A stretch of 64,000 bases of DNA from Mycobacterium parmense (GTDB lineage: Bacteria > Actinomycetota > Actinomycetes > Mycobacteriales > Mycobacteriaceae): assembly GCF_010730575.1 (NCBI RefSeq), contig NZ_AP022614.1, forward strand, positions 682,001-746,000, in the 5' to 3' direction. Every line of letters starts with the position of its first letter. The stretch's first letter is position 1. Shown one piece after another: positions 1 through 64,000 of the stretch. The position numbers were made by a program, and so were the translations under genes. A model generated the notes under the pieces. The model worked only from the letters and a program-made list of their open reading frames with translations, did not search any database and was not told where the DNA came from.

Positions 1-1
1 G

Positions 2-991
2 CTGTTCACGGCGGTCTGCTCGCTGTTCACCTTCGGCCTGATCGCCGTCTTCGGACAGTTCCGTTTCGAGGACCGCACCGGCTACCAGGCGGTGTTCACC
101 AACATCTCCGGCCTGAAATCCGGCAACTTCGTCCGGATCGCCGGGGTGGAGGTCGGCAAGGTAGGAGACTTGCACCTGCAGCGTGACGGAACCGTCCAGG
201 TCGGCTTCTCGGTGGACAAGCGTGTCCGGCTCACGGAGGGCACCAAAGCCGTTGTGCGCTACGAGAACTTGATCGGTGACCGTTACCTTGCCCTCGACGA
301 GGGCCCCGGGCCGCCACGCCGGCTGGCGCCCGGAGCCACCATCCCCTTGGCGCGTACGGCGCCCGCGCTCGACATCGACGCGCTGATCGGCGGGTTCCGG
401 CCACTGTTCCGCGCACTGGACCCCGACCAGGTCAACGCTTTGTCCGGCCAGTTGCTCCGCATCTTCCAGGGACAGGGCGGCACGCTGGCCTCCGTCCTGG
501 CGCAGACCTCGATGCTGACCTCGACCCTGGCCGGGCGCAGCGAGTTGATCGGTGAGCTGATCACGAACTTGAACACCGTGCTCCACACCTTCGCCACCCG
601 TGACCGTCAGTTCTCCGACGGCCTGGACAACCTGTCGCGGTTCGTCGACGGGCTGGCTCAGCGAAAGGACGACATCTCCACCGGCCTGGCCTACGTCAAC
701 GCGGCGGCCGGCTCGGTCGCCGACCTGCTCGTCCAAGCCCGCCGGCCGATCAAAGACGTCGTGCACGAGACAGATCGCATGTCGGGCCAGGTGATGTCCG
801 ACCGCGACTACCTGGACGACCTGCTCAGGCAGCTTCCCGACATCTATCAGGTGCTGGCGCGCCAAGGCCTCAACGGCGACTACTTCGGCTTCTATTTCTG
901 CGAAGTCCTACTGAAGGTCAACGGCAAAGGGGGCAACCCAATCTTCGTCAAACTGTTCGGTCAGCCGAGCGGGCGGTGCACGCCGCGATGA
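2..991 (+). CDS. mceB: Mce family protein, MceB position (5' partial)
   Basis: The frame is open from base 2, so the start lies outside the window. It begins inside the N-terminal membrane anchor (LFTAVCSLFTFGLIAVF) and continues into an MCE/MlaD domain (NISGLKSGNFVRIAGVEVGKV), then a long helical region. Mce proteins form the periplasmic substrate-conducting part of lipid importers energised by YrbE permeases and an Mkl-type ATPase. Its stop overlaps the start of the next gene (ATGA). It is called MceB because exactly four more Mce genes follow, ending with a lipoprotein and a long last member, as in mceC-F. Confidence 0.9.
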   Translation: MFTAVCSLFTFGLIAVFGQFRFEDRTGYQAVFTNISGLKSGNFVRIAGVEVGKVGDLHLQRDGTVQVGFSVDKRVRLTEGTKAVVRYENLIGDRYLALDEGPGPPRRLAPGATIPLARTAPALDIDALIGGFRPLFRALDPDQVNALSGQLLRIFQGQGGTLASVLAQTSMLTSTLAGRSELIGELITNLNTVLHTFATRDRQFSDGLDNLSRFVDGLAQRKDDISTGLAYVNAAAGSVADLLVQARRPIKDVVHETDRMSGQVMSDRDYLDDLLRQLPDIYQVLARQGLNGDYFGFYFCEVLLKVNGKGGNPIFVKLFGQPSGRCTPR

Positions 992-2163
992 AGTTCCCCA
1001 AGATGACGGCCGGTGGCCGGCGAAAGCCGTGGGCGATCGGAGCGATGGGTCTGGTGGTGCTGGCATGTGTCACGGTTGCCGCCTTCCAATACGACAGGCT
1101 GCCGTTCGTGAAGAACACGAACGACTACGCGGCCTACTTCTCCGAGGCTGGCGGCATCAAATCGGGTAATTCCGTCCGGGTTTCCGGCATGGGTGTCGGC
1201 AGGGTCACCGGGATCAAGCTGGAGGGCACCAAGGTGCGGGTCGGCTTCACCGTCCGCAACTTCATCTCCCTCGGCGACCGCACCGAGGCCGCGATCAAGA
1301 CGGAGACCATCCTGGGCGCCAAGATGCTCGAGCTGACCCCCCGCGGCGAGGGCAAGCTGTCAGGCACCATTCCCTTGGAGCGAACCCACTCGCCATATGA
1401 CCTGCCCGACGCGCTGGGCGACCTAACGACCGAGATCAGCGGGCTGGATACCGCTCAGCTGTCGTCGGCGTTGACGACATTGGCGAACACGTTCAAGGAG
1501 ACACCGTCGGACCTTAAGCCCGCGTTGGTAGGTGTGGCGCGGTTCTCCGACACATTGAATAACCGCGATGCGCAGTTGCGCAATCTGCTGGGCAACGCAA
1601 ACACGGTCTCGGCGGTGCTCGGCCGGCGCAGCCACCAGATTGCCGCTCTGGTCGCGGATTCCAACGCGTTGCTGGCGGCGCTGCTGGACGAGCGAGACTC
1701 CATTGACTCGCTGCTGAACAGCCTCACCGCGGCGTCGCACCAGATCTCGGGTCTGGTCAACGACAACCGGACCCAGCTCAAGCCGGCCCTCGATAAGCTC
1801 AACGGGGCATTGCAGATCCTCGACGACCGCAAGCAGGACATCCAGGCGACGTTGCCGAAGTTCAAGCGGTATGCGATGTCGTTCGGCGAGTGCCTGGGAT
1901 CCGGGCCGTTCTTCAAGGCGTACGTGGCGAACCTGATTCCCGGCCAGATCAGCGGGCCGACGATCGATGCCCGAATGTACAACCGTTTCCTGGACCCCAA
2001 TCAGAAGCTGCCGTCGGAGTCCGTCGACCCGCCGATCGGCAGTCCGCCGTCGCCACCGGGTCAGGCGCCGCAACCGATTTGGTCCCAACCACCCTCGCCC
2101 GGACCGGCGCCGGGTCCACCGCACGACCCGGCGCCCGCGGATGCAGACCTCGGAGGAGGATGA
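988..2163 (+). CDS. mceC: Mce family protein, MceC position
   Basis: This 391-residue protein has an N-terminal membrane anchor (about residues 15-33), an MCE domain (about 43-120, with the GGIKSGNSVRVSGMGVGRV core), a helical middle and a proline-rich C-terminal tail. The ATG at 988 overlaps the stop of the preceding gene; a GTG at 976 is possible but would lengthen the overlap. It should form part of the hexameric Mce assembly in the cell envelope. Its stop overlaps the next start, so translation is probably coupled through the operon. Confidence 0.9.
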   Translation: MKFPKMTAGGRRKPWAIGAMGLVVLACVTVAAFQYDRLPFVKNTNDYAAYFSEAGGIKSGNSVRVSGMGVGRVTGIKLEGTKVRVGFTVRNFISLGDRTEAAIKTETILGAKMLELTPRGEGKLSGTIPLERTHSPYDLPDALGDLTTEISGLDTAQLSSALTTLANTFKETPSDLKPALVGVARFSDTLNNRDAQLRNLLGNANTVSAVLGRRSHQIAALVADSNALLAALLDERDSIDSLLNSLTAASHQISGLVNDNRTQLKPALDKLNGALQILDDRKQDIQATLPKFKRYAMSFGECLGSGPFFKAYVANLIPGQISGPTIDARMYNRFLDPNQKLPSESVDPPIGSPPSPPGQAPQPIWSQPPSPGPAPGPPHDPAPADADLGGG

Positions 2164-3509
2164 TGAGCCGCCGCGCGCTTCGCCGATTGACCGCGATCAG
2201 CCTGACCGGCACACTTGCCGTCGCTTCGTTCCTCGTCGGACCTAGGCTGTTCAATGAGTCCGAAAAGAACACTTACACCGCATATTTCACCGAAGCCAAC
2301 GGCTTGTTCGTCGGCGACGACATCCGGATCCTCGGCGTCACGGTTGGGGTGGTGGACAAAATCGAACCGCAGCCCACCAGCTCCAAGGTGACCTTCTCTG
2401 TCGACAAGGAATATCCGGTCCCCGCCAACGCCCGCGCCGCGATCCTGTCGCCGTCTTTGGTGACTCCACGGGCCATCCAGCTCCTGCCGGCCTACTCCGG
2501 GGGTCCGAAATTGAGCCCTGGCGCGTCAATCCCGCTCGGCCGCACTGCTGTTCCCGTCGAGTGGGACGACTTCCGCAGGCAGCTGGAAAAACTTACCGAC
2601 GCGTTGCAACCCGCCACGGCCGGCGGGGTGAACTCGGTCGGTGAGTTCATCAACTCCGCCGCGGACAACGTGCGGGGCGAGGGTGACACCGCACGCGACA
2701 GCGTGATCAAGCTGTCCCAGGCGATCTCGGCGCTCGGTGACCACGCCGACGACATCTTCAGCACGGTGCGCAACCTGCAGCTGTTGGTGTCGGCGTTGTA
2801 CTCCAGCAGCGACCTGCTGGCCTCGTTCAACCAGAACCTCGCCAGCGTGACGACGCTGCTGACCAACACCCCCAACGAAGTCGCGAACTCGGTGAAGGGC
2901 CTGGACAGCGCGCTGACGGATGTCCGTGACTTCTTGTCCGAGAACCGCGAAGCCATGGGTGTGACGTTCGACCGGCTGAGTTCCATCACCACGGCGCTGA
3001 ACGACAGCCGCATGGACATCAAGCAGATCCTGCACGTCGCGCCCACGGTGTTTCAGAACTTCCTGAACATTTACCAGCCGGCTCAGAGCGCGATGACCGG
3101 GATCATCGCGCTCAACAACTTCGCCGACATCCCGCAATGGATCTGCAGCTCGATCGAGGCGGCTTCCCGGGCCCGGCTGGACCGGGTGTCGAAGCTTTGC
3201 CTGCAGTACATCAACCCGATCATCAAAAACCGTATCTACAACTACATTCCGGTGGGTCTCAACCCCTTCGTCGGAACCCAGGCCCGCCCCAACGAGATCA
3301 CCTATAGCGAGGATCGGTTGCGACCGGGCTATACGCCACCCACTCCGCCCCAGGCGCCGCCGCCACCGGATGCACCGCAGCCGGCTCCTGCCGCCGAACT
3401 TCCCGCACCCGCTGAGCAGCCTCAGCCCGCCGAGGCGCCGCCGACTCCTGGCACGGTCGACTCGACACAGGTTCTGCGGGACCTGATGCTGCCCACGGGC
3501 GCATCATGA
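2163..3509 (+). CDS. mceD: Mce family protein, MceD position
   Basis: It has an N-terminal transmembrane segment, an MCE domain (TEANGLFVGDDIRILGVTVGVV), a coiled helical region and a C-terminal proline/alanine-rich tail. Two ATGs are adjacent (2160 and 2163). I chose 2163 because the GGAGG at about 2152-2156 is then better spaced; both overlap the previous stop. The open frame extends upstream to 1890 but that part only shadows mceC. The stop overlaps the mceE start. Confidence 0.88.
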   Translation: MSRRALRRLTAISLTGTLAVASFLVGPRLFNESEKNTYTAYFTEANGLFVGDDIRILGVTVGVVDKIEPQPTSSKVTFSVDKEYPVPANARAAILSPSLVTPRAIQLLPAYSGGPKLSPGASIPLGRTAVPVEWDDFRRQLEKLTDALQPATAGGVNSVGEFINSAADNVRGEGDTARDSVIKLSQAISALGDHADDIFSTVRNLQLLVSALYSSSDLLASFNQNLASVTTLLTNTPNEVANSVKGLDSALTDVRDFLSENREAMGVTFDRLSSITTALNDSRMDIKQILHVAPTVFQNFLNIYQPAQSAMTGIIALNNFADIPQWICSSIEAASRARLDRVSKLCLQYINPIIKNRIYNYIPVGLNPFVGTQARPNEITYSEDRLRPGYTPPTPPQAPPPPDAPQPAPAAELPAPAEQPQPAEAPPTPGTVDSTQVLRDLMLPTGAS

Positions 3510-4627
3510 GGCGCACGGCCGGGTTGGCAATCTGCCTCGCCTGCATCGCCACGCTGACCGCCTGCGGGTGGAAGGGCTTGAACTCTCTCCCTCTCCCCGG
3601 CACCTCCGGAAACGGCCCGGGTGCCTACACCGTTCAGGCGCAGATGCCCGACGTCGTGACCATTCAGGAGAACACCCGTGTCCGGGTCGACGACGTGAAC
3701 GTCGGCAACGTGACGAAGATCCAGCTGCAAGACTGGCACGCGCTGGTCACCATGCGCATCAACGGGGACGTTCAGCTGCCGGCCAATGCGACCGCCAAGC
3801 TCGGCCAGACCAGCCTGCTCGGTTCGATGCATATCGAACTCGCGGCGCCCAAAGACGAACCGGCGGTTGGGCATTTGCAGAACGGGTCGGTCATCCCGCT
3901 GTCGCGTGCGAGCATGTACCCGACCACCGAGCAGACGCTGGCCTCGGTGTCGATTCTGCTCAACGGCGGCGGAATCGGTCAGCTGCAGGAGATCACCCGG
4001 TCCATCGCCAAGGCGTTCGCCGGACGCGAGAACGACATGCGCAGCCTGCTGAGACAGCTGGACGAGTTCATCGCCCGCACCAATGACCAGACCGACGACA
4101 TCATCGCCGCAGCGGAGAACCTCAACTCGCTGGCCGGCCAAGTGGCCGCGAAGGACGCGATAGTCGACCAGGCGTTGACGACGGTGCCCAAGGCGCTGCA
4201 GGTGCTGTCGGAGGAGCGCACCAAGATCGCCGACGCGATAGACCAACTGGGCAAGTTCAGCGCCATCGCCGCCGACACCGTCCGCCAGAGCAGGGAGTCC
4301 TTGGTCGACAACCTGCGCAACATCGCGCCGGTGCTGCGTTCGCTGGCCGACGCGGGGCCGTCGCTGACCAGAGGACTGGACGGCTTGGTGGCCTACCCGT
4401 GGCCGGCATCCACGGTGCGCAACTGGTTTCGCGGTGACTACGCCAACCTGACCCTGCTGGTCGATCTGACGCTGAGCCGCCTGGACACCGGTTTCTTCAC
4501 CGGCTCGCGTTGGGAAGGCAACCTCACGCGGCTCGAACTGCAGTGGGGACGCACCATCGGCATGCAGCCGAGCCCCGCCACGGCCGGCAACCCGCTGACC
4601 TATCCCTACCACTCCGGGGGATACTGA
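3506..4627 (+). CDS. mceE: Mce family lipoprotein, MceE position
   Basis: The N-terminus is a lipoprotein signal peptide with lipobox LTAC (Cys about residue 20). An MCE domain follows (about 40-115, with NTRVRVDDVNVGNVTKI), then a helical region ending in a short hydrophilic tail. In mce operons the fifth Mce protein is normally the lipoprotein, which supports the operon position. Start and stop both overlap the neighbours by four bases or fewer. Confidence 0.9.
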   Translation: MRRTAGLAICLACIATLTACGWKGLNSLPLPGTSGNGPGAYTVQAQMPDVVTIQENTRVRVDDVNVGNVTKIQLQDWHALVTMRINGDVQLPANATAKLGQTSLLGSMHIELAAPKDEPAVGHLQNGSVIPLSRASMYPTTEQTLASVSILLNGGGIGQLQEITRSIAKAFAGRENDMRSLLRQLDEFIARTNDQTDDIIAAAENLNSLAGQVAAKDAIVDQALTTVPKALQVLSEERTKIADAIDQLGKFSAIAADTVRQSRESLVDNLRNIAPVLRSLADAGPSLTRGLDGLVAYPWPASTVRNWFRGDYANLTLLVDLTLSRLDTGFFTGSRWEGNLTRLELQWGRTIGMQPSPATAGNPLTYPYHSGGY

Positions 4628-6156
4628 TGCTGCGTTTGAGCCGCCGAACGTGGATACAGCTGGCAATCCTGAGCCTGGTGACGATAATCGCCTGTGGCGC
4701 GATGGCGTTCAACTTCATGAAGCTGCCTGCGACGCTGTTCGGGATCGGCGAGTACGTGGTGACCGTCGACCTGCCGGAGTCGGGCGGACTCTACCGGACG
4801 TCGGTGGTCACGTATCGCGGCACCGATGTGGGACAGGTCAAGTCGGTCGACGTCACCGCTACCGGGGTGCGCGCGGTACTTGCCATGCGCTCCGGTGTCA
4901 AGGTGCCCTCCGACGTTCACGCCTCGGTCCACAGTCGATCGGCGATCGGCGAGCAGTACATCGAGCTCACGCCGGAGCCAGGCAAGGACGCTGGACCGCC
5001 TCGGCCACTTCGGGCCGGAGACGTCATCCCGGCCGGGCGAGTCGACGTGCCGGTCGACATCGGCCGCCTGCTCGACCTGACGAACCGTGCGCTGCGAGCG
5101 ATCCCACGCGACAATCTGCGCACGGTGGTCGACGAGACGGACCGCGCGGTCAGTGGGCTGGGCCCCGAGTTGTCGCGGATCGTCGACGGGTCGACCGCCC
5201 TGGCGATCGCGGGAAGCCGGACAGCCGGGGAGCTTGCCGCGCTGATCGACCAGGCCCCTCCAGTGCTCGACTCCCAGGTGCAGACGTCAGAATCCATCGC
5301 CCGGTGGGCTGACCGGACCGCCGCCATCACAGCTCAGTTCAAGGCCCAGGATGCGGCGCTGCGAGATGTGTTGACGCAGGGAACGTCTGGGGTCGAGGAA
5401 GGTCGGGCGCTGCTGGATCGGGTGGCGCCCACGCTGCCCGTGCTCTTCGCCAACCTCGTCAGCCTGGGCGACATCGCGGTCGTCTACCGCCACGACATCG
5501 AGCAGCTGTTGGTCCTCTTCCCGCAAGGCATTGCGGCCATGGCCGCGATCGTCGTGCCGAGCTCGAACACCCGGCAGGAGTACAGGGGAGCCCAGCTCGA
5601 CTTCAATTTGAACATCAACCTGCCGCCCCCATGCACGACGGGGTATCTCCCGCCGACCCAGCGCCGCTCACCGGCCAGCGTGGACGCTCCGGACCGACCG
5701 GCCGCGGACCTGTTCTGCCGGGTGCCGCAAGACTCAGAGTTCAATGTCCGTGGGGTGCGCAATATTCCGTGTGAGGGCAAGCCTGACAAGCGTGCGCCCA
5801 CGGTCGAGCTGTGTGAGAGCGACCAGGAGTACGTGCCGCTCAACGACGGCTACAACTGGAAGGGCGACCCCAACGCCACCTACAGCGGTCAGGGTGTCCC
5901 GATGTATCCGCCGGGGCAAGACCCGCGTCTACCGCCCCCGCGGGGTACCGCGCCCGTGACGCCGTCACCACCGCCGCTTGCGGTCGCGACCTACGACCCA
6001 GCCACAGGCGACTACATCGGCCCGGACGGACGCCGTTACACCGAGGGCGACCTCGCGCACCAGCGGGCTAAAAGCTGGCAGGCACTTCTTGTCCCGACAC
6101 CGCAGGCACTTCCGGCAACCATCAGACCGGCGTTTAGTGAGGAGCACCATGGCTGA
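4627..6156 (+). CDS. mceF: Mce family protein, MceF position
   Basis: The ATG at 4627 overlaps the mceE stop. The open frame extends to 4510, but that part has no membrane anchor. The 509-residue protein has an N-terminal transmembrane segment (about 10-30), an MCE domain (ESGGLYRTSVVTYRGTDVGQV), a helical region and a long proline-rich, cysteine-containing C-terminal extension. It is the last and longest Mce protein of the operon. It overlaps the following Mce-associated gene by 8 bases. Confidence 0.88.
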   Translation: MLRLSRRTWIQLAILSLVTIIACGAMAFNFMKLPATLFGIGEYVVTVDLPESGGLYRTSVVTYRGTDVGQVKSVDVTATGVRAVLAMRSGVKVPSDVHASVHSRSAIGEQYIELTPEPGKDAGPPRPLRAGDVIPAGRVDVPVDIGRLLDLTNRALRAIPRDNLRTVVDETDRAVSGLGPELSRIVDGSTALAIAGSRTAGELAALIDQAPPVLDSQVQTSESIARWADRTAAITAQFKAQDAALRDVLTQGTSGVEEGRALLDRVAPTLPVLFANLVSLGDIAVVYRHDIEQLLVLFPQGIAAMAAIVVPSSNTRQEYRGAQLDFNLNINLPPPCTTGYLPPTQRRSPASVDAPDRPAADLFCRVPQDSEFNVRGVRNIPCEGKPDKRAPTVELCESDQEYVPLNDGYNWKGDPNATYSGQGVPMYPPGQDPRLPPPRGTAPVTPSPPPLAVATYDPATGDYIGPDGRRYTEGDLAHQRAKSWQALLVPTPQALPATIRPAFSEEHHG

Positions 6157-6754
6157 GGAGCCCGAAACCTTGAATAGCGACGATGGAAACGCCGACGCGA
6201 CGGCCCCCGAAGCCGGTGAACCCCATGCGGATGAGCGCCTGCCGGCCCATTGGCGGCAGCGTGTCAGGCTCAAGCTGTCCCGCGCGGGAAAGGCACTGGT
6301 GACGAGTGCTGTCGTCGCGGCGGCGCTCGCGGGTCTGGCCGGTTGGCTCGGCTACCGGGCTTATGAGAAGCACGAGGCCGAGGCGCGGCGCACCCTGTTC
6401 GTGCAGGTCGCCCGGCAGGGCGCGGTGAACCTCACCTCGATCGACTACGCCGAGGTGGATACCGACGTACAACGCATCCTCGAATTGTCGACCGGCGCAT
6501 TCCACGACGAATTCGATCAGCGGGCCAAGCCGTTCATCGAGGTCGTCAAGGCGGCGCAATCCAAATCCGAAGGCACCGTCTCCGACGCCGGATTGGAATC
6601 CGAGCACGGCGATTCGGCGCAGGTATTGGTCGCGGTCGCGGTGAAGTCGCGGACCGCCGGCGGTGAGGAGGCGCCGCGAGAATGGCGAATGCGGATCGAG
6701 GTTCGATCCGTGGGCGACGATGCCAAGGTTTCGAACGTGGTGTTTGTGCCATGA
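6149..6754 (+). CDS. Mce-associated membrane protein
   Basis: This 201-residue protein has an acidic cytoplasmic N-terminus, one transmembrane helix (about residues 47-67, ALVTSAVVAAALAGLAGWLGY) and an extracytoplasmic domain of the Mce-associated (Mas) type. Such proteins follow mceF in most mycobacterial mce operons and are thought to stabilise or assist the transporter. The ATG at 6149 lies within the mceF end after a GAGGAG-like ribosome-binding site. It overlaps the next gene by four bases. Confidence 0.85.
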   Translation: MAEEPETLNSDDGNADATAPEAGEPHADERLPAHWRQRVRLKLSRAGKALVTSAVVAAALAGLAGWLGYRAYEKHEAEARRTLFVQVARQGAVNLTSIDYAEVDTDVQRILELSTGAFHDEFDQRAKPFIEVVKAAQSKSEGTVSDAGLESEHGDSAQVLVAVAVKSRTAGGEEAPREWRMRIEVRSVGDDAKVSNVVFVP

Positions 6755-7386
6755 CGACACTCAGGGACGACACCGAAGCAAACGCAACAAAGCCGGACGA
6801 ACCACAACCAGCGGTCGAAGAAGACACGACGCAGGAGGGTGCCGAAACCACCACCGGGGTCGAGGCGCCAGACGGCGAGTCCGCACCCGTACTACGACGC
6901 GAACTCGACTGGCCGCGCGCGCTTGCCTACGGGGCCTTGCCCGGACTCGCACTGTTGAGCGCGTTGGCCGCCGGCTACTTCAAGTGGGCGGACGGGTCCG
7001 CCGATGACCTTGCGCTGGCGCGCTCCGAATCGGTGCGGGTGGCCGGCCAAGACGCCGTCGCTCTGCTGTCCTACAAGCCCGATTCGGTGGACAGCGATCT
7101 GAGCTCGGCCCGCGAGCGGCTGACGGGCGAGTTCAAAGACGCGTACACGTCGCTGACCCAACAGGTGGTCATTCCGGGCGCAAAGGAGAAACACATCTCG
7201 GCGGTCGCGAAAGTTTCTGCCGCTGCTCCGGTTTCGGTGTCCGCCAATCACGCCGTCGTGCTGTTGTTCGCCAACCAGACCGTGACCGTCGGCGACGGCG
7301 CTCCCACGGACACCCAGCCCGTGATCCGCATGACCCTGGACAGGGTCGACGGCCGCTGGCTGGTATCGCGTTTCGACCCGGTGTGA
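6751..7386 (+). CDS. Mce-associated membrane protein
   Basis: The protein (211 residues) has an acidic N-terminal region, a transmembrane helix (about residues 51-70, ALAYGALPGLALLSALAAGY) and a C-terminal Mas-type domain ending in a typical VDGRWLVSRFDPV. It is a second, diverged Mce-associated protein, and its ATG overlaps the preceding stop. Pairs like this are common after mceF. The open frame from 6682 includes 23 spurious codons. Confidence 0.85.
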   Translation: MTTLRDDTEANATKPDEPQPAVEEDTTQEGAETTTGVEAPDGESAPVLRRELDWPRALAYGALPGLALLSALAAGYFKWADGSADDLALARSESVRVAGQDAVALLSYKPDSVDSDLSSARERLTGEFKDAYTSLTQQVVIPGAKEKHISAVAKVSAAAPVSVSANHAVVLLFANQTVTVGDGAPTDTQPVIRMTLDRVDGRWLVSRFDPV

Positions 7387-7396
7387 TGGGGGCCAG

Positions 7397-7888
7397 ATGA
7401 CGGCGGCGGTCCGTGTGCTTTCCATGGTGATGCTCTGCGTCGCCGCGGCATCAGCGGCCGCGCCCGCACGTGCCGACAACAAGCGGCTCAACAGCGCCGT
7501 CGTCTCCGCCGTTTACACCCTCCAGCATCAGGCGGGCTGCACGAACGACGTCGTCAGGAACAACGCACTGACGCTGGCGGCCCAATGGCACGCAGAAGAC
7601 ATGATGAACAATCGAAGCATCGACGATGACGTCGGATCCGACGGGTCGACTCCGCAGGACCGCGCCAACGCCGCTGGCTTCTACGGCAAAGCCGACGAAA
7701 CCGTGGCGATCAACCCGGCGATATCCATCACCAGCCTCGAACTGGTCAACCAGTGGTACTACAACCCCGACGACATGGCGATCATCCGCGATTGCGCCAA
7801 CACGGCCATCGGGGTGTGGTCAGACAACAGTCCGGACCGGACCGTCGTCGTCGCCGTCTACGGGCAACCGGCTACGCGGAGTCGATGA
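7397..7888 (+). CDS. Secreted CAP/SCP-like protein
   Basis: This 163-residue protein has a Sec signal peptide (cleavage after about APARA). It continues with features of the CAP/SCP superfamily: LTLAAQWHAEDM, an N-rich DMMNNRSIDDD stretch, and a YYNPDDMAIIRDCANTAIGVW core followed by a VVAVYGQ strand. It lies 10 bases after the Mce-associated pair and probably ends the mce operon. The CAP assignment is by pattern; the substrate is unknown. Confidence 0.65.
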   Translation: MTAAVRVLSMVMLCVAAASAAAPARADNKRLNSAVVSAVYTLQHQAGCTNDVVRNNALTLAAQWHAEDMMNNRSIDDDVGSDGSTPQDRANAAGFYGKADETVAINPAISITSLELVNQWYYNPDDMAIIRDCANTAIGVWSDNSPDRTVVVAVYGQPATRSR

Positions 7889-7915
7889 CGCACGCCGGCA
7901 GGCACCGCATTGCTG

Positions 7916-8194
7916 TCAGCGGCTCGACACCTGCTCGGCGGCGTCCTGGAAGCGGCCGTCGGCCATGGCTTCGCAGACGCACGGCTGCGCGTCGTGGCGC
8001 CACAGCTTCGTCTCGCGTTTGCGCATCAGGTGCTGCACGTAGACCCTGTCCCGCTGCTTGCGGGAGAACACCAGGTCGAGGTTGACGGGCAGGCCGGCCC
8101 AGTCCACCTGATCGCCGGCCGTGCGGGATCGGCACTTCAGCGGGCAGGCGTTCTTGCCGGTCGCCCGATCGGGTCCGTCACACTCCCGAGCCAC
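7916..8194 (-). pseudogene. Internally deleted relic of a nitrate-reductase flavoprotein gene
   Basis: The 92-codon frame starts with GTG at 8194 after an AAGGAG site. Its leader is very like that of nasN (compare GACGTGAGCGTGGCT here with GACGTAAGCGTGGTC there). After about 25 residues that resemble the NasN start it jumps to a segment matching the NasN reductase C-terminus: [20 protein letters not shown], against [20 protein letters not shown] in NasN. The molybdenum, flavodoxin and most FAD regions are absent. It is best read as a duplicate with a large internal deletion. The frame is still open, so a small expressed protein cannot be excluded. Confidence 0.6.
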
Positions 8195-8323
8195 GCTCAC
8201 GTCACTCCTTCGGGTGCGGAGAAAGTCCTCAAGTGAAGAGTGCGACGGAGATGTTTCAGCTGCGGGTGTGCGACGTTTCCGTCGCATTACGGGGTTCTCG
8301 GGCGCCGGCGGATGCGGGGGCGG

Positions 8324-11300
8324 CTAGTAGACGTCGCGGTGGTAGCGCTTGTCGGCGCTCAGCGACCGCACGTAGGCCTTGGCCTCGTCGGCGGAGAGGT
8401 TGCCGTGTTCGGCCGCGATGTCGCACAGCGCGCGGTCGACGTCCTTGGCCATGGGATCGGCGGTGCCGCACACGTAGAGTTGCGCGCCGTCCTGCAGCCA
8501 GCGCCACAGCTGGGCGCCGCGGGCGCGCATCAGGTGCTGGACGTAGACCTTCTCGCGCTGGTCCCGGGAGAACGCGAGGTCGAGTTCGGTGAGGAAGCCG
8601 TCGGTGCGCATCTGCTCGAGCTCGTCGCGGTAGTAGAAGTCGGTTTCGGCGTGCTGCTCGCCGAAGAACAGCCAGTTGGGGCCGGTGTGGCCGAGCGCAC
8701 GGCGTTCCTGCAGGAAGCCCCGGAACGGGGCGATCCCGGTGCCCGGGCCCACCATGATCATCGGCGTGTCCGGGTCGCCGGGCGGCCGGAAATTGCTCGA
8801 GGGCCGCAGGAAGACGGCGATCCGGTCACCGGGGGAGCGCTCCGCGAGGTAGGTCGAGCACACCCCGCGGCGCGGGACGCCCTGGAAGTTGTAGCGCACC
8901 GGCGAGACCGTCAGGTGAACCTCGCGCGGCGTCTCCTTTGGGCTCGAGGAGATCGAGTACAGGCGCGGCTGAAGCGGTTTGAGCACACCGAGCCATTCGT
9001 CGACGGAGGCGCTGACCGGCAGCTGCGCCAGCAGGTCGACCGACTGGCGGCCCCACGCCCAATCGTGCAGCGCCGCTTTGTTCTCGGGCTTGAGCAGCTC
9101 GGAAAGCTCGGCGTCGCGGGTGTGCTGCTGCACGAACCGCAGCAGGTCGGGGCTGATGTGCGCGATCTCGAACCGCTCGGTGAGCGCGGAGCGCAACGAC
9201 ATCAACCCGTGCTCGCCGACCTCGACGGGACTCTGGGCGTCCAGCCCGGTGACCGCCAGCCACTCGTCGACCAGCCGGTCGCTGTTGCGCGGCCACACCC
9301 CGAGCGCGTCGCCGGCCTCGTAGCTGAATGTGTCCTCGGGCAGGCTGAAGATCAACTGCCGCACGTCTTTCGACGACTCCGGCCGGCTCAGCGTGACATT
9401 GCCGACGATGTCGGTGATCAGCGGCCGCTTCTTGGTGTACCCCGGGGTCGGGCCGGTCGGGCGGAGGTCCGCGACAAGCGTGGACCCCGCGGACGGCGCG
9501 GCGCCGTCGCGGCTCACCGATGCGGGCATGCGGGACAGCGCCTCGACCACCTCGCCCAGCCAGCCGGCCGCGGCGTCCTCGTAATCGGGTTCGCAGTCGA
9601 CGCGGTCGACCATACGGGTCGCTCCCAGCTCGGCGAGCCGCTCGTCGAGCCTGCGCCCGTGACCGCAGAAGTCGTCATAGTTCGAATCGCCCAGCGCCAG
9701 CACCGCGTAGTGGGTGTCGGGCAATCGGGGCGCGTCCTTCGCGGTCAGCGCCTCCCAGAAGCCGGTGCCGTTGTCCGGCGGATCGCCGTCCCCGGTGGTG
9801 CTGCTGACCAGCAGCAGTTCGGCCGTCGCGGGCAGGGTCGCGGTCGAGAAGTCGTCCATGGCAGACAACACGACCGGTAGCCCGGCTTCACCGAGCCGCC
9901 GGGCCACGTCGGCGGCGAGTTCTTCGGCGTTGCCGGTCTGCGAAGCCCACAGCACCACGACGGGTGCCCGCTGCGGCGCCGACTCGGATCGGTGCGCTTC
10001 GGCCGCGGGTTGTCCGGTCGGCAGCGGCGCCCGCTCGGGTGCCAGGGTGCGCGAGAACACCCCGGCGAGTAGACCTTCCACCCACAGTCGGGTGCCGGGA
10101 TCGAAGGGGGCGCCGGGGGGCAGCGTCGGCACGCCGGCAGTCCGGCGCCCGGCCTCCGAACGCAAGCCGGCCACCAGCCCCGCCAGGTAGGAACGGCCGA
10201 GCGGATCGAATTGCGGCGCGGGCTCGTTCGCCACACCGAGCAGTTCGGAGAGAGCGTCGACGGCGGCGCCGCTGAGTTCCGCGGCCTCGCCGTGCCGGCT
10301 GGAATCCGTCGTCTCGGGCGCGGGCAACGCGGGAGCCGAATTCGGTTTGGTCGCCGAGACTTTGGTCAGGGTGACGGCGCACGCCTTGAATTCCGGCTGA
10401 TACGAGATGGGGTCGACGGCGTCGTTGGTGACCGCGTTGATCGACAGGTATTCGCCGAAGGCGTCGTTCCAGTGGAACGGCGCAAAGCAGTTGCCCGGCC
10501 GCACCCGGTCCGTGACCACGGCGGGCAGCACGGCGCGCCCTCGGCGGGAGGCGATTTCGATCGAGTCGCCGTCGGCGATACGCAGCCGGCCGGCGTCGTC
10601 GGGATGGATCTCGACGAACGGTCCGGGGTTCAGCTTGTTCAGCTTGCCGACCTTGCCGGTCTTGGTCATCGTGTGCCACTGGTGGGGCAGGCGCCCGGTG
10701 TTGAGCAGGAACGGGAAGTCGTCGTCGGGCATTTCCTGGGGCAACAGGTGGGGGCGCGCGAAGAACACCGCGCGGCCGTTGGGGGTGGGGAAGGCCAACC
10801 GGGGCGCGCTGCCGTCCTCGCGCACCAGGCGGGTCTGGCTGACGCCGTCGTTGCGGTAGCGGATCGGGTTGCGGTCGTCGGCGCGCTCGGGCGGGCACGG
10901 CCACTGCAGCGGCGTCCGGCGCAGCCGTTCGTAGCTCGCGCCGCGCAGGTCGTAGCCCGTGGCCGGGTTGGCGAACCGCTTGATCTCCTCGAACACCTCC
11001 TGTGCGCTGGCGTAGTCGAAGTGCTCCGAATAGCCCATCTCGCAAGCGATCCGGGCGATGATCTGCCAGTCCGGCAGGGCCTGACCCGGCGACTGCACGG
11101 CCGGCTGGAACAGCGTCATGTTGCGCTCGGAGTTGACCATCACGCCTTCGAACTCCGTCCACAGGGCGGCCGGCAACAGCACGTCGGCGTATTCGTTGGT
11201 CTCGGTCTCCAGGAAGGCGTCCTGGCTGATCACCAGGTCGGCGTTTTCCAGGCCGGCGAGCACGGTCTTTCGGTTCGCCACGGAGGCAATGGGATTTGTG

Positions 11301-12544
11301 CAGATGATCCAGCAGGCTTTGATCTCGCCGTCGGCCATGCGGGAGAACATGTCGACGGTGCCGGTGCTCACTTCGGTGCGCAGCGACCCGTGGGGGATGC
11401 CCCACTGGTCCTCGACGAATCGGCGGTCGTCCGCGGAGGTCACCGAGCGTTGGCCCGGCAGGCCCGGTCCCATGTAGCCCATCTCGCGACCGCCCATCGC
11501 GTTGGGCTGCCCGGTGAGAGAGAACGGCCCGCTGCCGGTTTTGCAGATCGCGCCGGTGGCCAGGTGCAGGTTGCAGATGGCGTTGGTGTTCCAGGTCCCG
11601 TGTGTGCTCTGGTTGAGTCCCATTGTCCAGCAACTCATCCAGTTCGCGGCGTCGCCGATCCAGCGGGCAGCGGTGCGGATGTCGTCGGCGGCCAGGCCCG
11701 TCATCTCACTGACCGCTTCGGGGGTGTACTGCTCGAGGAAAGTGGGCATCACCTCCCAGCCGTCGGTGAACTCGGCGATGAATTCGTCATCGGTGCAGCC
11801 GTTTTCGACGATCAGGTGCAGCAGGCCGTTGAGCAGCGCCAGGTCGGAGCCCGGAGCGATCTGCAGGAAGAGGTCCGCCTTGTCGGCGGTGGCGGTGCGG
11901 CGCGGATCGACGACGATGAGTTTGGCGCCGGCCTTGACGCGATCCATCATGCGCAGGAACAGGATCGGGTGGCAATCGGCCATGTTGGCGCCGATGACGA
12001 AGAACACGTCGGCGTGGTCGAAGTCCTCATACGAGCCGGGCGGCCCGTCGGCGCCCAGGGACAGCTTGAGGCCGGAACCGGCGCTGGCCATGCACAACCG
12101 CGAGTTGGACTCGATCTGGTTGGTGCCGATGAAACCCTTGGTCAGCTTGTTCGCCAGATACTGGGCCTCCAGCGACATCTGCCCCGACACGTACATGGCG
12201 AAGGAGTCCGGGCCGTGTTGGTCGATGATGGCGCGCAACTGCCTGGCGGTGGTGGCGATGGCGTCGTCCACGTCCACCGGCGCTACGGGTTCGCCGCGGT
12301 CGGGGCGCAGGTATGCCGTCTCCATCCGGCCCGGCGCGGCCAGCATGTCCGCGGTGGTCGCACCCTTGGTGCACAGGCGACCGAAATTGGCCGGATGCTC
12401 TTTACTGCCAACCGACTTGGCAATGTGACGACGGTCGCTTTGTGGTTCGGTTGTGACCTGCAACACCATCCCGCAGCCCACGCCGCAGTAAGCGCACATG
12501 GTGTTCACGGCGTCCTTGCCGGACCCCATGGACTCCCTGACCAC
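8324..12544 (-). CDS. nasN: Single-chain assimilatory nitrate reductase (molybdopterin plus diflavin reductase)
   Basis: The protein reduces nitrate to nitrite for assimilation, with electrons passing from NAD(P)H through FAD, FMN and an Fe-S cluster to the Mo-bisMGD centre. The N-terminus has a 4Fe-4S motif (CAYCGVGC, then RLCTKG). The molybdopterin oxidoreductase and MGD-binding domains span about residues 15-700, and a flavodoxin domain begins near 870 ([14 protein letters not shown]). A CysJ-like FAD/NADPH module ([28 protein letters not shown]) ends at the C-terminus. The GTG at 12544 follows GAGGGAGGG; the frame is open to 12595. The layout fits the diflavin monomeric nitrate reductase described from mycobacteria as NasN. 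No separate nitrite reductase is in the window. Confidence 0.9.
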
Positions 12545-12825
12545 GCTTACGTCCCTCCCTCGAGTGCGCAAGGCGCAAAAGCCACTGTGCGGCAAGCACG
12601 TTTCAATCGCGGGTGGTCGGCATTGCGGTCGGTTTACGCCTTCCTCTCAACGGGCGCTGGGCGCCTGTGAGGTTCCGAAAACCCAACTGCCAACCGGGTT
12701 ATCGCAGGTCATCGTCGACCGGCAAACTCCATCGAGCCTACCCACATCGAGGGGTGAACCCTCAGGCCGAGCTGCCTTTTTGACCAAACAGGGGGGACAT
12801 TCACAGTGTTCGCTAAGCTCCCCCG

Positions 12826-13308
12826 GTGCGCCGCATGACCGTGATCGTGTTGATTTTGCTGGCCGCCGGGTGCGGGTCCAAGCCGTCGCCGCCCCCCTCG
12901 GCGCACCCGGACACCTGCAAGCAGTCCGACGGCCCGACGCCGCAGGTGGTGCGGCAGGCCATCGCGGCGGTCCCCATCGACGTCGCCGGCACCAACTGGG
13001 TCGAGATCGGCCGGGGGCACACCACCAACTGCCGGATGTGGTGGGTGCAGATCATTCCGACCATCGCCGGCGAGTCGACTCCTCAGCAGGTGGTCTTCTT
13101 CGACCACAACGTGTCGTTGGGCACGCCGACCGTGAACCCCAAGCCGTATATCACCGTCCTGCCTCCTTCGAGTGACACGGTCACGGTTGAGTACCGATGG
13201 CAGAAAGGCAACGACCAACCGTGCTGCCCCAGCGGCAGCGGCACGGTGAAATTCCAGATCGGGGCGGACGGCAGGCTGAAAACCCTGGGAAAGATTCCGA
13301 ATCAGTAA
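12826..13308 (+). CDS. lppP: LppP/LprE family lipoprotein
   Basis: This 160-residue lipoprotein has a short signal peptide and lipobox LAAGC (Cys16 from the GTG at 12826). The mature part carries a conserved TNWVEIGRGHTTNCRMWWVQ region and the VVFFDHN and VEYRWQKGNDQPCCPSGSGTVKF segments of the LppP/LprE family. An ATG at 12835 is an equally plausible start; no clear ribosome-binding site distinguishes them. It lies next to narK, as lppP does in M. tuberculosis as I recall. Function unknown. Confidence 0.8.
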   Translation: MRRMTVIVLILLAAGCGSKPSPPPSAHPDTCKQSDGPTPQVVRQAIAAVPIDVAGTNWVEIGRGHTTNCRMWWVQIIPTIAGESTPQQVVFFDHNVSLGTPTVNPKPYITVLPPSSDTVTVEYRWQKGNDQPCCPSGSGTVKFQIGADGRLKTLGKIPNQ

Positions 13309-13752
13309 CGGCCGGATCAATACGGTTGTGTTACACAAAGTTCACGCCATTCCCGGGCCCGGCCGGGCGCCGCGGAGAACCGCTGCACCAGGACGCGACC
13401 GACCTCACGGCGCACTGCCTCACATTTAATTATCCTGCGCCCATTGTAAATATCGCTCGAGCCGTCGATTCGAGAACGGGAATGGTGATCATTCCTTAAC
13501 GAATATCGACGCGAATTCTGAGAGACCGGCGCCGCATTACACAGCTTTTGTTCAGCAGACTCCAACCGGAAGATCCACGTTTACCAGGATTGGCCTGCCA
13601 TCCTTGGGAACCGGCGGCGACGAAGCACGCGACGAGCAGTCCCGTCGGTCTTGATCGTGTTTCAGGACGACCCGCCCATGACCGAGCACCGGAAGCACTG
13701 TCGCTGAAGGTGATTCGAAAACTCCTACCGATCGGCGTGAAAGGCAGGTTTC
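13309..13752 (+). other. Intergenic region upstream of narK
   Basis: These 444 bases carry no convincing gene; short open frames lack coding character and homology. The stretch around 13420-13560 is visibly AT-richer than its surroundings and is the likely promoter and control region of narK. I looked for GlnR-type sites (GTnAC-n6-GTnAC) and found no good match by eye. Confidence 0.5.
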
Positions 13753-15165
13753 ATGCGGCAGTCACGGCGCATCTCGCACTGGGACCCGGAAGACCACGAG
13801 GCATGGGAGGCGGGCAACAAGGCGATCGCCCGTCGCAACCTGATCTGGTCGATAGCGACGATGCATGTCGCGTTCTCGATCTGGTACCTCTGGTCGGTGA
13901 TGGTGCTGTTCATGCCGCAGTCCGTCTACGGCTTCTCGACCGGTGACAAGCTGCTGGTGGGAGCCACCGCGGCACTGGTCGGGGCGCTCGTGCGCATCCC
14001 CTACGCGATGGCCACCGTCAAGTTCGGCGGCCGCAACTGGGCTGTCGTCTCGTCGTTGGTGCTGCTGGTTCCCACCGTGGGGGCCATCGTGCTGCTGGCC
14101 AATCCCGGCCTGCCCCTGTGGCCGTACCTGGTGTGCGCGGCGCTGTCCGGGCTGGGCGGTGGCAACTACTCGGCGTCGCTCGCCAACGTCGAATCCTTCT
14201 TCCCGCAGCGCCGCAAGGGCTTCGCCCTGGGCCTCACCGGTGGGATCGGCAACCTCGGCGCGGCGGCGATCCAGGCGGTCGGCTTGATCGTGCTGGCCAC
14301 CGCCGGCCACCAGGCCCCGTACTGGGTGTGCGCGGTCTACCTGGTGTTGCTGGCGGTGGTGGGTGTCGGCGCCGCGCTGTGCATGGACAACCTCGACCAC
14401 TTCATCGAGGTGGCGCACGTGCGGTCGATCCTCTCGGTGCCTGACACGTGGACCATCTCGTTTCTCTACATGTGCGCGTCCGGGTCCTTCATCGGGTTCG
14501 CGTTCGCCTTCGGCCAGGTGATCCAGCACAACCTGGTCGCCGGCGGGCAGAGCCACGCGCAGGCGTCGCTGCACGCCGCGGAGATCGCCTTCGCCGGACC
14601 GCTGCTGGGTTCGGTGGCGCGGGTGATCGGCGGCAGGCTCGGGGACCGCTTCGACGGCGGCCGCGTCACCCTGGCGATCCTAGGCGCCATGATCGTCTCC
14701 GGCGGGTTCCTGGTCGCCGTCAGCACGCACGACGACCTCACCCGCGGCCCCGGCGATCCGGTGAGCCTGTACACGACGATCGGCTACATCGTCGGGTTCA
14801 TCGCGCTGTTCATCTTCTGCGGTGTCGGAAAGGGGTCGGTGTTCAAGCTGATCCCGTCGGTCTTCGCCGAGCGCAGCCGCGACCTGGACCTCAGCCCCGC
14901 CGAACGGCGCCACTGGGAGCGCGTCAGGTCGGGGGCGCTGATCGGCTTCGCCGGCTCGTTCGGTGCGCTCGGGGGCGTGGCGATCAACCTGGCGTTGCGG
15001 CAGTCCTATGCCAGCGCCGGCACCGAGACGCCCGCGTTCTGGATCTTCATGCTCTGCTACGTCGTGGCCGCGCTGCTGACGTGGAACCGCTACGTGCGGC
15101 CTCGGCACCCCGCGCCCCGGCTTCCCGGCCAGGAGGTGGTTGCCGAGGAACCGGTCATGACGTGA
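13753..15165 (+). CDS. narK: NarK-type nitrate/nitrite transporter (MFS)
   Basis: This 470-residue integral membrane protein has about 12 transmembrane helices. The glycine-rich nitrate-signature stretches of the NarK family are present: GLGGGNYSASLANVESFFP followed by GLTGGIGNLG, and FCGVGKGSVFKLIPSVF in the second half. It should move nitrate in, or exchange nitrite, across the inner membrane. That fits the neighbouring nitrate reductase. The C-terminus converges on fadE and overlaps its end by 11 bases. Confidence 0.9.
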   Translation: MRQSRRISHWDPEDHEAWEAGNKAIARRNLIWSIATMHVAFSIWYLWSVMVLFMPQSVYGFSTGDKLLVGATAALVGALVRIPYAMATVKFGGRNWAVVSSLVLLVPTVGAIVLLANPGLPLWPYLVCAALSGLGGGNYSASLANVESFFPQRRKGFALGLTGGIGNLGAAAIQAVGLIVLATAGHQAPYWVCAVYLVLLAVVGVGAALCMDNLDHFIEVAHVRSILSVPDTWTISFLYMCASGSFIGFAFAFGQVIQHNLVAGGQSHAQASLHAAEIAFAGPLLGSVARVIGGRLGDRFDGGRVTLAILGAMIVSGGFLVAVSTHDDLTRGPGDPVSLYTTIGYIVGFIALFIFCGVGKGSVFKLIPSVFAERSRDLDLSPAERRHWERVRSGALIGFAGSFGALGGVAINLALRQSYASAGTETPAFWIFMLCYVVAALLTWNRYVRPRHPAPRLPGQEVVAEEPVMT

Positions 15166-17095
15166 CCGGCTCCGACAGGTTCTCGGGGTGCAGCATCTCG
15201 GCGTAGCGCAGCTCGCTGGGGACGCCGAAGCCCTCGACCAGGGTGAGCGCGTGCGGGCGCAGCGCGCGGCACCGGTCGTTGATGCCACGGGTGACGGCCT
15301 TCGCGCGTTCGGTGGACAGGTACCGGTGTTCGATGTACCAGGCCTTGTCGTCCTCGATCACCGAAAGCGCGTACAGGTCGCACACGATGCCCAGGAGTTC
15401 TTTGGCCTGCTCGTCGGGACACGCGTCGATGCCCGCGACGAACGCTTCGAGCACCACCCGGTCGATGTGCGCCGTCGCGGCGTGCAGCACGTGGTCTTGC
15501 ACCGAGTTGAACGCGTCGAACTCCGACATCTCTTTGGACTTGGCCTGCAGCCGGCGCGCGACCGAGGCTAGCAGGTAATCCTCGCGGTCCTCGAACATCT
15601 TGATCTGCGTGCCGCGGTTGAAGAGGCTGCCCTCCTCCTCGCTGTCCTGCCGGGCGTCCACGATCGTCTGGATGATCGCTTCGGCCGCAGTGCGTTTCAC
15701 GACCCGATCACTGACCGTGCCGGCCGCGAACCGCACCCATTCGACCGGGCTCATGCTGCGGACGTCGTCGGCGTAGGCCGTCAGGAGTTCCTTGGCGACC
15801 AGTTGGGTCAGCACGTGGTTGTCGCCTTCGAAGGTGGTGAACACGTCGGTGTCCCCGCGCAGCCCGATCAGCCGGTTCTCGGCCATGTAGCCGGCGCCGC
15901 CGCAGGCCTCGCGGGCCTCCTGGATCGCGCGGGTGGCGTGCCAGGTGTTGGCCGCCTTGAGCCCCGCGGCGCGGGACTCGAGTTCACGTTGCTCCTCGGC
16001 GTCGGGGGCGTCCGCGGTCTGGATGTCGTGGCATTTGCTCACCAGCTCGTTCTGGGCGAACTGCAGCGCATACGACCGGGCGATCAGCGGGAACAGCCGG
16101 CGCTGATGCACGAGGTAGTCCATGATCAGCACCTCGCTGTCGTCGCCGGGGGCCTTGAACTGCCTGCGCTGCAAGGCATACCGCGTCGCGATGTCCAGCG
16201 CGACGCGGGCGGCCGCGGCCGCGCTGCCGCCCACGGTGATGCGCCCGCGCACCAGGGTGCCCAGCATGGTGAAGAACCGGCGGTTGGGGTTCTCGATCGG
16301 CGAGCTATAGGTGCCGTCCGGCGCCACGTCGCCGTACTTGTTCAGCAGGTTCTCGCGCGGCACCCGCACGTGGTCGAACATGATGCGGCCGTTGTCGACT
16401 CCGGGCAGACCGCCCTTGTAGTCGCAGTCCGACGTCGTCACGCCGGGCAGGTCGTTGCCGTCGGCGTCGCGGAGCGGCACCAGCACGCAGTGCACGCCGT
16501 GCTGCACCGGCTCGCCGTTTTCGGTGGTGATCAGCTGCGCGAAAACCGCTGCCATGGTTGCGGTCTCGGCTGCGCCGCCGATGTAGTCCTTGCGGGACGT
16601 CGGGGTGGGGGAGTTGATCACGAACTCTTGGGTGTCGGGGTCGTAGGTCGCCGTGGTCTCCAGCGACTGGACGTCGCTGCCGTGGCCCGTCTCGGTCATG
16701 GCGAAGCAGCCGCGCAATTCGAGGCTGATGATCTTGGGCACGTAGGCCTCGTGGTGGCGCTCGGTGCCCAGGTTTTCGACGGCGCCGCCGAACAGCCCCC
16801 ACTGCACGCCGGCCTTCACCATCAGCGACAGGTCCGACATCGCCAGCATCTCGATCATCGTGATGGCCGCACCGATGTCGCCGGTGCCGCCGTGTTCCTT
16901 GCGGAAGTTGTCACCGGCGGCGCCGAACGCGGCCATGATCCTCATCTGCTCGGCCACCTTGGTCCGGGCGATCACGGTGTTCGGGGTGTAATGCGGCCGG
17001 AACAGATCCTCGCTCAGGGTGGCCCGCAACTGGTTCCTGGTGTCGCGCCAACGCCCGTCCAACGCGTTGCGCAGCTGCTCGGCAGTACTCGTCAT
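15155..17095 (-). CDS. Acyl-CoA dehydrogenase/oxidase-like FadE
   Basis: The 646 residues are much longer than a normal acyl-CoA dehydrogenase (about 380) and match acyl-CoA oxidase architecture. The N-terminal and middle domains carry CFAMTETGHGSDVQSLETTATYD. The central helical domain holds RYALQRRQF and REACGGAGYMAENRL, and a C-terminal ACOX-like helical domain follows. It should catalyse FAD-dependent alpha-beta desaturation of acyl-CoA. It starts 42 bases after the end of the upstream FHA/ABC gene on the same strand, so the two may be co-transcribed. Confidence 0.85.
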   Translation of the reverse strand: MTSTAEQLRNALDGRWRDTRNQLRATLSEDLFRPHYTPNTVIARTKVAEQMRIMAAFGAAGDNFRKEHGGTGDIGAAITMIEMLAMSDLSLMVKAGVQWGLFGGAVENLGTERHHEAYVPKIISLELRGCFAMTETGHGSDVQSLETTATYDPDTQEFVINSPTPTSRKDYIGGAAETATMAAVFAQLITTENGEPVQHGVHCVLVPLRDADGNDLPGVTTSDCDYKGGLPGVDNGRIMFDHVRVPRENLLNKYGDVAPDGTYSSPIENPNRRFFTMLGTLVRGRITVGGSAAAAARVALDIATRYALQRRQFKAPGDDSEVLIMDYLVHQRRLFPLIARSYALQFAQNELVSKCHDIQTADAPDAEEQRELESRAAGLKAANTWHATRAIQEAREACGGAGYMAENRLIGLRGDTDVFTTFEGDNHVLTQLVAKELLTAYADDVRSMSPVEWVRFAAGTVSDRVVKRTAAEAIIQTIVDARQDSEEEGSLFNRGTQIKMFEDREDYLLASVARRLQAKSKEMSEFDAFNSVQDHVLHAATAHIDRVVLEAFVAGIDACPDEQAKELLGIVCDLYALSVIEDDKAWYIEHRYLSTERAKAVTRGINDRCRALRPHALTLVEGFGVPSELRYAEMLHPENLSEPVTS

Positions 17096-17137
17096 GGACT
17101 GACGGTAACCCGCACGTCGCGCTCCGGAAACAACGAG

Positions 17138-19522
17138 TCAGCTCACACTTGGATCACGCTGTGACGAGTGCTCTTTGGCGGCTCGCCCCGGGCGCCGCAG
17201 GCGGTACCGTGTCAGCCCGGCCAGGACAGCACCGAAGAACACCAGCATCGTGATGTCGAAGACCCACCAGCCGCTGTAGTGGGTCCACATCTCGACGTCG
17301 GCGGCCAGCGTGTCCACCCTGCGGAGGTCGACCACCGACGCCGAGGCCGCGAAGCCCCACTGCGCGGGAACCAGCCACGAGATCTGGTCGTAACCCCAGG
17401 TGCCCACCAGCGAGATCAATCCGCCGGCGAACAACGCCGACGCCAGGACCACCGGCACGACCAACGGCAGCACCTCGCGCAGCGACTTGCCCAGGGTCGA
17501 GAGCAGCAACCCACCCACCGCGGACACCACGGCCGTGAGGGCGACGCTGAGATAGAGCTCGACGGTCGCATTGTGGAGGAGCACGGCGCCGTGGGTGGGG
17601 CCGCCTCGGGCGGCGATCACGACGGCGAACGTCGCGGCCGTCAGGATGGCTGCCGCCGCCCCGAACACGAGGAGCTTGGCCGTCAGGTAGGCCGTGGCCG
17701 ACAGCCCGACGGCTTGCTCACGCCGGAACGCGCGGCGTTCGCCGACCAGGGTGCCAATGGTCAGTGCGGTGCCGATCAACACGGCGGCGACGTTGAGGGC
17801 GGCGAGGATCTCGACGGCCTCATGCATGTTCGGGCTGCCGGGACGCGGCCGTTCCAGGCCCGACCCGCCGGGGATCAGCAGGGTCAGCGACGCCAGCAGG
17901 AACGGCAGCGCCACGAGAAACGCCAAGCGGACACGGTCGGCGAGGAGCAGGCGCAGGTCCCGGCGGGCCACCAACCGGACCTGTCGCGCCCTGGTGAGCT
18001 CAGTGGGCGGCGGCCACGGCGGCGCCACCTGCGGCGGCGCGGTGAGCGCCTGCTGCCGAGCGCGGTAGGCGCGGTGGGTTTCCTCGGGCTCCGCGCCAGC
18101 CCGGGCGGCGAGCGTCGACCAGTCGGCCGTGCCCATCGACGCCTCCACCTGAAGGGGCGTCCCGAGGTAGGCCGGGCGGCCGGCGGAGGTCAGCAGCAGG
18201 ACCTGGTCGCACAGGTTGAGGTTGGGCAGCGGTGCCCGCGGCGACACCGCCGCCACGACGGCGCAACCGATGTCGGCCTGGCGCCGCAGCGCGGCCATCA
18301 CGTGATCCTGCTGCGCCGCGTCGAGCCCGGCGCCCGGGTCGTCGACCACGAGCAGCGTGGGCCGGGTGACGAGTTCGACCGCCAGCGCCGCGCACCGGCG
18401 CACTTCGGGCGCGAGCGCGCGGATCTGAGTCGCGCGGTGCGGCGCCAGGTCGAGCTCTTCGAGGACCTGGTTCACCACCCGGCCCCGGTGTTCGGGCGGG
18501 GTGTCCGGCGGCAGCCGCAGCTCGGCTGCGTACTCGAGGGCCCGTCCGACGGTGAGGCGGGGATGAAGGGCCTCGTTGCGCCCCACGATGCCGATGCGGC
18601 TGCGCATCGACGCGGGCTCGGCATGCACGTCGTGGCCGTCCACGGTGACCGCCCCGAAGCTCGGCTTCCTTGCGCCCGAGATCAAGTTGAGCAGGGCGGA
18701 GTTGCGGGCGGCTGACGGCCCGGTGATCGCGGTCAGGGTGCCGGTGCGAGCGGTGAACGAGATGCTCGCCAGCACCTCCCGCCCGTCGACCACGAGTCCG
18801 AGCTGGTAAGCGGCCACGCCGACGGTGCGGGCGCCGGGGCGCAGGGGCAAGCGGTAGGTGGTGTCCGGTTCCCCCGCGCGGAAGGAGGGCCGCTGGGCCC
18901 GCAGCTTTCGCGTCGTCAGGCTCTTGATCAGTCCCGACTCTTCGTCCGCGGCGCCGGACTGCGGGGGCGGCACAGGCACGGGCGGCACGGGCGGCGCCGG
19001 TGCGGGCGGCCTGGGAGCGGGTGGGCCCGGCGGCCCGGCGGTCGGCCTGCCCGGTGCGACGGGCATCTGCTGGGTTTCCCGCTGCGTCGGGCGCTGCACG
19101 CGGGGGTCGCGGGGCCGGCCCGGGCCGGCCGGCGGCGTCGACTGCGCGGTCGGGGGCCCGGTGCGCTGCGGAGCGGAGGCCGGACCGGGCCTGGGTGGAA
19201 GCGCGAAGACCAGCCGCGGGCCGCGCTGCGGATCGCCGATCGTGATCGCCTGGCCGTCGCGGATCTCGACCGTCGACGCCGGTGCACCGTTGACGAAGAT
19301 TCCGCTCGGGCTTCGGTTGAGCGCGACCCACCCGGTGCCGGTGAACCGCAGCACCATCTCCTGATGGTGCGCCCGCGGCGGTGCCCCCGCGCCGACGAGG
19401 TGATCCAGGGGAACGTCGCACCCCGGGCCGTAGCCGACGACCACGTCGCGGCCCGGAGCGAACACATACCTCGACGGGCCGGCCCACACGGTCAGAGGCG
19501 GGGCGAAGCCGCTGGTCTGCAC
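17138..19522 (-). CDS. FHA-domain ABC protein with degenerate ATPase (Rv1747-like)
   Basis: Order of domains: FHA-like domain (about 17-110, with [11 protein letters not shown]), a proline-rich linker (110-190), an ABC nucleotide-binding domain (about 240-440) and a six-helix ABC2 membrane domain (about 500-780). This is the Rv1747 layout with a single visible FHA domain. The ATPase motifs are eroded: Walker A is [12 protein letters not shown] (268-279) with no GK, the signature is LAPEVRR instead of LSGGQ, Walker B ends in DD rather than DE, and the H-loop histidine is absent. The GTG at 19522 follows GGGAGG. It probably cannot hydrolyse ATP alone. Confidence 0.8.
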
Positions 19523-19655
19523 CGGTGCTACCTCCCGTCACCTGCCGTCACCGTCGAAAACTCCGACCCGCCCCGTCGTGCCCCCGGGCGCCGGTCGCCG
19601 CCGTCAGCGCTGGTTCAAGTGTCCACCAGCGCGCGACGGCTCATCCGCCGATCGA

Positions 19656-20165
19656 TCACCAGGCCTTGCCACGGCCGGCGACTTCGGCGCCGATCGACGG
19701 GTTGTCGAGGAGGCGGCGCAGCACATCGACGGCCTCGGTCAGCACCTGGCGGTCGGCGGGCTCGAGGAGGGCGAGTTGGGGTTCGATCGCCGCGGCCCGG
19801 TCGGCTCGGACGGCGTTGATGGTGCGCACGCCCTGCGGGGTGATGCGGATGCGGACCGCCCGGGCGTCGCCGGGGTCGACCGTTCGGGTCACCAGGCCGG
19901 CGTCTTCGAGCCGGCGCACCTGTGTGGTCATCGTCGGCTGCGAGCAATGGTCGACGGCGGCCAGGTCACCGATGCGTGCTTCCCCGTGGGCCTCGATGGT
20001 GGACAGCAGCCTGGCCTGCGCCGCGGGCAGCGGCATCTGGATGCGTTGCGTGGCCAGCCGGTTGAGCCGGGCGACGACGGCGAGCAAATCCGCGCCCAGG
20101 CCCGACTGCGGCCCGGTGTTCGCGGCGTCAACGACTTCGTTGTGGTTGGCGGCGGATGTAGTCAT
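19656..20165 (-). CDS. MarR family transcriptional regulator
   Basis: The 169-residue protein has a winged helix-turn-helix of MarR type: [20 protein letters not shown] as the HTH, then [23 protein letters not shown] as the wing. Dimerisation helices lie at both ends. It corresponds by position to M. tuberculosis Rv2327. It is divergent from the ECF transporter genes, and an inverted repeat lies between them, so it may control itself and the transporter. Confidence 0.85.
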
Positions 20166-20178
20166 GCTCCCATGGTTG

Positions 20179-20193
20179 CATAGCTTTGCTATG
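20179..20193. promoter_or_regulatory. Candidate MarR operator
   Basis: A perfect inverted repeat with 6-base arms and a 3-base spacer (CATAGC-TTT-GCTATG) lies 14 bases upstream of the MarR start codon, in the divergent region before the ECF gene. Size and place suit a MarR-dimer site. Binding is inferred. Confidence 0.55.
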
Positions 20194-20283
20194 GGAGACC
20201 AACGTCGGCGGCGGCGGTCGGGAAACGCAGGTCACCCAGTGTGGCGCAGGTCTTCAGCGCCGCGGCCTGGCAGAATCGCTGAG

Positions 20284-22326
20284 GTGACCCCCTCTCGCCC
20301 CGTCCGTGCGCGCCCTCGGGGTGGACCGCTTCAGCCGGTCGAAATGGCGCAAGCCGCCGTCATGGGTGCGCTGTGCGCGGTGATCGCGATCGTCGCCGTG
20401 ATCGTCCCCTTCGCCGCCGGAGTGGCCTTGCTGGGCACCGTGCCCACGGCCCTGCTGGCATACCGCTACCGCGTTCGCGCACTGGTCGCGGCCACGGTGG
20501 CCGCCGGCGTGATCGCCTTCCTCATCGCCGGGCTCGGCGGATTCATGGGGGTCGTCCACAGCACCTACGTCGGCGGCCTGGTCGGGATCGTCAAACGGCA
20601 CCGCCGCGGTGTGCCGACGGTGATTGTCACGTCGCTGATCGCCGGCGTCATCTTCGGCGCCGCGTCGGTGGGCTCGCTGCTCGTGATGACGCGGCTGCGC
20701 AGTCTGATCTACAAGGTGATGACCTCCAACGTCGACGGTCTCGCGGCCTTCCTGACGCGGGTGCACATGCAGCACGCCGCCGAGGACCTGAAGCGATACT
20801 TCCTGGCCGCGGTGCCCTATTGGCCCTGGCTGCTCCTCGTCTACTACGGCCTCGGCATGGTGATGGTGTCGCTGATCGGCTTCTGGGCGTTGTCGCGGCT
20901 GATCACCCGGCTGCGGGGCATCCCGGACGTGCACAAGCTCGACCCTCCGGCCGACGCCGAGGATGTCGCGGTGGGGCCGGTCCCCGTCCGGCTCGACAAG
21001 GTGCGCTTCCGCTATCCCGGCGCGGGCCAGGACGCGCTGCGTGAGGTCAGCCTGGATATCGGGATCGGCGAACATGTCGCGGTGACCGGGTCCAACGGTT
21101 CCGGCAAGACCACCCTGATGCTGGTCCTGGCCGGCCGGGAACCGACGTCGGGCACCGTGCAGCGCCCCGGCGCGGTGGGGCTCGGCAAGCTCGGGGGCAC
21201 CGCGGTGGTTTTGCAGCACCCGGAAAGCCAGGTGCTGGGCACCCGGGTCGCCGACGACGTGGTGTGGGGCCTGCCGCCGGGGACCAACGTCGACGTCGGC
21301 CGGCTGCTCAGCGAGGTCGGCCTCGAAGATCTCGCGGAGCGCGACACCGGAAGCCTCTCGGGGGGTGAGCTGCAACGCCTTGCGCTCGCCGCGGCGCTGG
21401 CCCGCGACCCGGCGCTGCTGATCGCCGACGAGGTCACCAGCATGGTCGACCAGGAGGGGCGCGACGCCCTGTTGGGCGTGCTGTCGGGCCTCACCAAACG
21501 CCACCGCAGCGCGCTGGTGCACATCACGCACTACAACAACGAGGCCGAATCCGCCCAGCGCACACTCAATCTCAGCGATTCGCCGGACAACGCCGACATG
21601 GTGGAGACCGTCCCGGTGCCGGAGTCCAGCGTGGCGGTGTCCGGCGTCTCCCGCGCCCCCGTGCTGGAGCTCGTCGAGGTCGGACACGAATACGGCAGCG
21701 GCACGCCGTGGGCCAAGACCGCGCTGAAAAGCGTCAGCTTCGCGGTCGAGCAGGGCGACGGGGTGCTGATCCACGGTGGCAACGGCTCGGGGAAGTCGAC
21801 GCTGGCCTGGATCATGGCCGGGCTGACCGTTCCCACGACCGGTTCCTGCCTGCTCGACGGACGACCCACCCACGAGCAGGTCGGCGCGGTGGCGTTGTCG
21901 TTCCAGGCGGCCCGCCTGCAGCTGATGCGCAGCCGCGTCGACCGGGAAGTGGCCTCGGCGGCCGGCTTCTCGCCCCGCGACGAGGACCGGGTGGCCGCAG
22001 CCCTCGGCCTGGTGGGCCTGGATCCGACACTCGCCAAGCGGCGCATCGACCAGCTCAGCGGCGGTCAGATGCGTCGCGTGGTGCTGGCGGGGCTACTGGC
22101 GTGCTCGCCGCGTGCCCTGATCCTCGACGAGCCGCTGGCCGGCCTGGACGCCGCCAGCCAGCGCGGCCTGCTGCGGCTGCTGGAGGACCTGCGCCACGAG
22201 CGTGAGCTGACGGTGGTGGTCATCTCGCACGACTTCGCCGGAATGGAAGGCCTCTGCCCGCGGACCCTGCACCTGAACAACGGCAGCCTGGAACCGGTAT
22301 CGACGTCGACGGGCGGTGTGGCATGA
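20284..22326 (+). CDS. ECF-type transporter: membrane domain fused to two ABC ATPases
   Basis: The 680-residue protein begins with a hydrophobic substrate-component-like domain (about residues 20-210, five or six helices). Two intact ATPase domains follow. The first has Walker [10 protein letters not shown] and signature LSGGEL; the second has GGNGSGKST and LSGGQM with Walker [12 protein letters not shown]. The GTG at 20284 is the first sensible start; the open frame to 19381 lies over the antisense MarR gene. It matches Rv2326c. With the next gene it should form a vitamin or metal importer; the substrate is not evident. Confidence 0.88.
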
Positions 22327-23180
22327 CGACCGCCTCGGGCCCCGCACCGGCGCAGGCCTCGACGCGGCGACAGTCCCGTCCGGCCGTGCTGCTCGTTCCG
22401 GTGCCGGGCACGTCGATGATTCACGACTTGTGGGCGGGCACCAAGCTCTTGGTGGTGTTCGGTATCTCGGTGCTGCTCACGTTCTACCCCGGCTGGGCGA
22501 CGATCGGGATCTCGGCGGCCCTGGTGCTGGCGGCGGCCCGGCTGGCGCACATCCCGCGCGGCGCACTGCCGTCGATGCCGCGCTGGCTGTGGGCGGCCGT
22601 CGCCTTCGGTTTCGTCACCGCGGCGCTGGCCGGCGGCACTCCCTACGTCTGGCTCGGCGGCCTACACCTCGGGCTCGGCGGAGCGCTGAACTTCCTGCGC
22701 ATCACCGCGTTGTCGGTCGTGCTGCTGGCCCTGGGCGCGATGGTCTCGTGGACCACCAACGTCGCCGAAATCGGGCCTGCGCTCACGGTTTTGGGGCGCC
22801 CGCTGAGGGTTCTGCGGATCCCGGTCGACGAATGGGCGGTGGCGCTGGCACTCGCCCTGCGCGCGTTCCCCATGTTGATCGACGAGTTCCAGGTGCTCTA
22901 TGCCGCGCGCCGGCTGCGACCCAAGCGCGTGCTGCGCAGCCGCAGGGCGCGCAGGCGCCGCTACGCCATCGAACTGATCGACCTGCTGGCCGCCGCCATC
23001 ACCGTGACGCTGCGGCGCAGCGACGAGATGGGCGACGCGATCACCGCCCGCGGCGGCATCGGCCAGCTCGCCGCCAACCCGGCGCGGCCGAGGACGGCGG
23101 ACTGGATCACACTCGCCATCACCATCGCGGCCAGCGGCGCCGGGGTGGCGATCGAGACGATCTTCCAGTCCACCTACTGA
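22323..23180 (+). CDS. ECF transporter T component (CbiQ/EcfT-like)
   Basis: This 285-residue membrane protein has about five helices. A C-terminal coupling region is rich in arginine ([22 protein letters not shown]) and carries the short Ala-Arg-Gly motif of EcfT proteins ([11 protein letters not shown]). Its ATG overlaps the stop of the ATPase gene, and it corresponds to Rv2325c. It couples the ATPases to the substrate-binding membrane part. Confidence 0.88.
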
Positions 23181-23201
23181 CCCCTCGCGTAGCGTGAGCC
23201 C

Positions 23202-23654
23202 GTGGCCGGCATCCAGCGCTCGCGCACCATCGCGGCTCGCGTCGACGACATATGGAACGTCCTGTCCGACTTCGGCTCGATCACCGTTTGGGCCGACGGC
23301 GTCGACCACTCGTGCATCCTGTACCGCGGCGCCGGAGGCGGGCCCCTGGGCACCGCGCGCCGGGTTCAGGTGGGGCGCGACGCTCTTGTCGAGCGCATCG
23401 TCGAGTTCGACCCGCCCCGCGTCCTGGCCTACGAGATCGACGGGCTGCCGCGCCGCCTGCGCAGGGTCGTCAACCGCTGGACGCTCGAACCGGCCCATGA
23501 GGAATCGGCCCGCGTGACGCTGGCCAGCACGGTCGAGATCGGTCCCCGCCCGGCCCAGCGGCTGGCCGAGCGCGTCTTCTGCCGATTGCTCGCCCGACAG
23601 TCCGACGGCATGCTCGCCGGGCTCGCACACCGACTCGAGGGTGCCCGTGTCTGA
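23202..23654 (+). CDS. SRPBCC (polyketide cyclase-like) family protein
   Basis: This 150-residue protein has the START-like SRPBCC pattern: RSRTIAARVDDIWNVLSDFGSITVWADGV at the N-terminus, central strands (GTARRVQVGRDALVERIVEFDPPRVLAYEI) and a long C-terminal helix. Such domains bind hydrophobic ligands. The start is GTG at 23202. Its end overlaps the sulfatase start, so the two are probably one transcription unit. Confidence 0.75.
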   Translation: MAGIQRSRTIAARVDDIWNVLSDFGSITVWADGVDHSCILYRGAGGGPLGTARRVQVGRDALVERIVEFDPPRVLAYEIDGLPRRLRRVVNRWTLEPAHEESARVTLASTVEIGPRPAQRLAERVFCRLLARQSDGMLAGLAHRLEGARV

Positions 23655-25446
23655 TCGCCCGGATGTCATCGTCATCGTCACCGACGAGGAACGCGCCGTC
23701 CCGCCGTACGAGGCTCCCGGCGTGCTGGCGTGGCGCGACCGAACGCTGGCCGGCCGCAAGTGGTTTGCCGACCACGGCGTCACCTTCGACCGCCACTACA
23801 CCGGCTCGTTGGCGTGCGTGCCCAGTCGCCCGACGATGTTCACCGGGCACTACCCGGACCTGCACGGGGTCACCCAGACCGACGGCATCGGCAAGTCGGC
23901 CGACGACTCCCGGATGCGCTGGCTGCGCCGGGGTGAGGTGCCCACGCTGGGCAACTGGTTCCGCGCCGCCGGCTATGACACCCATTACGACGGCAAGTGG
24001 CACATCTCGCACGCCGACCTCATCGACCCGGCGACCGGCCGTGCGCTGGCGACCAACGACGACCACGGGGTCGTGGACCCCGCCGCGGTCCGGAAGTACC
24101 TTGACGCCGATCCACTTGCGCCGTATGGCTTTTCGGGATGGGTGGGCCCCGAGCCGCACGGGGCGGAGCTGCGCAACGCCGGCGTTCGCCGCGACCCGCT
24201 GATCGCCGACCGCGTCGTCGCCTGGCTCACCCATCGTTACGCGCGCCGACGCGCGGGCGACGCGGACGCTTTGCGACCCTTCCTCCTTGTCGCCAGCTTC
24301 GTCAATCCCCACGACATCGTGCTGTTCCCCGCGTGGTCGCGCCGCGGCCCGCTGAAGCCGTCGCCGCTGGACCCGCCGCCGGTGCCGCCGGCGCCCACCG
24401 CCGAGGAGGACCTGTCGACGAAACCGGCCGCGCAGATCGCGTTTCGCGAAGCGTATTACTCCGGCTACGGTCCGGCGCCGGCCATCGACCGGATGTATCG
24501 GCGCAACGCGCAGCGCTACCGCGACCTCTACTACCGGCTGCACGCCGAGACGGACGGGCCGATCGACCGCGTCCGGCGCGCGGTCACCGAGGGCGGGTCG
24601 CACGACGCGGTGCTGGTGCGCACGGCCGACCACGGCGACCTGCTGGGCGCCCACGGCGGACTGCACCAGAAATGGTTCAACCTCTACGACGAGGCCACCC
24701 GGGTGCCCTTCGTCGTCGCCCGCGTCGGGGAACGCTCGACGCGGCCCCGGTCGGTCACGGCGCCGACGTCACACGTCGATCTGGTCCCCACGCTGCTCGG
24801 CGCCGCGGGCGTCGACGTCGCGCAGGCGGCGGCGACCCTGTCCGCGTCGTTCTCGGAGGTGCACCCGTTGCCCGGCCGCGATCTCATGCCGGTCGTGGAC
24901 GGCGCGCCGGCAGACGACGCGCGGGCCGTGTACCTGATGACCCGCGACAACATGCTCGAGGGGGACAGCGGAGCCTCGGGCCTGGCGCGGCGGCTGAGGC
25001 GGACGGTCAATCCGCCGGCGCCCCTGCGGATCCGGATTCCGGCCCACACCGCATCCAACTTCGAGGGTCTGGTCGTCCGCGTCGACGAGACCACGGCTTC
25101 GGGAGGCGCCGGGCACCTGTGGAAACTGGTGCGCACCTTCGACGATCCCGGCACCTGGACCGAGCCCGGGGTGCGTCACCTGGCGGCCAACGGGCTGGGC
25201 GGGGAGGCCTACCGGACGACGCCGCTCGACGATCAGTGGGAACTCTACGACCTGTCCACCGACCCCGTCGAAGCCGTCAACCGGTGGACCGATCCGGCTC
25301 TGGACGACCTGCGCGCGCAGCTGCGCATCCAGCTCAAAGAAGCCCGCACGAGCTCCGTCCCCGAGCGAAACAGCCCGTGGCCGTACGCCTCTCGCCGGCC
25401 ACCCGGCCGCCGGCGTGGGCCGTTCGCGAGGCTGCGCCGCCGCTAG
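23641..25446 (+). CDS. Type I sulfatase
   Basis: The 601-residue protein belongs to the alkaline phosphatase/sulfatase superfamily. The formylglycine signature CVPSRPTMFTGHYP starts at Cys59, the residue converted to the catalytic formylglycine. Metal-binding Asp15-Glu16 lie near the N-terminus, and a second metal site (TADHGDLLGAHGGLHQKW) lies in the middle. It should hydrolyse an organic sulfate or a related ester. GTG at 23641 or 23647 are both possible; no signal peptide is visible, so it is probably cytoplasmic. Its stop overlaps the antisense stop of the AsnC gene. Confidence 0.88.
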   Translation: MPVSDRPDVIVIVTDEERAVPPYEAPGVLAWRDRTLAGRKWFADHGVTFDRHYTGSLACVPSRPTMFTGHYPDLHGVTQTDGIGKSADDSRMRWLRRGEVPTLGNWFRAAGYDTHYDGKWHISHADLIDPATGRALATNDDHGVVDPAAVRKYLDADPLAPYGFSGWVGPEPHGAELRNAGVRRDPLIADRVVAWLTHRYARRRAGDADALRPFLLVASFVNPHDIVLFPAWSRRGPLKPSPLDPPPVPPAPTAEEDLSTKPAAQIAFREAYYSGYGPAPAIDRMYRRNAQRYRDLYYRLHAETDGPIDRVRRAVTEGGSHDAVLVRTADHGDLLGAHGGLHQKWFNLYDEATRVPFVVARVGERSTRPRSVTAPTSHVDLVPTLLGAAGVDVAQAAATLSASFSEVHPLPGRDLMPVVDGAPADDARAVYLMTRDNMLEGDSGASGLARRLRRTVNPPAPLRIRIPAHTASNFEGLVVRVDETTASGGAGHLWKLVRTFDDPGTWTEPGVRHLAANGLGGEAYRTTPLDDQWELYDLSTDPVEAVNRWTDPALDDLRAQLRIQLKEARTSSVPERNSPWPYASRRPPGRRRGPFARLRRR

Positions 25447-25889
25447 GGCCGCATGCGGTCGATGAGATTGGACAGCACGACAATGCTTTCGCTGCGCTCG
25501 ACGTCCGCGCTCGACCGGATGCGCTCGAGCGCCGCCTCCAGGTGCCCCATGTCGCGGGCCAGCACGCGCAGGATCGCGTCGGACGTGCCGGTGACCGTCG
25601 CCGCGCTCACCACCTCGGGGATGTCCACCCACGCCGCGCGCAGCTCGTCGGGTGCGATCCGGCCGTGGCAGAACACCTGCACGAAAGCCTCTGTTTTCCA
25701 GCCCAGCGCGTTGCGGTCGACGACGGTGGTGAAGCCTTTGATCACGCCCTTGTCGAGCATCCGGTCGACGCGACGTTTCACCGCCGGCGCCGACAGGTTC
25801 ACTTTGTCGCCGATCTCGGCGAACGTGGCGCGCGCATGCTCGGCCAGTTCGGCGAGGATGCGCTCGTCGGTGTCGTCCAGCCGGTCCAC
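25443..25889 (-). CDS. AsnC/Lrp family regulator
   Basis: An N-terminal AsnC helix-turn-helix (DDTDERILAELAEHARATFA, then LSAPAVKRRVDRMLDKGVIKGF) is followed by a RAM ligand-binding domain. The GTG at 25889 follows GGGAGG; the frame is open nine codons further. It corresponds to Rv2324 and diverges from ddaH-rocD-rocE. An amino-acid-responsive regulator here probably controls arginine/ornithine use. Confidence 0.87.
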   Translation of the reverse strand: MDRLDDTDERILAELAEHARATFAEIGDKVNLSAPAVKRRVDRMLDKGVIKGFTTVVDRNALGWKTEAFVQVFCHGRIAPDELRAAWVDIPEVVSAATVTGTSDAILRVLARDMGHLEAALERIRSSADVERSESIVVLSNLIDRMRP

Positions 25890-26013
25890 CGCGCCTCCCT
25901 CCCGGTCGGTTAACAACAGATCGCTACATGTGGGACTCTAGCGCAACAAATTATGCCTAGACACGCAATAATCGTCGTTTGATTGTTTTGGCCCGCCAAA
26001 ATATCGTTGGTTT
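25890..26013. promoter_or_regulatory. Divergent promoter region between AsnC regulator and ddaH operon
   Basis: This 124-base interval is strongly AT-rich compared with the flanks (for example AACAAATTATGCC near 25944 and AAAATATCGTTGG near 26000). This is typical of Lrp/AsnC-regulated promoters. No exact operator can be defined by eye. Confidence 0.5.
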
Positions 26014-26871
26014 ATGACGGATTACTACGTCGCATCATCGCCCACGACCTCCCCACCAACGGTTCGCTCCCGCACGGCTCGGCCGCGCCGGTACGCGATG
26101 ACGCCGCCGCGGTTCTTCGCCGTCGAGTACGCCATCAACCCGTGGATGGACGTCGGCACCCCCGTCGACGTGAACCTCGCTGCCGCGCAATGGGAGCGGC
26201 TGCGCCAGACCTACGTGCAGCTGGGTCACCACGTGGACGTGGTCGAACCCGTGCCCGGGTTACCGGACATGGTGTACGCCGCCAACGGGGGCATCATCGC
26301 GCGCGACGTCGCGGTCGTCGCGCGGTTCCGATTCCCCGAGCGCGCCGGCGAATCCCGCGCCTACGCGGCGTGGATGTCGTCGCTCGGCTACCGGCCGGTG
26401 TCCACCCGCCACATCAACGAGGGCCAGGGCGACCTGCTGATGGTCGGCCAAACGCTGTTGGCCGGCTACGGTTTCCGCACCGATCGGCGCGCGCACCCGG
26501 AGATCTCGGCGGCGCTGGGGGTGCCGGCCGTCTCGCTGGAGCTGGTCGACCCGCGGTTCTACCACCTCGACACCGCGCTGGCGGTGCTCGACGACAGCGC
26601 GATCGCGTTCTACCCGCCGGCGTTCAGCGCCGCGTCCCGCGAGCAGCTGCTGGCGTTGTTCCCGGACGCGATCGTGGTGGGCAGCGCCGACGCGTACGTA
26701 CTGGGCCTCAACGTGGTGTCCGACGGCCTGAACGTCGTACTACCCGCTGCTGCACAGGGTTTCGCCGAACAATTGCGGGCGGCAGGATTCGAGCCGGTCG
26801 GCGTCGACCTGTCGGAGCTGCTCAAGGGCGGCGGTTCGGTGAAGTGCTGCACCTTGGAGGTGTTCGGATGA
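26014..26871 (+). CDS. ddaH: Dimethylargininase / amidinotransferase family protein
   Basis: The 285-residue protein has the pentein-fold pattern of DDAH: PDMVYAANGGIIARD, a conserved EGQGDLLMVGQTLLAGYG stretch, FYHLDTAL with the catalytic His, and a C-terminal GGGSVKCCTLEVFG with the nucleophilic Cys. It probably hydrolyses methylated arginine (or a related guanidino compound) to citrulline. It corresponds to Rv2323c and overlaps rocD, so both act in arginine-derived metabolism. The first 28 residues precede the conserved domain; an ATG at 26098 is an alternative start. Confidence 0.85.
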   Translation: MTDYYVASSPTTSPPTVRSRTARPRRYAMTPPRFFAVEYAINPWMDVGTPVDVNLAAAQWERLRQTYVQLGHHVDVVEPVPGLPDMVYAANGGIIARDVAVVARFRFPERAGESRAYAAWMSSLGYRPVSTRHINEGQGDLLMVGQTLLAGYGFRTDRRAHPEISAALGVPAVSLELVDPRFYHLDTALAVLDDSAIAFYPPAFSAASREQLLALFPDAIVVGSADAYVLGLNVVSDGLNVVLPAAAQGFAEQLRAAGFEPVGVDLSELLKGGGSVKCCTLEVFG

Positions 26872-28094
26872 CCATACTCGACCTGTGCCACACCGAAGCC
26901 GCGATTGCACTGGTGGAAAGTCATGCGGCGCACAACTATTCGCCGCTGCCGGTGGTGGCGGCGAGCGCCGAGGGCGCGTGGATCACCGACGTCGAGGGCC
27001 GGCGCTACCTGGACTGCCTGGCCGCCTACTCGGCGGTCAACTTCGGTCACCGCCACCCCCAGATCACGGCGACGGCCCACGCCCAGCTCGACACCGTGAC
27101 GCTGGTCAGCCGCGCATTCCATTCCGACAAGCTCGGACCGTTCTGCGCCGCCCTGGCAAAGCTGTGCGGCAAAGACATGGTGCTGCCGATGAACTCCGGC
27201 GCCGAAGCCGTGGAGAGCGGCCTCAAGGTCGCTCGCAAATGGGGCGCCGACGTCAAGGGCGTCCCGCCGGGTCGCGCGAATATCATCGTGGCCGACAACA
27301 ACTTTCATGGCCGCACCATCAGCATCGTCAGCTTCTCCTCGGATCCGGCCGCGCGCGGCGGCTTCGGGCCCTTCACGCCAGGCTTCCGGTCGGTGCCCTT
27401 CGGTGACGCCGCGGCGCTGGCCCGCGCGATCGACGCCGACACCGTGGCGGTGCTGCTGGAGCCGATCCAGGGCGAGGCGGGCATCGTCGTCCCGCCCGAC
27501 GACTACCTGCCGACCGTGCGCGCGCTGTGCAGCGAGCACAACGTGCTCATGATCGCCGACGAGATCCAATCGGGGCTGGGCCGCACCGGCCACACCTTCG
27601 CCTGCGACCGGTGGGGCGTCGTCCCCGACGTCTACCTGCTGGGCAAGGCGCTGGGCGGCGGCGTGGTCCCACTCTCGGCCGTCGTCGCGAACCGCGACGT
27701 ACTGGGCGTGCTGCATCCCGGTGAACACGGCTCGACCTTCGGCGGCAACCCGCTGGCCGCCGCGATCGGCTCCACCGTGGTCTCCATGCTGGCCACCGGG
27801 CAATTCCAGGCTCGTTCGGCCCGGCTGGGCGCGCACCTGCATCGCCTGCTGCGGAACCTGATCGGCGGCGGCGTCCTGGCCGTGCGCGGGTTCGGCCTGT
27901 GGGCCGGCGTCGACATCGACCCGGCGCTGGGAACGGGCAAGGCCATGAGCCGGCGGCTGGCCGACCTCGGTGTGCTGGTGAAGGACACCCACGACTCGAC
28001 CCTGCGGTTCGCGCCGCCCCTGGTGGTGACGGCGGAGGAGATCGACTGGGCCGTTGCGCAGTTCGCTGTGGCGTTGCGGGAGGCTGGACCATAA
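26868..28094 (+). CDS. rocD: Ornithine aminotransferase, intact
   Basis: This 408-residue class-III PLP aminotransferase converts ornithine and 2-oxoglutarate to glutamate semialdehyde and glutamate. It shows NSGAEAVESGLKVARKW, the PLP-phosphate region NNFHGRTISIVSFSSD, the LLEPIQGEAG and IADEIQSGLGRTG segments, and the Schiff-base lysine in LLGKALGGGVVP. The ATG at 26868 overlaps the ddaH stop; the open frame to 25983 is antisense noise. The whole enzyme is in one frame, whereas the M. tuberculosis annotation has two pieces (rocD1/rocD2), as I recall. Confidence 0.93.
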   Translation: MTILDLCHTEAAIALVESHAAHNYSPLPVVAASAEGAWITDVEGRRYLDCLAAYSAVNFGHRHPQITATAHAQLDTVTLVSRAFHSDKLGPFCAALAKLCGKDMVLPMNSGAEAVESGLKVARKWGADVKGVPPGRANIIVADNNFHGRTISIVSFSSDPAARGGFGPFTPGFRSVPFGDAAALARAIDADTVAVLLEPIQGEAGIVVPPDDYLPTVRALCSEHNVLMIADEIQSGLGRTGHTFACDRWGVVPDVYLLGKALGGGVVPLSAVVANRDVLGVLHPGEHGSTFGGNPLAAAIGSTVVSMLATGQFQARSARLGAHLHRLLRNLIGGGVLAVRGFGLWAGVDIDPALGTGKAMSRRLADLGVLVKDTHDSTLRFAPPLVVTAEEIDWAVAQFAVALREAGP

Positions 28095-28121
28095 TCAGCT
28101 GACCCAGCACAGGAGGCGCAC

Positions 28122-29561
28122 TTGCCCGCCACGTCGATCGGCCTGTCAGAACAGATGCTGCGACGCCGCCCGGCCGTGGGTGCGAGCGTCGCCTACGGCA
28201 CGGCGGAGAACCTCAAGCGCAGCATCGGCACGTTCCAGCTGACGATGTTCGGCGTCGGCTCCACGGTCGGCACCGGAATCTTCTTCGTCATGTCCCAGGC
28301 GGTTCCCGAGGCCGGCCCCGCGGTGATCCTGTCGTTTCTCATCGCCGGGGTCGCCGCCGGGCTGGCGGCGGTCTGCTACGCCGAATTGGCCTCGGCGGTG
28401 CCTGTTTCGGGCTCGTCGTACTCCTACGCCTACACCACGCTGGGTGAGGTCGTCGCGATGGGCGTGGCGGCCTGCCTGCTGCTCGAATACGGCGTCTCGA
28501 CGGCCGCCGTCGCGGTGAGCTGGAGCGGCTACCTGAACAAGCTGCTGGAGAACCTCTTCGGGATCGAGCTGCCGAACGCGCTTGCGGCGGCGCCGTGGGA
28601 CTCCAGGCCCGGTTACCTCAACCTGCCGGCGATCATCCTGATCGGGATGTGCGCGCTGCTGCTCATCCGGGGCGCCAGCGAGTCCGCCAGGGTCAACGCG
28701 ATCGTGGTGCTGGTCAAGCTCGGCGTGCTGATCCTCTTCGTGGTCGTCGCGTTCACCGCCTTCGACGCGGGCCGCTTCGAGGACTTCGCGCCGTTCGGCG
28801 TCGCGGGCATCGGGTCGGCCGCCGGCACCATCTTCTTCTCCTACATCGGGCTGGACGCGGTGTCGACCGCGGGCGACGAGGTGAAGGACCCGCAGAAGAC
28901 GATGCCGCGCGCGCTGATCGCCGCGCTGGTCACCGTGACGACCGTCTACATCCTGGTCGCACTCGCCGCGCTGGGCACCGAGCCGTGGCGCGACTTCTCC
29001 GGCCAGCAAGAGGCGGGGCTGGCCACCATCCTGGAGAACGTCACCCACGGCAGGTGGGCGAGCACCATCCTGGCCGCCGGCGCGGTGATCTCCATCTTCA
29101 GCGTCACGCTGGTCAGCCTGTACGGGCAGACGCGCATCCTGTTCGCCATGGGCCGCGACGGCCTGCTGCCGGCTCGGTTCGCGACGGTGAACCCGCAGAC
29201 GATGACGCCGGTCAGCAACACGGTGATCGTCGCCGTCGCGGCCTCGGCCCTGGCGGCCTTCGTGCCGCTGCAGAAGCTGACCGACATGGTGTCCATCGGC
29301 ACACTCACCGCGTTCGTCGTGGTGTCGATCGGGGTCATCGTGCTGCGCGTGCGCGAACCCGACCTGCCGCGGGCGTTCAAGGTGCCCGGTTATCCCGTCA
29401 CGCCCGTGCTTTCGGTGCTGACTTGCGGATACATCCTGGCCAGCCTGCACTGGTACACCTGGGTGGCGTTCGGCGGCTGGGTGTCGCTGGCGCTGGTCTT
29501 CTACTTCGTGTGGGGACGGCACCACAGCGCGCTCAACGATCGCGCGCAGGGGAATCCGTGA
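28122..29561 (+). CDS. rocE: Cationic amino acid permease (APC family)
   Basis: The 479-residue protein has about 12 transmembrane helices and the APC start motif GVGSTVGTGIFFVM. It probably imports arginine or ornithine for the adjacent catabolic enzymes and corresponds to Rv2320c. The chosen start is TTG at 28122, six bases after a strong AGGAGG (28111-28116), which decides against internal ATGs. Its end overlaps the universal stress protein start. Confidence 0.87.
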   Translation: MPATSIGLSEQMLRRRPAVGASVAYGTAENLKRSIGTFQLTMFGVGSTVGTGIFFVMSQAVPEAGPAVILSFLIAGVAAGLAAVCYAELASAVPVSGSSYSYAYTTLGEVVAMGVAACLLLEYGVSTAAVAVSWSGYLNKLLENLFGIELPNALAAAPWDSRPGYLNLPAIILIGMCALLLIRGASESARVNAIVVLVKLGVLILFVVVAFTAFDAGRFEDFAPFGVAGIGSAAGTIFFSYIGLDAVSTAGDEVKDPQKTMPRALIAALVTVTTVYILVALAALGTEPWRDFSGQQEAGLATILENVTHGRWASTILAAGAVISIFSVTLVSLYGQTRILFAMGRDGLLPARFATVNPQTMTPVSNTVIVAVAASALAAFVPLQKLTDMVSIGTLTAFVVVSIGVIVLRVREPDLPRAFKVPGYPVTPVLSVLTCGYILASLHWYTWVAFGGWVSLALVFYFVWGRHHSALNDRAQGNP

Positions 29562-30436
29562 GCGTCGTCGTGGGGTACCGGGCAGGCAACGTCGGCCTGT
29601 CGGGGCTGTACCTGGCGGTGCGCGTCGCGCGCACGCTCGCGACGCCGCTCATCGTGACGACGATCGTGCCCAAGCCATGGCTGACGCCGTCGCGTGCGCG
29701 CGTCGACGCCGAGTACGAGCAGTGGGCCGACAATCTGGCCGCCGAGTCGGCGCGGGAGGCCGAAGGTGTCCTGCGCGACCTGGCCGACGACGTCGAGGTC
29801 ACCTACGTCCACCGGGCGCGCCGGTCGGTGTCGGCGGGACTGATCGAGGTCGTCGAGGAGGGCGACGTCGAGGTCCTGGTGCTGGGGTCGTTGCCCAGCG
29901 GCGGGCGCGGGCAGGTGGTGATCGGCTCCACCGCCGACTGGCTGCTGCACGCCTCGCCCGTGCCGGTGGCGATCAGCACGCGCGAATACCACTCGGCCGC
30001 GGGCAAACTGACGCGGCTCACCTGCGCCTGCTCGGCCACCCCGGACTCGGTGCAGGTGGTGCGGCGCTGCGCCGAGCTCGGCGCGCGGTTCGGTGTGCCG
30101 CTGCGGGTGATGACGTTCGCGGTGCGCGGCAAGACGATGTATCCGCCGGAGGTCGGGCTCGACGCCGAGGACGCGGTGCTTGCGGCGTGGGCATCCCAGG
30201 CTCGCGAGATCCTCGCCACGCTCAAGACGGATGGGGTTGTCGGCGAAGACGTTGCGCTGCAGGTTGTCACCGGCCGGACGTGGCAGGAGGCGCTCGCCGC
30301 GGCGGACTGGGGCGACGGGGAGATGCTCGCGCTGGGCACCCGGCCGCGCGGCGACATCCGCAGGGTGTTCCTCGGCTCCCGGGGCACCAAGATCATCCGC
30401 GAGAGTCCGGTCCCGGCGCTGGTGCTGCCCGGCTGA
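29558..30436 (+). CDS. Universal stress protein with two UspA domains
   Basis: The 292-residue protein has two UspA-like halves: MSVVVGYRAGNVGLSGLYLA to about residue 145, and TRLTCACSATPDSVQVV to the end. The ATP-binding-type loop appears in both (VVIGSTADWLLHASPVPV and VFLGSRGTKIIRESPVPALVL). The GTG at 29558 overlaps the rocE stop. It corresponds to Rv2319c; its role in the amino-acid operon is not known. Confidence 0.85.
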   Translation: MSVVVGYRAGNVGLSGLYLAVRVARTLATPLIVTTIVPKPWLTPSRARVDAEYEQWADNLAAESAREAEGVLRDLADDVEVTYVHRARRSVSAGLIEVVEEGDVEVLVLGSLPSGGRGQVVIGSTADWLLHASPVPVAISTREYHSAAGKLTRLTCACSATPDSVQVVRRCAELGARFGVPLRVMTFAVRGKTMYPPEVGLDAEDAVLAAWASQAREILATLKTDGVVGEDVALQVVTGRTWQEALAAADWGDGEMLALGTRPRGDIRRVFLGSRGTKIIRESPVPALVLPG

Positions 30437-30628
30437 GGCTGCCCGCCTGCTGCTTGACGTGGTGCCGCAATCCCGTCTCACGGTGAGGTGCGCACCGGCG
30501 ATAATCAAGCATCAGGATGACGCGACGGTTAGCTGTCAGAATTGGCCGTGGGTCACCGTGCCTGCAGGCATGTTTGCCCACCGCAGCAGCTAAGACGTGG
30601 ACAAAGGCTGATCCCTCGGGAGGGAGTC

Positions 30629-33418
30629 GTGTCGGAAGTATCGCAGACGCAAGAGCCGCCAGTTTCAACGCCCGATCCGCAAGACTTCGACGCGTTTTTG
30701 TCTTATACCCACAGTGATCGACCGGCAGTGTCCGGTATTCAGAAGGGCCTCCACCGAATTGGACGAAGGCCCGGTCAATTGCGGGCATTGCGAGTATTTC
30801 GCGACGACACCGACCTGGCGGCCAGCCCGGATCTGTGGGGCCGAATCACCGACGCGCTGGATCGGTCCCGCTTCCTGATCGTGACTTTGTCTCCGCAGGC
30901 CGCCGCGTCGCACTGGGTCGACAAGGAGATCCGTTACTGGCTGGAGCACCGGGGCCCAGAGCAGTTGATGCTGGTGGTGGCTGCCGGCCAGTTGCGCTGG
31001 GACGACAACACGGCTCGGTTTGACCCGCAGTCATCCGACGCCGCCCCACCGTCCCTGACCGAGCCGGGGTCGTTGTTGGCCGAGCCGTTGTTCATCGACG
31101 TCAGTAGCGACGAGCCGTGGGACTATCGTTCGCCGACGTTTCGGGACAGAATCACCGCGCTGGCGGCCCCGATTCACGGCAAACCGAAAGATCAACTGGC
31201 TAGCGACGACTTACGTGAGCAGCGGCGGTTCCGCCGGTTACGCGCCGCCGCATTCGCTGGTCTCGTGCTTCTGACCGCGATCGCGATTGTCGCCGCCGTG
31301 ATCGCCTTCGTTAAAGGCCAAGAAGCGAACCGTCGCCTACACGATGCGGTCGTAGCCAAGCTCAACGCCGAAGGCGCGGCAATGCTGGCCGGGGCCGCGC
31401 CCGGCGGCGACACGCGCGCCATCCAAGAACTATTGGCGGCCAACGCGATCGAGGCCAACGGAGTGCCCATCCTCAACGCCCAGATCGCTCGGTTCACCAC
31501 CGAGAAGATCATCGACACCTCTTCGGACGTGTTCGGTCTGGCCTACAGCCCGGACGGAACCCACATCGCCACAGCAGAACTCGACGGAACGGTGCGGCGA
31601 TGGGAATCGGCCACCGGAAAACCGGTCGGTCCCCCGATGACCGGGCACCAGGGTCGGGTGGCTGGCGTCACCTACACACCGGACGGGCATACCATCGCCT
31701 CCGTCGGCGCGGACGGGATGATGCGGCTGTGGAATGCCGACACCGGGTCTCTGCTCAACCCCCAGCCAGCCCGCGTCGCCCCGTCGCGTTGTCTTGCCGT
31801 GAGTCCGGACGGACAGCAGATCGTCACCTGCGACGGCGGCAACATCCGGTTCTGGAATCCGCGCACCGGCCAACTGCTTGCGACCATTGGCGGCGGGGCA
31901 GACGTGTCCCAGGTGACGTTTGACCGGAGCGGCAACCTGCTGGCCGCCGGGCGTGATGACGGCTCCGTCGCCGTCTACGACACGGCCACCCGCAACCTGC
32001 ACATCCCGGTCATGTTGGTCAAAGGCCGTGACGGTAACCCGGCGCCGGCCTGGGCGGTCGCTTTCAGTCCCGATGAGCACTCGATCGCTGTGGGCAGCTT
32101 TGGCGTGCAGTTGTGGAACGTCGACACCGGCGCGCTTGACCGCGCGATCCGCGTGGGAAGCGGACGGATAGACGCCGTGATCAATGTCGTCGCGTTCAGC
32201 CCCGACGGCGAACGTGTCGCCACCGGCCGCAACGACGGGTCGGTGCAGTTGTGGGAAGTCGCAACCGGCGCCCAACTCGGGCAAACGATGACTGGGCACA
32301 CGGCCGGAGTGACCGCCGTGGCATTCAGCCCGGATGGCGGCCAGATCGCGACAGCTAGTTTGGATAAGACGCTTCGACTGTGGAACGCCAACGTCGGCCA
32401 GGCGATCCGCGGACCTGCGGACGACCTCCAATTCAGCCCGGACGGTAAGCGGGTCGCTGCGGCGGGAGACGCGATCGTGGCGCAATGGGATGTCGCATCC
32501 GGTCAATTGCACACCCCGATAGTCCCCGGCGGCGCGACGGGGAAGCACTTCCGATTTGTTGACGGCGGACGGATCGTGACGGCCGCGGACGACGGCACGG
32601 TACAGCTGTGGAACGCCAGCACCGGGCAACCGGCGTCGCCGCCGGTTCACATCGATGTTCCCCAGGGTGCAGTCCGTTTTGCGTTCAGCGGCGACGGGCG
32701 CTCGCTCGCAACAGGCGAAGGCGAGAGCCCAAGTGGCGCAATCCGATTGTGGGATGTTGCTACCGGTCGGGCTCTGGGCCGGCCCATGACCGTCGATCCG
32801 CAAACCGGCGGCGTCGACCGTCTGGCGTTCAGCCCCGATGGCCGTCGGCTCGCCGCCGGCTACGGCGACGGTCTGCGGCTGTGGAACGTCGACACCACCG
32901 ACCTCGACGGGCCCGTCATGAGCACCAGTCGCTCGTTGAACGTAGTAGCCAGCCTCGCATTCAACCGCGAAGGCACAATCCTTGCCGCCGGCCTCGGCGA
33001 CGGTGCGGTGGACCTGTGGAATCTCACTACTCGAAAACCGCTTCCGCAGAGCCCCCTGAGGGGTCACACCAGCCAGGTTCTGGGCGTGGCATTCGGGACC
33101 GGAAATCAACTGGTCAGTGGCGCGATCGACGGATCTGTCCGGCTCTGGGACACCTCGACCGCGACACCAACCGCGGCGCCCCTGGCATCGTCCGACGTCA
33201 TCACGAGCGTGGCACTGAGCCCGGACGGACGACTGGCCGCTTCGGGACACATTGACCAAGCAGAAGAAGCCGTGGTGCTATCGCCTGCTATGGCCGATCC
33301 CGCACAACTGTGCGACAAGCTCATCGCCAACATGAGCCACCGGCAGTGGCGCGACTGGGTATCCCCAGCCATCAAATACATTGCTGTCTGCCGCGGCCTT
33401 CCCGTCCCGGCCGAATGA
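30629..33418 (+). CDS. TIR domain - transmembrane - WD40 repeat protein
   Basis: This 929-residue protein starts at a GTG after GGGAGGGAG; the frame is open to 30542. It has a TIR domain (about residues 19-180, beginning DFDAFLSYTHSDR), with Glu100 in SHWVDKEI at the position of the NADase glutamate. One transmembrane helix (207-228) and a helical linker follow, then about 12 WD40 repeats (about 265-900) with recurrent FSPDG and LWN motifs. No STAND NTPase is present between them. TIR domains with this glutamate often cleave NAD in immunity or signalling, and the WD40 propeller may be the sensor. It interrupts Rv2319c-Rv2318 gene order. Confidence 0.85.
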   Translation: MSEVSQTQEPPVSTPDPQDFDAFLSYTHSDRPAVSGIQKGLHRIGRRPGQLRALRVFRDDTDLAASPDLWGRITDALDRSRFLIVTLSPQAAASHWVDKEIRYWLEHRGPEQLMLVVAAGQLRWDDNTARFDPQSSDAAPPSLTEPGSLLAEPLFIDVSSDEPWDYRSPTFRDRITALAAPIHGKPKDQLASDDLREQRRFRRLRAAAFAGLVLLTAIAIVAAVIAFVKGQEANRRLHDAVVAKLNAEGAAMLAGAAPGGDTRAIQELLAANAIEANGVPILNAQIARFTTEKIIDTSSDVFGLAYSPDGTHIATAELDGTVRRWESATGKPVGPPMTGHQGRVAGVTYTPDGHTIASVGADGMMRLWNADTGSLLNPQPARVAPSRCLAVSPDGQQIVTCDGGNIRFWNPRTGQLLATIGGGADVSQVTFDRSGNLLAAGRDDGSVAVYDTATRNLHIPVMLVKGRDGNPAPAWAVAFSPDEHSIAVGSFGVQLWNVDTGALDRAIRVGSGRIDAVINVVAFSPDGERVATGRNDGSVQLWEVATGAQLGQTMTGHTAGVTAVAFSPDGGQIATASLDKTLRLWNANVGQAIRGPADDLQFSPDGKRVAAAGDAIVAQWDVASGQLHTPIVPGGATGKHFRFVDGGRIVTAADDGTVQLWNASTGQPASPPVHIDVPQGAVRFAFSGDGRSLATGEGESPSGAIRLWDVATGRALGRPMTVDPQTGGVDRLAFSPDGRRLAAGYGDGLRLWNVDTTDLDGPVMSTSRSLNVVASLAFNREGTILAAGLGDGAVDLWNLTTRKPLPQSPLRGHTSQVLGVAFGTGNQLVSGAIDGSVRLWDTSTATPTAAPLASSDVITSVALSPDGRLAASGHIDQAEEAVVLSPAMADPAQLCDKLIANMSHRQWRDWVSPAIKYIAVCRGLPVPAE

Positions 33419-33570
33419 GGAAGAGGTGTGGATCGCAACAGCTCCTTCCCCGAGAGCCTCGCGGCACAGGGATTCACCGGAATATCAAGCTTTGGCATGA
33501 GCTTTCGACGTCGAGCATCTCAAGATTGCCCATGCTCTTCGGACTAATTCGTTTTCCGCGTTCGGCGACG

Positions 33571-34908
33571 CTAGCGCTGCGCTGCCGCGTTCGCCGCGGC
33601 CTGAGCCTTCGCCAGCAAAGTGGCGACATCGCCGTGGCCCAGGAACATCTCGTCGAAGTAGGGCTGCAGGGCCTCGTTCCCGGCGGCGAACCCGGCTCCG
33701 GCCGGGGCGGGGATGCGCGGGCCGTGCAGCACCGTGAAGAACGGTGTGACGTCGACGCCCCGTGCGCTCCAGTAGTCGAAGTAGACGGGTTGGGCCGACA
33801 GCACCGCGGGAATCGCCGCGCCCCCACGCCCCAGGTATTCGTTGCCCTGCCTGCTGCCCATCCAGGCCAGCACCTGGCGCACCGCGTCGGGATGCCTGGT
33901 CGCGGAATTACCGGCCGCCGCAATGCCGTTGGTGACGCTGACGCGTCCCACCGGGCCCGCGGGCATCATGGCCACGCCCCAGTGGAAACGGGCGTCGCGG
34001 GCCACCGGCTCGAGGTTGTAGGTGCCGGACTGGAACAGCGCCATCCGCCCGGCCAGGAACTGGTTGCGGGAGAAGTCGCCGTTGTCGTTGGTGTCCGACG
34101 CGGGTGGAGCGACGTGGTCGGCGTTGATCAGGTCGACCAGGTATCGGAAGGCCACGACCGACGCCGGGTTGTCGAAGGCGAACGTGTCGTCGCGCTCGAA
34201 CACGCCGCCGGCCGAGCCGATGTAGTTCAGGTAGATGCCCTGCGGATCGTTGGCCGCGTTGTAGCCCCACTGGCGCACCCGCAGGACGTCGAAACCCGCT
34301 GTGTCACCGCGGTGTCCGTCGGCGTCGACGGTGAGCCGGCGCAGCATGGGCCGCAACGTGTCGTCACCGCCGGGTCCCCAGCGCAGGCCGTCCAGCCGGC
34401 TGGGGTCGACGCCGGCCGCGGCCAGCAGGTCCGCGTTGTAGTAGAGCGCGATTCCGGCGTCGGTCAGCTGCGGCACCCCCCACAGCGCACCGCCGCGGGT
34501 GAACTGCTGGACCACCGCCGGCTCCCAGTCCGAGGCGGCGCCCGCCCCGAGGGACTTGCCGATGTCGATGAGACGTCCGCTGTCGGCATAGGCGGCCAGA
34601 TAGGCGCTGGAGAGCCAGAAGATGTCGTCGGCGCTGTCACCGGCGACATCCGTGCGCAGCGTGTTGAAGTAGGTCGAGTACGCCACCATGTTGGTGCGTA
34701 CCTCGATATCCGGATGCGCGCGCGTGAACGCGTCGAACGACGCCCGGTAGGCCTCGCCGATCTGATCTGCCCACAGCCGCACCCGCACGACGATCCTGCC
34801 GCCGACGGGTTCGCCCGAGTAGTCCAGCAGCACCGCCGCGGCGACCAGCAACACCGCGACAAGTCCCAGCGCGATCACGAACAGCGTCGAGAATCGCGGG
34901 CGGCTCAT
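33571..34908 (-). CDS. uspC: Sugar ABC transporter, substrate-binding protein UspC
   Basis: This 445-residue extracytoplasmic solute-binding protein (family 1) has an N-terminal membrane anchor (FVIALGLVAVLLVAAAVLL) and no lipobox cysteine. It then has typical lobes: RAHPDIEVRTNMVAYSTY, LWGVPQLTDAGIALYYNADLL, and a C-terminal PAGAGFAAGNEALQPYFDE. The ATG at 34908 overlaps the uspB stop; the open frame to 35115 is antisense to uspB. M. tuberculosis UspC (Rv2318) is reported to bind amino sugars, so that is the likely cargo class. Confidence 0.88.
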   Translation of the reverse strand: MSRPRFSTLFVIALGLVAVLLVAAAVLLDYSGEPVGGRIVVRVRLWADQIGEAYRASFDAFTRAHPDIEVRTNMVAYSTYFNTLRTDVAGDSADDIFWLSSAYLAAYADSGRLIDIGKSLGAGAASDWEPAVVQQFTRGGALWGVPQLTDAGIALYYNADLLAAAGVDPSRLDGLRWGPGGDDTLRPMLRRLTVDADGHRGDTAGFDVLRVRQWGYNAANDPQGIYLNYIGSAGGVFERDDTFAFDNPASVVAFRYLVDLINADHVAPPASDTNDNGDFSRNQFLAGRMALFQSGTYNLEPVARDARFHWGVAMMPAGPVGRVSVTNGIAAAGNSATRHPDAVRQVLAWMGSRQGNEYLGRGGAAIPAVLSAQPVYFDYWSARGVDVTPFFTVLHGPRIPAPAGAGFAAGNEALQPYFDEMFLGHGDVATLLAKAQAAANAAAQR

Positions 34909-35732
34909 TTGAGCCCCGAGACCACGATCGAGGCGACGATGTGGCGCTGGAAGCCCACGAACAGGGCGATCAGCGGCACGATCGCGACCGTCGTCGCCGC
35001 CATCACCAGCGTCCACTGGGCGTTGAACCGCGACTGCAGGTCGGCCGTGGCCACCGTGAGCACCCGCCACTTGTGCCCGCTGGTGATCACCAGGGGCCAC
35101 ATGAAGTTGTTCCACTGCGAGACGACGGTGATCAGCGTCAGGGCGGCCAGCACCGGGCGGCTGGATGGGAGCACCACGTGCACGATCACGTCCAGGGTGT
35201 TCGCCCCGTCGAGTCGTGCGGCGTTGATCAGATCGTTGGGGATGATGCGGAAGTGCTCACGCAGCAGGAAGATCGCGTAGGGCGAGCCGAACATGAACGG
35301 TATGACCAACGCCCAGAACGTGTTACGAAGCCCCAGCTGGGCCATCATCAGATACATCGGCACCACGGTCACCGTCGCCGGCACCATCAGCGTCGCGATG
35401 TACACCCAGAACAAGGCGTCGCGGCCCGGAAACTGGAGGCGCGCGAACGCAAAGCCGGCCAGCACCGAGAACGTCAACTGGCCCACCAGTATCACCGCGG
35501 TCATCAACGCGGTCACCGCCGCGGCACGGCCGAACCCGGTGCCCCCGAGGTCGCTGTAGTTGGCCAGTGTGGGTGGGTGCGGCAGCTGCAGCGGCGTGCC
35601 GGTGGCGAACTGATGCGCTGAGGTGAACGAGGTCAGCAGGCCAAGGGCGAACGGCGCCAACGTGATCAGCGCGCCCAGCAGCAGGCCGGCGTAGATCAGC
35701 GCGTTCCCCGCGACACGGCTAGGTGAGGTCAT
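34905..35732 (-). CDS. uspB: Sugar ABC transporter permease UspB
   Basis: This 275-residue MalG-type permease has six helices and the cytoplasmic EAA-like loop (INAARLDGANTLDVIVHVVLP) that docks on the ATPase. It overlaps uspA and uspC and corresponds to Rv2317. No ATPase gene is present in this cluster, so a shared ATPase encoded elsewhere must drive it. Confidence 0.9.
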   Translation of the reverse strand: MTSPSRVAGNALIYAGLLLGALITLAPFALGLLTSFTSAHQFATGTPLQLPHPPTLANYSDLGGTGFGRAAAVTALMTAVILVGQLTFSVLAGFAFARLQFPGRDALFWVYIATLMVPATVTVVPMYLMMAQLGLRNTFWALVIPFMFGSPYAIFLLREHFRIIPNDLINAARLDGANTLDVIVHVVLPSSRPVLAALTLITVVSQWNNFMWPLVITSGHKWRVLTVATADLQSRFNAQWTLVMAATTVAIVPLIALFVGFQRHIVASIVVSGLK

Positions 35733-36612
35733 AGCTGATTCGCCGCCGGAAATAGGACTGCTGCACCACGGTGACCCCGATCAGGATGACGAACAGCACC
35801 ACCGCCATCACCGACGCGCGCCCGATGGCCGCCGAGCCGAATGCCTCCGCATAGATGCGGTGGGCCACCAGGTCGGTGCTGCCGCCGGGCCCGCCGTTGG
35901 TCAGCGCGTAGACGGTGTCGAAAACCTGTGCGGTGCTGACGATCCCGGTTACCAGGACGAAGAATGTCGTCGGCCGCAACATCGGCAGCGTGATGCGCCG
36001 GAACCGCTGCCAGTCGGTGGCCCCGTCGGTGCGCGCGGCGGCGTGGATGTCGTTGGGGATGGCCAGCAGCCCCGCCAGAAACGACAGCGACACGTAGCCC
36101 ACATTGGTCCACACGACGACCGCCGACACCAGCGGCAGCGCGAAGCTGGGATTGGACAGCCATTCGATGCGGTGCCCCAGCAAGGTGGCGACGGCGCCGT
36201 CGGTGGGGGCCAGGATCCAGCGCCACAGCACCGCGATCGCCAGCGGCGCGCAAATCCACGGCAGCACATACACGGTGCGGAAGAATCCGGTGCCGGGCAT
36301 CCGGCGGGCCAGCATGGACGCGGCCAGCAACCCCAGGACGGTCTGGGCCGGAACGACGATCGCCACGAAGATCGCCGTGACGATCAGTGAGTTGCCGAAC
36401 CCACGATCGGTGAGCACCGAGCGCCAGTTGGCCAGGCCCACATACCGCAGCGGGCCCAGCAGATCCCACCGGTACAGGCTCAGCCAGATCACCACCAGGA
36501 TCGGCAACAGCAGGAACGCCAGCACGCCGAACAGGCTCGGCGCGAGCAGGGCGTAGCCGAGCGCGGCCGACCCGGGCTGCTTGTTCGGCTTGTTCGGCGC
36601 GGCGCGGGCCAT
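35719..36612 (-). CDS. uspA: Sugar ABC transporter permease UspA
   Basis: This 297-residue MalF-type permease has six helices and an EAA loop (IHAARTDGATDWQRFRRITLP). It is the first gene of uspABC on the minus strand and corresponds to Rv2316. The start is the ATG at 36612. It is divergent from tldD across 58 bases. Confidence 0.9.
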   Translation of the reverse strand: MARAAPNKPNKQPGSAALGYALLAPSLFGVLAFLLLPILVVIWLSLYRWDLLGPLRYVGLANWRSVLTDRGFGNSLIVTAIFVAIVVPAQTVLGLLAASMLARRMPGTGFFRTVYVLPWICAPLAIAVLWRWILAPTDGAVATLLGHRIEWLSNPSFALPLVSAVVVWTNVGYVSLSFLAGLLAIPNDIHAAARTDGATDWQRFRRITLPMLRPTTFFVLVTGIVSTAQVFDTVYALTNGGPGGSTDLVAHRIYAEAFGSAAIGRASVMAVVLFVILIGVTVVQQSYFRRRISYDLT

Positions 36613-36670
36613 GAGGTAATTAAAGCGCCCGGAGCCGCGGTGATCGGTCAGCGGCCGTTACGGTGGAGCC

Positions 36671-38188
36671 GTGACACCGAACCGGGGGATCGATGCCGAC
36701 TTCTGTGACCTGCCGCGCCGCGAACTCGCCGAAGCCGCCCTGTCCGCGGCCACCGCGGCCGGCGCGGGCTACGCCGACCTGCGGATTCACCGCATCACCA
36801 CCGAAATCGTCCACCTGCGCGACGGTGAGCTCGAGACCGCGATCGTCAACCGCGAGGTCGGCTTCGCCGTGCGGGTGATCGTCGACGGCACGTGGGGCTT
36901 CGCGTCGCACGCCGAGTTGGCGCCGTCGGTGGCCGCGGAAACGGCCCGCCGGGCCGTGCACGTTGCGACCACGCTGGCCGCGCTGAACAACGAAAGCGTC
37001 GAACTGGCGCCCGAGCCGGTGTACGCCGACGCCACGTGGGTGTCGAACTACCGGATCGACCCGTTCGACATCCCCGCGGCGGACAAGATCGCGGTGCTCG
37101 AGGACTACTCCATGCGGCTGCTCAGTTCCGACGGCATCGACCACGTGTCGGCCAGCCTGACCGCGGTCAAGGAGCAGACGTTCTACGCCGACACGTTCGG
37201 TTCGTCGATCACCCAGCAGCGAGTGCGGGTGCTGCCCTCACTGGAGGCGGTCACCGTCGACCCCGCGGCCGGCAGTTTCGACTCGATGCGCACGCTGGCG
37301 CCGCCGATGGGCCGCGGCTGGGAGGCGCTCGCCGGCGACGAGGTGTGGAACTGGACCGACGAGCTCGCGCAGCTGCCGACGTGGCTGGCCGAGAAGGTCA
37401 AGGCCCCCAGCGTGACCGCGGGGCGCACCGACCTGGTGATCGACCCGACGAATCTGTGGCTGACCATTCACGAATCCATCGGTCACGCAACCGAATACGA
37501 CCGCGCCATCGGCTACGAGGCGGCGTATGCCGGAACGTCGTTCGCCACCCCCGACAAGCTGGGCACCATGCGCTACGGCTCGCCGGTGATGAACGTCACC
37601 GCGGACCGGACCGTCGAATTCGGTTTGGCCACTGTCGGTTACGACGACGAGGGGGTGGCCGCGCAGAGCTGGGACCTGGTGCGCGACGGCATGTTCGTCG
37701 GCTATCAGCTCGACCGGGTGTTCGCCCCCCGGCTGGGGCAGCCGCGGTCCAACGGGTGTTCGTATGCGGACTCGCCGCATCACGTCCCGATCCAGCGGAT
37801 GGCCAACGTGTCGCTGCGACCCGCCCACGAGGACGTCAGCACCGCCGATCTGATCGGGCGGGTCGAGGACGGCATCTATATCGTCGGCGACAAGTCGTGG
37901 TCGATCGACATGCAGCGCTACAACTTTCAGTTCACGGGGCAACGGTTCTTCCGGATCCGCGACGGCCGCCTCGACGGGCAGCTGCGTGACGTCGCCTACC
38001 AGGCCACCACCACCGAATTCTGGAATTCCATGGAAGCCGTGGGTGGTCCGTCGACCTGGCGGCTTGGCGGTGCGTTCAACTGCGGTAAGGCCCAACCCGG
38101 TCAGATCGCGCCGGTCAGCCATGGCTGCCCGTCCGCGCTGTTCCGTGGCATCAACGTGCTCAACACCCGCGCCGAGGGCGGCCGATGA
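36671..38188 (+). CDS. tldD: TldD family metalloprotease subunit
   Basis: This 505-residue protein carries the TldD zinc-protease motif HESIGHATEYD (HExxxH). The C-terminal half includes GCSYADSPHHVPIQRMANV, characteristic of TldD. With its partner it degrades or matures peptides as a TldD/E heterodimer. The start is GTG at 36671. Its stop overlaps the next gene's ATG. It corresponds to Rv2315c. Confidence 0.9.
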   Translation: MTPNRGIDADFCDLPRRELAEAALSAATAAGAGYADLRIHRITTEIVHLRDGELETAIVNREVGFAVRVIVDGTWGFASHAELAPSVAAETARRAVHVATTLAALNNESVELAPEPVYADATWVSNYRIDPFDIPAADKIAVLEDYSMRLLSSDGIDHVSASLTAVKEQTFYADTFGSSITQQRVRVLPSLEAVTVDPAAGSFDSMRTLAPPMGRGWEALAGDEVWNWTDELAQLPTWLAEKVKAPSVTAGRTDLVIDPTNLWLTIHESIGHATEYDRAIGYEAAYAGTSFATPDKLGTMRYGSPVMNVTADRTVEFGLATVGYDDEGVAAQSWDLVRDGMFVGYQLDRVFAPRLGQPRSNGCSYADSPHHVPIQRMANVSLRPAHEDVSTADLIGRVEDGIYIVGDKSWSIDMQRYNFQFTGQRFFRIRDGRLDGQLRDVAYQATTTEFWNSMEAVGGPSTWRLGGAFNCGKAQPGQIAPVSHGCPSALFRGINVLNTRAEGGR

Positions 38189-39558
38189 TCCGCCCGCAGC
38201 ACGCCGTCACCCTGGTCCTGGACGAGGCGGCCAAACTCGGCGGGGCCGACGACACCATGGTGCTGGTCACCGACAGGGTCGAGGCCACGTTGCGCTGGGC
38301 GGGCAATTCCATGACCACCAATGGGGTTTCGGTGAACCGCAGCGTGGCGGTGATCTCGGTGGTGCGCCGCGGCGATACCGCGCAGATCGGCACGGTGGTC
38401 TCCGCCGAGGTGGACCCGCGGGTGCTGCCCGGGCTGGTGGCGGCCTCTCAGGAGGCGGCCCGCTCGGCTCCCGAGGCCGGTGACGCCGCCCCGCTGCTGG
38501 CCGACGCGCTCGTGCCGGCCGACTGGGACGCGCCGGTGCCCGGCACCGGACCGACGGTGTTCGCAGACGTCGCCGACTCCCTGAGCCGCGGTTTCCGCGG
38601 TACCGATCGCCTGTATGGCTTTGCCCACCACAGTGTTTCGACGACATTCCTGGCCTCGTCGACGGGGCTGCGCCGGCGGTTCACCCAGCCCACCGGCGCG
38701 GTCGAGATCAACGCCAAACGCGGCGACGCCAGCGCGTGGGCGGCGGTCGGCACGCACGACTTCGTCGACGTGCCAACCGATTCGCTGCTCGAGCAGCTGT
38801 CGATGCGGCTCGGCTGGGCGGAGCGCAGCGTCGAGCTGCCGGCGGGCCGCTACGAGACGATCATGCCGCCGTCGACGGTGGCCGACATGATGATCTACCT
38901 GGCGTGGTCGATGGCAGGCCGGGGCGCGCAGGAGGGCCGGACCGCCTTTTCCGCCCCGGGCGGTGGGACGCGGGTGGGGGAGCGGCTGACCGACCTGCCG
39001 GTGACGCTGTTCTCCGACCCGATGGCGCCCGGGCTGGCGTGCACGCCGTTCGTCGCGGTGAGCAGTTCCTCGGAGACCATGTCGGTGTTCGACAACGGCC
39101 TGGAGATCGGCCAGGTGGACTGGATCCGCAACGGGGTGATCAACGCGCTGGCCTACCCGCGGGCCGCCGCCGCCAAGTTCGGCGCCGAGGTCGCGGTGGG
39201 TGCCGACAACTTCGTGATGACCGGCGGGTCGGCCGACCTCGCGGACATGATCGCGGGCACCGAACGCGGCCTGCTGCTGACCACGCTGTGGTACATCCGC
39301 GAGGTGGATCCCACGACGCTGCTGCTCACCGGGCTCACCCGCGACGGCGTCTACCTGATCGAGGACGGCGAGGTGACCGCGGCGGTCAATAATTTCCGGT
39401 TCAACGAAAGCCCGCTCGACCTGCTGCGGCGGGCCGCCGAGGTCGGGGTCAGCGAGAAGACCCTGCCGCGGGAGTGGGGCGATTGGGCCACCCGGGCGGC
39501 CATGCCGTCGCTGCGGATCCCGGACTTCCACATGTCGTCGGTCAGCCAGGCGCAATAG
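38185..39558 (+). CDS. pmbA: TldE/PmbA family protein
   Basis: This 457-residue TldD paralogue lacks the HExxxH site, as expected for TldE/PmbA. It shows [28 protein letters not shown] and the C-terminal [26 protein letters not shown] region. It pairs with the preceding TldD, whose stop it overlaps. It corresponds to Rv2314c. Confidence 0.88.
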
Positions 39559-39598
39559 CCGATTGCCATGCGGTGGGGCGCGTCCTAGCGTGTGACGA

Positions 39599-40426
39599 AT
39601 GTTGACGCGGTTGGTGGCCCTTTCGCCGGGTGACGGACGGATTTCGGCGCTGGTGCGGCGGGTGTGCGCGCAGACGTTGTCGCTGCCGCCGCTGCCTTCG
39701 AGGGTGGAGGTCGGGGAGCCCGAGACCGAGGCCGAGGCCGTCGTCGCCGAGTTCGCCCAACAGTTCAGCGCCGACGTCTCCTCCGTCACCGCCGGGCAGC
39801 GCTCCACGCTGTCAAAGCAGTTGCGGGAGAACACCTTCAGCGTGGTGGTGCAGATGTACATCGCCGACTTCGTGCCCCGGGTGCGGGCCGGGCTGGAAGC
39901 GCTCGGCGTGGGCGCGCAGCACCTCGGCTGGGTGGCCGGGCCGATCGCCTGGGATCACACCACCGAGCCGTCGGATCTGGTGTTCAACGAGTTCCTGCCC
40001 GCCGTGGCGCGGATGCGCGCGCTCGACCCCGTGACCTCCGAGCTGGTACGCCTGCGAGGCGCGGCCCAGCACAACTGCCGGCTGTGCAAGTCGCTGCGCG
40101 AGGGCAGCGCGCTCGACGCCGGCGGCTCGGAGTCGCTGTACGGCGAGATCGACCGGTTCGAAACCTCCCGTTCGCTCAGCCCCCGCGCAAAAGGAGCGCT
40201 TCGTTACACGGATGGGTTAATTTGGACGCCTGCGCACCTCGTCGCCGATGACGTCGCCGAGGTGCGCTCCGGGTTCTCCGAGGCCGAGGCCGTCGAGCTC
40301 ACCTTCGACATCATGCGCAATGCGAGCAACAAAGTGGCGGTCGCCCTGGGCGCCGACGCCCCCCGGGTCGAGGAGGGCACCGAGCGCTACCTGCTCGACG
40401 CCGACGGCCAGACGGTGTTCAGCTGA
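39599..40426 (+). CDS. Carboxymuconolactone decarboxylase/AhpD-like protein
   Basis: This 275-residue helical protein carries an AhpD-type motif with two cysteines in [19 protein letters not shown] (CRLC), the redox pair of alkylhydroperoxidase-like proteins, then helices typical of CMD domains. The start is ATG at 39599. It overlaps the next gene by one base and follows pmbA by 40 bases, so all three may be co-transcribed. The physiological substrate is unknown. Confidence 0.75.
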
Positions 40427-40935
40427 TGGCGTTTCGACGGTTCAGCCCGTACCGCGGCCGGCGGTTGCGCTGGGACGAGGCTCTCTTCGAGCGCGCCGCC
40501 ATGAGCCGCGCCGGTTCGCTGCTGGGAAAGTACCTGGCTCCGCGGATCGACAAGGTGCTGATACCCCGGACGAACGGGCATCTGAGCACCATGGGCACCG
40601 ACAAGGTCGGGCTGGTGACCACCGTCGGCGCCAAGTCGGGCAAGCCGCGCTCACAGCCTCTGGCGTTGATCGACGACGGCCACGGGCTGTTGGCGATCGG
40701 GTCGAATTACGGCCGCGAAAAGCACCCGGGGTGGAGTGCCAACCTGCTGGCGCACCCCGATTGCACGATCGAACTGAACGGTCCGCCGGCGCCGTACCGC
40801 GCGGAATTGCTCGACGGTGACGAGCGGGCGGCGGCGTGGGCCACGGCCGTCGACGTCTACGCGGGTTATGAGGCTTACCGCGCGAATTGCGCGCCGCGGA
40901 AGATCCGGATTTTCCGGCTCCGTCCGGTGGCGTGA
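40426..40935 (+). CDS. Ddn-like F420-dependent nitroreductase family protein
   Basis: The 169-residue protein has the split beta-barrel pattern of deazaflavin (F420)-dependent nitroreductases: KVGLVTTVGAKSGKPRSQPLALIDDG, then IGSNYGREKHPGWSANLLAHPDCTIELNG. These bind F420 and reduce quinones or nitro compounds. The ATG at 40426 overlaps the preceding stop. Substrate unknown. Confidence 0.82.
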   Translation: MAFRRFSPYRGRRLRWDEALFERAAMSRAGSLLGKYLAPRIDKVLIPRTNGHLSTMGTDKVGLVTTVGAKSGKPRSQPLALIDDGHGLLAIGSNYGREKHPGWSANLLAHPDCTIELNGPPAPYRAELLDGDERAAAWATAVDVYAGYEAYRANCAPRKIRIFRLRPVA

Positions 40936-41109
40936 GCGCGTAGTCGCGGGGTGGTGTGGCTGGGGGCTGCCACCGGCTCCGGGCGGCCCGGTTATGTCGC
41001 TGCCTTCCCGGCCGGTCGGCGTTGGCCTGCGGCTCGCAGCCGGATAGGAGCCGACGGGCCGCGCAGGGTAAGTTGCGGGGGTCGCAAGCTGGCGACCAGA
41101 TGCGTGCCG

Positions 41110-41183
41110 GGGGCGGTAGCTCAGTTGGTTAGAGCCGCGGACTCATAATCCGTTGGTCGCGGGTTCGAGCCCCGCCCGCCCCA
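41110..41183 (+). tRNA. tRNA with anticodon CAT (tRNA-Met; tRNA-Ile2 not excluded)
   Basis: A full cloverleaf can be drawn. The acceptor GGGGCGG pairs with CCGCCCC, followed by discriminator A. The D arm is GCTCAGTTGGTTAGAGC, the anticodon stem is GCGGA/TCCGT with loop CTCATAA (anticodon CAT), and the T arm is GCGGG-TTCGAGC-CCCGC. CCA is not encoded. Its 3' part, from the anticodon stem on, is duplicated at 48840. Confidence 0.92.
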
Positions 41184-41193
41184 CTTCAGGCGT
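41139..41193 (+). repeat. Direct repeat, left copy (tRNA 3' end; attL-like)
   Basis: These 55 bases cover the tRNA from the anticodon stem to the 3' end plus ten bases, and are identical to 48840-48894. The layout is that of a tRNA attachment site flanking an integrated island. Similarity continues past the perfect repeat into the IS481-like left end, but with changes. Confidence 0.85.
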
Positions 41194-41201
41194 GTATGAC
41201 G

Positions 41202-41288
41202 TCGGCTGATGCTTGACATTTCAGTTCCGGGTGATGCCTGACAGTGTTTCGGCTGATCCTTTACAGCGGTTTCGGTTGATCCTTGACA
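41202..41288 (+). repeat. Four tandem 17-bp iterons upstream of the IS481-family transposase
   Basis: Near-identical units of the form TCGGYTGATSCTTGACA start at about 41202, 41226, 41249 and 41272, a regular spacing of 23-24 bases (two helical turns). Units like these at an insertion-sequence end suggest transposase binding sites. The scar at 48901-48940 retains only two such units. Confidence 0.75.
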
Positions 41289-41296
41289 CTCCCTGG

Positions 41297-42583
41297 ATGA
41301 GGGAGTTGAGCGTGGCTGAGCAGCGGTATCAGGCTGTGTTGGCGGTGATTGGTGATGGCCTGGCGATTTCCCAGGTTGCTGGGAAGGTCGGGGTTTCGCG
41401 TCAAACGTTGCATGTGTGGTTGGCGCGCTATGAGGCTGAGGGCCTACAAGGGCTGGTGGATCGGTCGCATCGGCCGGCCCGGTGTCCGCATCAGATGGGC
41501 GCGGAGGTCGAGGCGGTCCTGCTGGAGTTGCGTCGTACTCGCCCGTATTGGGGACCGCGTCGGCTGGTGTTCGAGTTAACCAAGCGCGGCGTTGCGCCGC
41601 TGCCGTCGCCCTCGGCGGTGTACCGGGCATTGCTGCGCGCCGGGATGATCGATCCCGCGCAGCGCGACCGGCGCGCGCGCAAGTGGAAACGCTGGGAACG
41701 TGGCGCGCCGATGGAGTTGTGGCAGATGGATGTGGTGGGTGGTTTCCCGCTGGCCGATGGCAGCTGCGCCAAGGTGTTAACGGGTATCGATGACCATTCC
41801 CGGTTGTGTGTGTCAGCGAAGGTGATGGCTCGTGAACGCACTCGTGCGGTCTGCGATGGGCTGCGGCAGGCCTTGGTGGCCTACGGCGCTCCTGAGCAGA
41901 TCTTGACCGATAACGGCAAGGTCTTCACCGGCCGGTTTTGTCATCCTCCGGTGGAGGTGCTCTTTGATGCGATCTGCCGCGAGCACGGCATCGAGCATCT
42001 GTTGACCCAGCCGCGAAGCCCCACCACGACCGGCAAGATCGAGCGGTTCCACCGCAGTCTGCGCGCGGAATTCCTCAGCGAGCAGCGGCCTTTCACCAAC
42101 CTCAAGACTGCCCAGCAGGCCCTCGATGAATGGATCGCTTACTACAACACCGCCCGGCCGCACCAATCGCTGGACATGGTGACCCCTGCCGAACGATTCG
42201 CTGCCGGGGCTGCGCTCAGACCGGCAGCGGCGCCGGCGACACCGCGCGACGATCGCAGCGGCGATGACTGGGTCAGCCGCCGCGTGACCACCAACGGGGT
42301 AATCAGCGTGGCCTGGCAGCAGGTCTGCCTGGGAGCTCACTACGCCGGCGCACGGTGCGACGTCCACGTCGACGGGGACCTGCTGCGGTTCTTCATCGGC
42401 GATGACTTGGTCAAAACCGCCGCCCGGACCAGCCGCGGCGAGGTACGAAACAAACGGGCCTTCCGCACCCGCGAACACTTCGCGGCGATTGCTGCGGTGG
42501 CAGCCGACGCAAAGGTGCCGCTCACGACCGCCCCGACAGCGCTGCGGCGCGACTACCTCATGGCGCACCCGCGGCGCCGATGA
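41297..42583 (+). CDS. IS481-family transposase
   Basis: This 428-residue DDE transposase has an N-terminal HTH (GLAISQVAGKVGVSRQTLHVWLARYE). The rve catalytic core has the three acidic residues in WQMDVVG, ILTDNGKVF and TTGKIERFHRSLRAEF, and a C-terminal extension follows. The open frame reaches 41213, but the ATG at 41297 (MRELSVAEQRYQAV) sits after the iterons. The left end lies directly at the tRNA 3' end; I could not find a matching right inverted repeat downstream. It looks intact. Confidence 0.9.
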   Translation: MRELSVAEQRYQAVLAVIGDGLAISQVAGKVGVSRQTLHVWLARYEAEGLQGLVDRSHRPARCPHQMGAEVEAVLLELRRTRPYWGPRRLVFELTKRGVAPLPSPSAVYRALLRAGMIDPAQRDRRARKWKRWERGAPMELWQMDVVGGFPLADGSCAKVLTGIDDHSRLCVSAKVMARERTRAVCDGLRQALVAYGAPEQILTDNGKVFTGRFCHPPVEVLFDAICREHGIEHLLTQPRSPTTTGKIERFHRSLRAEFLSEQRPFTNLKTAQQALDEWIAYYNTARPHQSLDMVTPAERFAAGAALRPAAAPATPRDDRSGDDWVSRRVTTNGVISVAWQQVCLGAHYAGARCDVHVDGDLLRFFIGDDLVKTAARTSRGEVRNKRAFRTREHFAAIAAVAADAKVPLTTAPTALRRDYLMAHPRRR

Positions 42584-43099
42584 GCCGGACGCGCGATGCT
42601 CCCGAGCATGACGCTGACGGTGCCGCGTCCGACCGGCGTCAAGGCCGCAGACACACCGCCGGGCGCGACGGCGCGGGCACAGCAGCAAGCACCGCCTTGG
42701 CCGAGCTTGACGCCCGCCGAGCATGCGAAGCGCCTAGTGCTCGATTGGTCCTAGCTGCTGCGGCACGCGACGTTCTACATGGCCGTGGTCTGGCCCGCTG
42801 TGCGGCGCGCTAACCGCTTCGCGAAGGCCGCGAAGGACCGCGCCGCGATGCAGCCACCCCTCCTGAAGTCCACGCGCTCCAGCACACCTACGCGAGCCCG
42901 TGCAACGCGGCAGGCCGAACGATGTTCGAGGTCGCGAGGTTCATACGGGGCATGCGTCGCCGCACACGACGGAAACGGCCTACGCACCCGCTGAACGCCG
43001 ACGACCTCGCAGACGCGATGGCCGCGCTCGATGCGATGGCCGGCCCCAAAGCCTGCCGCTGCGAACGTTGTTCACCTTCGGCGCACGGCTGCTCCGTAG
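42584..43099 (+). pseudogene. Degraded small gene(s) of unknown family
   Basis: From the ATG at 42608 (MTLTVPRPTGVKAAD) a frame with coding character stops at a TAG (42752). It continues in the same frame with LLRHATFYMAVVWPAVRRA, and then appears to shift to a frame containing MFEVARFIRGMRRRTRRKRP and NADDLADAMAALDAMAG up to about 43100. This reads as one small gene of about 150 codons with a nonsense and a frameshift lesion, or as two tiny genes. I recognise no domain. Confidence 0.35.
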
Positions 43100-44275
43100 C
43101 TAGAGCAGCTCTTCACGCTCCAACACCGCGCGCAAATCTTCGAAAATCGCCGAGATTCGGCCCCTTGGGTAGCGAAGTTGGCTCAGTCCGGTGATGTTCG
43201 AGAATTCCTCACAACCCTCTTCGAGCAGGACGATTGCGCGTTCGAATCCCAATCTTCCCTGGAACAGCCCAACCTCGTGAATCACGTTGTCGCGCGCTAC
43301 TTTCGTACCGTCAGCCATCTCATCTTCGGCAGTCATCACGAGGCAGGCGAACGCGGCGTTATTGAGCATGTCTGACAGCCTTGCGGCGGTGGTCGTCCCG
43401 GCGACAGGCACTCGATTGAATTCGTCGATGTGTAGCCCAAGGCGGTCTTGGAGGAAGTCCTTTAGTTCGCGCCACTGTTGGGATCTGCCATGTCCGATGA
43501 AAACACGGCTGCCGAGTTGGACTTTTGCGGCGGTGGGCGCATGGGTTGCGGCTCGACGGAGATGGTTAGCGGCATTTCGCGCACAATCTGCTAGTTCGAG
43601 CGCGCAAAGGTACGGCGCGTCAAAGGCTTCCAGTTGCCCGAGGATCTGTTGGTGTGGCGCAATAGCACCGCCTTCGTTTAGGGCCCTCGTGTCGTTCGTC
43701 AAGTATTGACGGTTCGGCACTAGGGCACGCGCAAACGTCGCTGCGCTGGGTGGGCTGGCCTTCTCGACTCTGTTCTTTACGCTAGCTATGTAGTTATCGT
43801 CGTGAGTCGCGAGATAGCTAGACAGTATCGATGTGATCGTTCCTTTGTGGCGTGTGACTGAGCGCCGCGCCTCGGTCTCTTTGGTCGTCATGTCATCGAA
43901 ATCGATCTTGACTCCGCACGCCCGCAACTCGTCTCGAACATCGTCCACACCGCGCACTTGCCATCGCGTAGGAGCTACGCCACCACGCCGCAGTCCAGAC
44001 GTGATGCTGAATGCCTCGTGTGCGGGCGGTGGCTCGAACTCGCCGTAATAGACACGCGCCTGATATCCGAGGTTGGACCCTGACCATGACTTTTCGACCT
44101 GATCGATCACTCGAAGTGCGGCGTTATAGGGTTCCCTGAACTCAGGGCTGTCGCCCTGGGCTCCAAGTGTCGAAAGCTCTTCCGCGAGCGCATCGAGTTC
44201 CGAGATGTACGCGTCTGTACCGGCCACCGGCGCCCTGGACCTCCTCTTCGAAGCCGCCGTGAGGGCTTGTTCCAT
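43100..44275 (-). CDS. Protein with C-terminal TIR-like nucleotide-binding domain
   Basis: This 391-residue protein has an N-terminal part of unknown fold (about 1-250). Its C-terminal domain (about 255-380) fits the CAP12-type predicted nucleotide-binding TIR-like family: RVFIGHGRSQQWRELKDFLQDRLGL, then SDMLNNAAFACLVMTAEDEM, then RDNVIHEVGLFQGRLGFERAIVLLEE. The domain occurs as an NAD-degrading effector in cyclic-nucleotide defence systems. The ATG at 44275 is the likely start; the frame stays open to 44488 with non-protein-like sequence. It is the last of four same-strand island genes. Confidence 0.75.
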   Translation of the reverse strand: MEQALTAASKRRSRAPVAGTDAYISELDALAEELSTLGAQGDSPEFREPYNAALRVIDQVEKSWSGSNLGYQARVYYGEFEPPPAHEAFSITSGLRRGGVAPTRWQVRGVDDVRDELRACGVKIDFDDMTTKETEARRSVTRHKGTITSILSSYLATHDDNYIASVKNRVEKASPPSAATFARALVPNRQYLTNDTRALNEGGAIAPHQQILGQLEAFDAPYLCALELADCARNAANHLRRAATHAPTAAKVQLGSRVFIGHGRSQQWRELKDFLQDRLGLHIDEFNRVPVAGTTTAARLSDMLNNAAFACLVMTAEDEMADGTKVARDNVIHEVGLFQGRLGFERAIVLLEEGCEEFSNITGLSQLRYPRGRISAIFEDLRAVLEREELL

Positions 44276-44618
44276 CGCCCACAACGTTACAAGGCTCAGG
44301 CGGCAGTACCGCGCAGGCAGTACTGCGCCCGAAAGCGGGAGCAGCACGGACGTACACTGCCCTGGCACCGTCCGGTGTGAGGATAAACCGCATCTGAAGT
44401 GCAAAATAGTGCAGTGCATGCCTCTAAAGCGAGGAGGACCGGTTTTATCGCGGACCTGTCGCGCGCGTGTATCGCTACACTGTCGCAACTAAGTGCAAAT
44501 CAGGGGGAGCGACCGGGGGGGAACGCCAGATGGGGCTTAGCGAGTGAGGCGGCAATCGAGATTTATTGCGAGACAACATAATTCGGTCTATCCGATCGGG
44601 CATGAAGTACTCTGTACC
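44276..44618 (-). other. Intergenic region within the island
   Basis: I see no supported gene in these 343 bases. Short plus-strand frames exist but look random. The part nearest the DUF6602-like gene (44560-44640) is AT-rich. A promoter for the TIR-like gene may lie here, since the gap is large for co-transcription. Confidence 0.4.
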
Positions 44619-45551
44619 CTACATAAACCAGCGGCTACTTCCCGTCGGAAAGATCCGTTCGTGCAGGTAGCTGGAGATAACCCCGTCTAACCGGCGAGGT
44701 AAGTGCCCGGATCCTAAGTGAGCGCCTGTTCTCATGGCGCTCAAGCCGTCGGCGATCTGTTTCAGCTGTGGATCTCGCACGGCCAGCTTTGCCCAGAGTT
44801 GGATCACAAGCGTTGCGATCGGGTGCGGGTTCTGGAGCGGAGCGGCGCCCGTGGTATCGGGGGTTTGGTGAGCTGAATGCCAGAAGTCGTAATAACTATC
44901 GCCCTCCGACGGCGCGGAGGGGCCGGGGCGAATTGGATTTTGAGCGATGTTTACCGTTCGATACCAGCAATCGAGATCAGCGACACAGACGAGGTCGAGC
45001 TGACCGCGAGGTGGTTCATCCTTCTGTGTTTCTGCGAGAAGAGCATCAGTGACCGCTGCGCGTGGTTCGTCACCCGGCAACTTGTGGGTGTGCGCCAAGA
45101 CACCGTAGATCAACGGGGATATTAGTTCTCCGATCTCTGTCCCCACCTTTCTTTCAAAGCCCTCACGTACTACTCGGGCCTCTGTTATCGCGTCCCGCAG
45201 TTTGCCCCTACTTAGTTCCGATTTCACGCTGAACGCTGCAACCACACCAGAGAGAAGGACTTCCGACCGTTCCCGAAGTTCGCGCGGATAGGACGGATGA
45301 AAGATGACTAGATCGGTCTCGCAAGAGTAGCTCTTGCGATTCACCGCGCGTTCCAGCAGTAGGTACTTGCGGGTGCCGACCTCGTACTGTGGCGGCAGCC
45401 AGCCCTGAAGTAGGCGACGGAATAGCGCCTCGTAATGGTGACCGCGTTGCTGCGCCCTTGCACGCCCTACCAGGTTGCGGCGAGTAAGTTCGTACTCGGC
45501 TGCAACGGCGTCTGCCACTGCGCCGAGCCATCTGACGTGTGCCTGTGTCAT
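44619..45551 (-). CDS. DUF6602-like putative nuclease
   Basis: The 310-residue protein resembles DUF6602 proteins: GHHYEALFRRLLQGWLPPQYEVGTRKYL, then CETDLVIFHPSYPREL, then LLSGVVAAFSVKSELSRGKL. Glu41, Asp80 and Lys110 are spaced like the E-D-xxK core of PD-(D/E)XK nucleases. The usual (E/Q)xK acidic or amide residue is Ser108 here, so activity is uncertain. The ATG at 45551 fits the family start. It sits between two island genes on the same strand. Confidence 0.65.
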   Translation of the reverse strand: MTQAHVRWLGAVADAVAAEYELTRRNLVGRARAQQRGHHYEALFRRLLQGWLPPQYEVGTRKYLLLERAVNRKSYSCETDLVIFHPSYPRELRERSEVLLSGVVAAFSVKSELSRGKLRDAITEARVVREGFERKVGTEIGELISPLIYGVLAHTHKLPGDEPRAAVTDALLAETQKDEPPRGQLDLVCVADLDCWYRTVNIAQNPIRPGPSAPSEGDSYYDFWHSAHQTPDTTGAAPLQNPHPIATLVIQLWAKLAVRDPQLKQIADGLSAMRTGAHLGSGHLPRRLDGVISSYLHERIFPTGSSRWFM

Positions 45552-45669
45552 GCCAATGGTTTATACGCTCCGCAAGCCGTTTGAGCTGTTCAAGTGAACT
45601 TGGGAGAAGGGATGCTGATCATCGCTCCACGAACCAGACGTTTCAAACTGACCCACTACCCCTCAGCTT

Positions 45670-46563
45670 CTACTCTGTGCGGTCGATCGGACGAACGGTG
45701 AAAAGTTCGCCGCTCAACTCTGGCCACTGTGTCGTCGAGTCTTGACGGATTGTGACTTCGCCTAGCCTGCAACATTCGTCAGAAGGGCTGATCTGAATGC
45801 CGCCAGGCGTCGTGTGGATTGCTCGGGAATCGAAGAGGGGCCCGGCGGGGTGATCAAGGGCGTGGCGGAGCTCCTCCTCAGCGACCCCCGGGAACTTCGG
45901 TGCGAGCGCTGTGAACAGCTGGTCCGAATACCGGTCGTTATGAAACGCTGAGATTGATCCATCTACTAATTTTTCGCTGTAAGTCACGACGTTGCGTGGG
46001 CCCCTAGGGTTGGCGTGCACTATAAGGCGAATTCCGAAGTTCGTATTGGGATCGAGACGGCGGCCTGCCGAGATGGTGATGAGCTTTTTCGCGTTACCAT
46101 CGCGTAACGCGAACCAGATGGGCCGCGCATTTTGCTCGTCTGGCAGTCGTCGCGGAACGCGGTTCCAGCACGCCAGCGTCTCGTCTGGCTCCCACTTGGT
46201 CCAACGCCTGCTGACTTCGTAGCGGTAGTAATGGAGGTGTCCGCCCAGCAAGTCAATTGAGATCGGCGGCTCTGGGGGAGCGGCGGTGCCGTGCTCGAAG
46301 CGGAGCGTGTTAATCCCGGCCGGCATCGACGTGAGCCAATTGGTGAACAATGAGTTTTCGGTATCCGCGATCCGCGGATCAGTCGTGTCGTAGTACCCAG
46401 CGAGCGGCGCGCCCACAGGAATCACAAACTGTGACAGCAGCTCCTTCAGCTGCGCCTTGAGCACTTTCTGCCAGTCATGCCGCTCCTCGCCGTCGAACTG
46501 AATGTGGTACCCAGACCAAACTTCAACTGAAGTACCGGCGGTACGAACGAAGAACGGTTTCAT
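45670..46563 (-). CDS. Hypothetical protein of the island
   Basis: This 297-residue soluble protein has no signal peptide or membrane helix, and I recognise no family. It begins MKPFFVRTAGTSVEVWSGYH and is rich in Trp and Tyr; the central part (DLLGGHLHYYRYEVSRRWTKWEP) looks like a beta-rich domain. The ATG at 46563 follows GGAGGG at good spacing, so it is a real gene. It lies between the interrupted transmembrane gene and the DUF6602-like gene on one strand. Confidence 0.7.
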   Translation of the reverse strand: MKPFFVRTAGTSVEVWSGYHIQFDGEERHDWQKVLKAQLKELLSQFVIPVGAPLAGYYDTTDPRIADTENSLFTNWLTSMPAGINTLRFEHGTAAPPEPPISIDLLGGHLHYYRYEVSRRWTKWEPDETLACWNRVPRRLPDEQNARPIWFALRDGNAKKLITISAGRRLDPNTNFGIRLIVHANPRGPRNVVTYSEKLVDGSISAFHNDRYSDQLFTALAPKFPGVAEEELRHALDHPAGPLFDSRAIHTTPGGIQISPSDECCRLGEVTIRQDSTTQWPELSGELFTVRPIDRTE

Positions 46564-46873
46564 GTGATCCCTCCGATGGCGTTGCGCCGCAAGTTCTGCG
46601 TTACCCGCACCTAACGAAAAGCGAAACTGCGAGGAGTCGCGCCGCGGGGCGGTCAGAGCTCTTCGAACAACTTCACCTGCTGACGAGTGAGCAACGCGCT
46701 CTTATCGATCTTGCGAAGGCCCGCGAGTACGCAGTTGATCTGGCGCTGGAGCCTCTGCAAGCGATCGCTGACCTCTGCGCGCATATCTGCTTCTACATCG
46801 ACACGGAAGACCGAATCGTCTGTCGGTGGACGCCTGACCTCCTCCCATTTCTCAAGGGCGGCATCAATTGAGT

Positions 46874-46882
46874 CGATGAGCG
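46874..46882. repeat. Target-site duplication, left copy
   Basis: CGATGAGCG is repeated exactly at 48309-48317 and bounds the IS256-family element; 8-9 bp duplications are usual for this family. Confidence 0.85.
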
Positions 46883-48308
46883 AGTTGCGTCCAGCAGAGT
46901 GGTGTACGAGTCGGGCCTGATCAGGATGTCCGGCGTGTCGTAGCCGAATGAATGAAGGTCATCGCGTGATTCTTCGAGAGACCGACCAAAGTCACTCGAG
47001 CAAAGGAATCGACGCGATGACCACTGCCCACGATATCGACTGGCCCGCCGTGCTGGCTGATCGACTCACCACCACCAGCCCGGATGTGTTGCGTGAGCTG
47101 CTGGCCACGTTCATCCACACCCTGATGGGCGCCGAAGCAGACGCGCTGTGCGGCGCCGGCTACGGGCAGCGCAGTTCCGAGCGCACCAATCAGCGCAACG
47201 GCTATCGTCACCGCCAGTTCGACACGCGTGCAGGCAGTTTGGACCTGGCGATCCCCAAGCTGCGCCATGGCTCGTACTTCCCGGATTGGCTGCTGGAACG
47301 CCGTAAACGCGCCGAACGGGCCCTGACCACCGTGGTGGCCACCTGCTACCTGCTGGGGGTGTCGACGCGGCGGATGGACAAGCTCGTCGAGACTCTGGGA
47401 ATCACGTCGTTGTCGAAGTCGCAGGTGTCGGTGATGGCCACGGAGCTCGACGCGGCCGTCGAAGCCTTCCGGACCCGCCCGTTGGATGCCGGTCCGTACA
47501 CCTTCATGGCCGCCGATGCCCTGGTGCTCAAGGTTCGCGAAGGTGGGCGGGTGGTCAACGTGCACGCCTTGATCGCCGTCGGGGTGAACGCCGACGGTTA
47601 CCGCGAGATCCTCGGGGTCGATGTCACCACAGCCGAGGACGGTGCTGGCTGGCTGACGTTCCTGCGCTCGCTGACAGCCCGCGGCCTCTCAGGCGTGAAG
47701 CTGGTGACTTCCGACGCGCATGCCGGACTGGTCGCCGCGATCGGCGCGACCCTGCCGGGCGCATCGTGGCAGCGCTGCCGCACCCACTACACGACCAATC
47801 TCATGGCCGTCACACCCAAGGCGTCCTGGCCGTGGGTCAAGACCCTGCTGCACTCGGTGTTCGATCAGCCCGACGCGGACTCCGTTGCCGCCCAATATGA
47901 TCGGGTGATTGACGCGTTAGATGGAAAGCTGCCTAAGACAGCTGAACACCTTGAGGCCGCGCGAGCGACCTGCTTGCGTTCACGGCGTTCCCCAAACAGA
48001 TCTGGCGGCAGATCTGGTCCAACAACCCCCAGGAGCGGCTCAACAAGGAGATCCGCCGACGCACCGACGTCGTCGGGATCTTCCCCGACCGCAACGCCCT
48101 CATTCGTCTCGTCGGCGCCGTGCTGGCCGAACAACACGACGAATGGGCCGAGTCCCGGCGCTACCTCGGCCTCGACGTGCTGAGCAAATCACGCGCGGTC
48201 AACGACACCCCAACAGAACAGGAGGACACCCCGGCGGCGCTGACCGCCTGACACATCACGACGAAGAATCACACAACGACGTCGTACACCACGTCCCTGG
48301 ACTTGACC
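46883..48308 (+). mobile_element. IS256-family insertion sequence (1426 bp)
   Basis: The ends form imperfect inverted repeats: GTCCAGCAGAGTGGTGTACG at the left against GTCCAGGGACGTGGTGTACG on the complement of the right end. They are bounded by a 9-bp direct repeat. The element carries one transposase gene, which is frameshifted. The size is normal for mycobacterial IS256-family elements. It disrupts the transmembrane coiled-coil gene. Confidence 0.85.
47017..48251 (+). pseudogene. IS256-family transposase, frameshifted
   Basis: From the ATG at 47017 (MTTAHDIDWPAVLADRL) the frame shows mutator-family features: CGAGYGQRSSERTNQRNGYR, the DDE Asp in FMAADALVLKV, and VTSDAHAGLVAAI. After HLEAARA (about 47965) the family sequence continues in another frame as DLLAFTAFPKQIWRQIWSNN and RLNKEIRRRTDVVGIFP, ending at a TGA at 48249. 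A single-base deletion near 47966 explains this. The third catalytic residue (Glu in the NKEIRR region) is lost from the original frame, so the copy should be inactive unless this is a sequencing error. An ATG at 46948 is an alternative start. Confidence 0.85.
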
Positions 48309-48317
48309 CGATGAGCG
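48309..48317. repeat. Target-site duplication, right copy
   Basis: Exact copy of 46874-46882 immediately after the right inverted repeat of the IS256-family element. Confidence 0.85.
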
Positions 48318-48839
48318 ATTCCAACTGCCGTGGGCTCGGCGCTAAGAAGGCGTCCCCCTCAAGCCGAAGGTAGCTGCGAAGGTCACGAAGGCAGTCCACT
48401 ATCGAATCGCTCGGCATGCGCGAGGTCAGTTGGTTCAGCGCCTTCTCCAAACGTGCTTTTGCGGGCCGAAGCCTGTCCTTCAATTCGGATCGAAGTTGCT
48501 GCTGGCTCTTACGAACGTCGGCGTACTTGGTGAACAAATAGTTGCGAAGCCCCAGGACCAGGGCGCCCAGGCTGATGGCCGCGGATATGCAGGCGACGAC
48601 GACAGTCCACATGGCTGAAGTCTAGGCAGCGGGTGTCACGGCCTCGCCTATCGCGTCCGAACATAGCTAACACCCGCTCGTCCCGGCTCACCCCGGCGTC
48701 ACCCCGGCGTCCGGGGGCGATTCGTAGCCGTACTGAAGCCGTACCGGAAGCGCACCGGTGACGGCCAGATTCGTCGCCTCACAGGGCGTTTACTGTTCCT
48801 TTGCCAATCATTTCGCCTGGTCGTCGAGCCGCTGGCTAG

Positions 48840-48894
48840 GGACTCATAATCCGTTGGTCGCGGGTTCGAGCCCCGCCCGCCCCACTTCAGGCGT
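48840..48894 (+). repeat. Direct repeat, right copy (tRNA 3' fragment; attR-like)
   Basis: This is a perfect 55-base copy of the tRNA 3' part and following ten bases (41139-41193), without the 5' half of a tRNA. It marks the far boundary of the island. Minus-strand open frames across both copies (with RGSNPRPTDYES) are artefacts of tRNA sequence. Confidence 0.85.
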
Positions 48895-48998
48895 ATGACC
48901 TCGGTTGATGCGTGACAGTTGTTTCGGCTGATCCGTGACACTCCCTGGATGAGGGAGTTGAGCGTGGCTGAGCGGCGGTATCAGGCTGTGATGGCGGT
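48895..48998 (+). mobile_element. Scar of an IS481-like left end
   Basis: After the tRNA fragment the sequence follows the left end of the IS481-like element at 41194, with changes: two iterons (48901-48917 and 48924-48940) instead of four, then the transposase start region (GGATGAGGGAGTTGAGCGTG and about 40 bases more). Similarity stops at about 48998, where an IS5-like fragment begins. It is non-functional. Confidence 0.8.
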
Positions 48999-49131
48999 AG
49001 ATGAAGCCCTCAACCACGCAACGGTCATCACCGAACTGATGTCCACGCTTGCCCACGTTCGACGGCAACGAAGACGAAATCCGTTCCCACTGAGCATCAT
49101 CAAAGAATCGGTGTAGAGCAGGCGTCACCAC
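48994..49131 (-). pseudogene. N-terminal fragment of an IS5-family transposase
   Basis: On the minus strand the sequence reads VVTPALHRFFDDAQWERISS, then LPSNVGKRGHQFGDDRCVVE and GFIYR, the conserved start of IS5/IS427-type transposases (DAQWxRIxPLLP, VVEGIxYR). It is cut off at the join with the IS481-like scar. GCGGTA at the join could belong to either, so the two fragments meet there. Confidence 0.7.
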
Positions 49132-49288
49132 CACCCAGCATCCCGCCACATCGAACCCACCTACAAGAGACACGCCCTGGGAGTTGGCTCGTTGCATGGA
49201 CCGACCGTTCCGGGCGGCTGCTCCTACCAACGCCGTGTACACGAAAATCGGCAGACGCGTCAACGAGTGAATCTTGATGAGGCGGCGA

Positions 49289-49425
49289 TTGACATGGCGA
49301 CGCATGGCGTGTACGAATCATACGTTAGTGTGATATGCGTAACGAACTAGGGGGGGAATCTTGCACTTCACGGTGAAAGGCAGGACTGCACCAGGAAAGT
49401 GCGCACTTGAATCGGAGATCTGACC
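49289..49425 (+). promoter_or_regulatory. Likely promoter region of the second mce operon
   Basis: A TTGACA (49289-49294) lies about 130 bases upstream of the first permease gene. A TACGAA lies 17 bases downstream of it, a poor -10 match. AT-rich sequence follows to about 49350 and a GGAGAT-like ribosome-binding site precedes the ATG. No regulator gene of the operon is in the window. Confidence 0.4.
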
Positions 49426-50337
49426 ATGCAGGTAGGTACGGTCAGCCCCGCAGTTGAGGTCTCGGGTCAATCGTCGCCGACGCGTGGGAAGTCTCCGAAG
49501 ACAAGGGGGGTGGCGGCCCTGGCTCCGGTGGTGCGCCGAGGCATCTTGCACGTGGGCTCGATCCCCGGCCGCAGCGCGGCTACGACCGGTCGTGGTGTGC
49601 AGTTGTTCACCGATGTCATCCGGTTTGCGGTAGGCGATGCCATCTCCCTGAGGCTGCCCATCGGCGAATTGTTGCTGCAGGCATGGACATTGCTCAAGGT
49701 GACCGCGACTCCAGCGTTGCTGATGGCTATTCCATTTGGTGCGATGGTGACGGTCGTGACATCGGGTCTGGTCAATCAAGTGGGGGCGACTTCGCTGCTC
49801 GGCGCAGCGGGTGGGGTGGGCGTGGTTCGGCAGGGGGCTCCGATCACTGCGGGGCTGTTGATGGGCGGCGCAGCGGCTTCGGCCATCGCCTCGGATTTTG
49901 GGGCGCGCGCGATTCGCGAGGAACTCGATGCCATGCGGGTGATGGGGGTTGATCCGGTTCGCCGTTTGGTAGTGCCGCGTTTTCTGGCGTTGCTATTGAT
50001 CTCTCCGATTCTGTGCGTCCTAATCGTGGCCGCGGGCACTGCGGCCGCATTCATCATGGCGGTAACGGCCAGTGGAGTGCCGACTGGAAGTTTCTGGGCC
50101 TCATTTGGGACGTTCGCAAAAGTCGTGGACGTCTGGTTTGCTATCGGTAAGACTCTCATATTTGCTGCGATTGTGGCGATAGTTTCATCGCTTCGCGGAA
50201 TGGAGGCGAAGGGTGGTCCACGCGGCGTCGCCGACGCTGTGAATTCATCGGTCGTGCTCAATGTTATCGGCGTTGTTTTCGCGAACCTGGCGATAACGCA
50301 GCTTGAGACGATGTTTTTTCCGATGGAGGTGGCCTAG
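49426..50337 (+). CDS. YrbE/MlaE-type permease (YrbE-A position)
   Basis: This 303-residue MlaE-family permease has five or six helices and the family core GAPITAGLLMGGAAASAIASDFGARAIREELDAMRVMGVDPVRRLVVPR. It has a hydrophilic N-terminal extension of about 60 residues, longer than usual. It is the first gene of the operon and overlaps the next by one base. Together the two permeases form the inner-membrane part of the Mce transporter. Codon choice is less GC-biased than in the first mce operon. Confidence 0.9.
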   Translation: MQVGTVSPAVEVSGQSSPTRGKSPKTRGVAALAPVVRRGILHVGSIPGRSAATTGRGVQLFTDVIRFAVGDAISLRLPIGELLLQAWTLLKVTATPALLMAIPFGAMVTVVTSGLVNQVGATSLLGAAGGVGVVRQGAPITAGLLMGGAAASAIASDFGARAIREELDAMRVMGVDPVRRLVVPRFLALLLISPILCVLIVAAGTAAAFIMAVTASGVPTGSFWASFGTFAKVVDVWFAIGKTLIFAAIVAIVSSLRGMEAKGGPRGVADAVNSSVVLNVIGVVFANLAITQLETMFFPMEVA

Positions 50338-51200
50338 TGACTGCGAAGAGTCGCGCCGTACCCTCGATACTCCTCAGCGCGCGAATGATATCGGCGCGGC
50401 CCATCCGTGAATTCTTCCGCAGCGCCGGGCAGTGGACGGTGTTCATTGCTCAGACGTTATGGTCACTGCCGCTCACGGTCAGTAAGTACCGGCGCGAGAC
50501 GTTGCAGCAAATGAACAGCCTCGCGTGGGGCCGAGGTTCTCTGATTGTGGACGGTGGCGTGGTGAGCGTGCTGCTACTTCTTGGCCTTGCGGTGGGTGCG
50601 TCGTTGGCTATTGAGTCATTTGCTGTCTTGAATATTATTGGGTTTGGGGCGTTGTCGGGAATTGTCGCCGGGGTCGGAGCCGTCCGAGTGATCGGACCGC
50701 TTGTCGGGGGCATCGCGTATGCGGCACAGACGGGGTGCCGGATGACCGCCGAGATTGGTTCCATGCGGATCGCCGACGAAATTGACGCCGTCGAGGTGAT
50801 GGGCCTTCGGCCCATACCCTTCGTGGTGGGTACCCGGTTGGCGGGCGGATTGGTGTGTCTGGTTCCGGGATACCTTGTGACCATGGTGACCACATTCTTC
50901 GTGATGGACACTGTGATTCGAGTTTTTCATAATCAGCCGGGCGGCACATATAACCATTACTTTGTCGAGTTCCTGACGCCCACCGACCTCGCATATTCGG
51001 TGATCAAAGTCGTCGCTTACTGTATGGCAGTCACGGTGATCCATTGTTATTACGGATATTTTGCCAGTGGTGGACCGGTTGGTGTTGGTCAGGCATCGGG
51101 GCGCGCTGTGCGGGCCAGTCTCGTTGCGATTATGGTGATCGATTTCATGATGACTGTGGCGTTGTGGGGTCTCCAACCGGTGTTCGTGTTCAAGGGTTAG
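50337..51200 (+). CDS. YrbE/MlaE-type permease (YrbE-B position)
   Basis: This 287-residue MlaE-family permease has the matching core TGCRMTAEIGSMRIADEIDAVEVMGLRPIPFVVGTR. The start is GTG at 50337, overlapping the TAG of the first permease. It ends 10 bases before mceA. Confidence 0.9.
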   Translation: MTAKSRAVPSILLSARMISARPIREFFRSAGQWTVFIAQTLWSLPLTVSKYRRETLQQMNSLAWGRGSLIVDGGVVSVLLLLGLAVGASLAIESFAVLNIIGFGALSGIVAGVGAVRVIGPLVGGIAYAAQTGCRMTAEIGSMRIADEIDAVEVMGLRPIPFVVGTRLAGGLVCLVPGYLVTMVTTFFVMDTVIRVFHNQPGGTYNHYFVEFLTPTDLAYSVIKVVAYCMAVTVIHCYYGYFASGGPVGVGQASGRAVRASLVAIMVIDFMMTVALWGLQPVFVFKG

Positions 51201-51210
51201 GTGTGCAGGC

Positions 51211-52254
51211 GTGCTGATACACGGTCCAGCAGATGCTGAGAGACGAGCGTTGACGATCATCGGGACAGTGATGGTGGTGTGCCTGAGTGTCGTCGGGCTG
51301 CTCGCCGCGTTTAATCCATTCGCGGGCCGCCCGTCTGACGTCATTTCGGTCGCGATCGACACGCAATATGTCGGCCAGGGCGTTAGCGCAGGTACGCCGA
51401 TCGTCATGCATGGGGTCACCGTCGGGCAGGTCACGGCGGTCTCCAGTTTGCACGGCGGAGGCGTCCGGCTGGATGCCGACCTGCAGAAGGCGCCGGTCCG
51501 GGGTTTAACGGATGCCCTGGGTATTGATTTTCGGCCTGTCAACTATTTCGGTGTTACCGGTGTCAATCTCATCGCGGGTAGTGGTGGGCAACCGCTGCGC
51601 GACGGCATTCACCTCACCGCGGTACCGAAAGGAAATTTCACCCTGCAAGCGTTGCTGTCTCGCCTCGGTCAGGTATCCACCGGGGTGTTGACACCGCAAC
51701 TTGTCCAGGTCATCGATCGTGCCACTCGCTACACCGACGCGCTGAATCCGCTCATCGAGACGGCATTTATCGCTGCCAACGCGGTTGCCCAGGTGCAAAC
51801 CGTCAGCACGATGCGCCTGTTGACGAATGCGACGGGACTAAGCGTGGTGTTTCCTTCATTTGTCAATGCACTGGTCGATACCGGCTCAAATTTTCTTCAC
51901 AATGACGAGAATTTCAGACATCACGGCAGTGCGGACGCAACCCCGGACGAATGGCAACACCGATATTTAGCGACCCTGCAGGTGGCCTCCGAGGGCGTCT
52001 TCAACGATGTGGGCAAGCTGGAGTCCAAGCATGTCGGTGATCTGCTGCAATTCGTCGGCGCGGTCAAGGACCTGACCGATGTGGTGCCGCCCCTGATCAG
52101 ACCCGAAGGTTTTGCGCAGGAGTTGGCCGAACTGCGGTCACGATTCGAGAAAATGTACGCCGGCCCGCCCGGGCAGCGGGCGCTGCAAGTTCGGATAATG
52201 CTGGACAACCTTCCCGGTGTGGCAGCCCCGATTGATGCGATCGGGGGACCGTAA
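51211..52254 (+). CDS. mceA: Mce family protein, MceA position
   Basis: This 347-residue protein has an N-terminal membrane anchor (ALTIIGTVMVVCLSVVGLLAAF), an MCE domain (YVGQGVSAGTPIVMHGVTVGQV), then the helical region. The start is GTG at 51211. It lacks the long Pro-rich tail of many MceA proteins and is on the short side. Its stop TAA overlaps the mceB ATG. Confidence 0.87.
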   Translation: MLIHGPADAERRALTIIGTVMVVCLSVVGLLAAFNPFAGRPSDVISVAIDTQYVGQGVSAGTPIVMHGVTVGQVTAVSSLHGGGVRLDADLQKAPVRGLTDALGIDFRPVNYFGVTGVNLIAGSGGQPLRDGIHLTAVPKGNFTLQALLSRLGQVSTGVLTPQLVQVIDRATRYTDALNPLIETAFIAANAVAQVQTVSTMRLLTNATGLSVVFPSFVNALVDTGSNFLHNDENFRHHGSADATPDEWQHRYLATLQVASEGVFNDVGKLESKHVGDLLQFVGAVKDLTDVVPPLIRPEGFAQELAELRSRFEKMYAGPPGQRALQVRIMLDNLPGVAAPIDAIGGP

Positions 52255-53315
52255 TGAAACCCACAGCGGCGTTATGGCGGCTTGTGGTAAGCGGCATCGT
52301 CGAGGTCATTCTGTTGATCTTCATCGTCAACATTATCGAGCAGCCGGTTACCGGAGATCAACGTTCCTACACCGCGGAGTTCACCGATGCGTCCGGGTTG
52401 CATGTGGATGCTGACGTGCGTGTCCGCGGGGTAAGCGTGGGAAAAGTCCGGTCGATCCGACTGGAGCGAAAGCATGGCCAAAGCTTTGCTTCGGTCAATT
52501 TTATGCTTGTCCATAGATACGGTGTCGTCGCGGCGACCCGGCTTGCGATCAAATACCAGGCGCTGACCGGTTTACGGTATATCGATGTCGTGAACCCCGC
52601 GGAGGGATATTCGAGTGCCGAGCTCGTCACGCAGGTGCCCATCGCGATGACCCAGCCGTCCTACGACATCACCGCGTTATTCAATGGCCTTCAACCGGTG
52701 ATAGCGACGCTAAGTCCCGAGGAGATCAACACGTTTACGACAAATGCGGAATCGTACTTATCCGGCGACGGTGGCGGCTTGGCGCCGATGCTGGAAAGCA
52801 TCCATAAACTGACTGAGTTCGTATCAGACCGGCAGCAAGTGGTCGCAACGTTGATGCGTAATCTGTCACAAGTTGCTGAGTCCATAGGTGGGCATTCTAA
52901 AGACCTGGTCCAGATATTAGACTGGGCTAATCGACCGTTGGATGGGGCGCTCAAGGCGATCGATGAGTTCCGAAAGTCTCAGCTGTTCGGTCCGGATTTC
53001 ACCGGTTCCGTGCTGCGGTTGTTGGCAAATACCGGATTCCCCGCTGTTTTCGGCGCGGCATCCCCTTTTCGCCTTCAACCGCCCCCCGTTACCCCACCGG
53101 AGCTGCCGAGCGACATTGATGCGGGGCTCGACCGTGCGTTCGCCAATGTCGATGACTATATTGATGCGTTCAAGTTCGTTCCGGTCATGTGGGGGAACAT
53201 CCCAGAACCGCCGGAGGAGGGGACTCCGTTGCCATGCTCGCGGGGTCGTTTCGAGCTACCCGCGCCGATGGATATCTTCGTCAACGGGCAAAAGGTCGTG
53301 GTGTGTAACCGATGA
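52254..53315 (+). CDS. mceB: Mce family protein, MceB position
   Basis: This 353-residue protein has an anchor helix (VVSGIVEVILLIFIVNII), an MCE domain (TDASGLHVDADVRVRGVSVGKV) and a typical MceB C-terminal end with two cysteines. Start and stop overlap the neighbours. Confidence 0.88.
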   Translation: MKPTAALWRLVVSGIVEVILLIFIVNIIEQPVTGDQRSYTAEFTDASGLHVDADVRVRGVSVGKVRSIRLERKHGQSFASVNFMLVHRYGVVAATRLAIKYQALTGLRYIDVVNPAEGYSSAELVTQVPIAMTQPSYDITALFNGLQPVIATLSPEEINTFTTNAESYLSGDGGGLAPMLESIHKLTEFVSDRQQVVATLMRNLSQVAESIGGHSKDLVQILDWANRPLDGALKAIDEFRKSQLFGPDFTGSVLRLLANTGFPAVFGAASPFRLQPPPVTPPELPSDIDAGLDRAFANVDDYIDAFKFVPVMWGNIPEPPEEGTPLPCSRGRFELPAPMDIFVNGQKVVVCNR

Positions 53316-54271
53316 AAGTGCTACATAGCCCAACGTTTTGGGGTGTCAGTGCGCTGGCCTTAGCGACGGTGGTGGCGCTGGTAGCGGGCTGGCTGTATAT
53401 CAGCCCGCCCGCCCAGAAAACCGTCACGTTCTACACCGAAGATGCGGCGTCGGCCCGCCCCGGAGACCAGGTACGCATCGCCGGTATCACCGTGGGAAAG
53501 GTCAAAGACCTTGCCCTGGAACACAACCGGGTGCGGGTGCGCACGCTAGTCGACGACGACGCCTTTGTCGGGGACCGATCGCAGATCGAAGTCCGCATGC
53601 TCACGGTGGTCGGTGGCTACTACGTGAACATCGTCTCGCTTGGTGATACCCCGCTGGGCAACAAGCCGATTCCGGTCGAACGCGTGACGATGCCCTACAA
53701 CCTGATGCGCACCCTGGCTGACGCGACGAAAATCACCGACAACGTGAACGCAAAGCCGCTGCATCAGTCGCTGGACGAAGTGCAGCGCGGGCTCGCCGGC
53801 AACAATGTGGAGTCACTGTCCGCAATCATTGACGCCGGCAATAGTCTCATGTCCACCGTCGACAAACAACGTGGACAAATCACCGCTATCCTCAACCTCT
53901 CCGATGAGTACATCCGATCGCTCAGCGATTTCAGTGACGGGCTCAAACAACTAGTCCGGAAAATCGCGATCGTCGAACAAACCCTCATTATTTACGGCGA
54001 GGGGTTTGGTAGTGCGATTAAAGGCATGGGGGACATCCTCGATGCGCTGGCGCCGGTTGGCTACTTTTACCAGAATCATCGGGACGAATTTCTGGAAAAG
54101 GTCCGCTACACCCAAGAAAAAGCCCGGTATTGGTCAGAACGCAGCGGGGTGATTATCCGGGCAATACGCCTGGTGCGCAGAAAGATCGAACGGGTCCTGG
54201 ATGCGCAAAACGCGCCGCCAGAACTGCTGGCCACCGACTTGTGTATGCCAATCCCCGGAACTCCGTGCTAA
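53312..54271 (+). CDS. mceC: Mce family protein, MceC position
   Basis: This 319-residue protein has an N-terminal helix (SALALATVVALVAGWLYI) and an MCE domain (ASARPGDQVRIAGITVGKV). A charged helical tail has no proline-rich extension, unlike MceC of the first operon. Overlaps on both sides indicate coupled translation. Confidence 0.88.
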   Translation: MKVLHSPTFWGVSALALATVVALVAGWLYISPPAQKTVTFYTEDAASARPGDQVRIAGITVGKVKDLALEHNRVRVRTLVDDDAFVGDRSQIEVRMLTVVGGYYVNIVSLGDTPLGNKPIPVERVTMPYNLMRTLADATKITDNVNAKPLHQSLDEVQRGLAGNNVESLSAIIDAGNSLMSTVDKQRGQITAILNLSDEYIRSLSDFSDGLKQLVRKIAIVEQTLIIYGEGFGSAIKGMGDILDALAPVGYFYQNHRDEFLEKVRYTQEKARYWSERSGVIIRAIRLVRRKIERVLDAQNAPPELLATDLCMPIPGTPC

Positions 54272-55368
54272 TGGCCGCGTTACGTTCACACCGCGTGTAC
54301 CGGGTGCCGGCGATCGCCGTGATCGCCGCGGCGGTGGCCACCGCCAGCGGTTCGTGCACGTCACCGCGGGGCAGTTCGCATGCCGACTATTGCGCGATCA
54401 TGCCCGACAGCGTCGGGCTGTATGCCGGCAACCCGGTCACCCAAATGGGCTATCCCATCGGCACCGTCAAAGCCATCAGCCCCAGTGCACGCGACGTCCG
54501 AATCGATTTCACGGTGACCGAGCAGCGCCGGCTGCCGCGCGACGTCAAGGCCATCATCAGGTCGACATCCATCCTGGCTGACCGCTCGCTTGAACTCGTC
54601 GGCAACTACGAGTCGGGACCCCAACTGCTCGCCGGCGGATGCATCCCGCTCAACCGCTCCTCGACCCCGAAGAGCCTGTCCGAGGTGATCGGATCGGCGA
54701 CCAGGTTCATCAACTCGGTCAACCCGAACGGGTCGACGAACATCGGCGATGTGATCCACGGTCTCGATCAGGCGACCCACAACCAGGGCGCCGGGATCAA
54801 TCAGCTGTTGAGAACGTCCTCGGCGGTACTCGATAGCCCTGATCAAGCGATCAATGACATCGGGGCCATCATCACCAACCTGGCGCAGCTGACCGAAGTG
54901 CTCAAGGACATCAGGGGACCGTTGAAGGCGATCTTGTACAACGCGCGGCAGACCACGCCAGAGGTGGACGCCGCCGCCCAGGCCGGCCAACGGCTGGTGG
55001 AAGGCACCACCTGGGCGGCCCCCCTGGTCGCGGATCTGGAAGACAACCTGGGCCAAGAGATCCAATTCACCCTCGACTCGGTGGGGGTCGCACTCAGGAA
55101 GTTCAGCGAACACGCCCCTCGCCTGTCGAACCTGTTGAACCCGGTGCCCTGGTGGATCAACACGCTGGCCAACCACTACAACAACCGGAATTTCTTCCCG
55201 ATCCGCTACAGGCCCCCCCTGTATCGCATCCATACCCCCGATGGCGTTGCGCTGTGCAACATCATGAACGCCTCGATGCCGGGCAGCTGTGCAAACGTGC
55301 AGGGGCAGCCCTACGCGGTGGACGTCGCACTGCTGCAGTACGTCCTGACCCAGGCGGCGAAACGATGA
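54271..55368 (+). CDS. mceD: Mce family protein, MceD position, with possible lipoprotein signal
   Basis: The 365-residue protein starts at the ATG at 54271 that overlaps the mceC stop; the longer frame to 54130 is a shadow. The N-terminal hydrophobic segment ends in ASGSC, a weak lipobox. An MCE domain follows (GLYAGNPVTQMGYPIGTV), then a helical region. If the Cys is lipidated, two adjacent Mce proteins here are lipoproteins, whereas normally only MceE is. Confidence 0.82.
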   Translation: MAALRSHRVYRVPAIAVIAAAVATASGSCTSPRGSSHADYCAIMPDSVGLYAGNPVTQMGYPIGTVKAISPSARDVRIDFTVTEQRRLPRDVKAIIRSTSILADRSLELVGNYESGPQLLAGGCIPLNRSSTPKSLSEVIGSATRFINSVNPNGSTNIGDVIHGLDQATHNQGAGINQLLRTSSAVLDSPDQAINDIGAIITNLAQLTEVLKDIRGPLKAILYNARQTTPEVDAAAQAGQRLVEGTTWAAPLVADLEDNLGQEIQFTLDSVGVALRKFSEHAPRLSNLLNPVPWWINTLANHYNNRNFFPIRYRPPLYRIHTPDGVALCNIMNASMPGSCANVQGQPYAVDVALLQYVLTQAAKR

Positions 55369-56357
55369 ACCCCCGCAGGTGGCAGGCCGTGCTGATCGCG
55401 ATTGCCTTCACGGTGTCATCGTGCGCATCGCTCAACGTCAACGCGCTTCCCCAGCCCGGCAACTCCTACAGCAATGGCTACAACATCATCATCGAGTTCG
55501 ACGATGTGCTCAACTTGCCCGAACGCGCCAAGGTGGTGCTGGACGGCACCACCGTCGGCGTCGTCACCAAGATGGACGTTACGAGCCGGCGCGTCGATGT
55601 CACCGCGCGGATCGACTCCAGTGTGGTGGTGCCGTCCAACATCCATGCGGTATTACAGCAAGCCACGGTGCTCGGCGACATCTATGTAGCCCTCGAGCGC
55701 CCCCAACCCGACCAGCCGGCCGCGCCCGCCTTGGCTGCGGGCGCCAGGATCCCGCTTGCGGATACCACCTCACCACCACCCTTGGAGGACACCATCGCCC
55801 ATCTGGCGGATTTCGTGTCCAGCGGGTCCATTCAACGCATCCAGAACACACTTGTCGGCATCAATCGCGTGACCCCGCAAGGGGATACGGCACGCAAGAT
55901 CGCTTCACAAGTGGCCGTCGACCTTTCCGACCTCTCCAAGGGCATCGACACCGTCGACCAGTGGCTGCAAGGGGTGTCCGGAACCGGGCAGGTCGCGTTC
56001 AACCGAATCCCGGCGTTTCAGGACTGGTTCACACCCAAGAGCATGGAGGGCTTCAATCGCCAGACGGTCGCCGCGTCCTACGTGGGGACTCTGCTGCCCT
56101 CGGTGGGTAGTGTCTATTCGAACGGTTACTGGCTGGTGCCGTTATTAAATTCACTGGCAGACGCCCTCGGCGCGATGCGGCGCGACAAACACGCATTTGA
56201 AGCTGAGCTGCCCGCATGGCGGCGGTTATTTTACGATTATTTCCTTCCCGAAGATAAATATCCGGCGATGAACATCACCTCAATAGTCGGGCCTGACGGT
56301 AGGGAATTGTCGGGCAACGTGCAAGACGTCCTGCGGATGATTGGGGCGACACCATGA
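55365..56357 (+). CDS. mceE: Mce family lipoprotein, MceE position
   Basis: This 330-residue protein has a signal peptide and lipobox VSSC (Cys about residue 20). Its MCE domain (DVLNLPERAKVVLDGTTVGVV) is followed by helices and a hydrophilic end. The ATG at 55365 overlaps the mceD stop; the frame upstream to 55152 is not coding. Its stop overlaps mceF. Confidence 0.88.
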   Translation: MNPRRWQAVLIAIAFTVSSCASLNVNALPQPGNSYSNGYNIIIEFDDVLNLPERAKVVLDGTTVGVVTKMDVTSRRVDVTARIDSSVVVPSNIHAVLQQATVLGDIYVALERPQPDQPAAPALAAGARIPLADTTSPPPLEDTIAHLADFVSSGSIQRIQNTLVGINRVTPQGDTARKIASQVAVDLSDLSKGIDTVDQWLQGVSGTGQVAFNRIPAFQDWFTPKSMEGFNRQTVAASYVGTLLPSVGSVYSNGYWLVPLLNSLADALGAMRRDKHAFEAELPAWRRLFYDYFLPEDKYPAMNITSIVGPDGRELSGNVQDVLRMIGATP

Positions 56358-57307
56358 GGCTACGAGACGTGCTGTCGTTTCTGACCTTCGGGCTGATGAT
56401 TGCGTTTGCAATCGGCTACATCGGCTCGTTGGGCGTACGGGTGGGGCTGCCGTCTCACCGCACCGATGTTTCGATGGACGTCGCCGACGTTAATGGCCTG
56501 GTGGTCGGGTCAAATGTTTTGCTGCGCGGTGTGCCCGTGGGCAAGGTCAGCAATATTCGATCGTCGGTCGACCGGGCAACTGTTAACTTCTACTTCGATG
56601 ATCGATTCCACGTCCCCGTGGACAGCGACGTCCGTCTGGAGAATCTCTCTGCGCTCGGCGAATCCTATATTGAACTGGTGCCGCGCAGTCAGCGCGGACC
56701 GATGCTACGCAACGGCCAGCGCATCGCAACGGAATCCGTGACACAGCCAGCATCGATCTCTGAACTGGCGACCAGCGTCGTGCGGGTCCTCAACCAGCTG
56801 GACCCCGGCGCGCTCGATCGTGTCACCCACGAAGCCGACACTGCGCTGCCCCCGCCGGATGATGTGTTGCCCAAACTGTCACGCACCAGCAGACTGTTGC
56901 GCAACACCGCCGCCGACATGCACGGTCGCGGGCGTGAACTACTTGACAACTTCCAGATCCTGCTGGGAAACGCCGGCTGGCTTGGGCCTCTGCTCGCTGA
57001 CCTCACACCGATGGTCAACAGCCTCAACCCGCACCTGCGATCACTGTTTAGCTCCTTTCCGGCCGCCGTCGATCTGGGCGCCCCGGAGATGTATTACAAA
57101 CTCGATGCTTTCCTCGCCCGAATTCAGAAGCTCTTAGACAACAATGGAGGCGACTTTAAGGTGTTGGGCGAAGCGTTTCGCCCGCACATTCAAGGGATCG
57201 CTGGCGCGTTGCTGAACTTCGACACCGGCCAGATTCTGGCCAATGTGTTGGACGGGCTGCCGAAGGACGGCGCAATCACACTGCACGTCAGCCTGCCCGA
57301 GCATTAG
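56354..57307 (+). CDS. mceF: Mce family protein, MceF position
   Basis: This 317-residue protein has an N-terminal helix (VLSFLTFGLMIAFAIGYIGS), an MCE domain (ADVNGLVVGSNVLLRGVPVGKV) and a helical C-terminal region. It is much shorter than MceF of the first operon and lacks the long Pro-rich extension. It is the last Mce gene here. Confidence 0.88.
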   Translation: MRLRDVLSFLTFGLMIAFAIGYIGSLGVRVGLPSHRTDVSMDVADVNGLVVGSNVLLRGVPVGKVSNIRSSVDRATVNFYFDDRFHVPVDSDVRLENLSALGESYIELVPRSQRGPMLRNGQRIATESVTQPASISELATSVVRVLNQLDPGALDRVTHEADTALPPPDDVLPKLSRTSRLLRNTAADMHGRGRELLDNFQILLGNAGWLGPLLADLTPMVNSLNPHLRSLFSSFPAAVDLGAPEMYYKLDAFLARIQKLLDNNGGDFKVLGEAFRPHIQGIAGALLNFDTGQILANVLDGLPKDGAITLHVSLPEH

Positions 57308-57373
57308 AGAGCTAAAGCGCCACGGACGTTACCGACTTGAAAATACCTGACCGCGAATTGAAGAAGGTGTTCG

Positions 57374-58117
57374 ATGACTGTTAAAGAATCAGCCCTCAAC
57401 GAATCAGAGGTGGCCGAGACGGATTCAGCTGACTCGAAGATCGACGATGTCGCCGAGACCGATTCGGCCGAGTCGACGATCAAGGATGTGGGCGACAGCG
57501 ATCCAACCGAGTCGGCGATCGAGAACGCAAGCGACGGCGATCCAAGTGAGGAGGCGGCCCCCAAGACGCCTCGCGGCAAGAAGTCGGCGCGGCGATTGCG
57601 GCTGTCGATCTCGCTTCCTAGCTTGGTGATCGCTGCGGTGATCACCGCACTCGTCGCCGCTGTCGGTGTCTTCGCGTGGCTATATGTTGGCGCCCAGCAC
57701 AAACTCGACGCCCAGTCCCGTCAATCCGACAACAATGCCCACGCTGAAAGGCTCGCGATGGACTATGCGGTGCACGCGGCGGAGATTAATTTCGGAGACC
57801 TCAATGCGTGGAAGGTGAAGCTCGTCGCGGGAACCAGCCCAGCACTGAAGGAAAAGCTGACCAAGGCGGGCGAGGAAATGGAACAGATCCTCGTGCCCCT
57901 GCAATGGAGTTCCACAGCGCGTCCGCTGGTGGCTAAGGTTCGTTCGGACACCGGCGGGGCCTATGTCGTCGACTGTTTTGTCAGCGTACTCACCAAAACC
58001 GTTCAGGCGCCCAGTCCGCTGCAGTCCACAGCCACTTACAGCATCACCATCGATAGCAACAAAAACTGGGAAATCAGCGATGTCGGCGGGATTGGTGCAG
58101 TGGTCGAGCAGAAGTAA
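57374..58117 (+). CDS. Mce-associated membrane protein with acidic repeat region
   Basis: The 247-residue protein has a cytoplasmic acidic N-terminus containing about three imperfect repeats of 14 residues (ETDSADSKIDDVA, ETDSAESTIKDVG, DSDPTESAIENAS). A basic stretch, a transmembrane helix (about 81-103) and a Mas-type extracytoplasmic domain follow. It starts 66 bases after mceF. The repeat invites expansion and contraction. Confidence 0.83.
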   Translation: MTVKESALNESEVAETDSADSKIDDVAETDSAESTIKDVGDSDPTESAIENASDGDPSEEAAPKTPRGKKSARRLRLSISLPSLVIAAVITALVAAVGVFAWLYVGAQHKLDAQSRQSDNNAHAERLAMDYAVHAAEINFGDLNAWKVKLVAGTSPALKEKLTKAGEEMEQILVPLQWSSTARPLVAKVRSDTGGAYVVDCFVSVLTKTVQAPSPLQSTATYSITIDSNKNWEISDVGGIGAVVEQK

Positions 58118-58146
58118 TAGCGCCAAGCTACGTGAAAGAGATTCGG

Positions 58147-58881
58147 ATGCCCAAGAGCGGCGCCGGTGCCCGCGCAAAGTCCGCGGTCGGCTGGCGAACA
58201 AGAATCGCGAGGCTGACCGACCGCGCCAGGGCACAAAAACCTCACCGGGCGCGCATGATCGGCGCTTGCGCGTTACTGGTATGGGCCAGCGGCACGGTGG
58301 CGCTCGGGCCGGTGTCCCATGCCGACCCGTATGAGCTGATTCCCGATAGCGACATCATCCGGCCGTTGCCGCCGATCGCGCCGGGCCCGTCGAACTGGGT
58401 GCCGAAGTTTCCTTTTCCGTACGACCAAACCCGGGGAAGTGTCACCGCTGCGGATATCACTGCCGAACGGGAGATGTGTCAGTGGTTCAACGCTCAGTAC
58501 GAGGTGCTCAGACGCCAGATCGACAGGTTGCAATTCAATCGCATCACCCCCGATGGGCCGGGCGTCATCATAGGCGCGGCCAGCGACTGGGACTACAGCT
58601 TTGGCCCGATTCAGCAGCAAGTCGACATTGTCACCGCAAACATTGACCAAGCCGAAGATTTCCTCGCCCCGCGCGCCCAGGCCCTCACGCAGAGTCAAGA
58701 TTACTTGGGAGACAGCTACTTTCCGCTGTATGAGGGTAAGAGCTTCTATTTGCTGTGGCAGGAGCAAGCCAATATCAGCGCCGGCATCAAGGCCCATCAG
58801 CCCGATTGGTTCACCGGGCCGTCTGTCCAACGTGCCAAACGTTGGGGCACCAGGATCCACCGCTCCCACGTGTGCGACTGA
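58147..58881 (+). CDS. Secreted protein of unknown function at the end of the mce operon
   Basis: The start is the ATG at 58147 (or a GTG at 58132); the protein is about 244 residues. A long basic N-region precedes a hydrophobic signal segment (MIGACALLVWASGTVALGP) with likely cleavage near SHA-DP. The mature part has LIPDSDIIRPLPPIAPGPS, an aromatic helical middle and one Cys pair candidate. I recognise no family. Its position 30 bases after the Mce-associated gene suggests a role with the transporter. Confidence 0.65.
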   Translation: MPKSGAGARAKSAVGWRTRIARLTDRARAQKPHRARMIGACALLVWASGTVALGPVSHADPYELIPDSDIIRPLPPIAPGPSNWVPKFPFPYDQTRGSVTAADITAEREMCQWFNAQYEVLRRQIDRLQFNRITPDGPGVIIGAASDWDYSFGPIQQQVDIVTANIDQAEDFLAPRAQALTQSQDYLGDSYFPLYEGKSFYLLWQEQANISAGIKAHQPDWFTGPSVQRAKRWGTRIHRSHVCD

Positions 58882-58953
58882 GCGACTCCCCTTTCCGGGA
58901 CGACCGTTCGCGAGGACAACAGTTCCGCGCTTTCGGCCACAAAGGATCAAGAA

Positions 58954-59536
58954 ATGCGTATCAAGCCGGTGAGCCGGGGCCGGCCCATCGACGAGCGCGA
59001 CCGCGCATCTGACGGTGGTTGCCGCACCGCGTTGGTGACGGGCGCGTTGAGTGGTATCGGCCGCTGCATGGCTGAGCTCCTCGCGGCCAAAGGGTTCGAC
59101 GTGCATCGATTCCTGCCGGCATGGTGGATCGCGGCTGGGGCCGCATCGCCAATATCGGATCTTTGGCGAGCCTTTTGGTTGCAACGCCCTCAGAAACTAC
59201 CTACAGCGGGATTAAGGCCCTCGTGTTGCGCTTCAGCGAGACCATCGACGCGGAATTTCGCGACGCCGGTATCCGGTGTACTGTCAGTCTTCCCGGCGCC
59301 ACAGAACCGAAATCTTCAGTGAGGCAGATGGATTGGGTGGTTTCAAACAAGATCGAGTTCTCGGCGCACTAATGATGAGTCCGGTCGCAGTCGCACGTCA
59401 GGGATACGACGCGGTGATGTCGGGGCGTCCGATGATCATTCATGGTGCTCATCACAAAGTGATGGCGGCAGCCCTGCAGCATGCACCGCTACCGGTGGGC
59501 CGTCGTCTGGCCCCGATCATCATGGCGCGCAGCTGA
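58954..59536 (+). pseudogene. Short-chain dehydrogenase pseudogene
   Basis: Three frames carry SDR pieces in order. The cofactor motif is in frame 1: RTALVTGALSGIGRCMAELLAAKGFDV. Then comes MVDRGWGRIANIGSLASLLV with the catalytic YSGIK in frame 3 (from about 59121), and the C-terminus LMMSPVAVARQGYDAVMSGRP in frame 2 (from about 59370). About 100 residues between the first two pieces are missing. The gene is dead. Confidence 0.8.
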
Positions 59537-59767
59537 TCTCGTGATGTCTGACTAGACGACAATGCCGACGACGAGGGAGCAGCCAGCCGGTCAACTCGGC
59601 GGGGACACATGCCGCCGAGCCTTGGCTGGGCCGACCTATCGGCCATCGGCAGTGGCACAAGTGGCCGCCTTGGCGGGCATGCACCGCGGTCCTCTATGTC
59701 ATTAGGCATCAACCATGCCATATGTGGGCGCGTAGCCGTGATGAGATGCAGCAAGCGTCGGCAGCGA

Positions 59768-60172
59768 TCACGATTGAAAGGATGTACTGCCATAGCATGC
59801 CGCGTTACCAACGTCGAGCGTGTTTTGGCATCGAAGGAGTTTGCCGATATAGACGCGGACCGTGACCCATTTGCCTGTCCGCCAGACCGGGGCGGCGATG
59901 CTGCTCCGCCAGTCGGCGCGAATTTCGGCGCCGTCGGTTCCCAAACTGCGCGGATTAGCGACCGTCACATCGGTCCTCCACGGCAGCGGAACATGCTCGA
60001 TTCGCTGCCGTGTGGACCCGTCGAAAAATTCAATTCCGTCCGCAACACCGACGGAATCAGAAACCACTTCATAGGTCACAGTGCTGTCACCCTCATCAGC
60101 ACGCGCGGGCGCAGCAGGCATGACAACACAAATCCCCGGAATTAGCGCAACCCTGATGAACGCGTTACGCAT
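59768..60172 (-). CDS. Small secreted MmpS-like protein
   Basis: The 134-residue protein has a signal peptide (cleavage after about PARA). Its mature domain resembles MmpS C-terminal domains: STVTYEVVSDSVGVADGIEFFD, HVPLPWRTDV, then two cysteines (LLRCQN and NAACYG). MmpS proteins usually have a membrane anchor and an MmpL partner; neither is here. The ATG at 60172 is preferred over a GTG one codon earlier. Confidence 0.65.
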   Translation of the reverse strand: MRNAFIRVALIPGICVVMPAAPARADEGDSTVTYEVVSDSVGVADGIEFFDGSTRQRIEHVPLPWRTDVTVANPRSLGTDGAEIRADWRSSIAAPVWRTGKWVTVRVYIGKLLRCQNTLDVGNAACYGSTSFQS

Positions 60173-60285
60173 CACGTACCCCCTGCAACGTCATCACCGT
60201 CGACCCTATGGGACAAACCACCCGCAACAACTCGCCGGTTTGTCGAAAAGTGTGTCATCGCCACATTCATTGCCAGCAGGCCCTT

Positions 60286-60831
60286 CTAGGGCCCAGCCAA
60301 TACCACCGACACCAAGTGATATCCGGTGGTGTCGTTTCGCCGCAGACTGAGTCCGAAGTCTGTGTAGGAGCAATCAGGAAGGGCGGCATAGCCTTCCAGT
60401 ACCGCCCCCTGAATCGCATCAGCATCGTTTTGGGCGGCACCAGAAAGCAGGTAAGCCTTGGTGCCGCTGTACCCAAGAGTCTTGAGCCCTTCGAGTGGGT
60501 CAAGGACCGGGACTCGCGTTGCCGCGTGATTGAGATAGTCGTCAGTCGATCGATTGATGATTTGGGCTACTTGCTCGACTACGGCGTTGGACCGCAGCGA
60601 TCCGCACGACGTCCCGCTACGGGCCGAGGCCACGGCGTCCCTGACGTTGGCCTCAGGATCGGCGACAGCCGACGGCGCCAGCACCAGGCTGGCAGCCAGC
60701 ACGGGCACGATCAGTAGCGTTGCGATCCACCGACCGCCTCTTCGGCATGCCGGAAACGGTGTGTGACAGACCGAGGCGACACCTGACCGCCTCTGCGGGC
60801 GCACGTGGTCCGCAATGGCTTGCATGCTCAT
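60286..60831 (-). CDS. Secreted protein of a mycobacterial CAP-like family
   Basis: The 181-residue protein has a basic N-region and a signal segment (IATLLIVPVLAASLVLAPSAVA-DP). The mature part reads SCGSLRSNAVVEQVAQIINRSTDDYLNH, then a GYSGTKAYLLSGAAQNDADAI region, and ends YTDFGLSLRRNDTTGYHLVSVVLAGP. The pattern recalls secreted mycobacterial CAP-like proteins, but the catalytic-like residues of true CAP domains are not evident. The ATG at 60831 follows a GAGAGGAACC site. Confidence 0.6.
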   Translation of the reverse strand: MSMQAIADHVRPQRRSGVASVCHTPFPACRRGGRWIATLLIVPVLAASLVLAPSAVADPEANVRDAVASARSGTSCGSLRSNAVVEQVAQIINRSTDDYLNHAATRVPVLDPLEGLKTLGYSGTKAYLLSGAAQNDADAIQGAVLEGYAALPDCSYTDFGLSLRRNDTTGYHLVSVVLAGP

Positions 60832-61465
60832 CGGTTCCTCTCGATACCCGCGAGCCACCGCGAATGCATTGTGCGCCAGGTGATGACAATGACGACGCGA
60901 CTTCAATGACTGCAGGTAACCATGCAAACGCAAGTGCCCTGTTGTCGACGGCGTACGACGCGATATCCGCCAGCTGTAGCTCGTTTCTACAACGCAAAAA
61001 TATGGTATAGATCACGTGGAGCGCAAGTTCTCGTAGGAAGATGACGCCCGTGGCTTCGGTGCATGTTTCAGGACGGAAACCCGCGATCGAGGCTTCCCTC
61101 GATCCTCAGGTCGACGTGTTCGGTGGGTTATCGGCGTCGTCGTTTTCCACGCCTGTAAGGGCGGAGGGGTGGGGATGACCGTTATCAGGGGCGCGGTGGT
61201 CGATGTCGTGTACTCCGCCGACCGTCTCGATTGTTTTCAGCCCGGGTCGGCCCTGGTGCGCTCTCGGGTGGCCGCGGTGACGGTTTGTCCGAGATGACGC
61301 ATGAGCACTAGACGCGTGAGGCCATGTCACGACGGCGACGGCGTGTTGCCCGTTAGCTTGCGCCAGGTGAGAGCCGCCCGGGACCATTGGCGGGAGTCGA
61401 TCGGCCGCGTGGCATCGTGGCGAGTTTTGGCTCACGGTGGGGTGTCTCACGTTAGTGATGGCGAC
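60832..61465. other. Long non-coding interval with one weak short frame
   Basis: No convincing gene is seen in these 634 bases. An AT-rich patch near 60990-61020 probably holds the promoter of the minus-strand secreted gene. A 40-codon frame at 61175-61297 (MTVIRGAVVDVVYSAD) has a good GGAGGGG site upstream but no recognisable homology; it may be a relic. Frames 61106-62005 on the minus strand are antisense to the next gene. Confidence 0.4.
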
Positions 61466-62023
61466 ATGTCGCTGTGGTCGCGGCGGCTGGTGGCGATCGG
61501 GTTGGCGATGGCAATGGCGTTCGTCAGCGCGACTCCGGGACGCGCAGACCCCCCCGGTGATGCGGCGGCCAACCCATTTCCGGAGATGGCGAGCATCACG
61601 GCGTGGTACACCGAACTGCCCCCAGATCAATTCTTGAGTCCTGACCATTCCAGTCTCTGGTTCTTGACACCCACAGGACTCACCTGCGGCATCTGGTTTT
61701 GGGGAGGCTTCGGCTGCACCGGGGATGTCCCCGGTGCACCCCCAGGGGACACTCACATCGCGTGGTTCAACGGAAACCGGGCAGTGCACCATGGCTGGAC
61801 CGCGGCCATCCAGTTCCCTGATGGACATGCCGACCAGACGCTGCCGCCGCGCAGCTATGTGACCTACAACGCAACGACCTGCGCGATCACCCCGGACAGC
61901 AACACCTACTGCGGGCATGGCGAGTTCAAGTTCTTGATCACGCCGCAGGGAACCTGGTTCAAAGCCTGGGATGACAGGCGATCCTATGTCTGCAATGCCT
62001 ATCACTCCTGTCCTCCCGGCTGA
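61466..62023 (+). CDS. Small secreted protein, unknown function
   Basis: The 185-residue protein starts at the ATG at 61466, which gives a proper signal peptide (SLWSRRLVAIGLAMAMAFVSATPGRA-DP). The longer frame to 61301 would bury it. The mature part is rich in Trp, Gly and Pro and has six cysteines, including TCGIWFWGGFGCTGDVPG and NTYCGHGEF with SYVCNAYHSC. Disulfides are likely. This looks like a mycobacterial secreted family without an assigned function. Confidence 0.65.
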   Translation: MSLWSRRLVAIGLAMAMAFVSATPGRADPPGDAAANPFPEMASITAWYTELPPDQFLSPDHSSLWFLTPTGLTCGIWFWGGFGCTGDVPGAPPGDTHIAWFNGNRAVHHGWTAAIQFPDGHADQTLPPRSYVTYNATTCAITPDSNTYCGHGEFKFLITPQGTWFKAWDDRRSYVCNAYHSCPPG

Positions 62024-62035
62024 ACCGCGCCGACC

Positions 62036-62074
62036 AGCTGTAGCAGGTCACCAACGTGGTGACCTCCTACAGCT
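62036..62074. terminator. 39-bp near-perfect palindrome (terminator or operator)
   Basis: Outer arms AGCTGTAG/CTACAGCT and inner arms AGGTCACCA/TGGTGACCT are separated by a single C on each side and a 3-base centre (ACG). It begins 13 bases after the stop of the secreted gene and lies 112 bases before the double AsnC regulator. The stem is strong, but no T-tract follows, so it could be a terminator of the mycobacterial I-shaped type or a regulator site. Confidence 0.6.
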
Positions 62075-62185
62075 AGCTACCGGCGGTGCCAGTCCGGGGG
62101 AGGTGGGAACATGACCGCTGCTGATGGGGCTGATGGTGGGCGCGCTCGACGCGGTCACGTCGAGGGATTCGGGTAGCGTTCGGCC

Positions 62186-63217
62186 ATGGCGCGCCGCCCC
62201 AGACAGCACCTTGATGATGTTGACCACCAGCTGTGCCGAGCGCTGATGGCCGAGCCTCGCAGCAGTGTGCGCGATCTTGCGGCCCAGGCAGGTGTCACCA
62301 ACGAGACGGTGACCTCGCGACTGCGGCGATTGCGTGAATCCAACGTGTTGGCCCTGACGGTGGTGGTCGATTCGGAGACCGCGGGGTATAGGGCGGGCGC
62401 GGTGGTGCGCATCAAAGCCCCGCAGCCGGCCGCGGCGTTACTCAAGGAGCGGTTCGCCGCGTGCGGGGTTGCCCAGTTTGTTGCCGCGGCGATGGGTGTG
62501 TGCGATCTCGTGGTGTCGATTTTGGGCGTCGACCTCGCCGACCTGCGTACCACGCTGCGCTCGGCCACACGCGGTGTCGACAATGCGCGGGTTGTTGGGG
62601 TCGACGTCGTGACCGGCGTCTTGGCCTACGACGTCAACGCCTTGACTCTGCCGATTCGGCCCTGGTCGCCGCGCGCGCTGCCAGCGCCGGATCCACCACT
62701 CGACGAGCTCGACTGTGCACTGATCGAACAGCTCGCCATGGCCGGGCATGAATCGAATCGAGAAATTGCGCGGCGGTTGGAGGTCAGTGACGCTACGGTG
62801 CGGTCCCGAATCCGGCGGCTGGAAGACGGTGGACTGGTGCGGCTTGTCGCCGGGGTCGATCCGGTTGCTGCCGGGGAGCGGCGGCTATTCGCCATGGTGT
62901 TTGTCTCGCTGGACGACGAATCGGCGATCGCGGCGCTAATGCAGCGTGCGACGGTAATGACCGGCGTCACCACTATCGGAGCCGCCGATCTGGTGTTGCA
63001 GATCGGCGGCCGCTCGGTGCACGAGGTCAGCGGCTTCGTCGCGGAGCTGGCCGGTGTCGCCGGGATCCGCGACATCGCAGTCGCCTACCTGACCGACGTC
63101 GTGCTGCACCACAACCACCTGGCCCGGTTCGCGTCGTCACATCGGCCCGCGCGGCAGCGCGACCAGTTCTGTTACACACCGGCTGCCGCGACGAACAAAC
63201 GACGCGCCGCGCCGTAA
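62186..63217 (+). CDS. Tandem double AsnC/Lrp family regulator
   Basis: The 343-residue protein is two AsnC/Lrp units in one chain. The first HTH is DDVDHQLCRALMAEPRSSVR with AGVTNETVTSRLRRLRESNV, then a RAM-like domain. The second HTH (about residue 173) is DELDCALIEQLAMAGHESNR with LEVSDATVRSRIRRLEDGG, then a second RAM domain. Length is about twice the family norm (150). It may act as a pseudo-dimer. Its last 46 bases overlap the convergent acyl-CoA synthetase gene. Confidence 0.88.
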   Translation: MARRPRQHLDDVDHQLCRALMAEPRSSVRDLAAQAGVTNETVTSRLRRLRESNVLALTVVVDSETAGYRAGAVVRIKAPQPAAALLKERFAACGVAQFVAAAMGVCDLVVSILGVDLADLRTTLRSATRGVDNARVVGVDVVTGVLAYDVNALTLPIRPWSPRALPAPDPPLDELDCALIEQLAMAGHESNREIARRLEVSDATVRSRIRRLEDGGLVRLVAGVDPVAAGERRLFAMVFVSLDDESAIAALMQRATVMTGVTTIGAADLVLQIGGRSVHEVSGFVAELAGVAGIRDIAVAYLTDVVLHHNHLARFASSHRPARQRDQFCYTPAAATNKRRAAP

Positions 63218-64000
63218 TCGGCTTTGCCGGATGGGCTGCGTGGGACCACGTCAACCCGGCAGATTTTGCGGGGTGCCTTAAACCCCGACAGGCGCTGGCG
63301 CACCGCCGCGACGATGTCTTCGTCGGATACTTCGCCTGCGTGGGGAGCCAATTGGACGAGGGCGACCACCCGTTGGCCCAGTGTTTCGTCGTCGACACCG
63401 AAAACGAGACTGTCGGCCACGCCGGGGTGGGTCTTGAGTGCCTGTTCGACTTCTTCGGGGTAGACCTTCTCGCCGCCGGTGTTGATGCAATGGTTGCCTC
63501 GGCCGAGTAGTCGCACGGATCCGTCCGGTTCGACGGTGGCCATATCGCCGGGAAATGAGTATCGGGCACCATCAATCACGCGGAAGGTGCGTTGGCTGCG
63601 TTCAGGATCCTTGTAGTAGCCGCGCGGGACCATAATTCCGGTGAGGGCCACGGTGCCGATCTCGCCAGAACCGGGCATCACTTCAGTGCCATCGTCACGC
63701 AATACTTTGACCCCTGGGCTGGGGTTGAATCGTGCTGTCGTTGGATTCTGGCCTCTGCGGACGTATTTGGCACCCATCGCACCCTCGCTTGACCCGAGCA
63801 GGTCGGCCAGCGTCACGCGTGGCATGTGTTGCAGCAGTCGACTTTTGAGGTGGTCGGACAGCATTGCTCCACTTGAGGCAAGGATTTCCAGACTGCTGAG
63901 ATCGGCCTGCAAGCCACGGGAGGCGCCGCGGTCTAGTGCCTCGACGATGGGGCGGGCAAACGCATCGCCGACAATGACGGCTACCGCTACTGCGTGGCGG
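63172..64000 (-). CDS. Fatty acyl-CoA synthetase (FadD-like), C-terminal part; 5' end beyond window
   Basis: The frame stays open to the window edge, so only the C-terminal 275 residues are seen. They include LSSLEILASSGAMLSDHLK, GSSEGAMGAKYVRRGQNPTT, GEIGTVALTGIMVPRGYYKD, the adenylate-binding PGDMATVEPDGSVRLLGRGN, NTGGEKVYPEEVE, and the catalytic lysine near the end in PRSPSGKADYG. It should activate a fatty acid or related acid by adenylation. A TTG at 63912 is internal, not the start. It converges on and overlaps the double AsnC gene. Confidence 0.87.
   Translation of the reverse strand, partial: RHAVAVAVIVGDAFARPIVEALDRGASRGLQADLSSLEILASSGAMLSDHLKSRLLQHMPRVTLADLLGSSEGAMGAKYVRRGQNPTTARFNPSPGVKVLRDDGTEVMPGSGEIGTVALTGIMVPRGYYKDPERSQRTFRVIDGARYSFPGDMATVEPDGSVRLLGRGNHCINTGGEKVYPEEVEQALKTHPGVADSLVFGVDDETLGQRVVALVQLAPHAGEVSDEDIVAAVRQRLSGFKAPRKICRVDVVPRSPSGKADYGAARRLFVAAAGV

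What the first reader, a model, noticed from the sequence alone, without database searches (positions are those of the whole stretch)
43100..48612. Candidate four-gene defence-like system in a tRNA island
Four genes lie on one strand: a transmembrane coiled-coil protein (now split), an unknown 297-residue protein, a DUF6602-like protein with an E-D-K nuclease-like core, and a protein ending in a TIR-like nucleotide-binding domain. The bounds are a tRNA-derived direct repeat. TIR-like effectors of this type degrade NAD in known antiphage systems (CBASS/Pycsar), but no cyclase is present, so the trigger would be different. The combination is not one I recognise. Defence function is an inference from domain type and mobile context.
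Basis: partly seen in the sequence, partly recalled or inferred. Interest (0 to 1): 0.85.

Follow-up and report, generated by a model that had tools for sequence, protein, structure and literature searches.

The report
Island of stand-alone defence-like genes
A small stretch of foreign DNA beside a tRNA gene in a mycobacterium carries a NAD-cleaving-type immune gene, a DNA-cutting-type gene and two unknown genes, but these look like separate single-gene weapons that happen to sit together, not one four-part machine.

Summary
In detail: four minus-strand genes in a 7.7-kb island bounded by tRNA-Met and an exact 55-bp tRNA-derived repeat, one of them split by an IS256-type element. The "four-gene system" is not supported: in 301 genomes of the family, carriers of TIR, DUF6602 and ORF297 relatives coincide only in the window's own genome, and no foreign locus I held carries relatives of two of the genes. 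Best reading: a cargo island of independent single-gene modules. The TIR gene has a CAP12/Pycsar-type TIR (catalytic Glu kept, SfSTING D110 replaced by Asn) joined to an unnamed N-terminal domain. That pairing recurs on plasmids and in viral contigs, and once the domain sits on another effector-type domain (Hypoth_Ymh), as a swappable sensor would. The DUF6602 protein is NucC-like, from a clade whose ExK glutamate seems to have moved (E78/S108 in 7 of 7; Q78/E108 in 12 of 12 others). ORF297 stays unknown. Side result: the IS481 element at the island's left edge belongs to a clade inserted at fixed distance behind tRNA genes (24 of 26 loci; 14-18-bp duplications in 13 of 24).

The parts
41110..41184 (+). 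tRNA-Met (cat), integration target
   Evidence: ARAGORN
41139..41193 (+). left copy of the 55-bp direct repeat (tRNA 3' part plus 9 bp), attL-like
41193..42477 (+). IS481-type element behind the tRNA; transposase frame 41213-42583; right end lost (homology to other copies stops about 1275-1283 bp after the tip)
   Evidence: Pfam
43100..44275 (-). Unnamed N-terminal domain plus C-terminal CAP12/Pycsar-type TIR (391 aa; range includes the stop); R328, N330, E334 conserved, N360 in place of SfSTING D110
44619..45551 (-). DUF6602 NucC-like PD-(D/E)xK-type protein (310 aa), E78/D80/S108/K110
45670..46563 (-). ORF297, unknown family
46653..46883 (-). 3' piece of the split one-TM coiled-coil gene
46884..48309 (+). 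IS256/IS1164-type element interrupting the TM gene; 9-bp target duplication 46875-46883 / 48310-48318
48319..48612 (-). 5' piece of the split TM coiled-coil gene
48840..48894 (+). right copy of the 55-bp repeat, attR-like
48894..48998 (+). remnant of a second IS481-type copy behind the tRNA 3' part

Best explanation
A degraded mobile island integrated at tRNA-Met, with no integrase left among its large frames, carrying independent single-gene defence-like modules, not a four-gene system. The TIR gene most likely works alone as a one-protein abortive-infection device: its N-terminal domain (about residues 20-250) senses an unknown phage trigger, the TIR domains assemble, and Glu334 catalyses NAD+ loss. 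DUF6602 most likely acts alone as a NucC-like DNase whose second carboxylate is Glu78 in place of the ExK glutamate. ORF297 is an unknown passenger, and the TM gene is already broken by an IS. Shown: gene content, bounds, domain assignments, residue conservation, lack of shared neighbourhoods in the sample, one effector exchange on the N-terminal domain. Inferred: sensing, NADase, nuclease and defence activity.
For: In 301 family genomes, relatives of ORF297, DUF6602 and TIR occur in 4, 6 and 8 genomes besides the window's own, with no genome shared. Of 132 loci held, 68 match at least one query at E<=1e-3; the only ones matching two are the window's own locus and one genome (G112) in which both TM pieces match one unbroken frame. 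TIR relatives covering both halves (37-45% identity for the seven aligned) are on rhizobial and Klebsiella plasmids and in five IMG/VR contigs. R328, N330 and E334 are invariant in 8 of 8 and their spacing fits SfSTING R78/N80/E84. L048 carries the N-terminal domain on a Hypoth_Ymh domain. DUF6602 relatives sit without the other families, also on a 5.4-kb plasmid.
Against: All four genes share one strand within 5.5 kb, so joint transcription is possible. The sample is thin: most family TIR hits are the TIR domain alone, one ORF297 carrier (G119) is doubtful, many loci are only 3-4 kb, and L074 holds about 0.4 kb on one side. In four rhizobial plasmids a second TIR gene follows the first, so the protein may act as a pair there. 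SfSTING D110, needed for its NADase, is Asn360 in all 8. The effector exchange rests on one protein. No activity was measured and no structure could be predicted.
Confidence: 0.75

Rival explanations
1. A true multi-gene system that is very rare: ORF297 or the DUF6602 protein senses phage, the TIR protein is the effector, and the TM protein anchors it.
For: Same strand, adjacent, one island, shared low GC.
Against: No partner next to any relative in the foreign loci held; carriers do not overlap in 301 genomes; gaps of 118 and 343 bp; the TIR protein carries the same extra domain elsewhere.
Confidence: 0.08
2. The TIR protein is a CBASS/Pycsar-like effector that answers a cyclic nucleotide made elsewhere in the genome.
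For: The TIR domain is of the CAP12/Pycsar family. The rest of the genome was not searched for cyclases.
Against: The N-terminal domain matches no named sensor model in Pfam, NCBIfam or PHROGs; the NCBIfam Cap12 models score 34-35 bits against a cut-off of 450; no cyclase is among the annotated neighbours of five plasmid relatives, whose gene tables are incomplete.
Confidence: 0.1
3. The DUF6602 protein is a dead nuclease that has kept only DNA binding, because its ExK glutamate is Ser.
For: S108 in 7 of 7 members of the clade.
Against: E41, D80 and K110 stay invariant in 11 of 11, and Glu78 appears exactly where Ser108 does, as expected if the carboxylate moved. But this is one branch of the tree, so a single event could also be loss.
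Confidence: 0.25

Closest known systems
CAP12 (TIR-STING) and PycTIR effectors, PF10137
   Same: Same TIR family; R78/N80/E84 equivalents kept.
   Different: No STING or Pycsar sensor model matched, no cyclase among the island proteins scanned, D110 replaced by Asn360.
PADLOC candidate PDC-S35 and PHROG 16442 (both without a stated function)
   Same: TIR region matches PDC-S35 at E=1.1e-13 and phrog_16442 at 1.1e-33.
   Different: PDC-S35 covers about residues 239-370 of the 391-residue window protein (310-441 in the 462-residue frame). In L073 one PDC-S35 model reaches residues 106-341, and in L074 phrog_16442 spans 136-364, so part of the N-terminal region may be distantly related to them.
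NucC / DUF6602
   Same: DUF6602 over cut-off; NucC matches weak for the window protein, stronger for a relative; E41, D80, K110 kept.
   Different: Position 108 is Ser, position 78 Glu instead of Gln; no CBASS or CRISPR genes among the annotated neighbours.
tRNA-integrated genomic islands / integrative mobilisable elements
   Same: tRNA 3'-part direct repeat; G688 has an integrase, a relaxase and an AbiE pair at its tRNA-Met.
   Different: No integrase among the large frames of the window island.

Membership tests
CAP12/Pycsar TIR domain (PF10137) | profile match over the curated cut-off | tested here: met
   83.2 bits, cut-off 24.7
CAP12/Pycsar TIR domain (PF10137) | catalytic Glu (SfSTING E84) with R78 and N80 | tested here: met
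   R328, N330, E334 invariant in 8 of 8; residues named in PMC9402430 (passages); equivalence by spacing in the match to a chain named CD-NTase-associated protein 12
CAP12/Pycsar TIR domain (PF10137) | D110 completing the NADase site | tested here: not met
   N360 in 8 of 8
CBASS / Pycsar system | nucleotide cyclase beside the effector | tested here: not met
   six large island proteins scanned, none a cyclase
CBASS Cap12 equivalog | NCBIfam cut-off 450 bits | tested here: not met
   34.8 and 34.1 bits
DUF6602 (PF20247) | profile match over cut-off | tested here: met
   56.3 bits, cut-off 27
NucC | D...ExK core | tested here: not met
   D80 and K110 present, position 108 is Ser; Glu78 in the alternative place
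NucC | cyclic trinucleotide-activated DNase activity | not testable with these tools
   needs biochemistry
tRNA-integrated island | tRNA gene plus direct repeat of its 3' part | tested here: met
   55 bp, exact
tRNA-integrated island | own integrase | tested here: not met
   only IS481 and IS256 transposases among the large frames scanned
four-gene conserved system | members neighbour each other in unrelated genomes | tested here: not met

The most novel reading that the evidence does not exclude
The TIR gene is the mycobacterial member of a phage- and plasmid-borne one-protein immune family built around an undescribed swappable sensor domain (TIR in nine intact relatives, Hypoth_Ymh in one). 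Its island neighbour belongs to a NucC-like nuclease clade with a relocated active-site glutamate. The tRNA site itself is shared by ordinary integrase islands and by a simple IS481 transposon dedicated to tRNA 3' ends (fixed spacing and orientation, 14-18-bp duplications that include the last tRNA bases).
Probability: 0.55. Interest if true: 0.65.

Novelty: new variant of a known kind. Interest (0 to 1): 0.45.

Why it matters
If the N-terminal domain is a sensor, a TIR NADase system with no separate cyclase or partner gene becomes testable from one gene, and the domain offers a route to further effectors. The Glu exchange between positions 78 and 108 in DUF6602 gives a simple mutational test of active-site migration. 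The tRNA-targeted IS481 clade would be a compact DDE transposon with att-like sites, apparently without the extra target-choosing proteins of Tn7-like elements.

Tried and rejected
Rejected: (1) four-gene system (see co-occurrence). (2) The island as cargo of the IS481 element: the 13 copies with a clear right end stop 1339-1368 bp after their tip, leaving room for a transposase only, and the repeated tRNA part (46 nt) is longer than the element's duplications. (3) A second TIR remnant downstream of the TIR gene: tblastn of four sequences of relatives against 42561-43105 gave only chance-level hits, best E 0.08. (4) N-terminal-domain search in 396 phylum genomes: 5 of 396 matched, the own one included; of the other four, L049 and L051 read like integrases and L050 like an unrelated enzyme, so they were dropped as chance, and L048 was kept. 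(5) ORF297 hit L013 (G119) is a 60-residue match in an implausible frame and L008 a short weak match; both doubtful. Led nowhere: solved-structure searches for ORF297; Pfam, PADLOC, PHROG and NCBIfam for ORF297; phages for ORF297; phages for the TIR protein, one record with a 23% TIR-end match; plasmids for the TM pieces; viral contigs for ORF297 and for two single N-terminal domains.

Full report
WHAT IS THERE. The window lies in a 5.95-Mb single-contig genome. Its genus includes G267, whose second contig has the length and match position of the Mycobacterium gordonae plasmid NZ_CP070974.1, so the host is a mycobacterium. The island is bounded by tRNA-Met and an exact 55-bp copy of its 3' part plus 9 bp. 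In 25 relatives searched, five (G683, G685, G688, G690, G692) also show partial matches to the 3' part of this tRNA. Only in G688 do the whole gene and the partial copy lie close together, about 15 kb apart; between them are a Phage_integrase protein, a TrwC relaxase and an AbiE pair. So this tRNA is used by integrase-bearing elements elsewhere. No integrase is among the large frames of the window island.

IS IT ONE SYSTEM? I searched 301 family genomes (by their handles the same sample each time) with each protein. ORF297 matched 5 of 301 genomes, DUF6602 7 of 301 and TIR 9 of 301, the own genome included; the other 18 carriers are 18 different genomes. Most of the TIR matches are the TIR domain alone, and one (G201) is an 83-residue remnant. 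The two TM pieces were searched apart in 161 genomes: both match one unbroken 220-residue frame in G112, and the 3' piece weakly matches G065 and G133. G112 has no match to the other three proteins. Three of the five loci fetched later are the same viral contigs as before; the other two, L135 and L136, match TIR only. Not every locus is long: about 30 of the matched loci were widened to about 10-17 kb or fetched at that length, but L074 and L075 are cut near contig ends and many loci are only 3-4 kb. So the claim is: no partner in what was viewed. A rare system cannot be excluded.

TIR GENE. Relatives covering both halves are on plasmids of Agrobacterium vaccinii, A. vitis, Ciceribacter selenitireducens, Rhizobium leguminosarum (broken there) and Klebsiella variicola, and in five IMG/VR contigs (L073, L074, L075, L135, L136). 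L073 carries a terminase and L075 an integrase. In the four rhizobial plasmids a second TIR gene follows, with an IS3 transposase gene annotated between the two in L033. In alignment A2 (8 sequences) R328, N330, E334 and N360 are invariant. The sequence match to a solved chain named CD-NTase-associated protein 12 has the same spacing as R78, N80, E84 and D110 of SfSTING (residue numbers from PMC9402430, passages only). Counted by hand, E334 falls on E84 and N360 on D110. D110A abolishes NADase in SfSTING by that paper, so Asn here is a real point against assuming the same chemistry. The N-terminal domain alone has no Pfam, NCBIfam or PHROG match beyond chance level. The whole protein matches phrog_16442 (unknown function) over residues 191-387. 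In G496 (L048) the domain is joined to PF09509 Hypoth_Ymh (E=1.9e-13) in place of TIR, and the L048 domain finds the Klebsiella TIR protein at E=2e-5. In alignment A7 eleven columns are invariant, among them the SGS..G motif. That is one exchange against nine intact TIR relatives. It suggests a sensor but does not show it. That Hypoth_Ymh is an abortive-infection-type domain is my recollection, not a call.

DUF6602 GENE. The family is near NucC by PADLOC and weakly by sequence. Across the distinct proteins gathered, 7 of 7 of the window's clade have Glu at 78 and Ser at 108, and 12 of 12 others have Gln at 78 and Glu at 108 (one further truncated protein has Gln78, and three frame fragments of L079 were dropped). 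They come from the six family genomes, six of the seven plasmid hits and the genomes (7 of 197 matched). The tree of 18 of these makes this one change on one branch with support 100/99, so it is one event, not repeated covariation. I read it as a moved catalytic carboxylate; that such moves are known in this superfamily is recalled (the paper I looked up was not held). A search for DUF6602 in the held papers found 0. Relatives on plasmids, including a 5.4-kb one, have none of the other three families beside them.

ORF297. It has a 53%-identical relative in Mycolicibacterium chubuense near a NERD-helicase gene, and distant ones in the genus, one near an AbiEi gene and an AbiEii-like gene below cut-off. 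No family, phage or solved-structure match stood out. I have no mechanism to offer beyond passenger; it is the least understood part.

THE ELEMENT BEHIND THE tRNA. In the own genome all four loci with at least 76% transposase identity lie directly behind a tRNA or its 3' part (tRNA-Met, its 3' repeat at the island's right end, tRNA-Arg TCT, tRNA-Arg CCT), while three more distant IS481 loci (31-38%) have no such tip or tRNA. Because the first search included the tRNA, I repeated it with transposase DNA only in 148 genus genomes: 41 matched, 58 places were listed, and 30 became loci (the other 28 places were not examined here). Of the 30, the window's own included, 26 keep the 5' end, and 24 of these 26 have a tRNA (Met, Arg, Ala or Thr) ending 114-119 bp before the same base, in the same orientation; L118 and L121 do not. 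The element reads TG...ACA, with several tandem repeats at the left and two inverted ones at the right. An exact 14-18-bp duplication directly after ...ACA is present in 13 of 24 loci tested, against 9-11 as the longest in 200 shuffles each (L098 and L121 not tested). The window's own copy is among the 11 without one, as it lacks its right end. Paper searches showed no title or abstract start on a tRNA-targeted IS481, but their listings were partial (8 of 10, 15 of 28, 12 of 504, 8 of 23 and 8 of 64 papers), and of those listed I read passages of PMC9569102 and PMC11406308 only. The latter says that IS481 elements share TGT/ACA ends with Tn7-like elements and that Tn7-like elements often use tRNA genes. 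So I cannot say that this is unpublished.

LITERATURE SEEN. PMC13142454: outline, abstract and passages; it places PF10137 in one clade, within which amoeba relatives of TIR-STING fall. PMC9402430: passages. PMC8682760: passages, nothing used. The others: listings only.

VERDICT. A real island with real defence-like domains, but an ordinary arrangement: separate cargo genes. What raises it above routine is the shared N-terminal domain, the nuclease clade and the tRNA-targeted IS481.

Noticed in passing
window 41193-42477 and 48894-48998; L095-L124: IS481-type element placed 8-13 bp behind tRNA genes in 24 of 26 loci with an intact left end, with 14-18-bp target duplications covering the last tRNA bases in 13 of 24.
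   Followed up: partly
L032, L033, L034, L035: The TIR gene is followed by a second TIR gene in four rhizobial plasmids; in L032 its start looks like a zinc ribbon (my reading). DUF4238 genes lie near in L032 and L035.
   Followed up: no
L048 991-2064: The TIR protein's N-terminal domain fused to Hypoth_Ymh instead of TIR.
   Followed up: partly
L068 (G688): Another element at a tRNA-Met with a 3'-part repeat, holding an integrase, a relaxase and an AbiE pair.
   Followed up: partly
L097, L103, L111: A second IS481 left end appears directly after the first copy, as if inserted in tandem (my reading).
   Followed up: no
L046 (G277), seen as L023 and L030: Two neighbouring genes in which a TIR-type C-terminus follows a long sugar-kinase-like part (my reading of the sequence).
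   Followed up: no
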